In this document: piece after piece, positions 1-64,000 of the stretch
Position numbering within the stretch: position 1 is the stretch's first letter
Layout: each line of letters begins with the position of its first letter
Assembly: GCF_013368755.1 (NCBI RefSeq)
Contig: NC_049565.1
Coordinates: 1,612,001 to 1,676,000 of the forward strand
Source of the DNA: Talaromyces rugulosus
Lineage: Eukaryota > Ascomycota > Eurotiomycetes > Eurotiales > Trichocomaceae
Length of the DNA stretch: 64,000 nucleotides
Reading direction: 5' to 3'
The notes under the pieces: generated by a model
Seen by the model: the letters and a program-made list of their open reading frames with translations, nothing else
Database searches by the model: none
What the model was told of the DNA's origin: nothing
Program-made: the position numbers and the translations under genes

Positions 1-665
1 CTGAAAAAAAGAGAGAAAACACCAATGCCCATTTATAGACTGCGCAAAGAATTATGCATGCAATCGGATGCATGTTCATGCAGCTAGTTAATTCGGAATC
101 GGAGAATGCAAGGTTATGGAAATGGTTAATCGGAGGTCCCCGCGAGGGAACCTGATAATCAATTTACAAATTAAAAAAGTCAAAAGTAATAGTAGTTTGC
201 AAATAAAAGCGCGTGCTAATATTAGAAGCATGCGATATCGCAAAAGTAACGAACAAGTCCGATTTCAACGGTAGTCGACTTGGGATTTCCTAATTGGGCG
301 ACGAGATGAAGGTATACAGGATCGCCCCACATGCGATCCTTGGATGCACAAAGGAGGAACCTTAGCTGGACGACAACTTCACACGTTCTTCCTGTGTAGA
401 GATCCTTCCTAGAATGCTCTAGCGAGAAGAGGTATTAGCAAATAAAAAACCCAATATAGGCAGAGCACGGTCAGTCGAGAGTTAAAGCCGCCCAGTAGTG
501 CGTCCAATTATTACCGGTTGCCCTGCACAATATTCGGCAAGGGAGAAGAGGGGCGTCAACAACCCCTGGCCGACTCGCAAATAAATAGTCTCAGACGCCC
601 GCCATGGGTGACTTCGATGTGTAACGAATTTTTCTGGCCTCTGTCCTGCGATCCTGCGACTCGAC
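1..665. other. intergenic, nothing recognised
   Basis: No coding frame with family character is visible on either strand. Two overlapping short frames near 480-700 have no recognisable motifs and run into the amylase promoter. The segment probably holds the upstream region of the amylase gene. Confidence 0.6.
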
Positions 666-2715
666 ATGGAGCTAAGTGTGAAGTCTCTGTTCCCCTGCTT
701 CTTTAGGCAAAAGCCGCAAGAGCCCTGGAAGGAAATCGAAGGTTTTTGATAATAAAATATTTTTCTTCCTACTATTTAATGCACAGAACTGATGATTTCA
801 TTACAGAAGAGGCGGAGCGAATAGAAAAGTTTCCATCATGGGATTCCTCAGATGAAAACCCGCTCATGATGGAGGCTTTTGAATGGTACGTGCCGCACGA
901 TGGTCGCCATTGGCAGCGTTTGCAGCAAGCACTTGGTGATTTAAAAGAAATTGGGGTCGACAATCTTCTTTTGCCGCCGGGGTGTAAAGCCATGAATCCC
1001 GCGGGGAACGGGTACGACATTTATGACCTGTACGATCTCGGGGAATTCGACCAAAAAGACAGTGTGGCAACAAAATGGGGCACGAAAGAAGAACTGTCGA
1101 GTCTAGCAAAAGCGGCCCAGATGCTGGATATGGGAATTATTTGGGATGCTGTCCTGAATCACAAAGCCGGCGCAGACGATGGAGAAAAGTGTCTTGCTGT
1201 GACAGTTGATCCTCATGGTTCGTACACCAGTCTCATAAGTAAATGAAAACGAAAGTCCCCAAGCTGATACACTGGAATAAGATCGAAACCTCGACCTCAC
1301 AAAACCCGAAGAAATCAAAGCATGGGTAGGCTTTGAGTTTTCTGGTCGTGGAGAGACATACAGCAAGATGAAGTACCACTGGCAACACTTCAACGGCACA
1401 GACTACGATGAGCTAGACAAGAAAAATGGGATCTACAAAATATTTGCACCGGGAAAGGATTGGGCAAAAGACGTTAGCACGGAAAACGGCAATTATGACT
1501 ATCTTATGTTTGCCAATCTCGACCACTCCAACCCGGAAGTGAAGCAGGATATTCTGAACTGGATAGACTGGATTGGTCATCAATTACCGCTGGCCGGCAT
1601 GAGACTTGACGCAGCAAAGCATTATTCGTCTGGATTTCAAATGACCTTGGTAGACCACGCTCGACAAAAGTTTGGGAAGGATTGGTTTGTCGTGAGCGAG
1701 TTTTGGTCAGGAAAGATGACCGAGCTGAAAAAGTATATGGAAGACATGGAAGAAAGAGTGCATCTTTTTGATGCGCCGCTTTGCAACCGACTGTCTGCTA
1801 TTTCTCAAACGCGGGGAGGCGATTTGCGTTTGATCCTTGACAATACATTGGTGGACTATAAGCCAGAGCAAGCAGTGGTAAGTCGATATATTCATCTAGG
1901 ACTAATGTTTTCGATGTTGCACATGTACTGAAAATTATTTCTAGACATTTGTCATGAACCACGATACTGTAAGTTTATGATAAACCACTGTCAACTGGTG
2001 ACTTTCACATGCTTACCTCGATAAACAGCAACCATCACAAGCCCTAGAGGTAAGCTATGACTGTCTTCAAATGTTATTTTAGAATACACCCCCTCACAAC
2101 GAGAATACAGGCTCCAATAGCGCCATTTTTCAAACCAATTGCCTACGCCCTCATTCTCCTTCGCAAACAAGGCTACCCCTGCATCTTTTATGGTGATTTA
2201 TACGGTATTTCAAGTGGTGGTAAAAAGAGCCCACCCATTCCTCCCTCCTGTGAAGGCCGTCTTCCAACTTTAGCTCTCGCACGAAAGCTTTATGCCTACG
2301 GTGAACAGCGAGACTACTTTTCTGACAAAAACTGCATTGGTTTCGTGCGATATGGTAATGCCCGCCATCCTTGGGGCATGGCTTGTGTGATGAGCAATGG
2401 GCTATCGGCCAAAAAGAAGATGTTTGTTGGGAAGAGACACGCCGGCGAGAAATGGACGGATGTGTTGGAGGGTTGTACTACTAATAATACCATCAACCAA
2501 CCGACAATCACAATTGACTCAAAGGGTTATGGTAACTTCCCAGTCTTGGAGATGAGTGTTAGTGTCTGGGTTAATGCTCGAGCCGATGGAAGAGAGAGGT
2601 TTGACCGGCATTTGTGAGTCGATCCTTTTGACATTCCTTCTGCGTTTGGCTCGCGAGGTTTGAGTTTGACTGACTTGGATTGTATTGCAGCAATAGCGAC
2701 ATCTACTCTTACTAA
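666..2715 (+). CDS. intracellular alpha-amylase, GH13 subfamily 5-like
   Basis: Predicted to hydrolyse alpha-1,4-glucosidic bonds in the cytosol; relatives in Aspergillus are linked to starch or alpha-glucan wall metabolism. Seven exons were built by phase and similarity: 666-741, 807-1217, 1282-1877, 1945-1968, 2029-2049, 2111-2613 and 2691-2715, giving 551 residues. Phases close at every junction. The N-terminal block contains AFEWYVP, the region I motif is DAVLNH, and the GH13 catalytic residues are present: nucleophile D272 in GMRLDAAKH, acid/base E302 in VSEFW and D368 in NHDT. The C-terminus ends in the family-like SDIYSY. No signal peptide is seen, which fits an intracellular enzyme. 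Two exons are only 24 and 21 nt long. Residue 365 is Met where the family normally reads Asp (V-D-N-H-D). The first intron (742-806, donor GTTTTT) is the weakest; a start at 779 inside that intron is the alternative. Confidence 0.85.
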
Positions 2716-3035
2716 GTAGGAGTACTGCTACGTGGTTTGCCGAGTTTCTGTCAAAAATGTTTCCTTTTCTACGTGTCCTTCCATCTTGTTGCGGAATGCT
2801 AGCTGTTAACTAGCATGTACTGTACTACTATTACGGGGTCAACGAAAACCAGGGGTGGGTATCTTTAATGTTTTAATGTTGAGAGAATCAATTCGCTTTC
2901 ATAACTACCTAATGCTAATGCTTTCGTTCCAGATCCAACATAGATGCGCTACATATAAAATGGAAAACTAACTACATAGTGCAATGAGCACAATCCTCGT
3001 ACCATATCGTATCGGTCGTAAAAAATAAAGTCCCA
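2716..3035. other. convergent intergenic spacer
   Basis: A 320 bp spacer between two genes that end towards each other. It should hold both 3' ends. No other signal is evident. Confidence 0.6.
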
Positions 3036-5099
3036 TCAAGTGACTTCCACGTCAACACCATGCCTAGAAGAGGTTATTGATTCTGCCTCTAATCCAGTGT
3101 GCAGGTTTGTTTCAGTAGGGGTCACTGTCTCCTGGTTATCAGGCGATGGATACTCGGAGAGAATTTCATCTTCCGTAGGCAGGTGCTCTTCAGGCCCGAA
3201 ATTATCGGGAACTGGGTTGGGTTCATGGTCAATTGATTGAGGCTCGGCGCTCTCGATCGGCGGTTCAACAACTTTCTCAACGAGCGTTTCTGTGGCCTGA
3301 ACTGATGGAGCAGTGCTGGTGGTTTCGTAAATAGGAGGTTCGCTGTGGTTCACTTCTTGAGCCACTCGTTGAACCTCACTAATCCCCTCCACGTACTTCT
3401 CAACTTCAATAGTAGGGACTTCTGTCGAGACTTGGGTTAGGACAGAAGCAAAACTCGTATGATAGACCCGAGTACTAACTGCTGGAAAATCACCGAATCG
3501 AATAGCATCGGACATGTTGCGTCTGGTCTGAGAACTGTATGCCAAGGCGAGGGTGGCAACGAGGATGCTGGCCACGGTGATGATATTCCTGGTGTCACTT
3601 GCCACGATACGAATGTAGTTGAACAAAAGCGTGTGCAGATCAATTTGTTGATTCGGCTTCCTATAGGGGTTTGGACTAAGCGGTTCGAATTTCCGATCGG
3701 TTGATATATCGAATGGCGTTAAGCGGGACTCTGGAATATCTCGGTCACGTTGAGGAGCATAAGCCAGCCCATCGATCTCTTCCTGCGGTAGACATTTCTC
3801 GCTTGAAGCAATTTGAGCAGCTTTCAGCTGGTTTTCCGTCACAAGAGCTGTTTGTTCCTCTTGTATTCGTCTCTCGACCTCGACCTTCACCTCATACGGT
3901 AACCACAGACTGACTTGTACATCGATGCGCTCAATCTCCTTCCAAGCAGCCGTCCAAGCCCCCTCTTTCATCAACCCATTGGCTGCATAAAATCTAACGT
4001 TCCATCTCTTGTGACTTGTATGCTGACCAACATGACATCCACAATCTGGACACGACCGTTCATGAGAGTTATCAGACGACAGGCGACTCTCAGTATCCTC
4101 GTTATTGCTTTCATTCCCTGATTCCCCACAGTCATGTTCGCCAACAAAATGGCCGTGTTCAATTCTTGGCCGTTGCAGCTCTAAACTTTCCAAAAGCCTT
4201 TCTTCCAAGAGCCCATAATCTTCCTGCGGATGTTGAAGGAGAACCCCTCGGTCGCGGAGCAATCCTGAGCCAACAATTTTCTCTTCCAACAGCTTCCATC
4301 GTCGCCAAAACTGCAAAGGCAATACGGTTTCAAGGACCTTGCGATCCGGAAGTTGAATCCCCGGGGCGAGGATGACTGTAGGTGGAAGGACAGTGCAGTG
4401 CAGCAACACAAGAGGGTTTTCTGTTTTGATGGCCGGCTTCTTTGGCGTCCCCCCCGTGGAATTATAACCCTGTAGCCTAGCAAGTGGAGATCCGGGAGAG
4501 CGCATAACTGATGATGGCGAGCCACGATAGGCTGGCCCTCGGCGCCTGGATGGAGTCATGTATTCATCTTCTTCGTCTTCGGTGTACATCTGCATTGCTC
4601 GAACAGAGCTTGGGTGTCTGAACGGCGAATTGCGGTCGCGGATCTTCTGCGGTATCTGGTTGTTGAATGTATTGTAGCTGACATCGCTGTCGTAGACGTC
4701 GCCGGTACTCGGAGGGGCTTGATTGCGAACCATGTCTGCTTTGGAATGCACGACAACGGAATCAGGAACTGAAGACAGCGACGAGCGGCTGGATTCAGAT
4801 TTGGCACCCGCTAGGCGACCATCTGTGAGATCGTCGTCTAGCATTCGATCGTTGGTAGAGTGGCGTCGCGAGGAAGAAGTCGTGTCCGAAGCGTTGTCGT
4901 TGAGCAATTGAGACGCGTCGTGGGTTGCGCTGTCCGCTGTGTCCAAGACATCAGGTGGGATTTCAGCCGTGGCAAAAGTGGTCAGGAGCTCGCCATCAGA
5001 AGCTGTGCGTTGCTTTTCTCGATCAATGGGCTGCTCGTTTGTCGAATCCTCCATTTTCGCAACACTGGGTCGACCGAGTAATATTATCCCCTCCGGCAT
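3036..5099 (-). CDS. hypothetical membrane-anchored fungal protein
   Basis: An intronless frame of 687 residues from the chosen ATG at 5099. ATG 5054 (MEDSTNEQ) is a close alternative, and the frame stays open further upstream to 5516 but reads there like leader or promoter sequence. The first 230 residues are Ser/Asp-rich and probably disordered. A conserved-looking core follows (roughly 235-325) with FWRRWKLLEEK and LLEERLLESLELQRPR. A Cys/His cluster CPDCGCHVGQH sits near residue 350, then a Trp-rich helix-like stretch (WTAAWKEIERIDV). One hydrophobic segment near residues 500-525 (IITVASILVATLALAY) looks like a transmembrane anchor, followed by an acidic tail of about 160 residues. I think relatives are named 'pathway-specific nitrogen regulator' in some fungal annotations, but nothing here shows that role. 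Confidence 0.75.
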   Translation of the reverse strand: MPEGIILLGRPSVAKMEDSTNEQPIDREKQRTASDGELLTTFATAEIPPDVLDTADSATHDASQLLNDNASDTTSSSRRHSTNDRMLDDDLTDGRLAGAKSESSRSSLSSVPDSVVVHSKADMVRNQAPPSTGDVYDSDVSYNTFNNQIPQKIRDRNSPFRHPSSVRAMQMYTEDEEDEYMTPSRRRGPAYRGSPSSVMRSPGSPLARLQGYNSTGGTPKKPAIKTENPLVLLHCTVLPPTVILAPGIQLPDRKVLETVLPLQFWRRWKLLEEKIVGSGLLRDRGVLLQHPQEDYGLLEERLLESLELQRPRIEHGHFVGEHDCGESGNESNNEDTESRLSSDNSHERSCPDCGCHVGQHTSHKRWNVRFYAANGLMKEGAWTAAWKEIERIDVQVSLWLPYEVKVEVERRIQEEQTALVTENQLKAAQIASSEKCLPQEEIDGLAYAPQRDRDIPESRLTPFDISTDRKFEPLSPNPYRKPNQQIDLHTLLFNYIRIVASDTRNIITVASILVATLALAYSSQTRRNMSDAIRFGDFPAVSTRVYHTSFASVLTQVSTEVPTIEVEKYVEGISEVQRVAQEVNHSEPPIYETTSTAPSVQATETLVEKVVEPPIESAEPQSIDHEPNPVPDNFGPEEHLPTEDEILSEYPSPDNQETVTPTETNLHTGLEAESITSSRHGVDVEVT

Positions 5100-5813
5100 G
5101 GGAATGTGGCTGTGCGGCGCAGTCGAGTCGTCGGCGATGTGAAACACAAAGAAAAAAAAAGCCCTACCTTTTACGACAGCAAAGACCGTGTAACGCGTTT
5201 TTGACGAGATTATTTGTGCTGGTTTTGCATCCACAAGGCAAAGGATCAGGCTGGTCTGGAGTTGTTGTTGGGCTGCGCTGGTCGTGTTGACGTCGCCGCG
5301 TCGTGCCGGGCAACGCTGACCGCCAATCACGCCGCGACTCGCTGTTTCATGATAATTGAGACGAGATCTTGCCTCTGATCGCTCAACTCGCCAATATATG
5401 CGTGATTTATGATTGTAATGGCGATGACTCTCACAAATACGAAGGCTGTCGTTTCTTCTAGACATTTGTCGTAGGGCGTTGAAAGGTGACATTGTTATCC
5501 GCGCCTTTTGATTCATAAACGAGGCATTTTTGTCGACTAGACATAGAGGTTACATCTTTGATGTCGGTTTGTCTTCCATGACTAGGGATAGGCATATCGC
5601 GGTGTTCTTCGCGCCCTTTGACAAGGTAAACGACGAGGACAGCAAATGATCAATTGGTACCGCGCGCGGGGTATACATATAAAAAGCCAGTCCCGTTGCA
5701 GGGTCAGAGATACATCGTTTCAATGCTTACAATCATTCTTCCACTTCCTACCTGTTATATCAAACTGGCAATACCTTTGAAGTTCACAAATCTACATCAA
5801 ACATTTCAACCAA
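5100..5813. promoter_or_regulatory. divergent promoter region with TATA box
   Basis: The spacer between the membrane protein and the GNAT gene. A TATAAAA element at 5678-5684 lies about 130 bp upstream of the GNAT start, a plausible TATA box. The minus-strand side carries the open frame extension discussed with the neighbouring gene. Confidence 0.5.
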
Positions 5814-6350
5814 ATGGCTACTGAAAAGCTCCAATTTCGCATTGCAACCCCGGACGATGCAGAGCGAATCCAGCAACTCGTGCAATCTGCGTTTCGCACC
5901 GAGGACAGCAGACCAGACTGGACAGGTCATATTGAACTGGCCACGAACTTCCGAATTGATGTGCAGGAAGTACTGGACAAAATCGTCAGCCCGGAAAACG
6001 TCGTTCTGATAGCCCTGGATAGCAGCAACTCCCTTGCGGCTTCTATCGAGGTAGCCAAGCGTGGCTCTGACTATGGTCGCCTTTCTATGATTGCAGTAGA
6101 TGACCGTTATCAACGCGGCGGTGTTGGGCGCCAGGTCCTCGCCTACGCCGAAGACTACTGTCGACGTACTTGGGGTGTAGAGAAATTCTCACTCAACGCG
6201 CTCTCAACACGCAAGGCACTCATTGAGTGGTACATGCGCCGTGGCTACCACAAGACTGGTGAAACTTCACCGTTTCCACGCGAGAGATTCAGCAATCTAG
6301 CCTTGCCTGCGGATATGTGCTTCGTCGAGTTGGAGAAGAACTTCTCCTAG
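5814..6350 (+). CDS. GNAT family N-acetyltransferase
   Basis: An intronless 178-residue protein with the GNAT fold. The N-terminal strand reads FRIATPDDAERIQQLV, followed by the central strand and acetyl-CoA pyrophosphate loop MIAVDDRYQRGGVGRQVL (QRGGVG matches the Q/RxxGxG/A motif A). The C-terminal part has the usual WYMRRGYHKTGE pattern. It should transfer an acetyl group from acetyl-CoA to an amine; the substrate cannot be read from sequence. The ATG sits in a good context (CCAAATGGC). No targeting signal is seen, so cytosolic or nuclear location is likely. It is distinct from the second GNAT in the window at 45914-46697. Confidence 0.88.
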   Translation: MATEKLQFRIATPDDAERIQQLVQSAFRTEDSRPDWTGHIELATNFRIDVQEVLDKIVSPENVVLIALDSSNSLAASIEVAKRGSDYGRLSMIAVDDRYQRGGVGRQVLAYAEDYCRRTWGVEKFSLNALSTRKALIEWYMRRGYHKTGETSPFPRERFSNLALPADMCFVELEKNFS

Positions 6351-7753
6351 GCTAGGAGATGACTAGAGCAACTCCATAGTATCGCGAAACCGGGGAGATC
6401 CTCCATTCCCGTTATAACGCAATGGAGGTGATGCAGGATAAACTTGAAAGAGTAAGTGTCTGGTGAAACTGGTTTAAATGCAAAATAAGGAATGGACTAG
6501 CGCGCAATCTCTATTTTGGCTTCATCATAACTAGTTCATGTAAGAATACACCAGCACATATACACTAATTTGATTCCAATTTCTATTCTGTACACTGGAA
6601 TTAATACGCATGATAAGTATTTTGAAAATCCCTTTAATTGTGTAGCAGCTTTGATTCGTTCGGCCATTCTTCAACGCTAGCAGATGGTTGACGGGTTGGA
6701 ATTTTCAGTTATATTAATTGATGAACGGCGTTGTATGTATATTATTATAGTTGATAACTGAAGAAGATTATAAAAGCATGTCTGACACCCATGAAACTGT
6801 CAAGGGGGTTGGAGTCGGTTTTCCAGCGTGTAAGTTGCGGGCGGTTCCCCCACAGGGTTGCGTTGAGACAGTGATGTATCAAATTAATTAACCAGTTCAA
6901 AGATCACTCTATTACCAACATATGTATAATCGATAACTTAATTTAAACCCAGAATGTCTAATATACCTATTTTGGCACTCTTGGAAATGACTTGGTGTGT
7001 TATGCGTTCAGTTGATGGCCTAAAAGAATAATAGTAATCAAGTTACAATGTTGACCATATCGGCTTATGAAGTGGCATTCAGGCCTATGATAATATTTGG
7101 ACGTTTTAACAATGAGTTTAGTTATTTCAATATCACACCTTGCTACAAAACGCCAGGGTTCCAGTGCCGTATGACAATGTGCACATAAATACAAATAGCT
7201 GGGCTTTGATTGGAGGTATCCAAGCCGACACATGAAAAGCCCCTGCCTATCTATTTTTGTCAAATCTCTTCTCAACCGCTATCTTCTAAAATAAACCCCA
7301 AAGTATGGGTAGGTACTAACCCTAATAAAATATATTTCTAACCCATCGAGTTTCGCTATGTGCCTACCTGTCTCGCCTACAAGTTACCCGTTACAGCTTG
7401 CAGGCTGGCCAGCGCAGAGACATAGAGTTGTGATGAAGCATGGAAATAGCTTCAGACAAGCCACAATCAAATCGAGACCGATTTTTTGAGGGAAAAGTAA
7501 AAACTAGTGGACAAAGAGATATAAATACTGGTCAAAAGTCTTCCAAATGACTTACTATCGACATAGCAATTCACCTTTACAACGCTCTCATTTCTTCAAT
7601 CTTTATTTGGCTACTGGTAGCCATCTATATATTAATCACTTTTATCATTCACTGAATTTCTATCTTTATCCAACTCGTTCTCAATCAATTCATATCCAGC
7701 AATCCTTTATAAAAAGAAAAAGAAAAAGGAAAACACCTACAAGACCACTGAAA
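6351..7753. promoter_or_regulatory. AT-rich intergenic region with TATA box
   Basis: A 1.4 kb AT-rich spacer with no convincing coding frame. TATAAAT at 7520-7526 lies about 230 bp before the gEgh16-like start and is a likely core promoter. The leader after it is A/T-rich with an AAAAAGAAAAAG-type tract near 7712-7730. Confidence 0.5.
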
Positions 7754-8498
7754 ATGTATACACAAGCTATTCTATACGCTCTTGCCATCGTCCCACTCGT
7801 TTCTGCCCATGGCAAGATCGCAGTTGTCACTGGTGATCTTGGTGGCAATGGTACCGGGCTCGGGATTAGGGGAGCAGCCGTTGCTGGGGCCGGCCCAAAC
7901 TATCTGACCGAGGTCGACACGACTGTGTTTTGGTCAAGCGACATCACTACTGACGATGACATTGGCTATACTGATGAAGCTGGTAAGAACCACCTCAGCG
8001 ATCTCGACAAGGCCATGGAACTCTCTGGCAATACGCTTCCACAGGTCAGCAGCGGCGGATCCATCAAAGGTACATATCATATCGTAACCTCCGACGGAGC
8101 TGGCCCTCTGGAGGCCCTAGTGGACGAAACCGCAACAGCCAAGTGGTCAGAAGCCAAATCTGCAGATGTGACAACCCAGGTACCTGGCGATGACGGGTGG
8201 ATTTCGACTTCAAACAAGCGTGACCTGATGAGCCGGATGGTCGGTAGCCTTGCCAAGCGTAGAAATGCTGTGAATGTTAATAAGGACTATGTGAGAACTT
8301 TTGAACTGCTCAATTTAAGACACCACGCTAATATTTGGGTAGCCGTTTGCTATCGATATCCCGTCTGGGACCAGCTGTTCGGGCACTGTGAACGGCTTGA
8401 AAAATGTCTGCCTTGTCAAGGTATCTAACAATAACGAGAATGGTCCGTTCGGTGGTGTATTTGCTGTGCAGATGCCCTCATCGAGCTCTTCCAAGTAG
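7754..8498 (+). CDS. secreted gEgh16/Gas1-type protein
   Basis: A 230-residue predicted secreted protein of the gEgh16 family, which includes Blumeria gEgh16 and Magnaporthe Gas1/Gas2, expressed in infection structures; biochemical function is unknown. Exons are 7754-8290 and 8343-8498, with a 52 bp intron that has a GCTAAT branch site. A signal peptide is clear (MYTQAILYALAIVPLVSAHG). Family blocks follow: GDLGGNGTGLGI, GGSIKGTYH, TSDGAGPLEALVD, TTQVPGDDG, and the C-terminal CLVK..GPFGGVFAVQM with a short Ser-rich tail. Several dibasic KR sites occur near residues 157-175, a pattern compatible with Kex2 processing. The start at 7754 is chosen because the open frame upstream to 7547 lies in the leader and would bury the signal peptide. 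Confidence 0.85.
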
Positions 8499-8945
8499 GA
8501 TGGACTCGAGTTATTTCCATCAGACTATCCAGACAAGTATTTGACAGCCCATGGAGATGTCTTGTGAATATTCCTCAATCGAGATCAAGAATAACGAGGG
8601 GTCTTCGAACTAAACTTTCGAACTGAACACGGAGCTGGACGTTGGTACTTTAACATCCTGCATAGCTGTTAACTAGCCAATCCCAAAATGGAACAGCTTT
8701 TTAAACATTGAACATGTAATGAGCATGTCAGTATACCAATCGCATATCTGGTTTTGCCTATTTCTAGTGTAATTTTGCGCCTTGCAAGAATCGCGTAGTT
8801 AAAAAGATCATTCCAGTCTAAGTATCGTTGCTGATTACAAATTTGGCCCAAAGAAATCGCACCAGCAGGGGGGCCACTTCAAACCCGAAAAAAGGCAACA
8901 TAGTTATGAATGTGCAACACCCAACCCGAATTTTCAGATAAAACA
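8499..8945. other. convergent intergenic spacer
   Basis: A 447 bp spacer between genes that end towards each other. No coding family or structured repeat is visible. Confidence 0.55.
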
Positions 8946-11834
8946 CTACTCCTGCCACTTCACCCGACCACTTCGGAATAGGCTAACCATACCAATCGGC
9001 AACAATCCGGAATCGACAATTCTGAGACCTCCAAAGCTTTCAATCACGTCTGGTCCGTAAAGCTGGGCAACCCACTTCCAGTATGGTTCCATGGAATCCC
9101 AATTCTGCAATATACCCTTGGAGTCGGCGTCCAGCGCACTGATAGCAGTCTGGATATCGCCATTATATGCAGTCTCGACGGCTTCCTGTTTGGGCTCTTC
9201 GAGAAACTTATTACGCACACTCAGCAGCGTCATATTACTGGTGAAATATGGAGGGAGGGACTCGCGATATTTAATGTACTCTTGGAAAGAAAAGAACGTA
9301 TTTCCATCGTTGGGGCGGAAGTGTCGGTCTGTTTGGGGTACCCTGCCACTCTCAAAGTTGACCTTGAGAGTTTGGTAATCTTCACGCTCCGCATATTCAA
9401 ACTGATCAAGGAGTTTGTTTGCGTCTCCTAAAACAGAGTCCCGAATTTGAAGCAACCCGATGAAAGGATTGCGCACTTCTAAACCTCCAAGTTCAGTAGG
9501 AAAGTAGAAATAACCATCCGGTATATTTTCAACACCAAAACGGGTTCTAATAGCCCATTTAAGATATTCGATGACACTGCCATTTGACTTTGATTCCACA
9601 CTCATACTAGACTCTATGCCACCAGCAGACGAGAAAACTTGACGCTGAATGCGCTCATGAGTAGCAAGCATGTTGTCTACATGTGAGCGACCAAAGCAGT
9701 TGGCTGACTTTCCGAAATTAGACGTGAAGAAAGTTGCGGCATAGGTATTCCATGCTTGAATCCAGGCAAACACACTGTTTTCTTGTCCTTTCAGCTGTCG
9801 ACTGAGCTCAGAAATGTGTTCGTTAACCATTTCCTGGTCGATTTCGAAACGGCCACTCTTTGGATTTAGCTGTAACATGCCCCAACATATTGTTCCTGCT
9901 GGCAGGCCATTGCATTCTACTGGGTCGATGCTGTACTTGTCTTTAGGATTTCGGCACATACGTGCAGAACCGGTGCGCGACTCATTGGCTTCCAGACCCA
10001 TCAACCCGACGAAATTGTTTATTGTTGACCAGGCTTTGACACAGATTTCGTGATCGGCAGACCAGAACCAGAGGTCATCCCCAAGTCTCCACAGGATTTC
10101 ACCGTCGGTCGCTTGATTGATTTGAAAATCGAGACAGAACAAGACAACTTCAGAAAACACTTCACTTAGCACATGCGAGCCAGGCGTTCCGTTTGCCCGC
10201 TCTCGAGGCGGTGCTGAAGAAGAATCGTCCATGAACTTTAAAGGCGCAGAGAGGAACCGTTTGAAGAAGCTTATCCATTTCTGTGAGACCCCAAGATAGG
10301 ATAATATCGTCGAAATTGTTGCATGCGGGAGCGATGCAAAAAGATTGGCGACTTGTGTACGGAAGCAAGTAATGCCGCCTTGCAAGCGAGTTTGGATGAG
10401 AATGTCAGTAGACAGCAGATGCAGTAACTTTTGCTTCGTAGCCATGGGTGAAAGTCGCTGCGTTGGTGGTCGATTATTATGGCTATCATAACTATCCAGT
10501 GCTTGTTGTGGCTTTGGTAGAACTCGTCTACGTATGACTGGTTCTGGTATCTGCGCCACATATTGTTGTTGCATCTGCACCGACATCAGACCTTTTTTTG
10601 CCTTTTTAGATCGAGCCACCTGCGCTTCCTCTTCCCCTTGTTCAGGGGATACATCCAAACTCATTGAAGTTGGGAGATTATATAAGAAGTATTTTTCACT
10701 GTAGATCCCTTCTTTTGAGCTAGCCACGCTATCGTTGCTATTTAACGGGCCCAGAAAATACTGTCGTCGCATCTTTTCCAGAGATGATATTGAGCTCCCG
10801 GGGGATTTCCATATGCCTTCTGACTGTTGAAATTGAGACAATGAACTCTTCCAAAATACAGACCATTTGAGGCCGATATGCTGGAGGAAAATCGCTTGTA
10901 AAAGGTCTTCGTGCATATAGATTTTGAAGGAACCGTTGACTTGCCGGCGTTGCTCAAGTAGAACCTCGCTGCCCCAAGACCACTCCTGTACTGACTTCAG
11001 TCGCCTATCCAGTACATCTGATATTTCTTTCAGGGTGATGGAATTGTTCAAAAAGTCTTTTAGGACGTCTTTCTTCTCATCGTCGAGCAAATCTGATGCA
11101 AGAAGGCTCTTGATACTTTCCTGCAGACTGGCCGTGTTGAAAATTCCCGGGGATGCCAGAGCTTGCTCAAATTTGGCAGTCCGCCAGCGAAGTGCCTGTA
11201 AAGCATTGGGAAGATTTTTTACATCGTCTGGAGTGGCCTCGAATAGGTCTCGTAGGACCCGCTGAATGGCGTCTGTATCAATGTTGGGAGCTTCGAACAC
11301 CGACTTTTCCCAAGCCTCTCGAGCTTCTAGTTTTTGACTGCTAGAAATATGCTCAAACTCATCCATACTAACATCCCCGTCACCCTGATGAGTTGCAGTA
11401 GGCTCGTTTTTCGCAGAAAGCCACTCGGTTGTTAGTTGTGCGTACAACGAGGCATACTTGTACTTTTGCGACTGATTCTCCAGGTGGCTGAGGAGCAGGT
11501 CCTGCCACCGAGATAGAATTCTAGGCGATACACTAGGGTCGTATTTCGCCTGTGCAAGGAATCGGTCGAGATTCCTAAGTGTGATCTCTAGATGCTCATT
11601 GCCAGTCCCGCCGCGAACAACTCGGCCATCGGAAATGACTACTCCGAAGCAAGTCTTCAATCCATCGACTATAGCAGACAGTCTGGCTATAGGGTCATCG
11701 TTGGGACCATTTAGTAGACTGAGTATCTGGTCGTGATGGGCTTGGAATGAAGCACGACCCTTTGCAAGTTCATCTAGCTTTGTGTTGGTGATGTCAAGGA
11801 GTGTCTGTGAGAAGAGACTGCCACGAGATGCCAT
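8946..11834 (-). CDS. rvt: reverse transcriptase-related cellular gene (RVT)
   Basis: An intronless 962-residue protein that I assign to the fungal rvt family: single-copy cellular genes related to reverse transcriptases but not part of a transposon. The N-terminal half is helical (possible coiled coil) without known domains. The RT core lies at about residues 440-620. Motif A region reads LFASLPHATI, then FKRFLSAPLKF, motif B GTPGSHVLSE (about 550) with LFCLDFQINQATD, and motif C RLGDDLWFWS with D586 and D587. A Lys-rich, variable stretch precedes motif A, where rvt proteins carry an insertion. A long C-terminal extension of about 340 residues follows. No gag, integrase, endonuclease or RNase H and no terminal repeats are seen nearby, which supports a host gene. 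The residue at the usual motif A Asp is Gln494. Start 11834 (MASRGSLFSQ) is preferred over the open upstream leader. Confidence 0.82.
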   Translation of the reverse strand: MASRGSLFSQTLLDITNTKLDELAKGRASFQAHHDQILSLLNGPNDDPIARLSAIVDGLKTCFGVVISDGRVVRGGTGNEHLEITLRNLDRFLAQAKYDPSVSPRILSRWQDLLLSHLENQSQKYKYASLYAQLTTEWLSAKNEPTATHQGDGDVSMDEFEHISSSQKLEAREAWEKSVFEAPNIDTDAIQRVLRDLFEATPDDVKNLPNALQALRWRTAKFEQALASPGIFNTASLQESIKSLLASDLLDDEKKDVLKDFLNNSITLKEISDVLDRRLKSVQEWSWGSEVLLEQRRQVNGSFKIYMHEDLLQAIFLQHIGLKWSVFWKSSLSQFQQSEGIWKSPGSSISSLEKMRRQYFLGPLNSNDSVASSKEGIYSEKYFLYNLPTSMSLDVSPEQGEEEAQVARSKKAKKGLMSVQMQQQYVAQIPEPVIRRRVLPKPQQALDSYDSHNNRPPTQRLSPMATKQKLLHLLSTDILIQTRLQGGITCFRTQVANLFASLPHATISTILSYLGVSQKWISFFKRFLSAPLKFMDDSSSAPPRERANGTPGSHVLSEVFSEVVLFCLDFQINQATDGEILWRLGDDLWFWSADHEICVKAWSTINNFVGLMGLEANESRTGSARMCRNPKDKYSIDPVECNGLPAGTICWGMLQLNPKSGRFEIDQEMVNEHISELSRQLKGQENSVFAWIQAWNTYAATFFTSNFGKSANCFGRSHVDNMLATHERIQRQVFSSAGGIESSMSVESKSNGSVIEYLKWAIRTRFGVENIPDGYFYFPTELGGLEVRNPFIGLLQIRDSVLGDANKLLDQFEYAEREDYQTLKVNFESGRVPQTDRHFRPNDGNTFFSFQEYIKYRESLPPYFTSNMTLLSVRNKFLEEPKQEAVETAYNGDIQTAISALDADSKGILQNWDSMEPYWKWVAQLYGPDVIESFGGLRIVDSGLLPIGMVSLFRSGRVKWQE

Positions 11835-13123
11835 GGTAACGTTTTTATTTCTTTTCTGTTTTTTTCTTCTCTTTAATGTTCTGATAAGAATTGATATGAA
11901 GAAGAAAAAAGAATTTCTGAAGATGAGGCTCAGCCTTAAATACTGGCAAGAGTGGGGCTGCTGCCTGGGGGCGGGTGTCATGGCGGGTGTCATAGACACC
12001 TTATTGGCCTTATCTCAAGTACTCAGTGTTGATGGAATATTGAGTAGTGGGGTTTACTTTAGACCCAAAGAAAATTTAGAAAATTTCTAAATTGATAAGA
12101 TAGTAGCCTTGGATGGGCGTGCAACGTAATTGAGGGCTTGGTGTGGACCATAGCACTTTCATTAGGATTATTTGGGTTGAATTGGTATATTTAATGGGGA
12201 GTACGCATGGCTAATATAAATTGATGGATACTAGATTCTCCCTCATGTATTTCCCAAGTCGGCAAGTGTAGTAGATCTGGATCTGAGGTGTCAACTGGTA
12301 GCAAGTCGACATGAAGTATGTAGGTACTGGCTATGGACCGCTAGTGTATTGTTTCTATATATTTGCTCTTTGGTAATCATTTTATCTAAGCTGCACTTTA
12401 GTTACCTACTAATATTAATATACCTCAAATGTTAAAACCATTGCGTTATTCAACATTTAAAATGTTTACGCAACAGAGATAGAGAAACACAGTACACCAA
12501 AGACTGATAGGAGAGCAACATGATTAATCCACCGTCGACTACCAACTAACATTAACTAGATGAACTCTCATTATCGATCAAGCGATAAAATATTGTTATA
12601 AATAAATAATAATTATATATATGTATGCCATAACCTGGTTTGGTATACTCAACTGCCGACTTGCCGAGGAAGCTCGATACCATCACTACTTTGTCCGACC
12701 GACTCTACATGTATGATTCGGCCTAAATATAAAAAGAAAAGGCCAGACTCTACCGCTCAATGCTGTCGTTTTAAAACCACTAGCTGCTACGCGACTACCC
12801 CATAAAACGACATGTGGAGGAATGCTGCTGGCGATCCGCCCTCGTCTCGTGCCATAACCGACACGGGATCGGCACCATCTCCGATGCTCTTCGCTTGAAG
12901 TCGACAACTCACCGCATTCCCTGCAGTTAGCTGCTAAAACCCCGGCTTAGATGCCACAGTCTGTGGAAAGCCATTCTCGTCCTTATTATCAGCTGATTAT
13001 TCAGTTTCGACATATATTCCCTGCCGAAAGCCCTTCAGTTGACAGCCCGGAACGCTACATTACACAAAGCCAGAAACATCTCGGTGGGACTTGTCGAGAA
13101 GATTCAAATTAACAAGTCACATA
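11835..13123. other. divergent intergenic region
   Basis: About 1.3 kb between the rvt gene and the aldo-keto reductase, which are transcribed outward, so it holds both promoters. AT-rich, particularly at 12350-12640. No convincing coding frame is seen. Confidence 0.55.
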
Positions 13124-14252
13124 ATGGCACTTTTTACAGCCAGAGCAAGTAGGGCATCGGTGCTCCGGAAGCCCTTTCTTTCTCTTCCACAGACAACCGC
13201 CCGCACTTTGACCACCCGAGCAACCTCGTATACACTCAACACCGGTGCTAAAATTCCAGCGCTTGGATTTGGCACATTCCAGGATCCCGATTCTCAGGAA
13301 GATACCGTTAATCGGGCCTTACAGAGGGGTATGCGCCTAATCGACACAGCTCGGGTCTACAATGTCGAAGAGCAAGTCGGAAAGGGAATTAAGAAGAGCG
13401 GGGTCCCCCGGGAAGATATTTTTCTCGGTACAAAGTTGTGGTGCAATGATTACCACCCTGAAGACGTGGAGCGTGCTTTGGATGACTCGCTGCGAGACTT
13501 GGACACCCCATACGTGGATCTTCTTTTGATGCATTACCCTTGCACCTTCCAGCGGGGACCAGATCGATTTCCTAGGGATGCCGATGGTAGGATGATTGCC
13601 GGCGAGACCACCTACCTGGACACGTGGAAAGCGATGGAAAAACTGACCAAGACCGGTAAGGTCAAGTCCATTGGAGTTTCCAACTTTAGCAAAGGTGAAA
13701 TCGAAACTTTGGTCAACGAGTCTTCCACGGTTAGTATATCTAGGTGCCCACGAAAATGATGTGTTCTGGAACTAACCAATTATTATATAGATCCCGGCTG
13801 TTCACCAAATGGAGGTCCACCCATATCTGCAACAGAAAGGATTCAACGAATGGCTGCGCACAAAGGGAATTCATGTTGTCCAGTTTAGCCCTTTGGGTAA
13901 TATGAACGATTTCTACAGACAGACTGGATGGTCAAAGGACGTTGCGCACATGATGCGTGTCATTGACCAACCCATTCTAAAGGAGATAGGAGAAAAGTAC
14001 GGCAAGAGTGCTGTGCAGGTGGTGCTCGCTTGGGGTATCAACAGCGGCCGCTCTGTTATCCCAAAGAGTGTCGTTGATTGGCAGATTGATCAGAACTTGG
14101 AAGCAGATTTTGAGTTACAGCCCGAGGACTTGGCCCAGATTGCTACCTTGGATGCAAAAGCTCGCTTCAATGATCCTAGCTTGGACTATGAATGGCGCTT
14201 ATACAGTGACCTGGAAGGTATTGATGGCACCGTGAGAGGACGAACCCACTAG
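13124..14252 (+). CDS. aldo-keto reductase, possibly mitochondrial
   Basis: A 355-residue NAD(P)H-dependent reductase of the AKR superfamily, which reduces aldehydes or ketones to alcohols. Exons are 13124-13729 and 13791-14252; the 61 bp intron has an ACTAAC branch site. The catalytic tetrad is in place: Asp in LIDTARVY, Tyr in the same motif, Lys in FLGTKLW and His in LLLMHYP. The signature GVSNFSKGEIE and the C-terminal cofactor block IPKSV are also present. The first 40 residues are rich in Arg, Ser and Thr and lack acidic residues, resembling a mitochondrial targeting sequence before the usual N-terminus (YTLNTGAKIPALGFGTF). The substrate cannot be named. The gene faces the SDR gene tail to tail. 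Confidence 0.88.
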
Positions 14253-14493
14253 GTATTTGTTACCGGGTACTGGGACAAAACGATAGATATTCGCACATTT
14301 TACCGTACATATGCACGGGTCTTACGTGGTATTCTAAGTGAATAACCTTACAAATAAAAGAAAGAGAGATTTAATGGGGTAGTGGTACTGTGTGATCTAG
14401 GGATAATTAATGTTGAACGTTGACCTCTTAATGACACCTCAAGCTATAATCTGTTAAAAAAAATTATTTTTATTATTAGCCATGTTTAGCCAG

Positions 14494-14521
14494 TTTTTTT
14501 TTTTTTTTTTTTTTTTTTTTT
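14494..14521. repeat. homopolymer T run of 28
   Basis: An uninterrupted run of 28 T within the 430 bp spacer (14253-14685) between two convergent genes. Nothing else is recognised in that spacer. It could be a poly(A) remnant of an inserted element or simple slippage. Confidence 0.9.
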
Positions 14522-14685
14522 GACCGCAAGCCAAGTTTCGCCAGATGTCGTCTGAGATGAAATAAATGTTCACCAAATCGGGCTATACATGATCCCATTA
14601 ATACTAAGTTATGATGTACTATAGACAATATTTACAAAGTAATATTATTATTCTATTCTGTATCTGTCTCAGTTCTTGAAATCCT

Positions 14686-15703
14686 TTAAGGCAAAGTAAA
14701 TCCACCGTCAACCACCAAGTTCGACCCTGTCATATAGCTTGACGCATCCGAGGCGCAGAAAAGGTAAACCTGGAGAGATATAGATTAGCTAACGGGACAT
14801 ATGGAAAACCATGTCGCAATGTCTTACTCCCTTAAGTTCATATGGAGAAGCAAACCGGCGGGCAGGAATTTGGGCGAGCCACTTGTCGAGCATATCCTTA
14901 GATGCATACTCCATTATTTGAGTCTGGATATAACCGGGTGAAACACAATTGACTCGGCAGAAATCCACCCATTCGACGGCGAGTGACTTGGCCAGCTGCA
15001 GGACACCTGCCTTGGAGGCATTATACTGCAGATAGATATTAGTCTAAACTCCTCATTTCCACACTTTCGGAAACTAAACTTACTGCAGCCTGCCTTTGGG
15101 GCGTGTTCACAAGAATTGCACTGACAGAAGCAGTGAATACAACATTGCCGAACCCCTGACGCTTGAAAACCCTTGCGGCAGCTTGTGCGGTGTAGAATGC
15201 ACCATTGACATTAACATCCATAATTTCCTGGAACTCCTCAGGAGTGTACTCGTCGCCCGCATGCTCCGAGCAAATACCGGCGTTGGCCACAATCACATCC
15301 AGCTTACCAAAATCCTTCACGACCGCGTCGATAGCAGCCGCAATTTCGGTCTGGATAGTGACATCGGCCCTGTAAGCGCGGCATTGTGTCTGATATTTGG
15401 AAGTAAAGGTTTCTGCGGTTCCAGGAGCCGTTGTAGTTGTGCGATACAAAATGGCTACCTAAATAGGTAGAGGAGGATTAGTATTTGCTTTATGGAAAAC
15501 AGTTGAGCGCAGTCATATATACCTGGGCGCCTGCCTCGGCATATGCAGTAGCAACAGCAAGGCCAATTCCTCCTCCACCACCTGGTTAAATCAGTTGATG
15601 AACCCTATAACAGCGTATCTAATTTACCAGTGATTGCAACGACTTTGCCGGAGAGATCGAAAAGCTTCGGTACAGGAGCATCGTTCGGCTTGGATAGGAC
15701 CAT
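14686..15703 (-). CDS. short-chain dehydrogenase/reductase
   Basis: A classical SDR of 263 residues. Exons read on the minus strand are 15628-15703, 15523-15581, 15084-15458, 14828-15025 and 14686-14769; all phases close. The nucleotide-binding glycine motif is TGGGGGIG (split by intron 1), NAG appears in IVANAGICS, and the catalytic Tyr-Lys pair is Y171/K175 in AAYNASKAG, preceded by Ser in FTASVSA. The C-terminus ends in the usual ASYMTGSNLVVDGG. It should oxidise an alcohol or reduce a ketone with NAD(P)(H); substrate unknown. Its 5' end lies 200 bp from an NRPS relic transcribed the other way, so it might be a surviving tailoring enzyme, but this is only positional. Confidence 0.85.
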
Positions 15704-15901
15704 TTTGAAAAGCTGCTCCAGAAAAAAAATAGAACAGAAAAAAAAAGATCTGGATTCTGGGAATTAATGGAACAATTATTTTGAATTGTATTTTTATTTA
15801 TTCTACCTTTATACTTACTTAATTATGTTCCGATCTTCTAAATGAAAGTTTCGTGATATACAATTTGTGGTATTGCGGCTCCCCCGTCTCGCGGGTATTG
15901 A

Positions 15902-16255
15902 TCGCCTCGAGGGCTTCCCCATAATAACACCCTGCCATCTTTAAAAACAATCATTTTTGTCGGCGAGTCTGTCTTGGCTGGCGATATTGAAAAATGGGCT
16001 AGTTACGCCAAACTCTTCACTGGCTATGGGTCTTCGGAGGCCTGTATCTACACTTCAGCCAAGCAATTGGAGTTTAAGGACCAGGCTAGTCAGATCGGGT
16101 ACGCTTTTTCCAGTGGGATGTGGATTGCAGATCCTCAAAATTACCATCACCTACTTCCAATAGGAGCTATCGGGGAATTATAAATTGATGGGCCCTTGTT
16201 GGCTCGTGGATACCTTGGAAATCCCATGATGACTGAGGCTCGATTTATTAGAACG
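15902..16255 (+). pseudogene. NRPS adenylation-domain relic
   Basis: A continuous frame from about 15902 reads like the middle of a non-ribosomal peptide synthetase adenylation domain: LPSLKTIIFVGES, a degenerate A5 core (FTGYGSSEACIYTS, for the usual YGPTE), and WIADPQNYHHLLPIGAIGEL leading into A6. A TAA stop at 16181-16183 interrupts the GEL-x-I-x-G core, after which the frame continues as IDGPLLARGYLGNPMMTEA. There is no start, no upstream A1-A4 region and no carrier or condensation domain. It is therefore a fragment of roughly 115 codons and cannot encode an active enzyme. It abuts an oppositely oriented hydrolase relic at 16251-16255. Confidence 0.8.
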
Positions 16256-16621
16256 GTGGGTTTCCCTTCATCTGTACCTCTCTATCTTGAGCACTCTTTG
16301 CTAGGAGCACTGATAGCTTATTCTCTTCGAATTTGCATTCAAGAATAGAACAAATACTAATCACGAACTGTGCGCGTGGATCCAAGGCAGCACAGCACAG
16401 TGACACAGCTCCGCCAAATGAGACCCCCCACAGGCCACTTGTAATGGATCTACAATCTTTTGACTGGCAAGAAATGTGAGGGCATCTGAGCAGTCCTCAA
16501 TCTGCTTTTACACGTCAATATCATTGCGAGGATTACCCTCACTTTGACCCACACTGCGTGGATCATAGACAAACGATGTAATTCCAGCCACTTGAAAATT
16601 TCGCGCTACTTGTGGTCTAAC
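16251..16621 (-). pseudogene. alpha/beta-hydrolase relic, secondary-metabolism type
   Basis: On the minus strand, ARNFQVAGITSFVYDPR and the following block match fungal alpha/beta hydrolases common in polyketide and NRPS clusters (thiohydrolase or polyketide-transferase-like). The frame is broken by TAA at 16508-16510 and by a frame change at a six-C tract (16424-16429). After the shift the nucleophile elbow reads GVSFGGAVSL, then CCAALDPRAQFV, and the match runs on to DREVQMKGNPP at the edge with the NRPS relic. The true N-terminus and the C-terminal half are missing. Two independent lesions plus truncation make it a clear relic. Confidence 0.8.
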
Positions 16622-17082
16622 ACTAGGAGACAAAAGGAGAACATGATTTAATAAATAAGAAAAAACTATTCCCTAACTTTCTATTCAAACTTGTTTATGC
16701 TAGGTTGAAAGGAGAACAAAATCTCTAGTGCTCTCAGGAGTTCTCATTCTCTTGCATGTGGATCCTGTATGCGTGATACGTCTACTCACGCGTTGAAACG
16801 TCGTACCACAACGGACTTCCAGTCCACATAAATACAACAAAAGCGCGATGAAAAATGGAAACATATATATCTTTTTCGGTATATTATAATTACAGTTGAA
16901 GGATAGCAAATTTCTGGTTAATTTATAGTCAACTATACGACTTAACTGTATCAGCCTGAGCTAAAGTAACAACAATGCCGAGCAAATCTATAATGGTAAT
17001 AGGGTATAGAGAGAGAAATACAGGCATAAATCTCAGATAAATGCCAGAAAAGTGCCAAAGGACAAACTGATTAGTCTAAGCA
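16622..17082. other. intergenic, nothing recognised
   Basis: A spacer between the hydrolase relic and the 3' end of the Asp f 4-like gene. No coding frame or repeat was recognised. Confidence 0.5.
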
Positions 17083-17811
17083 TTACCCCGAGAAATTAAT
17101 AGTAACGTCCAGAGTCACCGGGCCATCGCCGATCAACCAAGGGGCAATGTCATTTCGATCCTGGTTAGCCTCTGTGTAGGCATTGATGACGGTTCCAGAG
17201 TTTGAAATAGAAGAACAGTTATTGGATTGAGTAGCGCAAATTTGCATGCCTTGGACGGTCAGAGTAGCATTCTGCGCCGCGATCGAAGAGACATCATAGC
17301 CCGACGCGTTGTTGGCCGCATTTGCAAAGTCAAACTCACCCCAGGTGCTTGCACAGCTCCCCACGGAGTTAAGGACTGGGCTAGTACCTGGAGCAGCTCC
17401 CCAGCCTCCTTGACTATCCTCGTCGAAAACAACATATTTGGTTTCACTTGGTGCGATTTGAAAGTTTTGCACCCATTCACCAAAGAACCCGTCAACGCCA
17501 CCATCTTTACCACACTTATTCCAAACAACAATGTTCCATGATTCCGTTGTCTCCGGCGGCGAATAGAACTGGGCCACGTATTTGAAGCTAGACACCCATT
17601 TTTTGTCGATGAGGAGGATATTACTGCCGTACGGGTTGCCGTGATTACCACAGTACGTTGCTCCAGTGCCCTTTGGTGGAGTTTGGCCTCCGAATTCTGG
17701 TTTTGTTATATTGTTTGCTGCATGAGCCTGTTGGTTACTCGGTAACTGGCCGTCGGTGCAGGCATAAGCCCCGGTCGCCATCAAGCAGATGATGAAAGCT
17801 TTCAGTTGCAT
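17083..17811 (-). CDS. secreted Asp f 4-like protein
   Basis: An intronless 242-residue predicted secreted protein similar to the Aspergillus Asp f 4 allergen family, whose biochemical role is unknown. A signal peptide (about residues 1-17, ending ..GAYA) precedes a domain with the family blocks: YCGNHGNPYGSNILL, FKYVAQFYS, WNIVVWNKCGKDGG, ETKYVVFDEDSQGGWGAA, TWGEFDF, SGYDVSSIAAQNA, VQGMQIC and VINAYTE. Several Cys residues suggest disulfides. The long Ser/Ala-rich N-terminal stretch found in Asp f 4 itself is absent, so this is a short form. The start at 17811 is the only ATG that gives a signal peptide. Confidence 0.82.
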   Translation of the reverse strand: MQLKAFIICLMATGAYACTDGQLPSNQQAHAANNITKPEFGGQTPPKGTGATYCGNHGNPYGSNILLIDKKWVSSFKYVAQFYSPPETTESWNIVVWNKCGKDGGVDGFFGEWVQNFQIAPSETKYVVFDEDSQGGWGAAPGTSPVLNSVGSCASTWGEFDFANAANNASGYDVSSIAAQNATLTVQGMQICATQSNNCSSISNSGTVINAYTEANQDRNDIAPWLIGDGPVTLDVTINFSG

Positions 17812-19536
17812 GGTTGCCTCGATTTCGAATTATTGGGCATGAAATGTTTTGGTTTGTTTGTTTGTTTGTTTTTTTTTTTTCACGAATAGAAGTATCCTTG
17901 CGAGTCCAAGAAGCAAATCGAAACAATAAAAGGAGCAGTAGCAGCAAAGGGTAACTATGGACACTTGCATGTTAACAGGTTGTCATGACTCATGTAATAC
18001 TTTCGTTGACGCATCACAGAAAAGGCGACCACGGGAACTGTATGAGTGATAATCACATGCAGTCAGGGATGGGTGGCCTAGTTTGTTGATGTTACAAAAT
18101 TCTTTTTGTGACAGGCACATGGGGGCGATTTTGACAACAGCTTAATGTTCGGGCTTTAGAACATCTTTAAGTTGATACAATTCAATGCAATAAAATTTCG
18201 AAGTAATTAGCAAAGGAAAAACCAGTATCTTCGGTGAAATATTTCGATATCAACTGATCAATCAGAACGACTGGTACCTGTAACTGCTGTTGACGGGGAC
18301 GTAACACTAAGTCATCAACTAACAAGAAAACACATATACATTGCAATTTTAAGTTTGAGTATAGATAAACTCAAGATTGAATATATATTTAATCTCTATT
18401 AAATATAAAATATGGGGTTTTTTCCAAGAAAGAGAAAAGAGAGGACCAGGTAAATAAATTGATATACAGGTATGGGTAGTTAATGTGTAGCCTCATTACT
18501 TCCACACTCACATATATATATATTTGAAAATTTCGATGTTTACAGAAGCAGAATAACTCCCACGGAAGCTAAGAAGGATCAATTGAGATATATAAGGTAT
18601 TCTACTAGCGATATCAAAACTACCCGATCTCGAATCCAATCAATCAATAATAACATTTGAATGTAGTTAGGATTATTATGTCTGCTGCTTTAAATGTTCG
18701 ACCGAGGAGAACCGAGCTAATCTAAATCTGGTTAGCGCAGTATACGGAGTTATCCGAGATTCCGATCTCCAATTCCACCAACCAGAAGCAATGAATATCC
18801 AAGTAGAAAATCTGTACATGCATATGTACGTCATGAGGTTTTTTGACAAATCATGAGATTGGTGAGTAGGTCGTAATAATATTCACCAGTATGCATAGCG
18901 ACGTATTGAGCAGCTGCTGCTTGTGAAGGGGGTTAATGTATGATTATAGCGATTATGGCGTGATAGATGTTAATTTGAGATGACCTATACAGGAGCTTAA
19001 AGGCTGGGCACATCACAGGGAGAATGTCACAGTATTATTTGTAAAGATATTATTATTGAGCAAGTTCTGTATGTTGCCAGTCGTCCGCCTATCTCCGGGT
19101 TTAAGTCCACCGAGAGCCCCGAAACTGATATGGGAGATTTCGGAAGCAATTTACAAGAGCACGCAGCATGTTCTGCTGCGGCTGTCGTATAGAATAGACT
19201 TGATTTTTGATCCCTTGGAGTCACTAAACGCAAGACGCGATTTACTGCCGGGGAAAACGGAAATAATAATAATAGTAACAATAACAATAACAACAACAGT
19301 AAAAACGCCAAGCCGCCATGGCACGTGATCGGCGGTTCCGGGCAGTTCCCGTGCCGCGATTGGCCGGCGAAAAGTTTTCGGGTCAAAACTTGCACGTCGC
19401 AGCGGCCACCTTCGTTCATCCCTTCCGCTGGATTCTCATCGTCTTTCTTCCATCCTCCAGGTTCTCGAATCTGTCCTCGACGCATCCCCAACTCCACTCT
19501 TGCTTGTTTTAGCACTTCACATCCCTGCTAAACGCA
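17812..19536. other. long intergenic region with simple repeats
   Basis: About 1.7 kb, largely AT-rich, between the divergent Asp f 4-like gene and the phosphate carrier. A TTTG-repeat plus T run lies at about 17851-17880 and an AAT/AAC-type triplet tract at about 19260-19305. GC content rises sharply after 19310, marking the carrier promoter. No convincing gene is seen. Confidence 0.55.
19322..19327. promoter_or_regulatory. CACGTG E-box upstream of phosphate carrier
   Basis: A palindromic CACGTG lies 210 bp before the start of the phosphate carrier, with an inverted CCAAT (ATTGG) close downstream near 19358. CACGTG is the core bound by Pho4/NUC-1 and Cbf1-type bHLH factors. Function here is inferred only from motif and position. 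Confidence 0.35.
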
Positions 19537-20786
19537 ATGGCTTCGTCTGCCCCTTCTCCTGTTGCCGTTGAGGCTGCCCAGCCCCCGAAGCTCAGCGGCG
19601 TCGCCCTGTACTCCCGGTTCGCCTTTGCCGGTGCCGTGTGCTGTTCGATCACCCACGGTGCCTTGACCCCTGTTGATGTGTAAGTGATCCCATCTCAACC
19701 TATCGTTTTTCTCCATCGACGTGATTCCGGCGCACGCCTCAATGGAACATGAGACGCGTCGGTAGAACAACATTCGGACCTCTTTATTCCGCTTCAAAAG
19801 GAAAAGAGAAAGAAAAGTCTCCACGTTACGATTATCGCAACAACAAATAATTGCTGACCACCATCCAAACAGCGTCAAGACCCGTATCCAGCTCGACCCC
19901 GTCACCTACAACCGCGGTCTCTTCGGTGGTATCCGCCAGGTTATCCAGAACGAAGGTGCCGGCGCTCTTTTGACTGGTTTTGGTCCTACCGCCGCCGGTT
20001 ACTTCCTCCAGGGTGCCTTCAAGTTCGGTGGATACGAATTCTTCAAGCAACAGTGCATCAACCAGCTCGGTTACGAGACCGCTTCCAACAACCGCATCGC
20101 CGTCTACGCCGTCTCTTCCGCCGCTGCCGAATTTTTCGCTGATATCGCTCTTTGCCCTCTTGAGGCCACTCGTATCCGTCTTGTCTCGGAGCCTACCTTC
20201 GCCAACGGTCTGCTCGGTGGTTTCTCTAAGATCGCCAAGACTGAAGGTCTCGGCGGTTTCTACTCTGGATTCGGTCCTATCTTGTTCAAGCAGTATGTTT
20301 CCTATTCTTCAAACGATCTTTCCTGTCGTAGGCTAATGAACAAAGGGTCCCATACACCGTCGCCAAATTCGTCGTCTTCGAGAAGGTTGTTGAGGCTGTC
20401 TACGGAGTTGTTGACAAGGACTCCCTCTCTGACGGCACCAAGACCTTTGTCAACTTGGGCTCTGGTTTGATGGCTGGTTTCGCTGCTGCCATTGTCTCCC
20501 AGCCTGCCGACACCATGCTTTCCAAGATCAACAAGACCAAGGGTCTTCCTGGTGAGGGCACCATGACCCGCCTTGTCAAGATTGGTAAGGAGCTCGGTTT
20601 CCGCGGCTCTTACTCTGGTATCGGTGCTCGTCTCTTCATGGTTGGTACTCTCACTGCTGGTCAATTCGCCATCTACGGAGGTATGTGTCTCTCTTCCTTG
20701 AAACAAAACTTTAAACAAATATTGACGATTGTGCAGATATCAAGCGTATCCTCGGCGCCACTGGTGGTGTTGAGATCGGCAAATAA
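19537..20786 (+). CDS. mitochondrial phosphate carrier
   Basis: Imports inorganic phosphate into the mitochondrial matrix for ATP synthesis (Mir1/Pic2 type). Exons are 19537-19679, 19873-20292, 20346-20680 and 20737-20786, giving 315 residues. Three mitochondrial-carrier repeats are visible through their signatures: [16 protein letters not shown] and PADTMLSK, each followed by a second helix with Gly-rich small-residue packing. A short N-terminal extension ([15 protein letters not shown]) precedes the first helix. Codon use is strongly biased to C-ending codons, typical of a highly expressed gene. The first intron is 193 bp, long for this window, and the second acceptor (ACAAAG) is unusual but fixed by phase and by the VPYTVAKF sequence after it. 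Confidence 0.93.
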
Positions 20787-21213
20787 GCGCACCAACATCT
20801 CACCAATGCAAGAACTCGAGACTGAACCGACTTCCTTGTACAATACACACTTTCACAAGCACGGAGAACCAAAATTGCATCTCCGGGTTACGACAACGAC
20901 CCAAGGCGGCATGTACGATTTGAAGTGCCGCAAAATTTTTTCTTGATCTGTCCGTCATTCTGGATGGACGAAAGTACACCTTGTAGATTCACACTTGCAA
21001 CCCCCCCTTTTATTTGGTTTTACAAGCTTCTCCTATGTCATGTCTTAAATTCTCTTGTTGTAGATCATGATCGATTTGAATAGTTAATAGAGCCTTTATC
21101 ATGTTTGTTCTGGCGGAGCTTCCCATAATAGATCACTTTAAGCAGGGTGTTAGTAAATTCTGTTTGATATAGCCAGAGCGCACCGGTGAATTTCAGTGCT
21201 ATCAACATTGAAC

Positions 21214-21654
21214 GTTGCGTGGCAACATTTGAAAGTTGACCAAACACTTGAGTTCTGTCCTGATGCCTCGGTTGCTGCAGAGCCCAGTCGTCTATTAAAT
21301 CCCAATGTAAGTCTATCAAATAGTGTAGTTCTCGGTATAACAATACCAGTTTTTGGGGGAACGCGGATATCGTTCTGCAACGTTGCGGCAACGTTGCGTG
21401 GTTTTGCAACACTGCAAAAAATCTACACATACCTTACTATTGCAAAAGTCGATATGTATCAAGATTTTCATACGTTGCAGAAATTTGGCAATGGTTGTGA
21501 AAAACGGTAACATATCGAAATTGGTTACGTTGCAGTTTTCTATTATGTATCAAAACATATTTACGTTAATAAATCGGCAACGTATATCATTAATGTAACT
21601 GTATTAATACCATTTTTTTGGTTGTATGACCGTTACCAGGCCACCCAACGTTGC
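21214..21654. repeat. cluster of GTTGC/GCAAC words
   Basis: Twelve copies of the pentamer GTTGC or its complement GCAAC occur in 441 bp, most with the extended core ACGTTGC or GCAACGT; about one would be expected by chance. At 21377-21397 four copies form two back-to-back palindromes (GCAACGTTGC, then GGCAACGTTGC). No coding family matches the frames through it. It may be a decayed repeat element or a binding-site array. Confidence 0.6.
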
Positions 21655-21770
21655 TGGAAGGTATCCCCGTCCCCCCAAGAACCGGCATGGAAGGTTGAAA
21701 CTCGAGAGATTGGTAGACAAATTCCGGCTTGAGTGATGAATATTTCGCGTCATCTTATCGAGGGCACGAA

Positions 21771-21798
21771 CCAGGTACATTATACCAGGTACATTATA
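21771..21798. repeat. 14 bp tandem duplication
   Basis: Two perfect head-to-tail copies of CCAGGTACATTATA. Could be simple slippage or a duplication from a past insertion. Confidence 0.85.
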
Positions 21799-23956
21799 TG
21801 TTTGAATCGTAAACGAGTTTGAGTACGTAGCTGAGTGCGCAAACCCCAGTCAGTAACATCATTCATTATTTCAATGTTGGTTATATATTGACATAGTTAT
21901 TTGTAGAGCTTGCACATACCACTAATCAATTGTTGCTGTCATGACCAGATGCAGCACACTCGTGTTCATTGTATGCTTTTTTGGAGAGTAGCACTGAGGA
22001 GTTGTCTTGGTTTATTAGTTCATGAATGGCATGAAGGATGGAAGAGCTAGCATACCTGTTTTTCTTGTTACATGCTATTGGAACCTGTGTGGACCATCGA
22101 TTGACTGCTGTAGGGCCCTACCTTTCTTTGGTCTTCTGGTGCAGCCGGTCGACATGAACCATCATATGCATTTTGAAGCTGGACGACGTACTGCACTCTG
22201 AAAGTATAACCGGCTGCTGCTGCGTGGAAATAGTCTGGAAACGCGAGAGAGAAGTAAAGACCGTTTAACCTAAGCAGCGTTAGTTTCATTCCTATGGAAG
22301 GGGAGAGCTGGGTCATGCCCACGTTCATGCAAGGAATATTGCTAATTCAAAGTAATAGACGATTGTGAAGATTTAAGAATAGGTTCACGCACGGCTGCAC
22401 CAGTATATGACCGATATATCCCTCGATTCCTGGTATTCTGGGTTCAAATAAGCTGATGCCAAGTTGGCACAGTAAAGGTCAAGGGATTGTGTATGTGCCT
22501 GTGTCCACACAAGAAAACCAGGGAACTTGAACTGTGCCAGCGAGAAGCAAGGGTAGTTAACACAGTACCGCCATTATTCAGTAGTGAAGTACGTGGCAAG
22601 AGATAATTTGATCCGCAGAAAGAAGAGAGATAAGAATAGACAAAGGTGCCGGTCTCCTTGTTGATGTAGTGTGAAGTACCTACATGATGGGCCCCGAGGC
22701 TGTGGAAAATAGCCACTTGGTTCCTCATAAAGTTCCGTCCACTGATACACGGAGTCTACTCTGTGAATCAATTCCGAGAAATACTTGAGGTAACGCCGTG
22801 TTCTTCGGGATTCCGTGTTGAAAAATCCGTAGTGCCAGATGGGAGAGCGAGGCAATAGCTGATCCTCAGCTGCACAAGCTAAGCATTGGAATAGCGTCAT
22901 ATGAACACCAAACAGATCCCAGTTCTTTATTATTATCCGTTGGTGTTGGTAACGCTTGGTAAGTCGACCAAGACCCCACGGGCTCAATGACAAACTATCA
23001 CGGGTGGCATCCGGCAATACCGTATTAAGCCGAGCCGAGTTTCATGTACCAGCCATGAGCTGACGCTATTCACCAGGGTCTTTTCAACTGTTGGTTCATT
23101 TGAAATTAAGTTGTGACATGGAGCTGGGGCTGCTCATCCAAATTAACGCCGGTATCATAAGGTGAGTGGATATTCCGTAATGATACTGGCTTAAGGCCAT
23201 ATATTCTAGAAGCTTGGCGAGCAGGACTATATTAGCACGGAGTATACGGAGTACGTCTCCGTAGCATATGAGTTTGCGAAATTGATCCGAATTGAATTGA
23301 GAGTATATGCCACTTTGGGCCTAGCGCGGTAGTTTACTCCTAAAAAGTAACCTTAATAACTCTAAACTTACTAGCGCGCGACTCTGTGTATTTTCTGATT
23401 GGCCCGCAGTATAGTTTTTGAGAAATGGGTATATTCCATTTAGGGTTGCAGTGTAAACGAAGCATCGTTTTGACGTCCCGGAACTTTGTTAAATGGGCCT
23501 CCATCACAACTGTGCAAGGGTGCAAGGTGACATGATGGTATTTTAAAGGCATGTCCTTTGTAGAAGGCTGATCAGTTGGACCCTTGGTGACGCGTGCTAG
23601 GCGCCTCGTGTTCGCCCTCTCATGCAGTAAGCCCCACGCGGGACAATAGAGTGAATGGCCGAGCCTCCAATGACGGTCCCCCAACAATACCTTCACTGGT
23701 TTTTATGCATTCGTTGGCTCCTTGTGGCTTGTAATCGACAGCCGCTTAATCTTTAGATCCCTCAAATACCTCGGCCGTAACGGAATACATGTACAAATAT
23801 CGTGAGACCCATGTCTGGAACCTTTCCGCTTTAGGAAGTACTTCTCTTCGGCTGGCGTGCGGTCTGATGCCGGGCAAATGCTTAATTCGGATAAGTGCTT
23901 CAAAATATTACCTGCTTGTGAAAAATGCCCGCGGAATTGAGCCGTCGACAAATAGA

Positions 23957-24013
23957 GAGAGAGAGAGAGAGTGTGTGTGTATATATGTGAGAGAAAGAGA
24001 GAGAGAGAGAGAA
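23957..24013. repeat. GA/GT microsatellite
   Basis: A compound simple repeat: GA dinucleotides, then a short GT and AT stretch, then a second GA tract. Both strands are low-complexity, so frames through it are not meaningful. Confidence 0.9.
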
Positions 24014-24701
24014 AAGAAGAGCCAACAGGCTTCAATAATACATGTAGTACCTACGTAGTACCATGTTGCATTGGTACATATGGACGTTGAATGCGCTAAA
24101 TATCGACGTGACAGAGCTGTCTAAGCGCCTGCCAGTGACCCGGACGGGGCTGAGGTGAATGATCGACAAAGCTAACATGATAAGCTACAGTTTCTCGAAT
24201 TTTCGCAGTGCATACCCTACTTCCTATTCGTGTGCTCGGAACCGACGGTCTCCTTAGCCCCAAGCCTGAAAACCAGTTGACCAGACCCTTACTCCCCGAA
24301 GTAGCGGAGCTCCGCAACCTCCACGCCTACGCTTGGGCATTACGCGCCAACGATGGCGCCGCACTTGGCGGTTTTTTGTTTTAGACACAAATTGAATTGT
24401 CCCCGAGGCCTCTCTATGCCGTGGCTCAAGGCACCCGCCGAAAAATCCCTAAATCGCCCCTCCAAAACACAGGGATCTCGAGGGGGGGGACAAGTCGTCG
24501 TATATTTTAGTGCAATGACCACCTACACCACGCTACGGATGGTCCCTTATTGACGCCGTTGCATGTCTTGGCTTGCGCCGTCCACCCGACAAGAGAAAAA
24601 GCTTAAATTGAAGCCACTCTTTGCATATATAGTCTACAAAGAAAATCACAGGAAGAAGGTTAGAAAACAATAAGGAACCAAAGTCTACTACGGCAACCAC
24701 C

Positions 24702-26306
24702 ATGAATTCCCGTCGCAGTATGCCCAAAGTGAGGTCGGGATGCCAGACGTGCAAGTAAGTCTCATCCAAAACATCTCGGTAGAAAGGCAATCGGTCAGTG
24801 GCTAATGTAATCTCCTCAAGGTCACGACGCGTCAAGTGTGACGAGCAGAAACCTAGCTGCGCTAGATGTATACGAGCTGGCCGCGAATGCAAAGGTTATC
24901 CGCCACCGGACAAGAACAGCCAGTTGCATAATGGAGAGTTGTCGTTAAACATCCCAATCAAGGCTTATAGCATCCCTTTCAAGGTTCCTGGTAGTCGGAC
25001 AGATCGGCAGCTCCTGCATTTCTACTGTTCTGATGCGGCTGGAAATCTGTCTGATTTCTACCACCGGGAACTATGGACAAGGATAATTCTACAAAGATGC
25101 CACGACCAATCTATTATTCGCAATGCTGTGGTTACTCTCAGTTCACTTTATTTGGACTATGTGCGTGGTGAAAATTACTACGCCGACATAGGGTGGTCTC
25201 CGCCGGCAAAGAGCCTCGAGCAGATTACAAAATGCCACCGACAGCTCATGACTCATCTCAGTTCGCCGAATGCCTCGTTGGAGATAGCCCTCATTTGCAG
25301 CCTGTTCTTCCATGCTTTTGAGACCATTCTGGGAAACCAACAACAGTCAATCTTTCATCTCGATCAAGGTATACTCTTATTAAAGCGATACCAGGCGGAC
25401 AAAAATTATCAGCTCGCACCCGCCTCTGAAGAACTATGCACTCATCTCACTGCCCAGTTCTCTAGGCTTGATGTGCGAGCCAGTCGTTGTGATCCTACGA
25501 GGGTACCACTACTGAACCTAGTGTCCCCCGCGGAAATTTCAGGCACAGTTTCTCTGGTTCCTGATGTCTTTTTCAGTCCTACACACGCCGAGGCTGTATA
25601 TTTAAAACTGGAAAATTGGAGCGAGCATCGGAAAAGGGCACAAGAGACATATATTCCAGAATCCATAGAAAATATGCATCTCCAGACCATATACGAAAAT
25701 AAGATCTTCGCTGGAGAGCTCAAGAAATATTGTGACAATATCGAAAAACTTGTCTATTACTGTCGATCACAAGATCCTAGCTGGACAAGCCATGCTCTAA
25801 TGCTTCAAATCTCATCGCGTGTATGTTATACGGCCTTTCAAAACACGCCTTCCCCCGACCCCTCATTGCCCCGTCAAAATAGGGAAGAGCTTGAGGAAAG
25901 CTTAAAAGAGATTGTATCAGACATGGATTGTTTACTTTCTAGCTTCAAGGAGCCCTATCAGTTTGCCGATAGTCGATATTTCACGCTTTCTTCGAACCTG
26001 ATCATGATTCTAACATTCGTGATTATTAAGACGACTAATCGCGATACGTTGGAGAAATCCCTCTCACTACTCAAACACAACCGGCTTCCAAGTCGAGAGG
26101 GCCTTGCCGACTCCGAAGCAATGGGATATGTTTTCCAAAAACTACGATCACAACTTCTTAAGGAGCATATCCGGGGTGATGATAACCAGTACTTTGACAC
26201 AACCATGGAGCAGCTCGGTGCAAATATTCTAACTAGACCCCGCACCTTTTACGAAATGTTTGTCAACATGAAAAACGAAGAGGCGGGGAACGAGCAGTGG
26301 CAGTAG
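24702..26306 (+). CDS. Zn2Cys6 transcription factor
   Basis: A 512-residue fungal binuclear-cluster regulator. Exons are 24702-24754 and 24821-26306; the 66 bp intron has a GCTAATG branch site and splits the zinc cluster. The six cysteines are complete across the junction: CQTCKSRRVKCD, then C-ARC, with a final Cys in RECKG. A basic, Pro-containing linker (YPPPDKNSQ) follows. The rest resembles the fungal-specific regulatory region, with a typical block near residues 165-215 (SLEIALICSLFFHAFETILGNQQQS). It should bind CGG-type half sites in the nucleus. The amidase downstream is convergent and might be a target, but nothing proves it. Confidence 0.9.
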
Positions 26307-26713
26307 TATGAAAGGCTCCTACTATTTGTAGCTATTGTTGTTGATTGATATAGATAATACAGCGAGTCAAATTCCAAACACCATCTGTAGTTTCTATATA
26401 CATGTACACATAAAAGTAGAATAAGCTAAAAGGATTACATGTAGTATTTCTGCCGTGAGGACAAGGCTTACAAACCACATATCACAGGAAGTGATGCTGA
26501 AAGGCGCTAGTGCATTATGGCTGGGTAATTTATACTTCTTCACTGACACAAAGCCACAAAGCCACAATTTCCATACATTTAGCATCTATGGCTGGAAACC
26601 CACAGGGCAGAACTTAAGATGCACTGAAAAAAAAAATCTAATACATTCTACTCTGTAGCCAGTCCACGAAATGACGTCGGTTTCTTTGACTTTTTCATTC
26701 TAGAGGACTTTTA
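26307..26713. other. convergent intergenic spacer
   Basis: About 400 bp between the Zn2Cys6 gene and the amidase, which end towards each other. No further signal is recognised. Confidence 0.5.
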
Positions 26714-28612
26714 TCATAGCATGGCCTTGTTGCTCCCTTGATAATGTATCTTGAAAGCCGTATCAACCGTATCCATCACTTGGCAAAGCTTATGATCATG
26801 TAGCCGAGGAACAACAACCTGTACACTGAGGGGAGTGTTCAAGTATACTTTCCGATCTGCTTTCCCTGTGATGTCGACGTGCATTAGAGAGTAGGGAATT
26901 TGGGATAGCAAAGGGATTAAAAGAAAATAATTGACTTACAAAATTTTCTATTTTGTTCATCCCATTTGGACAATGGCTTGTATTCATCACTGTAATCGAG
27001 TTTCAAATCCGCCTCTGTTAGATTTCGCACTGGTATTGTCCCTGTGGGATAGTCTAGCAGGACAAAGGTAGTTGTATATGAAAGGTTTCCGTAAGTATCA
27101 TGTCGTGGAACTGGATGAGCCGCTATAGGGCATATGATTGCGTCAAGTGGGTTCCCTGAAGATTCTGATGCATAAGCGGTAGACAGTGGCCATGACCACA
27201 AATCCTTCCGCATCTCGATCTCGATTTGGTCACGCTCCGCACACAGAGCATAAAGCTTGTCGATAGAGGTAGGCGAGCGGCGAACAGTGCGGCCTTGTAG
27301 ATACGGCATCAGGGGCTCCTCAGTTTGGGCAAGAAGATCGAGAAGAGGGCCAGCGCCATCAACGTCCATGAGTCTGGCGCCGGTGATCATGCACTTTTTC
27401 ATGACCGCGGGAGGAGAGATATTTACAATCTCGATATCATATTCTTTGCTTCGAGCCAAAATGCCAGACACCTCCTTCAGCAGATGGCTTATCACTGGGA
27501 CTGGGTTGACTAGCCCGTCACTCCCCAGAATACCGATTCTGAGTGTCTTCTTTGGTGCGGATAGAGATGGCCAGAGAGCCGGAATACAGTCGTGGCCAAA
27601 AAACTCCGCTCTCGGCACAAGCTCCCTCATCACAGTGTCTATGTCCTGGATAGATCGCCCAATGGGGCCGGCGACCGGTTTTAGGGCCACACGGAGCTTG
27701 CCATTTGGCTGCCCACTTGTTGTTCCTCCGTATGGTATTCTGCCGACGCTCGGCTTGAAGCCGTATATTCCATTACACATGGCAGGAATACGAATACTTC
27801 CGCCAACATCAGTACCAAATCCTATCATGGAGGCGCGCATCGCCACCGCAACCCCTTCTCCTCCAGAGCTTCCGCCGGGTGTAAGCAGGCGGTTGAGTGG
27901 GTTCAGTGTTCGACCAAACATGTGATTTACGCTATCCAAAAAAGCCATCGTCTGAGGCACATTTGTTTTAGCAATGATGATTGCACCAAGTGAGCGGAGA
28001 AGTTGAACCAGGGCAGCATCCTGACCGGCAGACTTAAAAGCCAGAGCAGTGATGCCAACGGACGAATCGACACCTTTAATATCGAATGTATCTTTGACAG
28101 TTACGGGCAAGCCATGGAGGGGACCGTACAGTCTACCCGTCTTCTGAAGATGGTGGTCCAATTGTCGCGCCTGTTCAAGAGCACTGGTGAACAAGGGCTC
28201 GGTCAAACACCGCGTCAATTGCTGTGCGATCGCTGCTCGCTGGAATATGTTAGCACTTTTTGTTCATTTATACTTCAAGGCGCACTTAATGTTTACAAAC
28301 CTTACAAAAAGCCAATGCGACGTTTTCTGAGCTTAGTCGTCTTTCCGCGATCTCATGTAATAGTCCCTGAATATCCCATTTCTCCGTGATTTCTATCTCT
28401 TTTGTGCTTAGAATTCCACATGCTCTTGGCACACCTAATAGAGTTCCGGTGTCGCCTTCATCAAAACAATCGAGTTTATACACGGAGTCGAAGGGAGATA
28501 GCCTCATTGCACTCGGGATGTATCTGTCCTGCAGCCGCCATTCTGATGGAATAAGAGAATTGAGCTGTTCCCATTTGCGAGCTGATATATCGATATATGA
28601 TGCTGAGCCCAT
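26714..28612 (-). CDS. amidase, fungal acetamidase-like
   Basis: An amidase-signature hydrolase of 587 residues, expected to convert an amide to an acid and ammonia. Exons on the minus strand are 28301-28612, 26940-28239 and 26714-26865. The Ser-cisSer-Lys triad is in place: Lys in VTVKDTFD, the first Ser within TPGGSSGGEG and the nucleophile Ser in TDVGGSIRIPA. The N-terminal helix region (KWEQLNSLIPSEWRL, then a GILSTKEIEIT block) is typical of fungal acetamidase-type enzymes. The last exon contributes NTPLSVQVVVPR, matching the end of the amidase core. The junction into the last exon is the least certain part. An ATG 30 bp further upstream (28642) is an alternative start. The substrate is unknown. 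Confidence 0.85.
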
Positions 28613-29909
28613 ATTAATCAATTTTCCCCAATTCAAATTCAAAGGTTGGGTAAGTTAATGTCTGTTTTTTATTAGAAAGACGAAACTTCGTAGTCGACGA
28701 AGAATTGCGGGGATTTAGCGTGCCTCGGGCCCTCGGCTCAAGAAAGACCCACCAAAGCAACTCAAGATGGGTGGATGGATGTATTAGACTCAAAGTAGCC
28801 AGTATAAAAAAATGATTCATTGTAAACCCACTCCATTAAATTTTAGAGCCTGACGACAAATATACGAAATATGACAAGGCTGGTGTACCCGACCGAACTG
28901 TATGCACATATGTCAAACCAATATACATAGTCTACTGACGAAGCATTCTACCAGTCAATTTTATTTTGTAAAATCATTTAAGTAAAAAAATAAATTAATC
29001 ATTATATATTCTAAGATAAAAATATTACTCATTTATTTTAGAATTATATAAATTATTCAAATTTAGTAATAAAATACGGACACATTTCTCACTACCTTCC
29101 TTTTTAACATTGAAGGCTAGAATAGTAGTGGATTACAGTAACTTGTATAATAACTCAAAGGCACACAAGGCAGCAATAATTAGCCTAGCTGCTGATCTGA
29201 CTATAATAACTAGGGGGTTTGTTGAACTTTTTACCGCTACGCCAAAAAGGGGTCAACCCTAATTGTAAGGGTTTTACTAGTTCATTTATGTGTTGACAGG
29301 GTTACTGTTGGGGGTGTTTTACAAGGCTTGGTGTAACCTGGGTTCGATAACTAACTAAATTGCGTGCTTTCTTGGCAATTACAATCTGAAACAATCTGAT
29401 ACCCCAAATAGTGCTGTAGACCGCTGATCCCCCTAAGATTATTTGGAATTATGGGCGATTATCCAATTGGATCAAATTGATGAGGAATATCCCTATTAAA
29501 GTGATGACAAGGTCATGTAATTTAGAAAAATATGATTCTGAGTAATCAATTTGACATGTATCACGAACCCATATTTACGATCCTAGAGCTTAACAACACA
29601 TTCATACTACGTATAGGCCTTAAAGTTTAAAAAAAACAAACAAAAATATCCCTCAATCTTAGTTTATTAGCGGTGTTACATAGACTCTTAAGGAAATAAC
29701 GCAGGCCAGTCATTTGACATTACAACGGCCGGTTTATTTTAATGAAATCGACAATACCACATGCACTAAGACCGTGAACGGCTACATTATTTTGAATAAT
29801 GAAAAACAATGAAGTCCATACACACAGACCATGCATATGAAAGCCATGACCAATATCCTTAACTATCCTTCTTACAAGATCCATCTCTCCCATTCAGATT
29901 CAATCAACC
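28613..29909. other. AT-rich intergenic region
   Basis: About 1.3 kb, very AT-rich in the middle (28900-29100 and 29500-29650). No coding frame or intact repeat is recognised. It contains the amidase promoter and the 3' end of the giant gene. Confidence 0.5.
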
Positions 29910-32900
29910 CTACGCCGACGCTTGTACTGTTTCATGCTCCTCGTCAAAATCGATCAAATCTGCATGATCGGCAATGAATGCCCCCTTGTCGTCACTATCG
30001 TAATACTCTTCTTCTTGTTGATCATTTGCGGAACCTTCCCCTTGTGCAAAAAACTGACTGTTAGCATTGCCATTGGGCTCTTCGATTTGCTTGAATGCCC
30101 AAAACGGGTGGTCACTTCGAAGAGGTAGTCCTTGGCAAATATACCCCATTGGAGTGTGTGAAATGTCCTGCCCTTGACGGCGAAAAGCTAGCCACTCCTG
30201 CAAGAAAGTGAGGAGTCCATCGTTCTGGCTGTTTTTGTGGCCAACGGAGACACTGTCAATTTTGGAGACTGAGTTGTCCATGGCTTTACCAACTCTGCAT
30301 TGCAAAATATCTAGAAGGCGATCATACTCGGAGAAATCAAAATATAGCCTTCCAGCAAGAATCCCGACTTCAAAAGGGAGCCATGAAGGCGGACTCCAGT
30401 TTTTAGGAAGCCTGGGTAATGAATAATAGTCCAGGTTATTGAAATGTAACATTCTCTTCGTTACAGGTGCGGCATAGATAATCAAATGAACCTTTGGCGC
30501 CTGTGATTTGTCGAGTCGAGGAATGATGATCTCTGCTTCCTCTGGAATAATGATGAGCGCTTGTTCTGACTTTTGGCTCCAGAGTAGCCAATTGACAGGT
30601 CGCTGAGATAAGTTGAGAAAAATTAGCTGAGAGGGAAACATAAAGATGGAATTACAAGTGTTTTCACTTACCAGGTAATGACCGAGTTTGATTCCATTTT
30701 TTCTATGTGCCGTTCTGAGGAATTCAGGCGACACATAAAGATGAGATACAAGAGATGCAGCCCTCGTATCGTACCTGGCTCCCAACTGCATGGATTGTAG
30801 TACCATCGCAGCGTCGAACCCCTTTTCATCAGTATCAAACACCCCGGTATCTACAAATTTCTGAATGGCCGGGTGAAGTCCTGGGAATTGGTGTGCCTTC
30901 AAAGCACCTGGTCGCTGCAACTGCCTCTCTTCTTCCACTTCAAATGCAACTTCGCGTTCTTGTTCAACCTCTTCTAGGGAAGAGCTCTGGACCGATCCCG
31001 GGTTAAGGCCCATTAGTCGAAAGCTCTCTTCTAGCTCATGTGCAAAAGAACTAAGATTTCCCTTGAGCTCCGCAAATGAATTGACCATGGAGAGCTCACG
31101 ATCGGAGTTCGTGTGTATCAACGGGCTGTAGAGTTCTTCTAAGGTTTGATGTTCACGTCTCTGCAAAACTTTGACAAATGCCACTCGATGTTTAGGACGC
31201 GTCAAAAATTGGTAATATTTCGACGCCCCATGCATCCTACGACAAAAGTCCATTCCTTGTGCAAAGTATAACGGTTGCAGGTCCCGGTTTGTTGCGCAAG
31301 TCTGGACCAAGAGCCAGTGGATGACATCTGATGAGTCTATTGGTATATCCAGAGGCTTCTGGCGAACATCTAAGATACTTTGGTGAACTTCCGGGGGAGC
31401 TATAAACGCTATGGACTGCGTCGTTCCTAGCTGCCGCAACCTCATTGCAGCTACATAAAAAAAATATCAGATCAGTATTCAGCACAAATAAGAGAATGAA
31501 TAGAGCACACACCTTGTACTGTATGGTCTTTGGTTTGATTTAGGCCTAGAGTTAATGCCCCTTTAGCGGAAGGAGGAAGTTTCAGGTCCGTTCCTCGGGT
31601 GTGCGCCTCGTCTAGATAGATCAGACAGTTTTCCATATTATCGACGAATGGTGTCGCGATCAGTGGCACGGTCTTCCCGGCTTTGTATAGGACCCACGGT
31701 TTGTTGTCTGGTCCGAAGTAAACTGCAGCCTGGGCCATAGTATTGCCTTGTTCTAGCCATTCTTTCACCAACGTTTTGTTCTCCATTTCCAAAATGAAAG
31801 CACCGGCATCGATGAGGATTTGGATACCATCGGCCCCTAGGCGTTTAAGAAGGTCTATTTCCGAATATCTTTTACCATTTGCGTGAGTGGTTCGGATGTA
31901 TTCCCGGTTTCTGGTTTGAAGAAGGTAAGTTAGCACTTCAGCGTTGGTGTGAACAAGGCCAGGAAGATCCCGCTGTTGGATGGTAAGAGGGAGAAGCCGA
32001 CGATTATCATTTGTGCCACTAAATCCAGTAGTGAGACTCAGAGGTCGAGTGCCATTGGAAAGAGATTGACCAGTCAGACCACCAGAGAGTGGTATATCCC
32101 ATCCAGAAGATTGCATTTTTATGTTGAATTGTTTTGCATGAATCGGAAACACAAACTTGGAAAGAAAATGATTAATGACAATCATTTTCAACCGCAAATG
32201 TCGCCATATTTCCAAGACCTGGCCCTCATCATCCACATTGATGATATTCCAATATCGTAAAGGCTCTGGTAGAGTATACGACGTCTGAATCCATCTGTTG
32301 TATTCTGTAGAAGGGTCGTCAGAGTTTAACACAGCCTGTAAGCCTTGACGGAGTTGCGCGACACTGAGACCTTGGTGGTAGAAGGCGAGAACTGTGAATA
32401 GGATTGCAACGTCTGGATGGCCCCATTCTGCTTGTTCTGATGGAACTCCTTTCGCATGGAATGGAACGGCCATTGGGTCCCGATTTGGATGCAGCCCATA
32501 TTGTACATTCCACCGTTTCTTCAGGCAAAGAAGAAGAATCCCATGTACAAATAAACCCCGCAACAAATGTACATTCTTGCTGAGCTTTGGTTTATCCGAT
32601 AGCAAAGCAGAAATCTGGTCACTGACTGGGGATTCAACAGTTTCCAGAGAAATAAACTGCCTAATTGCTGTTATCTCGGCGTTTGTGAAATTGGCCATTG
32701 GCAGTATTGTCGTCTGGCTGGAAAATATTGAGTCCACTACTCTTTGGAGAAGGGTAGTTGCAATGTCATCCCTTAGAAAGTATGCAACCGGGAACTCTGT
32801 GTATGTGTGTTGCATGACATCGATACTTTGAGGGAAATCGCGCGCAAGGTCCACTAAATGATGCACAACAAGACCTAAAACTATCATAATGACTCCCCAT

Positions 32901-35900
32901 CTGTCAGGGTGTCCGTCCACTGCAAGCTGTGCGCCACTGGGGTAAATTAACTGTGTTTTGACAGCAAGGGTGAAATCGCATTCATCAAGAACATCTCGGC
33001 AATTTTTTTCCAGCCATTGTTGAGTAGAAACCATCTCAGCGGCCTCGGTTATTTGAGAGTCAGAAACTCGCTGAAGTCCGCTCAATTTGAATGACATAAC
33101 GTGTTCAGGCACTGCCAACATTATTCCAGACCGTAAGCGTGCCTCCTCGTGCAGACCCAAGTATTCAGAAACGGCGTGGGTCGTAGTTGGAGTTCTCCTT
33201 GAGAACGGGATATGCGTAATATCTCTTCCTAGAAGCCCTCCTAGTCGAGTTTGAAGAATTTGTGCTGTTTGGGAAAGTAGAGCCTTTGGTATTAAAACTC
33301 TAGAAAGGGATGTCCCATCTGCCAACACAGACACTATCATGGGTATGATAATTGATGTTTTTCCTTTTCCCATGTTCATCTGCAACGCTGAGTTTGACCC
33401 AGAACTAGGATAAATCATTTCTTCGGCAACGGTAACTTGCTCTTCACGAATTTGAAAATTGCCATCAATTTCTAACAACAGCCAGTCTGGATAGCTGAAT
33501 GGATTCCAATTCAAATGACCACGATCCCGATACTCTTCGTGAAGCCTTGCATTGTCGCCTTTTCCAAATGCCTCTTTGATTCGCATCAGTCTCTGGACGT
33601 TTACAATGGAAAGTCCGTACGCGATTAATGCTTCTTTCATGTTACGTCCAAATAGACAACTAGAAGTTGATTTGAGCTGCTCAATGATGGATATGGGTGC
33701 CATTGATGGCCATAGGTTGCCTTTCTGTAGCCAAGTGAATGATGGATGACGGCTGACGAGAGACTCCGTGATCTGTCCATACGCATGATCAACGACTTCA
33801 AGAGCTTCATCGATAAGTCCATTAAGCCACATGACACCTGGTATGTATTCAATGTCTAGGTCAGCCTCTTGAATTGCCGGTGCTTTGACCGTTTTCAGCG
33901 CTGCGATACTTTTCCACAAATCTTTTCCGTATCTTGACTCCACAAGGCAAGATGAATTCACAAAAGGCTCTGTAATTCTCTCAAGCTCTGTAATTTCAGA
34001 AAGCCGTAAGCGAGACTGGATGGCTTGGGAATCTACGAGAGGATGTGATTTTTTCTTCGCCATAAACTGATCAAGCCCGTTAGAGGTTGTGTCGGCGTTG
34101 ATCCTAGGTCCTAGCTGCCGGAGAAGGTCTCGCCCTAAATGTGGGATGGTGAAATACCTTTTTGAAGTTCCTCCAAATATGTTGCTGACTCTTGGTGGTT
34201 CAGGGACCGTAATGTCATTTTTTGGCGTGTAATACCGAGTCAGTATGCTTTGAACATCTTGGATATGGTCGGAAAGCTGGAGATTTTGATACAATCGCGT
34301 CCACTCTGGAATGATAGCCTTTAACGCAACAGAAATATCAATATACGTCGGATTAAAGTTGGCTCCAGAGGGTAGTGGACAGGGCCACTCATTTAATAAT
34401 GATCTCGTAAGTTCCAGGCATTCTTGCTCTCGATTGGTAACTTGTTCGTCTGAAAACAATTGCGCGACCAAATTTTTCTTCTTCTTCTTGTTTGTTTTGA
34501 AAAGACTGGATCTTACGTGGTCTTCACAACATGGGACCATGAGATCCTTCAAACTCTCAAGTATTGGACTTGCGTTGGCTTGAAATTCACCGAAGGAGGA
34601 GTATCCAGGATAGTCAACATCTTTTAAGTCATCAAGCAAGAAAAATGCAACGATTGTTCGCAGCAGATCCATATTCACATCCTCACCAAATGCCAATATC
34701 CCGACTTCGAACATGAGGTGATACGCGTTTTTAGGCTCAGAATCCCTACACAGCCTGGCTAATCTGCCCCATTGGTGAGAAATTTCAGCAGACAAACTTT
34801 CTTCCAAGGAACTAGGAGATAATCCTGCAGTATATCCCCCAATAACGGGTTGCCCATCCAACAACTTCTTTAGGTTCTTCGTAGTCCGAAGTCGGGTAGG
34901 CCGGTGCCTCAGTAGGCTGATAATCTCGCGAACGTTTGACAGTCGTCTGGAAGAAGAAGATAGAGTGTCCCGTCGAGTGCATGGCGTATCGATACCAGGA
35001 GATGGATCCGGGAATATAATACCAGGACGTTCATAAATGAATCGACGGCAGATGGCTCGTTCTCTTAAGTGTGGTACAGTAGTGGTTTCACTTGCTTCAT
35101 TTTTTGAATCTTGTGCATTAAAATTATCCAGGCGCTGAGATTTTAAAATAATTGCGTTGACAGCTCCCTGCAGCGAGTCGTGCTGAATTGTCGTTGTCAG
35201 ATCTGGATGCCAGTGCACTTTTTGCTGAAGCCTTTTTTCCTCTGGGTAGTACTTTCGTTGGGGAGAAAGATTGGCAATCATTCTCAAAACCTGGCATCGA
35301 TCTTTGTCAAGGGGTACCCACGGCTGGTAGGCACCGGATTGTAAAGCTGACAGAGCTTCCTCTGTTCCAGTTCGGTGCGTTAATGGATCGGGAATGAAAC
35401 ATGATGTCAAAGCGTGCAACAGTGCCTTGTGATAAAGAAGGCGTGGCTCTGCCGGGCTTGATAGACGCCCGAGGATATTATCGACGCCAAATCTAGCATG
35501 GGAACCATCATTCGCTATGGTCACATTTACATGCATTCCGTGTCGCTGGCATCGAATATTCCCTAGAGGAGTAATGATACTGCGCTGAGTACGGTTGTGA
35601 ATACTGCGGAGAATAATCATGCTCTGAAGCCCATAAAATGTTCCTCCATCTTGGGAGGGGTCTATCTCTGCTGATAGCTGTCGGCATTGGAGGAGGCTAC
35701 GCCGATTGACATAAAATGTTAGATCCATGCGCCTAAGCTCTACACGGAGAGGTCGGGAGGGCGGCTGGACAACGGTCAACATCCCAGGCTCTTCGAAGTG
35801 GCGGAAGATGCTTGCGATTAATTTAAATAGCTTACTGTGAGGATCGACCAACGCATCTTGTCGCCGATAAGCTGTTTGATTCTTGACATTAACCAAGCAG

Positions 35901-38900
35901 GTGTTACCACCCCAGATCCGCGGATGTCTTCTGATTTCGAGCATCCCAGATTGCAGGTCAAGCCAGTGCAGGCAGTTATCCACCAGTGAGCCCGGTAAAT
36001 CAAAATTTGAGTTACTCGCCACAAACACGTTACGAGGGATTATCTCAAAAACGGACCTCGAATTTTGAGCTTGAATGACAAGTCTATCATTCCGATACCC
36101 TAGGTGGATATAATTGCCCTCCTTTGCTGCAGCGAGCATGTAGCTCATGCCGGGCATACTAGAAGGGAAAGAAATCAAGCGTTGGTTTCCGAAGAGCTCT
36201 TTCAGAATCTCGGAATCCCTGATGTCTGCCGGTAACTTGCCCACGGGACGGCCATTGACCAACAGATGGCCCTCGAGGAGGTGGTACTGTATTACCTGCT
36301 GCACTGAAGACTGCGTGGCCGAGAGTTTTGACGTAACCCATAGCCCATTTGAAGAGTCTATGAGGCTCCACGCGGAGTATATGCGGGCACCGCCATCTGG
36401 ATTGGGCCAGACAACGTCGATAGCACATCCGAGAATAGCAGGTAGAGTCTGAACAGCCTGGCGAAGCAGCGAGCATAGTGTTACTGATGCCTTGATATCG
36501 CGGGTTAGCATGTTGCGCGTCGCCGTTGAGAATTTGCTCATGTCGACCACTAGAGCCTCTTGCATGGCGGATGTTACTTCGACAAAACACTGGAAACCGT
36601 CCGCATCCAGATCATGGTTCCGCGATGACTCCAACACGAATGTCCGGCGGCATAGCAAAGCCGACACGAAACAATACCGGGCAGCCTTTTCAGAAATGTC
36701 CCCATCCAGTGCAGTTCGCATTTCATGACGCAGAGTAGACACCCAGGACCGTGTTACATGTCGAATGTTCAGCAAGAGCTTGTAGGCCCGGGGGGAGGCT
36801 TCACGGCAGCAAAGAGCACATAGTTGAATGGCTAAGATGAGCATCGTTTCCATATAGTTGGTCTCACGCCAGTTGGCCGCGATGATCTCTACGTGCTGGT
36901 CGATTTGATCCACCAGCCTGTGGCAAGAGTGAGGGTCGTCGAAGAAGGCATGGGCGACTCGGAGAGCGCTGTCGGGGCGTCGAGGGCCGACCTGCATCGC
37001 GAGCAGGCGAAACAGATACGTGGTATCGAGCAGGCTGAAGTTGACATTGGCAGCGCCTAGCTCGGTGAGGATGGACAGCCATCGCCGCTGCGTGCCACTG
37101 ACGAGCTGCTGGCTGGCGACGAATTCATGGACGGTGAGGGTCGATGGACACTGAGGGACGCTGGCGGCGGTCTCGTACGAGGAAGGACCCGGTCCGTCGG
37201 CGCGGAACGCGGCAGTCGCATACAGCGCCGAAAAGGGAAGGTGCGGCGGCAGCTTCAGGGCAAAATGATGGGCCAGCGACGGCGTGCGAGGAAAGTCTTT
37301 CAACCACATCTGGCTCACCGTGTCATAGTACGCCATCTTCATGCCAAAGGGCAGCAGGATCTTCGACGACTTCGCTGGCAGTTTCTGCCACCGGTAGTGC
37401 GTGCCGAGATACGACTTGGTGCTGGAGGCCAGGGTGATACGTCCTGTGTTTCGCCGGCTATTGAACGTGTTCAATGGGCCATACTGTGGCAGCAGCTTCT
37501 GAGGCTGCACCTTCTGGGTCTGGAGCGATTCTCGTGGGCTTGAAGAAACGCAGATTGTATCGATGATGCGCCATGTAGCGTCTCGATAGGCGTCAAAAGA
37601 CTGCGGCATCCCAAGTTCAAAGACAACGGCCCTCTTCTGGAAAACGTTGGCTGGGAGAAATTCCTCGTGGACTTTGATCTTGAGACCATATCTTCTGCGT
37701 CCACAGTAACAATGCTCACAGCCACGATCATCATGGCTCCCGTCAGGTCGCTTTCTCTGGGTACAAGCAGTCGCCGCCTTCCTCTCGGTCAATTCCTGAA
37801 ACGTGCGATTCACTTTGTCGAGCTGGGCCTTGCGGCCATTACTGGAATCCAGTGATGCCGCCTCTATTTTCCTCTGCAGCTGGTGTATTCGTCCTCCGAT
37901 GGTACTGTCGAAGTACCTGTCAGCGACGCATTCCGGCGATGGATCGGAAAATATGGTGGTCCCTTTGTCCTGGGCTTGTACGCAACGTCGATATAGATAC
38001 AGCTGGATTTTTTGGAGCCGCTCCAGGTCCTGACGTTGTGTCAGTAGCAACACATCCAACATCTCAGCTTGAAACCACGGATGTAGGCCTGCCAGAAACG
38101 GATACGCAGCCACAGCACATTTATCCATGCGTGTCCACAGCTCGAGCAGGCAGAGAATGAAAATACCCATATCCTCGGGATGATTTTTGTACGCTGTTCC
38201 AACAAGGCTCATGTAAGAGTTGATTTCCCCGGCAATTTCCTTGCATCTAGACTCGCATGCATCCGTCTCTATCGGGGTATCTCGCGCATCGGCTTTGATG
38301 GAGATTTCTCTGTTGGCTAACGATGAATATTGTTCACTCAGTGACTCAAATTGCTCGCTCACTGCCTGTCTAGTGCTTGGGCCCGGTATGCTCTGATCTG
38401 TGGCTTGAAGATACGACGAACGCCGCTTATTCTCAATACGCAACACTTCGCGTAAGTACGACGAGCTATTCGGCATCCTTAGGCGCAAGTCCTCCTGTTG
38501 CGCGTTATATGGAAGCCTTGGAACATGGCGCCGGATTTCATGTTTAAAAGTACTCCATGTCTTCTCAAAGTGAATTGTGGCCGTGTCGATAGTCTTCTGA
38601 CAAACCCGTGTGATATTTGCTGCGAGGCCAGCATAAGTATCGCGAACAGTCTGTGACGAATTTCCAAGCTCGAATTCTAATTTTGCAAAACGGCGACAAA
38701 TCTTGGTTTTTAGAAAGTTGCTGTCTTCCAGGCTCAGCTGATCGAAGCAATCTTCCAGAAGCTTTACTAGGACAAGTATCATGAGAAGCTTGTACTGTAT
38801 CCGCCCACGCTCTGCACCTAAGCGTAAATACAGAATGCGTTGTGTGCAAACTCGGAGGATAAGCCAAAACGGGCTTCGACGCCATGGGAGCTCTGCACTG

Positions 38901-39674
38901 TCCCAGCAGACGTCGTCTTTGATTCCCTTTCGCAAAAGTGGTGGATTTACCACATTTCCGTTTGTTTCCAACAAAGTCATCAAGAACTGAGTGATAATCG
39001 CAGGGTCAACTGTATCACGAAACTCGGAAACTTCGGCACCTGATTTTCGCGTTTTGGGAACGAATTCATCCACGGTCTCGATGCTTGCTTTCTCGATGAA
39101 TGTTGCTAGACTTTTCTGAAATACTGGGTTCTCAAACTCGCAGGTTGGAAGAGCCACCGCCATCCCAGGAAAGTCCCATTGCAAGGCTCCTTTTGATGCA
39201 AGTGTTTGCTCAGCAGTCTGAGACGTTTCAAATGCTTCGAATATGATATCTTGCGTATCCCTAATACGGGAGTCAGCAAACGAGGTAGTCAAAGTTGACT
39301 TACTTCTGTCTGGTTTATGGAGAGACCTACAAACACTTTCTGATGAATACGCAGGCATTCTGCGAGGCGATATTCAAAATGACAGCCCCGTCTGGCTGAA
39401 GATTCTCAATATGACCTAAAAGGGTCTCCTGGTTGATGAACTGGGTCTCGTTCAATAGTTTGCATGTTTTCAGCGACACGTCTACTGAGCTCCACGCACC
39501 AGTTTCTTCGTTATCGGTCTTTTGCTTGAGAATTCCGACTTCGTTGATCAGTCTACTAGTGAGATCTTTCTGAAGCAACTCAATTTCTTCGTCGGTATCC
39601 CGACTGCCAGGAAGTTTGGGCGGGAACGCGAGGTGGTTGAACACGAGTGATAAGGTCTGTTGTCCTGTGGCCAT
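29910..39674 (-). CDS. giant DUF6606/DUF3638/DUF3645 protein
   Basis: A 3187-residue protein from four exons on the minus strand: 39331-39674, 31513-39260, 30672-31450 and 29910-30602; all phases close. The order resembles the fungal family with an N-terminal DUF6606 domain, a central DUF3638 and a following DUF3645. Relatives carry automatic 'ubiquitinyl hydrolase' labels without firm evidence that I know of. ATPase-like motifs are visible: a Walker A-like MNMGKGKTSIIIPM near residue 2075, a DECD box near 2207 and DEAHTRGTDLKLPPS near 2668, where RGTDL resembles SF2/SecA motif V. A Cys/His group (CEHCYCGRRR) occurs near residue 565. The C-terminal 100 residues are acidic. No signal peptide or membrane segment is evident. 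The start at 39674 (MATGQQTLSLVFNHLAFPPKLP) matches the family's short N-terminal motif. Confidence 0.85.
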
Positions 39675-40337
39675 ATTGACGAGAAGGGGCAGTACCCCAA
39701 GGTCATTTCAGGGATAAAACGTGAGATACGATGGAAGGTGAGGATATTGGAAGAAAAGAAAAACTATGAGGGGGAAATGGGTGGTTTTGTGGCTGCAGGT
39801 CGCCGCAAGGCTGGCAGAGGAGAGCTTCTCCAACAGGTGCAGCCTGGCGATAGTGATGTGTTTGTCAAGGCGGACTTGGTGGGGCATCCAGGTTGCCCAG
39901 TACGCCGCCTTTTTTTGCCCTGTTTTGTTTGTCTTTGTTCCTCGTTGTCAATGACCACTGGTGTCTTCATGCAGCCACCCGGCTTGCAGGCTGAGCTGTC
40001 AGGCGCTAACATTTTATACCAAATTAAGGCATGAACTGGTAAGGTTTACTAATGAAACTGGTATAAATAATGAGAAGGTCTGTCATAATTTACGTTGTAT
40101 ATAGTGTCACTAGTATATATATTTATCTTTCATATTCATTTTCACAATTCGCCAGAAATTGACTGATGGGTGTGTTCTGCCTGAGAAATAAGGCAGCAGT
40201 GATATTAAAGGCAGCCGTTGCGGGGCGGCACGATGTTATTTTGCCATCCTCCTTAACCTCAAGACTTTGTCTTTACTTCCCCATACACCTTTGTTTTGAT
40301 ATTTAGTACCACCTCAAGAAGCAGCCCAATTCTCGAC
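39675..40337. promoter_or_regulatory. divergent promoter region
   Basis: About 660 bp between the giant gene and the 221-residue gene, transcribed outward, so both promoters lie here. The segment 39730-40010 is GC-richer and open on both strands but shows no protein family. A clear TATA box was not identified. Confidence 0.45.
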
Positions 40338-41003
40338 ATGGCCGCCACATCATCAGCCAAACCCCAGATCCTCCTGATATCTCTCGATCTACAGCCATGG
40401 TTCGATGACATGTACTCAAGCCTCATTGATCAGCTGCACGACAAGGCAACCATCCAAAGAGCCAGGAAGGGACACTCTGCCATACGCAGACTATCTGATG
40501 ATCCTCCCAAGGCTGTCCTAGTGACAGATGCAGCTATCACAACCAAAAGATATGCCAATGTCTGGGACGCATTGCTTGCCTACGTTCGCGACGGAGGAAT
40601 AGCCGTGTGTATGGGACTGTTCTCTAGCTTCGTTCCACCGCTCAAGATCAAGCCGTTCTTCCAAAAGACGGGTTTGCCATGGGAGGCTGGTTCTTACCAT
40701 CGGACAACTGTTGTTCTCGACAAAGACAACGTGCCAGTCGATGCTGTGGACTTTCTTGCTGAGTCCTACAGCCAAAAGGCGGTTTTTCTTAAAAACGTGG
40801 ACAATTCAGTGGCGTGGTACCGTCAGAATGGCGACTCTGTCATAGAATCTTCGGTGTTTCCGCCAACACATGTGGAGGATATCAGCGAGGTCCCAATTGC
40901 TCTGGCCAATGTTGGAGAAGGAAAGCTAGGCTATATTGGTGATGTTAACACGGAAGAGCCATCGAATGCCGCCATTCTTGCAATGTGTGGACTACATGGC
41001 TGA
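40338..41003 (+). CDS. conserved hypothetical, glutamine-amidotransferase-like fold
   Basis: An intronless 221-residue protein. The first strand ILLISLDL, the central AVLVTDAAIT, the loop VRDGGIAVCMGLFSSF and the C-terminal GYIGDVNTEEPSNAAILAMCGL suggest an alpha/beta fold like class I glutamine amidotransferase or ThuA-type domains. The catalytic Cys-His-Glu arrangement of true amidotransferases is not evident: the Cys in AVCMG is followed by MG rather than the expected nucleophile elbow. I do not recognise a specific function. The start at 40338 (GACATGGCC) is the first ATG of the frame. Confidence 0.7.
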   Translation: MAATSSAKPQILLISLDLQPWFDDMYSSLIDQLHDKATIQRARKGHSAIRRLSDDPPKAVLVTDAAITTKRYANVWDALLAYVRDGGIAVCMGLFSSFVPPLKIKPFFQKTGLPWEAGSYHRTTVVLDKDNVPVDAVDFLAESYSQKAVFLKNVDNSVAWYRQNGDSVIESSVFPPTHVEDISEVPIALANVGEGKLGYIGDVNTEEPSNAAILAMCGLHG

Positions 41004-41985
41004 TTGCGCTCATTGACGACTCGAAACCTGATCCTGTCCGTTGATATGGGTACAGAAGACCGTCTCTATCTACAAAGCAAGGGTCTCCACACTGTCTTCT
41101 TGAAAGACTTCCAAGTTTATCCAGTTGAAAAAGAAACATCGATATACACCAAACACAACGACGCAGGTTGATTATGGTACGCAACGTCCTCAATACACGA
41201 TACCCAAGACTAGAATGATGAGGTACTAAAGCTGACGATAAATATTGCATAAAGGTAGGTATTTAGCTATAAAATCCTATGAAAAGGCCGACAACTGCTC
41301 AGCTAGTGAAAGAGGAGCTACATGAGGATCGTATAACCGAATCAAGCAAGAGTATATAGCTTTTGCAGCATATCATGTCTTTCAGTGTTCATGATGACCA
41401 CTTTAATTAGTATTTGTACCCCCTATATAGTTTCATATTGATCTATTTTACGAATGCATTTCAAGAACTACCAGGGCCAGTGATATAGATGAATATACTT
41501 CAAGATGCAACAACATCCTTCCTTAACAGGAATAGCTCGTTACTTATATAGCATTAGCCCAATACGGTTAGATTGCAATCTCTATAAAGACGGCGAGGTG
41601 CCGAGGTAAAATCGGCTTCGGCTCAGCAGAACTACTGGTGCAGATTAGAAATCAAATAATGAATTCTATCATTACCTACATAGATGAGACATATTAACTT
41701 TTAAATCACCGATTGCATTGATATTGAATTAACCCTACGCTATCACCACTGGAGTTATCTCTGATATATATACAAAAACTATTCGCTTTTCCCAGGTAAG
41801 CATTACGCGCAACGAGCTTATCCCTTATCGCTTATCGGCTTCTCCGCATTTCTCCACGTTGCGAGCTTCGCGTTTTGTTGTCTTCATCGTCTTCATCTCC
41901 ATCGTCTAATTAGATCTCAGCAGACAAATCACCCATAAAAACAACCTCCTAAACGAAAAAAGGGGGGACAGAAAAAGGAAAAGAA
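41004..41985. other. intergenic, nothing recognised
   Basis: About 980 bp, AT-rich to 41760, then more pyrimidine-rich before the SDR start (CT-rich stretch at 41830-41910, as in many fungal promoters). No gene is seen. Confidence 0.5.
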
Positions 41986-42897
41986 ATGTCAAAAGAAGCC
42001 GAAGCACAGGTCCAGCTGGACAAATTCAGCTCCATCTTTTCGCTCGAAGGAAAAGTCGCCGTGGTCACCGGAGGCTCGCGCGGTCTGGGTTTGCACGTCG
42101 CCAGCGGGTTTCTGCAGGCTGGGTGCTCCAAAGTATACATTTCGTCGCGCAAAGCAGCAGCTTGTGATGAGGCTGTCGCCGCGCTCAACGCCCTGCCCAA
42201 CAAGCGGCCCGGTGCGCTGGCCATTTCTGTGCCCGCGGATGGCTCCAAGGTATCAGAACTTGACCGGCTGGCGGCTGAGGTGAAGAAGACGACGGACCAC
42301 GTCGATATTCTCTTTGCGAATGCGGGCGCTACCTGGGGAGCGACTTTTGACGAGTATCCGGAACAAGCGTTTAGCAAAGTGATGGACTTGAATGTCAAGG
42401 GTGTGTTCTACACGGTGCAAAAGTACGTTTTCTATTCATTTATCCTAGCGTTCTGTACGCTAATTGAGAGATGAAAAAGGTTTGCGCCTCTCCTGGAAGC
42501 GCAAGCTACAGTCGAAAACCCATCTAGAGTCATCATCACCGCCTCCGTTGCAGGACTTGGTACTGGCACAACTGGTAAAAACGCAACTTTTGCCTACTCG
42601 GCCTCCAAAGCAGCAGCAATCAGCTTGACCAAGACACTTGCTGTCGATTTAGGACCACGCCATATCCTTACCAACGCTGTCGCCCCCGGGTTTTATCCGT
42701 CCAAGATGGCTAATGCTCTGATAGAGATTCAGGGTGGCTCGAAATCACTGGCACAGCAGTCTCCAAACGGTCGACTCGGCCAGCCCGAGGATATTGCTGG
42801 CTTGGTTGTGTTCTTGTCCAGCAGGGCGAGTGCTCACGTCAACGGTGCCGTTATCCCTACGGATGGCGGAAGACTCCTTGCAGCGGAGAGATTGTAG
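41986..42897 (+). CDS. short-chain dehydrogenase/reductase
   Basis: A 284-residue classical SDR. Exons are 41986-42422 and 42480-42897 with a 57 bp intron (GCTAATT branch). The cofactor motif is TGGSRGLG, the NAG motif is LFANAGATWG, and the catalytic Ser (IITASVAG) and Tyr-Lys (FAYSASKAA) are present. The C-terminus follows the family (AHVNGAVIPTDGG). It resembles the RhlG-like or gluconate-5-dehydrogenase-like branch, but that is a guess. It is followed, tail to tail, by the amidase only 82 bp away. Confidence 0.9.
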
Positions 42898-42979
42898 ATT
42901 TTCAAAGTACTATTCACATATCTTATCTACACAACATATGTATTTACGTATAGTACGCCAGAAAGAACTCAAAGTCCAG

Positions 42980-44435
42980 TTAAAGACTTGAGTTAAACCC
43001 ACCTTCCTTTTCAAAAATATTCCCAATTGTTTTGCCCGTGTCCAGCACCTGTCGATCGTGGTATCTTCCAGCGACAAGTGTCAACCCAATCGGCAGCCCC
43101 TTCTCTCCAGCAAAGCCTGGCAGGTTTATGCAGGGGGCATGTAAGAGTGACCACGGTTGACAAAAGCTTGCATCACCTGTGAATTCAAGTCCCTCTGGAG
43201 CTATATCAGGCACGCTAGGCGTTATAATCGCGTCGTATTGGGTAGAGAAACGGTCCCATATAGGTCGTAGGCGCGCGGAGCCGTCAAGAGCTTCCAGGAA
43301 ATCGAGGCGCGATATATTATTGTTGTTTTCGACCTGATCTATCAAGAAGGAAGGCAGGTTGTCCTTGTCAAGCACATAGTCTGAGTTTAAATTAGTACGT
43401 CATTTGTCCGGGCAGGAAAGAAAAGGAGAGTGGGAAAAAAACCTACGTCCGTAAAAAGCACTGCGTCCTTCACCATTCATAATCGCCAGGTGCCATTTGG
43501 TCAATTTTTCAAAATCGGCGTCTGGCCATTCGATTTCCTCAACTTTTGCCCCGTGTTGAGTTAATAGGTCCTTTGCCTTTTCCCATGCAACTTGTAGGCT
43601 AGGTCCGGCTGGTGCTAGATCCCATACATGCGTTTTCAAGAACCCAATTCTCGCCCCTTGGAGTTGAAATTTGGTTGAAGGTATGTCTTCAAGATCGTAA
43701 ACTTTTGCCAGTAGCTCAAGGTCATCGACATTCCGCGCAAAGAAACCAGGCGTATCGCAGGTTATGGAATACTGCGCAAGCCCTTCTCTCGATATCGCGC
43801 CCCAGGTGGCTTTAAACCCATATACGCCAGTATACGAGGCCGGCCGCACAACACTGCCCCCTGTCTGAGTGCCTAGAGCAAGAGGCACTTGGAAATCAGC
43901 GACTGCTGCAGCCGATCCAGACGACGAACCACCGGGAGTGTGCTTGACATTGTGTGGATTCACACAGGGTCCTCCCTCAGTAGTTGCGGCGAATTCGGTC
44001 GAGTGAGTCTTGCCCAGAAGCAATGCCCCCGAAGCCCTTAGTGTAGCAACGCAGGCAGCGTCTATGCTCGAGGCGGTTGTACCACGATAGATATCTGAGT
44101 TGTACCTCGTTGGCATGTCTTATTTCCTCCAGTCAGTGACTGAAGATATTGAATCAAGACACATGTTTCAAAGAGTCACCTTTTGTAAGAGCAATGTCTT
44201 TTATTGCCACCGGAACACCATGCAAAGGCCCCCTTTTCTCAGCAGGGATTTTATCGAGCTTGCGTGCTTGAGCCAGCACGTACTCGTGGTCGATATATGC
44301 CCACGCGTGCACCTCAGGGTCTCTGGCCGCAATACGAGCGAGCAAAGCTTTGGCATATTGCTCCACCCTGAGCTGACCATTCTTGAGGCGAAGCGCGGTT
44401 TGATGTACCGGAGCACGGGTCAAATCAAGGGACAT
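42980..44435 (-). CDS. amidase, GatA-like
   Basis: A 442-residue amidase-signature hydrolase. Exons on the minus strand are 44180-44435, 43447-44118 and 42980-43380; phases close and the first junction restores the VAIKDIALTK-DMPT sequence. The triad is visible: Lys in VAIKD, the first Ser in HTPGGSSSGSAAAV and the nucleophile Ser in GTQTGGSVVRPA. The length and the short N-terminus are typical of bacterial-type amidases rather than the longer acetamidase seen at 26714-28612. It should release ammonia or an amine from an amide. It shares a 457 bp divergent promoter with the class II aldolase. Confidence 0.88.
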
Positions 44436-44892
44436 TTTGAATGGTATTAGTTCTGTGATTTCTGCTGGAGAGGATTTTTGTTGGCAATTCTGCTACTCAG
44501 TAAGATGAGTCACTCAAGATTGAAGTTCGGGATTTTTTTATTGACGTGCTTCCGGTGGGGACACGCACAGCCCGTTGACATGTGCTTTTCGCACGAGATC
44601 AGCCGTCTACGCTTTTCTCGTAGATTGAGTAATTCCCATAATAGAGATATCTTCATTTTAAGTGACCTTGTAGTCAACATCAATTGATTAAATATTCTCT
44701 GAGCCGCAAATCACACGAGCCCGAAATCGGCCAGACAACTTGATTTGAATCCCAACGGCCGGAAACAAATCCGAGGATGCGGGGAAGTATAGACTCTTTT
44801 AAGAGGTCGTGGAAAACCAACCAGTGCACATTCACAAAGTCGTAGTTTATGTATTCTAGAAGTAACAGAGCAACACTGAACCTGAGAGAAAA
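44436..44892. promoter_or_regulatory. shared divergent promoter, amidase/aldolase
   Basis: A 457 bp spacer between two genes transcribed outward. Such an arrangement can allow joint control. Specific binding sites were not identified with confidence. Confidence 0.45.
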
Positions 44893-45854
44893 ATGTCTCC
44901 ATCAGCCACCGTCCTGGACTCGTCCAAGGCCAACGCCACCGTCGGCGCTCTTGGTACATCGGCATCAGGCAAGAAGCTGAAAATCCGCAAATACCCGGAA
45001 TTCGAGACTCTCGAAGGGGAACGTCAGTATCGCAAGCAGCACTTGGCCGCAGCATTTCGTATCTTTGCCGACAGAGGCTTCGATGAGGGCGTGGCCGGGC
45101 ACATCTCGGTGCGCGATCCGATCCTGACAGACCATTTCTGGCTGAATCCGCTGTCGCAGCATTTTGCAACTATCACAGTGTCGGATTTGGAACTGGTCAA
45201 TGAGGAGGGTCAGGTTGTTATTGGGGATGAGCCGATTAATGCGGCCGCATTTGCTATTCATTCCGAGGTATGCCATTTAACAGCCAAGTAACAGTACGAG
45301 TTATGCTGACGAAAACAGATCCACAAAGCACGACCAGATATACATGCTGCATGCCATGCGCATAGTGTCGCTGGAAAGGCGTGGTCTGTGTTTGGAAAGC
45401 CGCTCGATATGATGACACAGGACGCCTGCCGATTCTACAAGAGTCATGCCGTCTACGACAATTTCGGCGGGGTGGTGCTGGACCGCGAAGAAGGCAAGAA
45501 TATCGCTCAGGCATTGGGCAATGGGAAAGCAGTTATTCTGCAAAATCACGGGCTACTTACTGTAAGTTTGTCCAGGGGGATGCCAACCCGGATGTAAATA
45601 GCTAATGATCCCTCTAGGTCGGACATTCAGTTGATGAGGCTGCGTTCTGGTTCATTAGTATGGACAAGACTTGTCAGGCACAGTTGTTAGTTGATGCTGC
45701 TGCTTCTGGCTCAGGGCATAAGAAGATTATGATCAGCGAGGAGGAAGCTGCTTTTACTGCTGAGCAAGTAGGCAGTCCGGAAAAGGGCTGGTTGGCCTTT
45801 CAGGGATACTATGATGAGATTATGCTGCGAACGAATGGGCATTTTCTACAGTAA
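44893..45854 (+). CDS. class II aldolase/adducin-domain protein
   Basis: A 284-residue protein of the class II aldolase/adducin head family. Exons are 44893-45267, 45319-45561 and 45618-45854; all junctions are phase 0. The metal-binding histidines are in HAACHAHSVAG and the third is in LQNHGLLT. EGVAGHISVRDP is the family's N-terminal block, while MDKTCQAQLLVDAAA marks the C-terminal helix. Bacterial relatives cleave fuculose- or rhamnulose-phosphate, while many fungal members are uncharacterised. The first 35 residues are Ser/Ala-rich and look disordered. It is the divergent partner of the amidase. Confidence 0.88.
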
Positions 45855-45913
45855 TTACCATTCCTCAGTAATGCAAATCCTTTTTTGTCTAAGTAGTACT
45901 AAATTGAAAGCTA

Positions 45914-46697
45914 TCAGTTCTTGATCTTGGGTTGTCTGACCATGCCCTGTAACCTTGTCAGCTATCAAACACGAACATAGTGAAGAAAAAGGTAATCTAA
46001 CCGTGTGAGTAAGTACTCCATCGAGCCCAAATGGAGTCACATCCAGTGTATCACTCGTGGTCGGCTCGAAATCATATTTGTCATAAAGCGGTCTACCCTG
46101 GTTTGTCGATTCCAAAAACGTAACCAGGCCCAGTCGGTCTGCCTCATCCAGTCCCCATTGCAACAGCGCCTTTCCAATTCCTTGGCCTTGGTGGCTAGGA
46201 TCAACAGCTAGCACGTCCAGGTAGACTCTCTTGCTAAGCATTTTGACAGAATTCAGATCCTCGCCTTCCTTTACGGGGGGTAAAGCCACACTCTTCCGTC
46301 CAATTCGCTCGAGACACATCCTAAAGGCATACAGGGCCTTAGTACGCACCTGTGGCAATGCGGGCGTCAAGAAGGACATGGCCTCTTCTTCTATCGTCTT
46401 TGTGACGGGTTCGTCCTGGTAGTAAATCGTCCAGCGCGACACGCCGACGATTTCGCCCGTCGCGGTATCAACAGCTTTGAATGAGAATGCTTTTTCTGTT
46501 GGCTCTTCTCCTCTATTGGCGGTAGCAGCCTCGGCCGCGAGCATTTTCTTGGTCCGATGCGCAACGTGGATGTCGCGTGCCTCTTCAGTGAGCGGCATCT
46601 CGTATATCACTTCCGATGTACGAGCGAGCGCGCGCGCTGTGACGTCGAATGAGCCTCGCACGTCGGCGATCCTCACGGGGGAAATTGTAATAGCCAT
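45914..46697 (-). CDS. GNAT family N-acetyltransferase
   Basis: A 242-residue GNAT protein. Exons on the minus strand are 46002-46697 and 45914-45946; the 55 bp intron has a GCTGAC branch site, and the 11-codon last exon gives GMVRQPKIKN. The acetyl-CoA motif reads LAVDPSHQGQGIGKALLQWG (QGQGIG), followed by ESTNQGRPLYDKYDF, the usual C-terminal half. The block FKAVDTATGEIVGVSRWTIY is the first core strand. Without the small last exon the frame would run 50 codons into unrelated sequence, which is why the spliced end is preferred. Substrate unknown. Convergent with the aldolase. Confidence 0.85.
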
Positions 46698-47526
46698 GTT
46701 GGGAATAGTAATTCGTTGTTATTATTGTGTTTCTTTGCTCGCGAATAATCGTTGAGAATTGTTGAGTGAATATTTTGATCCATTCGTTCTATCTGGCCTC
46801 ATAAAACCGCTCTGGAGCCAAATTAGGGCGCGCGCCGCTTGTGGATTGTTCGTGTCCGCTTTGTCCTTTCTCCAAGACTCACAATGACTCACAATAATTA
46901 TTGGCTGTTTTTCAGTTAATATATTAACATGGGCTATTTTTATGCTTATTGTAGACGACAGGGGGGAAAAAAAAACTTGAGCAATGTTTCCGAGTCCTTT
47001 ACCAACCCCATTGAGTCATTGGAAGACAATAAGTTCCAAACATCTTGGTCAACAACCAGTGATTAACAAGCAGGTATTTGATTTCAAATTCGTGGATGCA
47101 TTTAAAAATGGGCAAATCCTCTCGCAGGTATGAATTGGTGGATCAAATGTATCTATGTGTAGGTGGGAGATGTTGGCTTTTAAATCAATTGTACCCCCTG
47201 GTGGGATACACGACTTGCAAATTGCGATCATTGATCAATTAGTTTCATCTTGTGGATCACCAATTATACAGCTCCCACATCCCAAACAAATTTATCAACA
47301 TCGTTCAGCCCAATGTTACATGGACGTGTGTTATCATCATTAATGACATACATACCCCGCCTGTGCTCCCACGATCCGAGCGGGATAAGGCCAGAACTAT
47401 ATAAAGAGAACCGCGTGTAACCGATAACATCAGCCACGGTTGATTCTGCCTCCAGGACACTCTCAACAACTACATGTAAAGTGATCACTACGCTTCGATT
47501 AAAAAACTTCATAAATCTACTTGAGC
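46698..47526. promoter_or_regulatory. divergent intergenic region with TATA box
   Basis: About 830 bp between two genes transcribed outward. TATATAAA at 47398-47405, about 120 bp before the downstream start, is a good TATA box. The rest is AT-rich without a recognisable gene. Confidence 0.5.
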
Positions 47527-48918
47527 ATGGCAAAAGACGAGACCTTCGAGACATTTCCGCTCGGCGACTGGGATCTGCAGAGCGGGGGAAAGATATACGA
47601 CGCTCATATCGCGTTCAAGACCTTTGGTCACTCCAAGTTGCCACCGATCGTCTATCCGACATGGTTTTCTGGAAGTAATCGCTTCTTCCCATTGCAGAGA
47701 GAATGCAAGATGGAATGCAGTACTGACACAAACCGTGAACAGCTATATCGGACAACTTTTGGTTGATCGGAGAGAATATGACGCTCAACCCCGAGAACTA
47801 TTTCATCATCATCCCTGCCCTGTTTGGTAATGGACAGTCTTCGTCTCCATCAAACCAAGGATCCGAATCAAAAAATGTGCCCTTCCCAAAAGTCTCAATG
47901 TACGATAACGTGCGGGCCCAGCACAAACTTGTGGTCGAGCACTTTGGTATCACGCATCTACGCGCAGTCTTGGGTTGGTCCATGGGAGGTGCGCAAACCT
48001 TCCAGTGGGCATCGCAATACACTGATTTCATGGATCTGGCGATCCCATTTTGCGGCGCCGCAAAAGTTGCCTTGCATAACATGGTTATGCTTGAGGGCGT
48101 CAAGGGTGCACTTCTTAGCGCCAAGTCAATCCCACCCCCGAAAATAGGAGACATTGCCTGGCCAACTACTAAGGGAGAAAGCTACCGAACATGGTCGGAC
48201 CAGGAGAAGAGCATCGGCCTCAAAGCCTTCGGACGGGCATATGCTGGATGGTAAGTTGAATCGTCCAAAGCAACTCGTCATATATCCCAGTCCTAATCCC
48301 AAATTCTATATAAAGGGGGTTTAGCCAAGCTTTCTATAGAGCGAAGGTGTACGAAACCACTCTAGGTTACAAGGACCTGGAAGACTTCATGGTCAACTTC
48401 TGGGAGAAATGGGCTTGCTCCAAGGGTATGCTTGATGCCCGATCCCGTTCCGTTGATAACTGGGAGACATTCGCATTAACCCCGTGTAGACCCGGAGAAC
48501 ATGCTTGTCATGCTGCAGACTTGGCAGCACGCCGATATCTCCAAGCAAGAGCCGTACAACGGCGACTTTGAACTAGCCTTGGCATCCATTAAGGCTAAGA
48601 CGCTTGTCCTGCCGGGAAAGACGGACCTCTATTTTCCGTGGGTTTCCCATTGAGTTGTAACGTTGCGATGCTAACGAACAGTCGCAGACCTGAGGATTCC
48701 GAGTATGAGGTGAAATGTATGAAGGACGGAGTCGGCGAGTTGGCTGTGTTCCCTTCTATCTGGGGCCGTAAGTACCGCTCATTCTAGGCAAACCTGGTTG
48801 CTCGCTAACTGTATTTGTAGACTGGGCAGGAGGTCCTGGTGACAGTAAGGAAGACGTCGCATGGCTGGATCAGAAGTTGGCGAAGTTCTTTGGATCTGAC
48901 GAATTATGTATCAGATAG
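47527..48918 (+). CDS. homoserine O-acetyltransferase-like alpha/beta hydrolase
   Basis: A 363-residue protein of the MetX/homoserine acetyltransferase-like alpha/beta-hydrolase family. Six exons close in phase: 47527-47674, 47743-48250, 48316-48425, 48490-48637, 48688-48767 and 48821-48918. The nucleophile elbow is LGWSMGGAQTF, the Asp lies in LPGKTDLYF and the His is restored across the last intron in IWGHWAGGPG. YFIIIPALFGNGQSSSPSN is the characteristic N-terminal block. True Met2 enzymes are longer, and fungi usually keep a separate one, so this is more likely an acyltransferase or hydrolase of another substrate. It ends only about 450 bp before the poly(A) polymerase gene. Confidence 0.87.
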
Positions 48919-49369
48919 ACAATTTCCGCGTCTTGTAGGCACGTATCATGGTCGATGCAGGTAGTATAATATAAGCTGTATATCATTTCGATATCTTTTG
49001 TCGTAGCGTCGCAAGGAACGAACGCGACGCGATGTGATTTGCACCGATGGAAGGCGCAGCGCACGTGACCGCCACGGCCGCGGGGGCTGGGCGAGCGATG
49101 CCTCTGGCGCATTCACCTGCAACTTCTCCCTGCCTCTTCCTCGCGACCTGTCACACGCCTTCTGCGATCCATCCAGCGCAATCCTTCCCTTCTCCTGTCT
49201 CTCTTTTGTCTCCTTTCCTCTTTATTATCGTCATTAATTAATAGTACATTTTCCTTCTATCTTCCAATTCGGCGTCACTCCCGGTCAAATTTTGTCTACG
49301 TCGGCGTTGGCGTGAACAACCTCAATTACAATCAGCATCTGCTCGCGTCATCTCTTATCATAATCAATC
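48919..49369. promoter_or_regulatory. poly(A) polymerase promoter
   Basis: A 451 bp spacer. It holds a CACGTG near 49062 within GCGCACGTGACC, then a C/T-rich stretch (49120-49230). No TATA box is obvious, as expected for a housekeeping gene. Confidence 0.45.
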
Positions 49370-51505
<2,136 letters not shown>

Positions 51506-52497
51506 ATGAAAACAAAAAAAAAAAAACAAAAAAACCTCAAAAACGAACAAAGAATCATCGACATCAAAACCCCTCCATCCCGCCGGGGCTCGTCCCCCAT
51601 TTCTTGCCACACAACCCATCCGACAGTACCCAAGCGCAGTGGGGCATACCCAGCCTGGGGTACCATCTCCATATGGGATTTCTTGACATTTCAGTGACCC
51701 AGCAGTCGCTCCTCTTAGTGGATTGCGGTCAATGCGCAGGAATTTGATTACTAGGTTGGTAACGATCTCTCTCCCAAACGTTCTGAACCCTACAGGCTGC
51801 CTTTCTTTTCTTTTCATCTTCCTTTTTCAAAATACACATCCCTGGTGTCACCAAACACGGGTAATGACTGGGAGCTGGCGTAGAACCAGCCGACTCCTTT
51901 AAAAACAGCAGTTTTATGTACTTGACAGTATCAATGCCTGTGGCGGACAGATTTCAGCGTATCTTTTAGATAGATGCAATGGAAATATCGTAAACCTTTT
52001 AAGTTCGCCTTTGTATTTAGTCCTCTTTTGATTGTAAAAGAACCCCAACCGAGACAATGCTGCATCATAAATTGATCTTCGTTGTTTTTGCTTGGAGAAA
52101 AATGTGCTCAAACCCGCGCGAACATCTATTCCCAAAAGGGTAATTCTTAATCCATCGCAAACCCTAACGAAGGCACTTCTATTATTACGCACAAATTAGC
52201 CCATATTTTCCTTATGTTTGTGACGGGATGACGACATTTCTGAGAAACTGTATTATTTGTAATGATATGGGTCTCTTTTATTGCGTGAGTAGTGCGGAAG
52301 CAATCGGAATCAACAGCACAGCACAGAGGCCGCAGTACTGAGTACCTTGAGAGATGGCTGAGGATGACCCCCGCAGGTGGGAGTTATTATAGTACCCCTC
52401 CCTATTTCTCTGGCTGATATTTATTTTCTCCTATTGATTATTATATTTATTTTTGTTATTTTTTTTGAAGTGATATCGAGCCAGAATAGACAGCAAA
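51506..52497. other. intergenic, nothing recognised
   Basis: About 1 kb. The first part carries an A-rich tract near 51511-51535 and the poly(A) polymerase 3' end. Overlapping frames near 51430-51820 are not family-like. The final 200 bp are AT-rich and precede the superoxide dismutase. Confidence 0.5.
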
Positions 52498-53281
52498 ATG
52501 GCTTCCTCGGCAACATACACGCTGCCCCCTCTACCCTACGCATACGATGCAAGTCTTCATTTCTCGTCCAAAGGAATACTCATGGTTACATAATATCTAA
52601 CAGTGTGTGTGCTTAGGCGCTCGAACCGGTCATATCCGCACAGATTATGACCCTTCACCATCAAAAGCACCACCAGGCATACATCACCAACCTCAACGCT
52701 GCGCTGGCCGCTCACCAAACTGCCACGGCATCCAATGACATCCCGGCATTGATTGGTCTCCAGCAGAAAATCAAATTCAATGGTGGTGGCCACATTAATC
52801 ACTCCCTTTTCTGGCGCAACCTAGCTCCGGCGGGCAGTGCCGAGACGGATATTAAAAGCGCACCAAAGCTGGGTGCCGCCATTGTTGAGCGATGGGGTAG
52901 CGTGGATGCATTTGTGGACAAGTTTAAACAAACCCTACTTGGAATCCAGGGAAGCGGCTGGGGATGGTTGATTGCCAGAGACTCTGGAGAAAAGAGACGG
53001 CTAGAAATTGTCTCGACCAAGGATCAGGACCCGCCTGCCAGTGATGGAACCGGGGAGGCTGTACCTTTGTTTGGGGTTGATATGTGGGAACATGCATACT
53101 ACTTGCAGGTGAGTCAATCCCATTTTACTTCTATATACTTTATCTGACATGCTATATCCGAAAAAAGTACCTGAACAACAAGGCCGGATACGTAAGTGAG
53201 ATTTGGAAGGTGATCAACTGGAAGATCGCTGAGGAGAGGTTTCTGGGAGGCATAGAGAAGGAGGTCACATTGAAATTGTAG
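52498..53281 (+). CDS. manganese superoxide dismutase, no leader
   Basis: Converts superoxide to hydrogen peroxide and oxygen. Exons are 52498-52548, 52617-53108 and 53168-53281, giving 218 residues. The Mn/Fe-SOD ligands are present: His in MTLHHQKHH, His in NGGGHINHSLFW, and Asp and His in GVDMWEHAYYLQY. GIQGSGWGWL carries the outer-sphere Gln typical of Mn enzymes. Intron 1 uses a GC donor (GCAAGT..TTAG), fixed by the family sequence AYD-ALEP on either side. The N-terminus starts directly with the mature-like TLPPLPYAYDALEP, so there is no mitochondrial presequence; a cytosolic Mn-SOD, as known in some fungi, is likely. Confidence 0.92.
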
Positions 53282-53403
53282 ACAATTATACCTTTACTTG
53301 AAAGACTCAAAAATTAGGTATATGATCAGATTTGAAGCTTCAAATAGCAATACATTATATCAGATTACATGCAGTAAGAAAGATAGTTAAAAAAAAATAC
53401 CAA

Positions 53404-53952
53404 TTAGTTCCACCCAATAATCCCCCTTCCAATGACGTGTCCACTCTGATTTCCATCGCCTCCTGATACAACCGTCATCTCCCTCCCAGCGACTCCTATG
53501 TTTGATGCTTCAAGAACAAGCAATACTCCAAGATCAAGCTTGGATGGTAGTTCGAGCTCTTGGCTCTTCTTTTCGGCTGCGCTTAGTGTGAACGAGTGCA
53601 GTGGATCTGAATAGGGTGGCATTGAAAGATCGCCGTATTTTCTAGTACATGTTAATATTTTATTTATTTTCAGTCTAAGGATTAAGTAGCAAATGGCTTA
53701 CTGGATCTCCAAGCTTAGGGAGGGATGGCTTTTCAAAGCGTCAAGTATGTGGTCATTGAATATTGCGTGTGTGCTGCCGCAATTATTGTTGAGGAATATT
53801 TTGAATTCGTTGATGTTTTGGTTCTCTGATGATGACGACGATGATGATGAAGATGACGACGAGATTGAAGCTGCTAACGAGGACGAAGACCCCCTGAGGA
53901 GATGGATCCCTGCCATCAAGCCACCATTGCTGGCACGAGGGTCACCACACAT
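53404..53952 (-). CDS. small hypothetical protein with poly-Ser tract
   Basis: A 162-residue model from exons 53702-53952 and 53404-53641 on the minus strand. The donor GTAAGC and acceptor TACTAG keep the frame across a 60 bp intron. The N-terminal part carries a run of 12 Ser after ASIS, from a GAT/GAC-type simple repeat on the plus strand. The second half has no known motif. A signal peptide is not evident. I do not recognise the family; the model is plausible because both exons splice in phase, but coding status is uncertain. Confidence 0.5.
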
Positions 53953-54996
53953 GGTTAATTTTGATGTGAGGAAGTGAAGTTGGTGGTGAATTAGTCCGAA
54001 AAGCAGTGGGTATGAGGTATGCTTAGGATATTTCGTGAATTATTGATTGAAAGTGAATATTCCACCGAGTTGGGTCTTCATATAGATGCATTGACAATAT
54101 AGTACTAAACCTAATCGGGTGTCTCTCCCAAGGTTGCTCAAATCTGCTCAAATGCGCGAATGACTAGGCTCCCTCCACTCGGGATTTGTCAAATAACAAT
54201 CGCAAATTCTATATGGTGCCTGGACGGGTACCTTGGTAAACCATGTTACTTATTTGGTGTAATTGACATGATTACGTAGGGAGACCTTGTGGGTTGCCTA
54301 CGAGTCGATTGCCTTGCGCTACTCGGTAACCCTAACATCCAACCCTAACCTTAACCGTGCCAGTCTCCTGATTATCGGCCACTGGTACCGAAGTATCATG
54401 GTGATATTGCTAAAATTATTTGATGGGGTCATATCACCGAGGGTTTGGCTATATAAAGGGGAACGTCAACTGGTGTAGCCGAAAATGATACTAGAGGCAA
54501 GGGAGTTGTGAGACGTAAATAACAAAGAGCTGCGGTTTTATACAGTAGCGTTCTGATAAGGAGGTATTAAATAGGAGATACCTAGCTAGCTGACATTGCT
54601 ACTCTGGATAATTGCTTTATCCACGTGACTTCCGTCTTCACCCCTAACGAGCAGGCTGTGACTCCAATACTGACATATCCGCCTCAGGCCAACCTACGGT
54701 CACGTGCAAGCAAACAGAGCTTTACTGGCGAACCACACACAAGCCCTGTAATTATCTTTACACACAGTCAATTCAATCATTTTCCATCAAGAAAAGCTAT
54801 CTCATGCGGTTATCCAGAGCCCCAAAAGCTAACCTACTTAGTCCTGTTTAACACCCAACACCACCACGCGTACCCAGCCATGTGATGGGACGCCCGCTTG
54901 TTCAACGTAAGTCAACACCAGGACGTGCTCGCAGGACGGTTTGGATTGTATTCTGTCAGGTCTGCTTTTCTATTTTCGCCAACTCTTCCACCCAAG
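53953..54996. other. intergenic, AT-rich with short frames
   Basis: About 1 kb without a recognised gene. It includes a short CCCTAA-containing stretch at 54325-54356 and two E-box-like CACGTG sites near 54621 and 54702. Confidence 0.5.
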
Positions 54997-55340
54997 ATGT
55001 GGGAACGTCTTGCTCTACCTGTCGAGAGTAGTCGTCTGCCTCCAGATCTTCCCCCTCTTCCCACCCCAGACGAAGCCGCTCTAATGTCCTTTTTGAACTC
55101 CGAGTCAAGGTTGTCGCAGTTAATGATCAGGTTATAGACGAGTTCGACAATTGTGTGGATCCCTAGGAAGGACAGGCTTTTATTTATCTCGAACAATACT
55201 TCCCTGAAATCCCAGCACCACGGCTGTGTCCTATGTACTACGGTTCCAACCAGTTATTCCTGGTGATGCAACGCATTCCAGGCGAATCACTGGATAAGGC
55301 CTGGCCATCCTTGACTGAGTCTGACAAAGACGAAATCATT
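54997..55340 (+). pseudogene. APH-type kinase relic
   Basis: From about 55095 the sequence reads like a fungal aminoglycoside-phosphotransferase-type (APH) protein: ELRVKVVAVNDQVIDEF, EGQAFIYLEQYFPEIPAPRL, then NQLFLVMQRIPGESLDKAWP. TAG at 55164-55166 interrupts the frame just before EGQAF. The start-like ATG at 54997 is in a different frame, so a frameshift also lies near 55090. The catalytic HGD and Mg-binding DxD regions are missing because similarity stops at about 55340. It is a 5' fragment of a broken gene. Confidence 0.7.
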
Positions 55341-56750
55341 GTAGTCAACTATGATGATCGATTTTTCAGATGACGACGGTCAAAGGCATAATATTGGAAT
55401 TAGGTTAATAGTTCTTTCATGATGCTATACTTCTACCCAGAATATGTAAAGGAATCTAGGCTAAATAGATTTTATTAGTGAACTCTTCTAGCTTCTGTAT
55501 CGTGGGGCTGGTAACCTAGGGTTTATTAGTATCTAAGAATGAAAAATAAAAGGTTTAATCTATGATTTTTGTATAATTTTTTTGAGATATTAAGGTTCCA
55601 AAAAAACAATTTTATATAGATTACACGGGCGTGCGGGGATGCCCATATGTGCAGATTGCCTGTGGAATACGTTAAGCTTCAAGACGTGTAAGTAATAAGC
55701 GCTACCTAGAGGCTGTTTATTAGCTATAAAAACCTAGATAATTATTCAACGACTGCTGAATAACTTGTCATATGAGACAGATGTTTAGATTTAGCAGGAC
55801 ATCCTTATAGTTGTGAGTAGCAATACCCAGGAAGTATTAGGAAGATATATCATCCAAATTTATTGTAGAATCAGCCAACCTACTGCTTATAATTCTATAC
55901 CATCCTTCTATTTCTAATCGTTTTGCTTTAATTTTTTGTTAAAAAGTTTTGACTTGCGTTGTGTCTGGAATGGATGTAATTTTGCCTGGAAATAAAGAAA
56001 TGAAATGATGTATATCACACTGGCGGCATTGGGAAAGCGTATTGACATTGGCACCACTAAAAGCCATGTGATTTAACTTCCTGAACCAAATGATAATTAC
56101 GGGATTTCTGGGAAGACTGTACGGGAATCCCCGTTGGGAAGACATATCTTGGTTGAAGAAAGTCTTAGGTTACCATGGGTGAACTTAAACTATAAGTACG
56201 CATCAGCAGACCTTTTTTACACCAATCACAGCGATCAGAATCCATTATAAGGTTAACAGGAAGGAAATAATGCCGCAGTCCATATCCCCTAGACTTCTAG
56301 TGTACCAACTCTCATTAAAGTTTCACCCGCTCGGACCTGCTCTGATTCTGTCAACTTTGCTATAGGTCTTGCAGTATTCCTAACCAGTGGTTTTACTGGA
56401 TATTGCAGCTAAAATGCAGCAAACCTTACCGGTTAAGTAGTACCATGTGATGTTGCTGATTTTTACCCCGCATTCTGTGCTTAGTCTCTTATCATCCATT
56501 GGCAACATATAGACTCAGACTTAGCCAGAAACAGCTAGTTAAACGCAGCGCCATTCGTTCCATGCTTTTCTACCTCTTTTTCATTGGCAGGTCGTGTCGT
56601 CTAGACGCATGTCATCGAAAAACTTTAAAACCTGGACCTCGAAGATTAAAAAGTTTTTAAAGGCCCTAAGTCATTTCAAAAAACCAACTTGTATCACCCA
56701 CGTTTATACTTGCATATAAAATCGTTTGAAGTCATTTTAGTGACACCTCA
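55341..56750. promoter_or_regulatory. AT-rich spacer with TATA box
   Basis: About 1.4 kb, AT-rich, with no recognised gene. TATAAAA at 56715-56721 lies only 30 bp before the transporter start, so either the leader is very short or the main start site lies elsewhere. Confidence 0.5.
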
Positions 56751-58633
56751 ATGATGAAACTCATTCTTCAAAAGCCGGAAGGCGTTGCTGGAGCCTCCTG
56801 GCCCGCCATCGTGATCGGACTTTTCGTATCGTTTGGAGGGGTTTTATTTGGGTATATATCCTCGGTTTTGAAAAATTCTTTGCTTGACTGTCGATTTTGC
56901 TGAGTGTTTTTCTTCCTTTATAGATATGACACCGGAACTATTAGCGGTATCCTGGCTATGCCATACTGGCAGAGCCTCTTCTCAACTGGTTACCGAGATA
57001 GCACAGGTCACTTGAACGTTACATCTTCTCAAACGTCGGCCATAGTGTCCATTCTCTCCGCAGGAACATTCTTCGGAGCGCTTGGCGCCGCTCCCATTGC
57101 CGATCGCATCGGTCGTCGCTGGAGTCTTATAGCTTCAAGTTGCGTCTTTATATTTGGTGTTATCCTTCAAACAGCTGCTACGGCCATCTCATTGTTTCTC
57201 GCTGGCCGATTTTTTGCGGGGTTGGGTGTCGGGCTGGTTTCTGCCTTGAGTAAGTAGCCTTAGAGAGACCAGTGATAATAGTACGCATGTCACTCCTAAC
57301 ATTGCATTAGTCCCTCTCTACCAGTCCGAAACAGCACCTAAATGGATTCGTGGATCGATAGTTGGCGCATACCAATTCTCCATCACAGTTGGTCTCTTAC
57401 TGGCGTCGATTGTGAACAATTCCACAAAGGACAGAAACGACACAGGGTCTTATCGGATTCCTGTTGCGGTCCAGTTTGCATGGGCAATCATCTTAATCAC
57501 GGGAATGCTTGTTCTTCCTGATACTCCACGTTTCATGATAAAAAATGATGATTATGATGGTGCTGCTAAAGCGCTAGGAAGATTACGTCGACTACCTGTT
57601 GATCATATTGCCATCCAGGAAGAGCTAGGTGAAATTCAAGCTAACCACAACTATGAACTGAGTCTTGGAAAGGCCACTTACCTTGACTGTTTCAAGGGAA
57701 ATCTTCTGAAACGTATCTTGACAGGTTGCGGCTTACAGGCTCTGCAGCAGCTTACAGGTATCAACTTTATTTTCTATTATGGGACACAGGTAAGGAATTA
57801 GCCGACAAAGAAGGTTGTCACTCTCACAGTGACACCCACTGACACTTTTGCATAATCTATATTAATAATTCATGACTCATGCTGATATTGTGCTTTTATC
57901 ATCAGTTCTTCAAAAACTCCGGCTTCAAGAACTCCTTTATCATTTCCTTGATTACAAATTGTGTCAACGTAGGCTCAACCATTCCTGGATTATGGGCAAT
58001 TGAAAGACTAGGTCGACGTCCGGTTCTTTTATGGGGTGCAGTTGGCATGTGTATTTCTCAATTTCTTGTCGCAATTCTTGGTACCACAACGACAAGTCAG
58101 GACGCCACTGGAGCGATAATTGTCAACAACGAGCCAGCTCAAAAAGCAGCAATTGCTTTCATCTGCATTTTCATTTTCTTCTTTGCTTCAAGCTGGGGAC
58201 CAAGTGCTTGGTTAGTCAGGTCGGATTTCCCAATGTCGATTCATGATTTACTAACGTCGTCTTATCGAACAGGGTTGTGACTGGTGAAATATTTCCTCTC
58301 AAAGTCCGAGCGAAATCCCTTTCGATGACTACGGCAACAAACTGGCTATTAAACTGGGCCATTGCCTACTCGACTCCTTATCTTGTTGACTATGGTCCAG
58401 GGAACGCCAATTTACAGTCAAAAATCTTCTTTATATGGGGCTCATGCTGTTTCCTCTGTATTGCCTTTGTATATTTCTTAATTTACGAAACCAAGGGCCT
58501 TACTTTAGAGCAAGTTGATGAGCTCTACGCTGAGGTCAGTGATGCAAGGCATAGTTTGAACTGGGTTCCTTCTATCACCTTCAAAGAGATCCAAGAGGGT
58601 AAAGGAGATGTTGTTCACCAGGAGAAGGCATAG
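56751..58633 (+). CDS. MFS hexose transporter
   Basis: A sugar transporter of 523 residues with about 12 membrane helices. Exons are 56751-56851, 56924-57249, 57311-57789, 57906-58210 and 58273-58633; all phases close. Sugar-porter motifs are visible: FGGVLFGYDTGTISG in helix 1, DRIGRRWSL, PKWIRG (for the PESPR-like loop entrance), LPDTPRF, LQALQQLTGINFIFYYG in helix 7, ERLGRRP, and the PETKG-like YETKGLTLEQVDELY at the end. It resembles fungal glucose transporters; the exact sugar is not readable. The ATG pair at 56751/56754 starts the first exon. It is intact, although its surroundings hold two relics. Confidence 0.93.
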
Positions 58634-60086
58634 TAGAGTGCTAATAACGGAATATTGGTTGAAAAATAATGTAACTATTTTCTTTATCTGTTTAAATCAT
58701 CTTCTATCTTTCTTGATCTTATTTTGATGTGTTGTGAGGATTTCTATCTCTATTATTACGAAAATCTGAGTATGATAGAGATTTAATTTTAGTTTTAAAT
58801 TTTCTGGGTATTATATATCAACTTTAAATGTTTTAATATTAGTTTTTATTAAGAGTAATTGAGGTTATGAGTGGCTATATTGAGTATGTTAGCAGGTCTG
58901 AAGAAACGGAGGGGTGTATGAAAAGGATGTAGGTACTAGATATGTAGATATCCTTTAATTCTTCTCAGTAAAGCTACCTAATGCATTCCACACTCCAGAT
59001 GGGATACCAAGCCAGCCTGGACAGTTGTAATCCTATATATGAATTAGTAGGGGCTAATCAACTTAGGATGTGAGGCTGAGCACAACATTATAAGCTTGCA
59101 ATATGTAGTGTCACAAAACATAATTGGAAGTAGGAGCCTAGCCTATATTGTTATCTGGAGACTGGAATTTGTTGGTTGTTGTCTAATTGTCAACTGGTAT
59201 TATTGTGTGCTAAATTTAACCCTATCCCATTCTAAATTATCGTTAATAAACTGCTGGTTTTAATAATTATGACATGATGATACTATTATGATGGGCAGTA
59301 CTCTATACAGGGTAAGAGAATATATATATCACTATAATCTAAGACAGTCCAGGAAAGTCACAGATGATCTGAATTTAAATTTATAATCTTTATTGTTTTA
59401 TCTTAGAAACTGTGGTGTTGTAAATGCTTACGTGTCTTGAACAGTATATAATATGATATCTTTGTATTAGACTTGCATTGTAATTATACGATATTATTAC
59501 TATTCTGTATAGACAGGAAATTCTATGACGTATAAGTCTTATACCAACATAATACCATCGTACTATCTAATAAGGATTCAGGGATATAGATGACCTAACG
59601 CATATTGTGAGGATATTAATTTATGCACGCATGTAATATGGGTCAATATTTTCTATAATAGTTATATAAATACGTGCTGGTATATGCTTTGGTGTGGCCT
59701 TTTTGAGCTCGTTGCATGGTGGAGGGCCTAAATTGCCCCCTAACTGCCTTGTTCCATCGGCGGGTATGCGGGTTGTTCCTATTCGCCAGTTCGTCCCAAC
59801 AGAACGGTAGTCTAAAGTGCTGGCGTGCCTTGGCAGTTCGTATCTACTGAGGAAACGGTCTGAACCCGAGATGAGGGGTTATTCTGGCTAATCATGTATT
59901 CCTGCCTCAGAATAGCTGCACTTTATCTGGCCCGTTTGGTCTCCTTAAGAATCACAAAGAAACGTATCTATAGATTTCCGCTCGCATGATACTTCTCTCT
60001 ACCAACTCATCTTGCTCTTGTGCGCCAATAAAGTGAGGAAGATGCTATGTGGTGTTTCTGTGGATACTTAATTCGGCCTAAGAGCG
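58634..60086. other. AT-rich intergenic region
   Basis: About 1.45 kb, strongly AT-rich to 59690, then more mixed. No gene or complete repeat is recognised. Confidence 0.5.
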
Positions 60087-60495
60087 TTGCTATGTCGTCG
60101 CGACTTCGACTTTACGCTAGTGTTCGATCAGGTGATACTCACTTCAGTCTCTGATGTGTCACTCCTCAGTCTATGCCTATGTCGGTGGTACTTTGTTCGT
60201 GGGGGGCCAAAAGAGATACGCCGTGGGGTGGTTAGCGCTTACAAGACAGTTCAACTTGCATCTTCTCTTTCTGAATACGGCCGCATTTCTCTAAAAGATT
60301 TCATTGGGATGCTTAGTCACAGTGCCTTTTGGTGGCTTAACAGGCTATTCATGGATGGCTTCTGAGGCGATCTACCTCTTGAGGATTTCTATCCCCTAGA
60401 CAAGAAACTTTTGACTAAGTCTCTCAAGTCTTGCGGTGATCAACAATGGAAAGATAGCAAAGGTGAGGTAACAAAGATGACCTGCCTGATTTGAG
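60087..60495 (+). pseudogene. ABC-C transporter N-terminal relic
   Basis: The frame begins like the N-terminus of fungal ABC-C (MRP-type) transporters: CRRDFDFTLVFDQVIL, a first membrane stretch, then RRGVVSAYKTVQL. It jumps directly to the linker block ISLKDFIGMLSHSAFWWLN and RLFMDGF, which normally lies much later, so about 100-150 codons are missing. TGA at 60363-60365 stops the frame, and GDLPLEDFYPLDKKLLTKSL continues after it in the same frame. Neither transmembrane core nor nucleotide-binding domain follows. It is a decayed 5' fragment with an internal deletion. Confidence 0.72.
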
Positions 60496-61328
60496 TGAAT
60501 AAATAGTATTAGAGAGTGACTCATAACTGTAAGAAAAATCAAACTGATAACTAGCGCTTTTCTGTAACACCATCTACGACTTGAGGGTTGTCTATAATCA
60601 GAAAATGGAAGACTATAAAATGTATCAAGATAACTTAATATCAATAATTGAATATATATTACATAAATTTCTGCTATATACTTTTTTTATTTAATCTTTG
60701 AAGCTATAGTAAACTAATAGTGATTTTTTTAAGAATTTTATAAGGAAGTAAATATAAATAAGTCTGCTCTTTTCCTCAACTGAAGCGCCATTTCTATAAA
60801 GCAACATTCCAACGGAGATGGGTGCTACCAAGGCCACGATTTAGTATTGCGCGTATGGAGATTGGTTACCACCGAGGCGATTATAGCCTATGATCACATC
60901 TGAGTTTGTTATTGAAGAAAATGCCTAGATTCTTTAGTAATTTCCAAAAATCCAAGTGTCCGACCCAGGTTTGTTTGGAAATAGTGGTTATTTGGCGGTT
61001 CAAAAAGTATATCTCTTAGTGGATTTACCCTCTCATATTATATCATCTATTGAGAACTAGTTTATCTGGATAAAATAATAGTTAGAAGACAGTATAATAA
61101 ATATAATAATCTATAATTTAAAATAGAGCTAATATATGGTCTAAAGCCGCAGCTGGACAATATAATGTCCTTAAAGTGGTCGACATTCTCAGAATACTAC
61201 CTGCGAAAACTCGGAATAAGATCGAATGAGAAATCGCCATGTGGTGCGAGAGGACATGTGCAGGTATAGTTAAGTGTATTGAAGAAGCAACTGTACCAGG
61301 TGAAATCTAGAAAACAAACATTATCCAA
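60496..61328. other. AT-rich spacer, possible further relic
   Basis: About 830 bp of AT-rich DNA. A frame near 60780-60890 reads RHFYKATFQRRW and could be a further piece of the ABC-C relic, but the match is weak. Nothing else is seen. Confidence 0.4.
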
Positions 61329-62217
61329 TCACACATGTTCCCCAGCCCTTTGATTTCCATCACGGCCATCTTTAAAAGTTGCCCCTTTCCAAAATAGCCA
61401 AGAAACAGTGATAGCCATTTTCAAAGCAAACGCCAACCACAAACCCAAACTCATGCGGGTCAATTTGAATAGACCACCAGCAATCATCACACCCATGAAC
61501 AAGGTGACAAAACATGCCACTCTTCTATTCCTCTTTGGATTGACCTTGCGAAACAAATGCGGGTCAATCAGCAAATCACACAATAATGTCGTCAGCACCA
61601 GAGTGGGCAACTCGTCATGCTCTAGAGCTCGACTGGCGACAATCTGTCCCGCAGCTTGAAAAGCGAGTAGACTAATAGGCAAAACCTGGTTCCAGGCTAT
61701 TGGGGCCCGTGGATCCTCCGGTCTTGGAGACACGACATGGAGTTGAACGAGCAGTGAGGCTCCAAGAAGAGCGATGGATTGCATCATGAAGCAGATCACG
61801 TAAGTTAAACGACGCTTGGTACCAAGAAAGTTCATGAAACGGCCAAAGAAGATATTGCTTATCATGAAAGTCGATACGGATACGAGCGATTTGACCCAAA
61901 GATAGGCTGGATAAGTAGGTTGACCAGAGACACCTAGGGCAATAAAAACGGTGTTGCCTTTTTTTATGCATTAACATTATAATCATATACGGAATGCGCA
62001 AGATAAGAATAGCCAAAAAAAGAGAAACGAAAAGAAAAGAACACGAACCTGTTTGCATGCTAGCAAAACTACCCCATGCAACAAACGAGATGCCATCGAC
62101 TAAACCACTGATGAGGCCGCAGATAATGAGGACAATATCAGCCCGCTGGGTGTCAATATCAGATACTAGGTATTGAGTGATACCTCTATACTTTTTCGGT
62201 TTGCTCATAGTTAACAT
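61329..62217 (-). CDS. DUF1275 membrane protein
   Basis: A 265-residue integral membrane protein of the DUF1275 (YoaK) family; function unknown. Exons on the minus strand are 62049-62217 and 61329-61957, with a 91 bp intron whose junction restores the family block SMQTGNTVFIALGV. Several hydrophobic segments are seen: IVLIICGLISGLVDGISFVA, then YVICFMMQSIALLGASLLV, LPISLLAFQAAGQIVAS, VACFVTLFMGVMIAGGLF and ALKMAITVSWLF. The start at 62217 (MLTMSKPKK) is the first ATG; 62208 is an alternative. The family is common in fungal subtelomeric and accessory regions. The neighbour is the ABC-C relic. Confidence 0.85.
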
Positions 62218-64000
62218 TGAAGTCTGTGCTGTCTGCTTCGGTTGGAAAAGATAAGGTGAATTGTTCAAGTATATTGTCGCTTGCTTAATTTGAAGAGAAT
62301 ATCAAGACATTATTAAACTTGGGCTACATGGTGCTACCATATATATACATTTAGAGTACGTTCCATGCCAAGTCTGTTTCCCTTATGTTCAAACGTTATG
62401 GACAAATCTTCTCCGTTGTATTCCGACACGGACTTCCAAGATAACTTTTTCGTGCCTTGGGCTACACAGCCTCGTGCGTATTTATCAGATGACCACTGGA
62501 TCCCAGACCCAAGAAGCTTGGCCAGTCTCGGCCTGCAGATCTCGAGGTTGCCATACATCCAAATTTCCATATCGTTACATCGGTATGCCTCTACTACATT
62601 TTCATAATATGAATACAGGATAATATAATCAAGTTGTTGAAATTCTACACTACGATAAGTAGTTCCTTTATCGCTTTTGTACACTTTTGATCCTCGCCTC
62701 TGTACACGACCATTTTTATGTTTCATTCTTCGCTAACCGAACCGTGTGCCAAGGAGGTATCGTATGAGATATCCATAGATAAGCCGCTCTTGGCATATAG
62801 TTTCTTTTTTTTTTTTTTTTTTCAGATAAGAAGCAGTCAGCATATATCTAAGGAATATCGTCCTAATAAAATTACATCAGATACCCCTCTGGAGTGGAAG
62901 CAGAGGGTACTTACGCCCGTCTAATGATCAGCCTGCTGTTTGACATCTGTACGAAGACGACAGGGTATTTGGGGGATCCGTCAACAATGTGGAATAAAAG
63001 GTAAAGGTGCTGCCCAGCGCCTAGGCCCGCGATCGTCAATGCCGGTGTTGGCCGCATACCCGCAACGTGCCTTGGAATTGACGGTGTGGAAGTCATTCTT
63101 CGTGGTAGTGTCCGAGTTGAAGGGGCGGTGGGTTCTGGCTGTAACTGGGGTGTTCGAGTGAGTCATGGGTGCATGAGGGGCAATTCATCGTGACTGTCAT
63201 TGTCATGCGAGACTCAAGCTGTTGTTTTAATATTGTGAGGCTTTCTGTATTTGTGTTGTGTCGGGAACTTGCGATTTGTGATATAATATATAAAAATAAA
63301 TAAATATTTTTTTAATAACTAATAGCTTATAATATATAGGTGCGCTAATATATGCATGCACGTGTAACGTACATATGTACGGTTGAGACTAGTCTCTATA
63401 AGTAAGGTGGTTCAATAATAATGGTTCAAATTGTGTGTGTATTGAGGCTATTCAACACCGACACGCGGTAAACTGCACGTGACATAAGGTCACATGCACC
63501 AACCTATCCAAATCCGTGCCTCAGTTGCACCCAGAAACCGATATAATATATATTATAAGAACTCTTGATAGGTCTGGTTGGGATAATGGTATTGACTGTG
63601 CGTGGTTCTCGGTAAGCGGTAAGCGGGAACCTCTTGAGGAGAAGCTATCTGCGGATGGATTACATGCCAATAGTGAACTTGACAGCTTTTCTTAATTAGA
63701 ACTAGTGCCTATCCATTTACTATAATAGTCAAGCGTACTGTAATCTCACCTACATGTATTGTTAGGAGAGCCCCTTTCATGGGAGACCAACAAATCGAAC
63801 ATACAGTCCATCATTATTTCTTCATAGATTTATATTAGCTTTGTTGCGGTCTCTCATTAAAAATCTAATCATCTTGGTAATCGTAGAGTCTGGGAACCGC
63901 TTGGGAGAATGACCTGTTTGGTGACACAATATCTAGCTGTCAACCCCTTAGTTTAATCACTTTGTATTTTTCAAACCAGTAAAAAAAGAGATAGCCTACC
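62218..64000. other. AT-rich intergenic region to window end
   Basis: About 1.8 kb. A T run at 62805-62822 is followed by TTCAG-like sequence resembling a splice acceptor. Short opposing frames at 62334-62726 and 62911-63166 lack family motifs. AT-rich to the end; the window may cut a gene beyond 64000, but none is visible. Confidence 0.45.

Follow-up and report, generated by a model that had tools for sequence, protein, structure and literature searches.

The reverse transcriptase-related gene and its surroundings

The window, a stretch of 64,000 nucleotides from the Talaromyces rugulosus genome (35.76 Mb in six contigs), was found to contain an intact and intronless RVT (rvt / RT_UG37) gene, whose features are collected in Table 1. 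The 962-codon frame described in the first-pass annotation was borne out by translation. The assignment of its product, P0001, to the rvt family was upheld by the best profile match, PADLOC RT_UG37 (2.4e-50, residues 15-792), by the presence of a loop between motifs 2 and 3 and by the long N-terminal and C-terminal parts. P0001 thus shows sequence kinship with the RVT/UG37 group of reverse transcriptases (RTs), UG37 being the RT group that contains the bacterial rvt. The motifs B and C named in that annotation were located in the alignment. The AlphaFold model (pLDDT 78.6) was found to contain an RT palm fold and matched RT folds. In the model, helix 311-337 is followed by a segment of residues ~338-462, disordered at 396-456, and then by helix 463-484. 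Profiles and models were built from alignments of selected proteins, 46 in A2, 48 in A3 and 14 each in A1 and A4.

Table 1. Features of the RVT paralogue gene, in window positions.
Feature	Position	Strand	Basis
P0001 gene, RVT paralogue of 962 aa, intronless, stop codon counted in	8946..11834	-	translation, 356 homologues, RT_UG37, AlphaFold model
Helix 311-337 with LQHIGLKWSVFWKS, conserved block ahead of the loop, RT motif 2 region	10824..10904	-	alignment and model; motif number assigned in this work
Loop of residues 396-456, disordered, linking RT motifs 2 and 3; site of the histone H3/H4-tail mimic in relatives, without a significant mimic in P0001	10467..10649	-	pLDDT <50; mimic position in relatives; shuffles for P0001
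Motif A, residues 486-505, GGITCFRTQVANLFASLPHA; Gln494 for the catalytic Asp, Ala496 for the +2 acid	10320..10379	-	alignments
Motif B, NGTPGSHVL, residues 548-556	10167..10193	-	alignment
Motif C, RLGDDLWFWSA, residues 583-593; Asp586-Asp587 retained	10056..10088	-	alignments

A retrotransposon origin of P0001 was rejected. The genome contains many RVT_1 retroelement frames (at least 150 matches), as a retrotransposon-derived RT would lead one to expect; against this, no repeats were found to flank the gene, no Pfam RVT_1 or transposon domain was found in its product, the best profile was RT_UG37 and not a retroelement RT, and one related copy was found in place of multiple copies. Derivation from a retrotransposon is therefore regarded as extremely improbable, and the absence of transposon features claimed earlier was confirmed.

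At loci L001-L008 of the genome, many of the RVT_1 matches scored identically and lay in long open frames, and these retroelements were probably active recently. Elsewhere in the window, an Egh16-like protein (PF11327) is encoded at 7547-8428 (+) and a protein with an Asp f 4-like allergen domain (PF25312) at 17083-17811 (-), followed by an open frame of 2628 codons with DUF6606, DUF3638 and DUF3645 at 31472-39358 (-).

Motif A in two groups of RVT proteins

The single-copy status that had been ascribed to the gene did not hold. A second rvt gene was found on the same contig (G000:C5:2619166-2621631), the only related copy in the genome, and its product (PARA) showed 41% identity over residues 457-961 of P0001 and 34% over residues 87-392, and matched RT_UG37 at 2e-65. 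Both genes were present in the genome of the window, in T. islandicus, in A. hancockii and in Penicilliopsis zonata. Two groups of proteins were compared. The first group was made up of the 120 best among 356 homologues found for P0001, with P0001 included, its closest named relative there being Talaromyces islandicus P0004 (81% identity). The canonical group consisted of the paralogue itself and, from its 278 homologues, the best 120 (121 proteins); the named canonical RVTs among those listed were from Eurotiomycetes, with one yeast. The canonical RVT of this yeast, Trichomonascus vanleenenianus (P0237), was nested in the Aspergillus/Penicillium part of the tree, a position that possibly reflects horizontal transfer.

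The catalytic Asp of motif A was absent in all 120 proteins of the first group, whereas it was conserved in 121 of the 121 canonical RVTs. Its position was occupied by Gln in 78 proteins, followed by Val (17), Glu (14), Lys (5) and Thr (2), with one each of Arg, Met, Ser and Gly. The first Asp of motif C was kept in 114/120 and the second in 115/120 proteins of the first group, against 121/121 each in the canonical group. P0001 itself was found to contain Gln494 in motif A in place of the Asp and to retain the Asp586-Asp587 pair, so that the catalytic triad is incomplete and the intact polymerase implied by the first-pass annotation was not found. An alignment slip was ruled out: the R-S before and the SLPH after the position are gap-free in both groups, so the change is a substitution and not a shift. 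The motif A Asp has a general role in RTs, and this, together with its conservation throughout the 121 canonical RVTs listed, makes Asp the likely ancestral state. The scanning of genome contigs with A1 and A4 confirmed no bacterial relatives for rooting, and no relatives were found in plasmids or in viral contigs.

The two RVT groups were separate on the tree (support 0.994), and the separation held when the loop columns were removed (157/157 tips, support 0.859). This tree of 157 tips was built without the short P0344, P0322 and P0327, and its canonical part was made up of every eighth protein and the paralogue. The named members of the first group were from five classes of filamentous ascomycetes. 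Since motif A contains Gln494 in P0001 whereas the canonical members keep Asp, P0001 is to be read as an RVT paralogue and not as a canonical RVT; it is a member of a distinct paralogue group predicted to lack a catalytic metal ligand, and this paralogue is very probably dead as an enzyme. The cellular-RT reading of the first-pass annotation thus stood for family, intronless structure and freedom from repeats, and fell for copy number and for intact catalytic residues.

The group would still be catalytically active if an acid two residues past the motif A position stood in for the lost Asp. An Asp or Glu was found at this +2 position in 114 of the 120 first-group proteins and in 28 of the 121 canonical proteins (all Glu), and the motif C Asp pair is mostly retained, both of which agree with a relocated acid. 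However, the +2 position was occupied by Ala in P0001-P0004 (by Asn in P0065 and by Gln in P0114), motif C read DN and not DD in ten of a further 40 relatives, with several Fusarium proteins among them, and the gap-free flanks show that position 0 was truly substituted. The relocation is for these reasons considered improbable. The DN-bearing relatives were P0243, P0255, P0306, P0333, P0338-P0340, P0343, P0346 and P0347, the named ones being mostly Fusarium, and DN in these ten is a putative further step of catalytic erosion.

The RVT (rvt) genes are reportedly the cellular reverse transcriptase genes of Gladyshev and Arkhipova in 2011. P0001 shares with them the profile (RT_UG37), the RT fold, the long N-terminal helical part, the insertion loop between motifs 2 and 3 and the absence of transposon features, but differs in the missing motif A Asp, in being one of two genes in its genome and in the histone-tail loop of its relatives. 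The profile of the P0001 family also matched a DRT9 RT in the PDB set (9.3e-08). DRT9 and other defence RTs (UG groups) are catalytic; unlike P0001, they are bacterial and have ncRNA partners. The RT-like domain of the spliceosomal Prp8 differs in size and partners and in lacking a shown sequence kinship with P0001, which moreover keeps the motif C Asp pair. The canonical RVT of N. crassa is non-essential, has terminal transferase activity and is induced on inhibition of protein synthesis (PMC3520738), and the relief of stress by rvt requires intact catalytic residues (PMC10680173). As motif A is lost, the dead paralogue could not act by that route. The link to starvation and translation inhibitors raised by the first-pass annotation belongs, in the same two papers, to the N. 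crassa RVT and to intact rvt, and should not be transferred directly to the paralogue P0001.

Histone tail sequences in the loop of relatives

The PDB profile search contained weak matches to histone H3 at profile positions ~402-476 (E 0.3 to 2.5), which were individually not significant and were traced to an H3 tail sequence in the motif 2-3 loop of many relatives, for example P0017. The H3 and H4 tails used as queries were those of the genome's own histone pair at locus L018. At this locus the two genes adjoin on opposite strands, and an intron of the H3 gene splits the piece ending in KQTAR from the piece with KSTGGK.

A significant H3 tail, scoring better than all 100 shuffled H3 tails, was found in 65 of the 120 relatives and in the loop in all 65, and in 72 of the 120 with a 40-residue H3 tail and fresh shuffles; the close paralogue group of P0001 is thus significant in 65-72/120 members. 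Only 2 of the 121 canonical RVTs beat the H3 shuffles. Exact H3 words of at least 6 residues were found in 58 of the 120 first-group proteins, of at least 8 in 37 and of at least 12 in 21, the longest being a word of 22 residues in P0012; no word of 6 or more residues was found in the 121 canonical RVTs. With reversed tails, no word of 6 or more was found in the 120, and one was found in 120 canonical proteins. All H4 shuffles were beaten by 14/120 relatives against 1/121 canonical proteins, and an H4-like A[K/M]R[H/Y]R motif was found in the loop of 13/120; the canonical proteins searched had none. The loop segment was found to contain a median of 99.5 residues (41-146) in the first group and of 36 (31-43) in the canonical RVTs. 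It is disordered and basic, often with adjoining acidic stretches. In P0012 and P0097, H3 was covered from R2 to K36 with a gap or insertion, and the mimic of P0012 (421-453) was contained in a disordered stretch of the model (412-461), which would make it accessible in peptide form.

The presence of a histone mimic in the relatives is regarded as virtually certain. A database artefact was ruled out by the many separate records from named species and metagenomes, on contigs of up to megabases. The public record of one RVT relative, P0288, is named 'histone H3, partial [Lachnellula suecica]'. Histone mimics are known in non-histone proteins, such as the ARSK tail of viral NS1 and the self-methylation site of G9a. 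The RVT mimic resembles those of NS1, G9a and ATF7IP in bringing an H3 tail sequence into a protein that is not a histone, but it far exceeds them in length (up to 22 identical residues), is internal and not terminal, belongs to a fungal RT paralogue and is sometimes accompanied by an H4-like motif.

A search with the loop region of P0097 gave 292 matches, of which the 120 listed consisted of 53 RVTs (13 already known and 40 new), 61 histone fusions with H3 core words and 6 others. None of the 53 RVTs contained the motif A Asp (P0327 being a fragment). The 40 new relatives were picked by likeness to the mimic region and were excluded from the prevalence counts, which refer to the best 120 of 356 homologues. 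In each named class the mimic was found in a paralogue that has lost the Asp of motif A, as in P0288 (Leotiomycetes), P0012 (Lecanoromycetes), P0029 (Dothideomycetes), P0243 (Sordariomycetes) and P0057 (Eurotiomycetes). The presence of the mimic required at least 31 changes over the 157 tips, against a mean of 41.7 and a minimum of 32 in 200 shuffles. The mimic was reconstructed at the root of this tree, in which the 40 new proteins had been pre-selected for it, whereas a reconstruction limited to the first 120 needed 30 changes and left the root ambiguous; the mimic is thus widespread and often lost or regained. The six non-RVT proteins (P0250, P0328, P0329, P0334, P0341 and P0345) contained a long copy of the H3 tail without H3 core words, which is an apparent independent histone mimic. 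FG-like repeats resembling those of nucleoporins were present in P0250, and no Pfam domain was found in P0250 and P0341.

In the 72 mimics, the Arg positions 2, 8, 17 and 26 were kept in 228/271 aligned cells and the Lys positions 4, 9, 14, 18, 23 and 27 in 176/399. The 223 Lys replacements consisted of 145 by Arg, Gln or Met and 18 by Glu, Asn or Thr. In place of Lys, Arg is non-modifiable, Gln is acetyl-like and Met traps methyltransferases, and such swaps would fit a decoy; Met, Gln and Arg also made up 92/397 replacements at positions other than Lys and Arg, so the loop is somewhat prone to Met and Gln generally. The main rival of the favoured reading of the loop as a decoy or adaptor is a borrowed nuclear import signal for the RVT paralogue, which would act without any chromatin enzyme. 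Karyopherins bind the tails of H3 and H4, and the better conservation of Arg than of Lys and the disordered, basic loop beside acidic stretches would suit such a signal. An identity to histone of 20 residues would however be superfluous for a plain nuclear localisation signal, and K14, which is important for the import of the H3 tail, was replaced by Gln in 20/65 mimics. A borrowed import signal is judged unlikely.

The loop in the window's lineage and the proposed function

A significant mimic in P0001 itself was rejected by the shuffles: of 100 shuffled tails each, 96 for H3 and 98 for H4 scored equally well, and when the loop of P0001 was shuffled 200 times, 11 of the shuffles did as well as the loop itself against the profile built from the 72 mimics (P0004, 8/200; P0002, 87/200; P0003, 108/200). 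P0001 may contain a weak trace of the mimic. Its loop starts with AQVARSKKAKKGLMSVQMQQQ and has a high content of Gln and Met, which is higher still in P0002 and P0003. P0001-P0004 contain neither the mimic nor the +2 acid, while the remainder of the protein is conserved. The two losses are not coupled in general, since the mimic was retained in P0065 and P0114 despite the missing +2 acid, and the +2 Asp or Glu was kept in 44/48 relatives without a significant mimic.

Between P0001 and P0004, identity was 86.0% in the palm, 83.3% in the N-terminal part, 83.0% in the C-terminal part and 42.6% in the loop, whereas the canonical sisters of the same two species (PARA and P0123) showed 84.9% in the palm, 86.8% in the N-terminal part and 89.1% in the C-terminal part (whole protein, 81% for the dead copy and 85% for the sister). 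The palm is thus as conserved as that of the sister and the remainder somewhat less. A redundant copy nearing loss under relaxed constraint, whose loop is neutrally inserted histone coding DNA, would account for the lower terminal values, for the joint absence of +2 acid and mimic in P0001-P0004 and for the 30-31 gains or losses of the mimic. Such a relic is nevertheless quite improbable, given the intact frame of 962 codons, a palm conserved like that of the sister at equal species distance and a mimic that named species from five classes carry in the same loop, always without the motif A Asp.

The explanation that accounts best for the findings, and which on balance appears probable, is a pseudoenzyme paralogue of RVT whose loop acts across the clade as a histone-tail decoy or adaptor and has drifted in the lineage of the window. 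A protein of the P0001 type would not carry out nucleotidyl transfer and could serve as a folded scaffold that binds RNA or a partner. In the clade at large, the loop would be displayed as a decoy for, or adaptor to, the binders and modifiers of the H3 and H4 tails, with acetyltransferases, SET methyltransferases and readers as candidate targets. In the window's lineage the drift of the loop would have lost or altered the decoy function and left the scaffold role alone, perhaps as a partner of the active paralogue. Several observations weigh against this pseudoenzyme explanation. The loss of activity is read from a single residue, the +2 acid of most relatives could in principle substitute (though P0001 contains Ala), and the conserved Asp pair of motif C would be odd without metal chemistry. 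Outside the palm P0001 is less conserved than its sister, the chromatin idea draws on relatives whereas P0001 is without a significant mimic, and the 30-31 mimic changes lie hardly under the shuffled minimum. A chromatin-directed function of the mimic loop, taken by itself, is judged to be evenly balanced.

A more specific proposal is advanced tentatively. An ancient paralogue may have swapped polymerisation for a loop of the H3 (and H4) tail and become a pseudo-RT decoy for chromatin enzymes, in which the recurrent replacement of Lys by Met, Gln or Arg would make the protein an inhibitor or the mimic of a fixed state, much like the K-to-M oncohistones. The lineage of the window, which lacks the mimic and the last acid of motif A, would then be a natural experiment in the loss of decoy function.

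In the open-licence PMC literature, no report was found of a histone mimic in RVT or of a group of RVT paralogues dead at motif A, and two fungal groups may figure in the RVT paper of 2011. The conservation of a paralogue group that is dead and yet folded means that RVT function may in part be independent of polymerisation. The copy of the H3 tail at the same loop in five classes of ascomycetes would be, within the literature searched, the first link of this gene group to chromatin, and the mimic gives predictions that can be tested for binding, modification, nuclear location and effect on histone marks.
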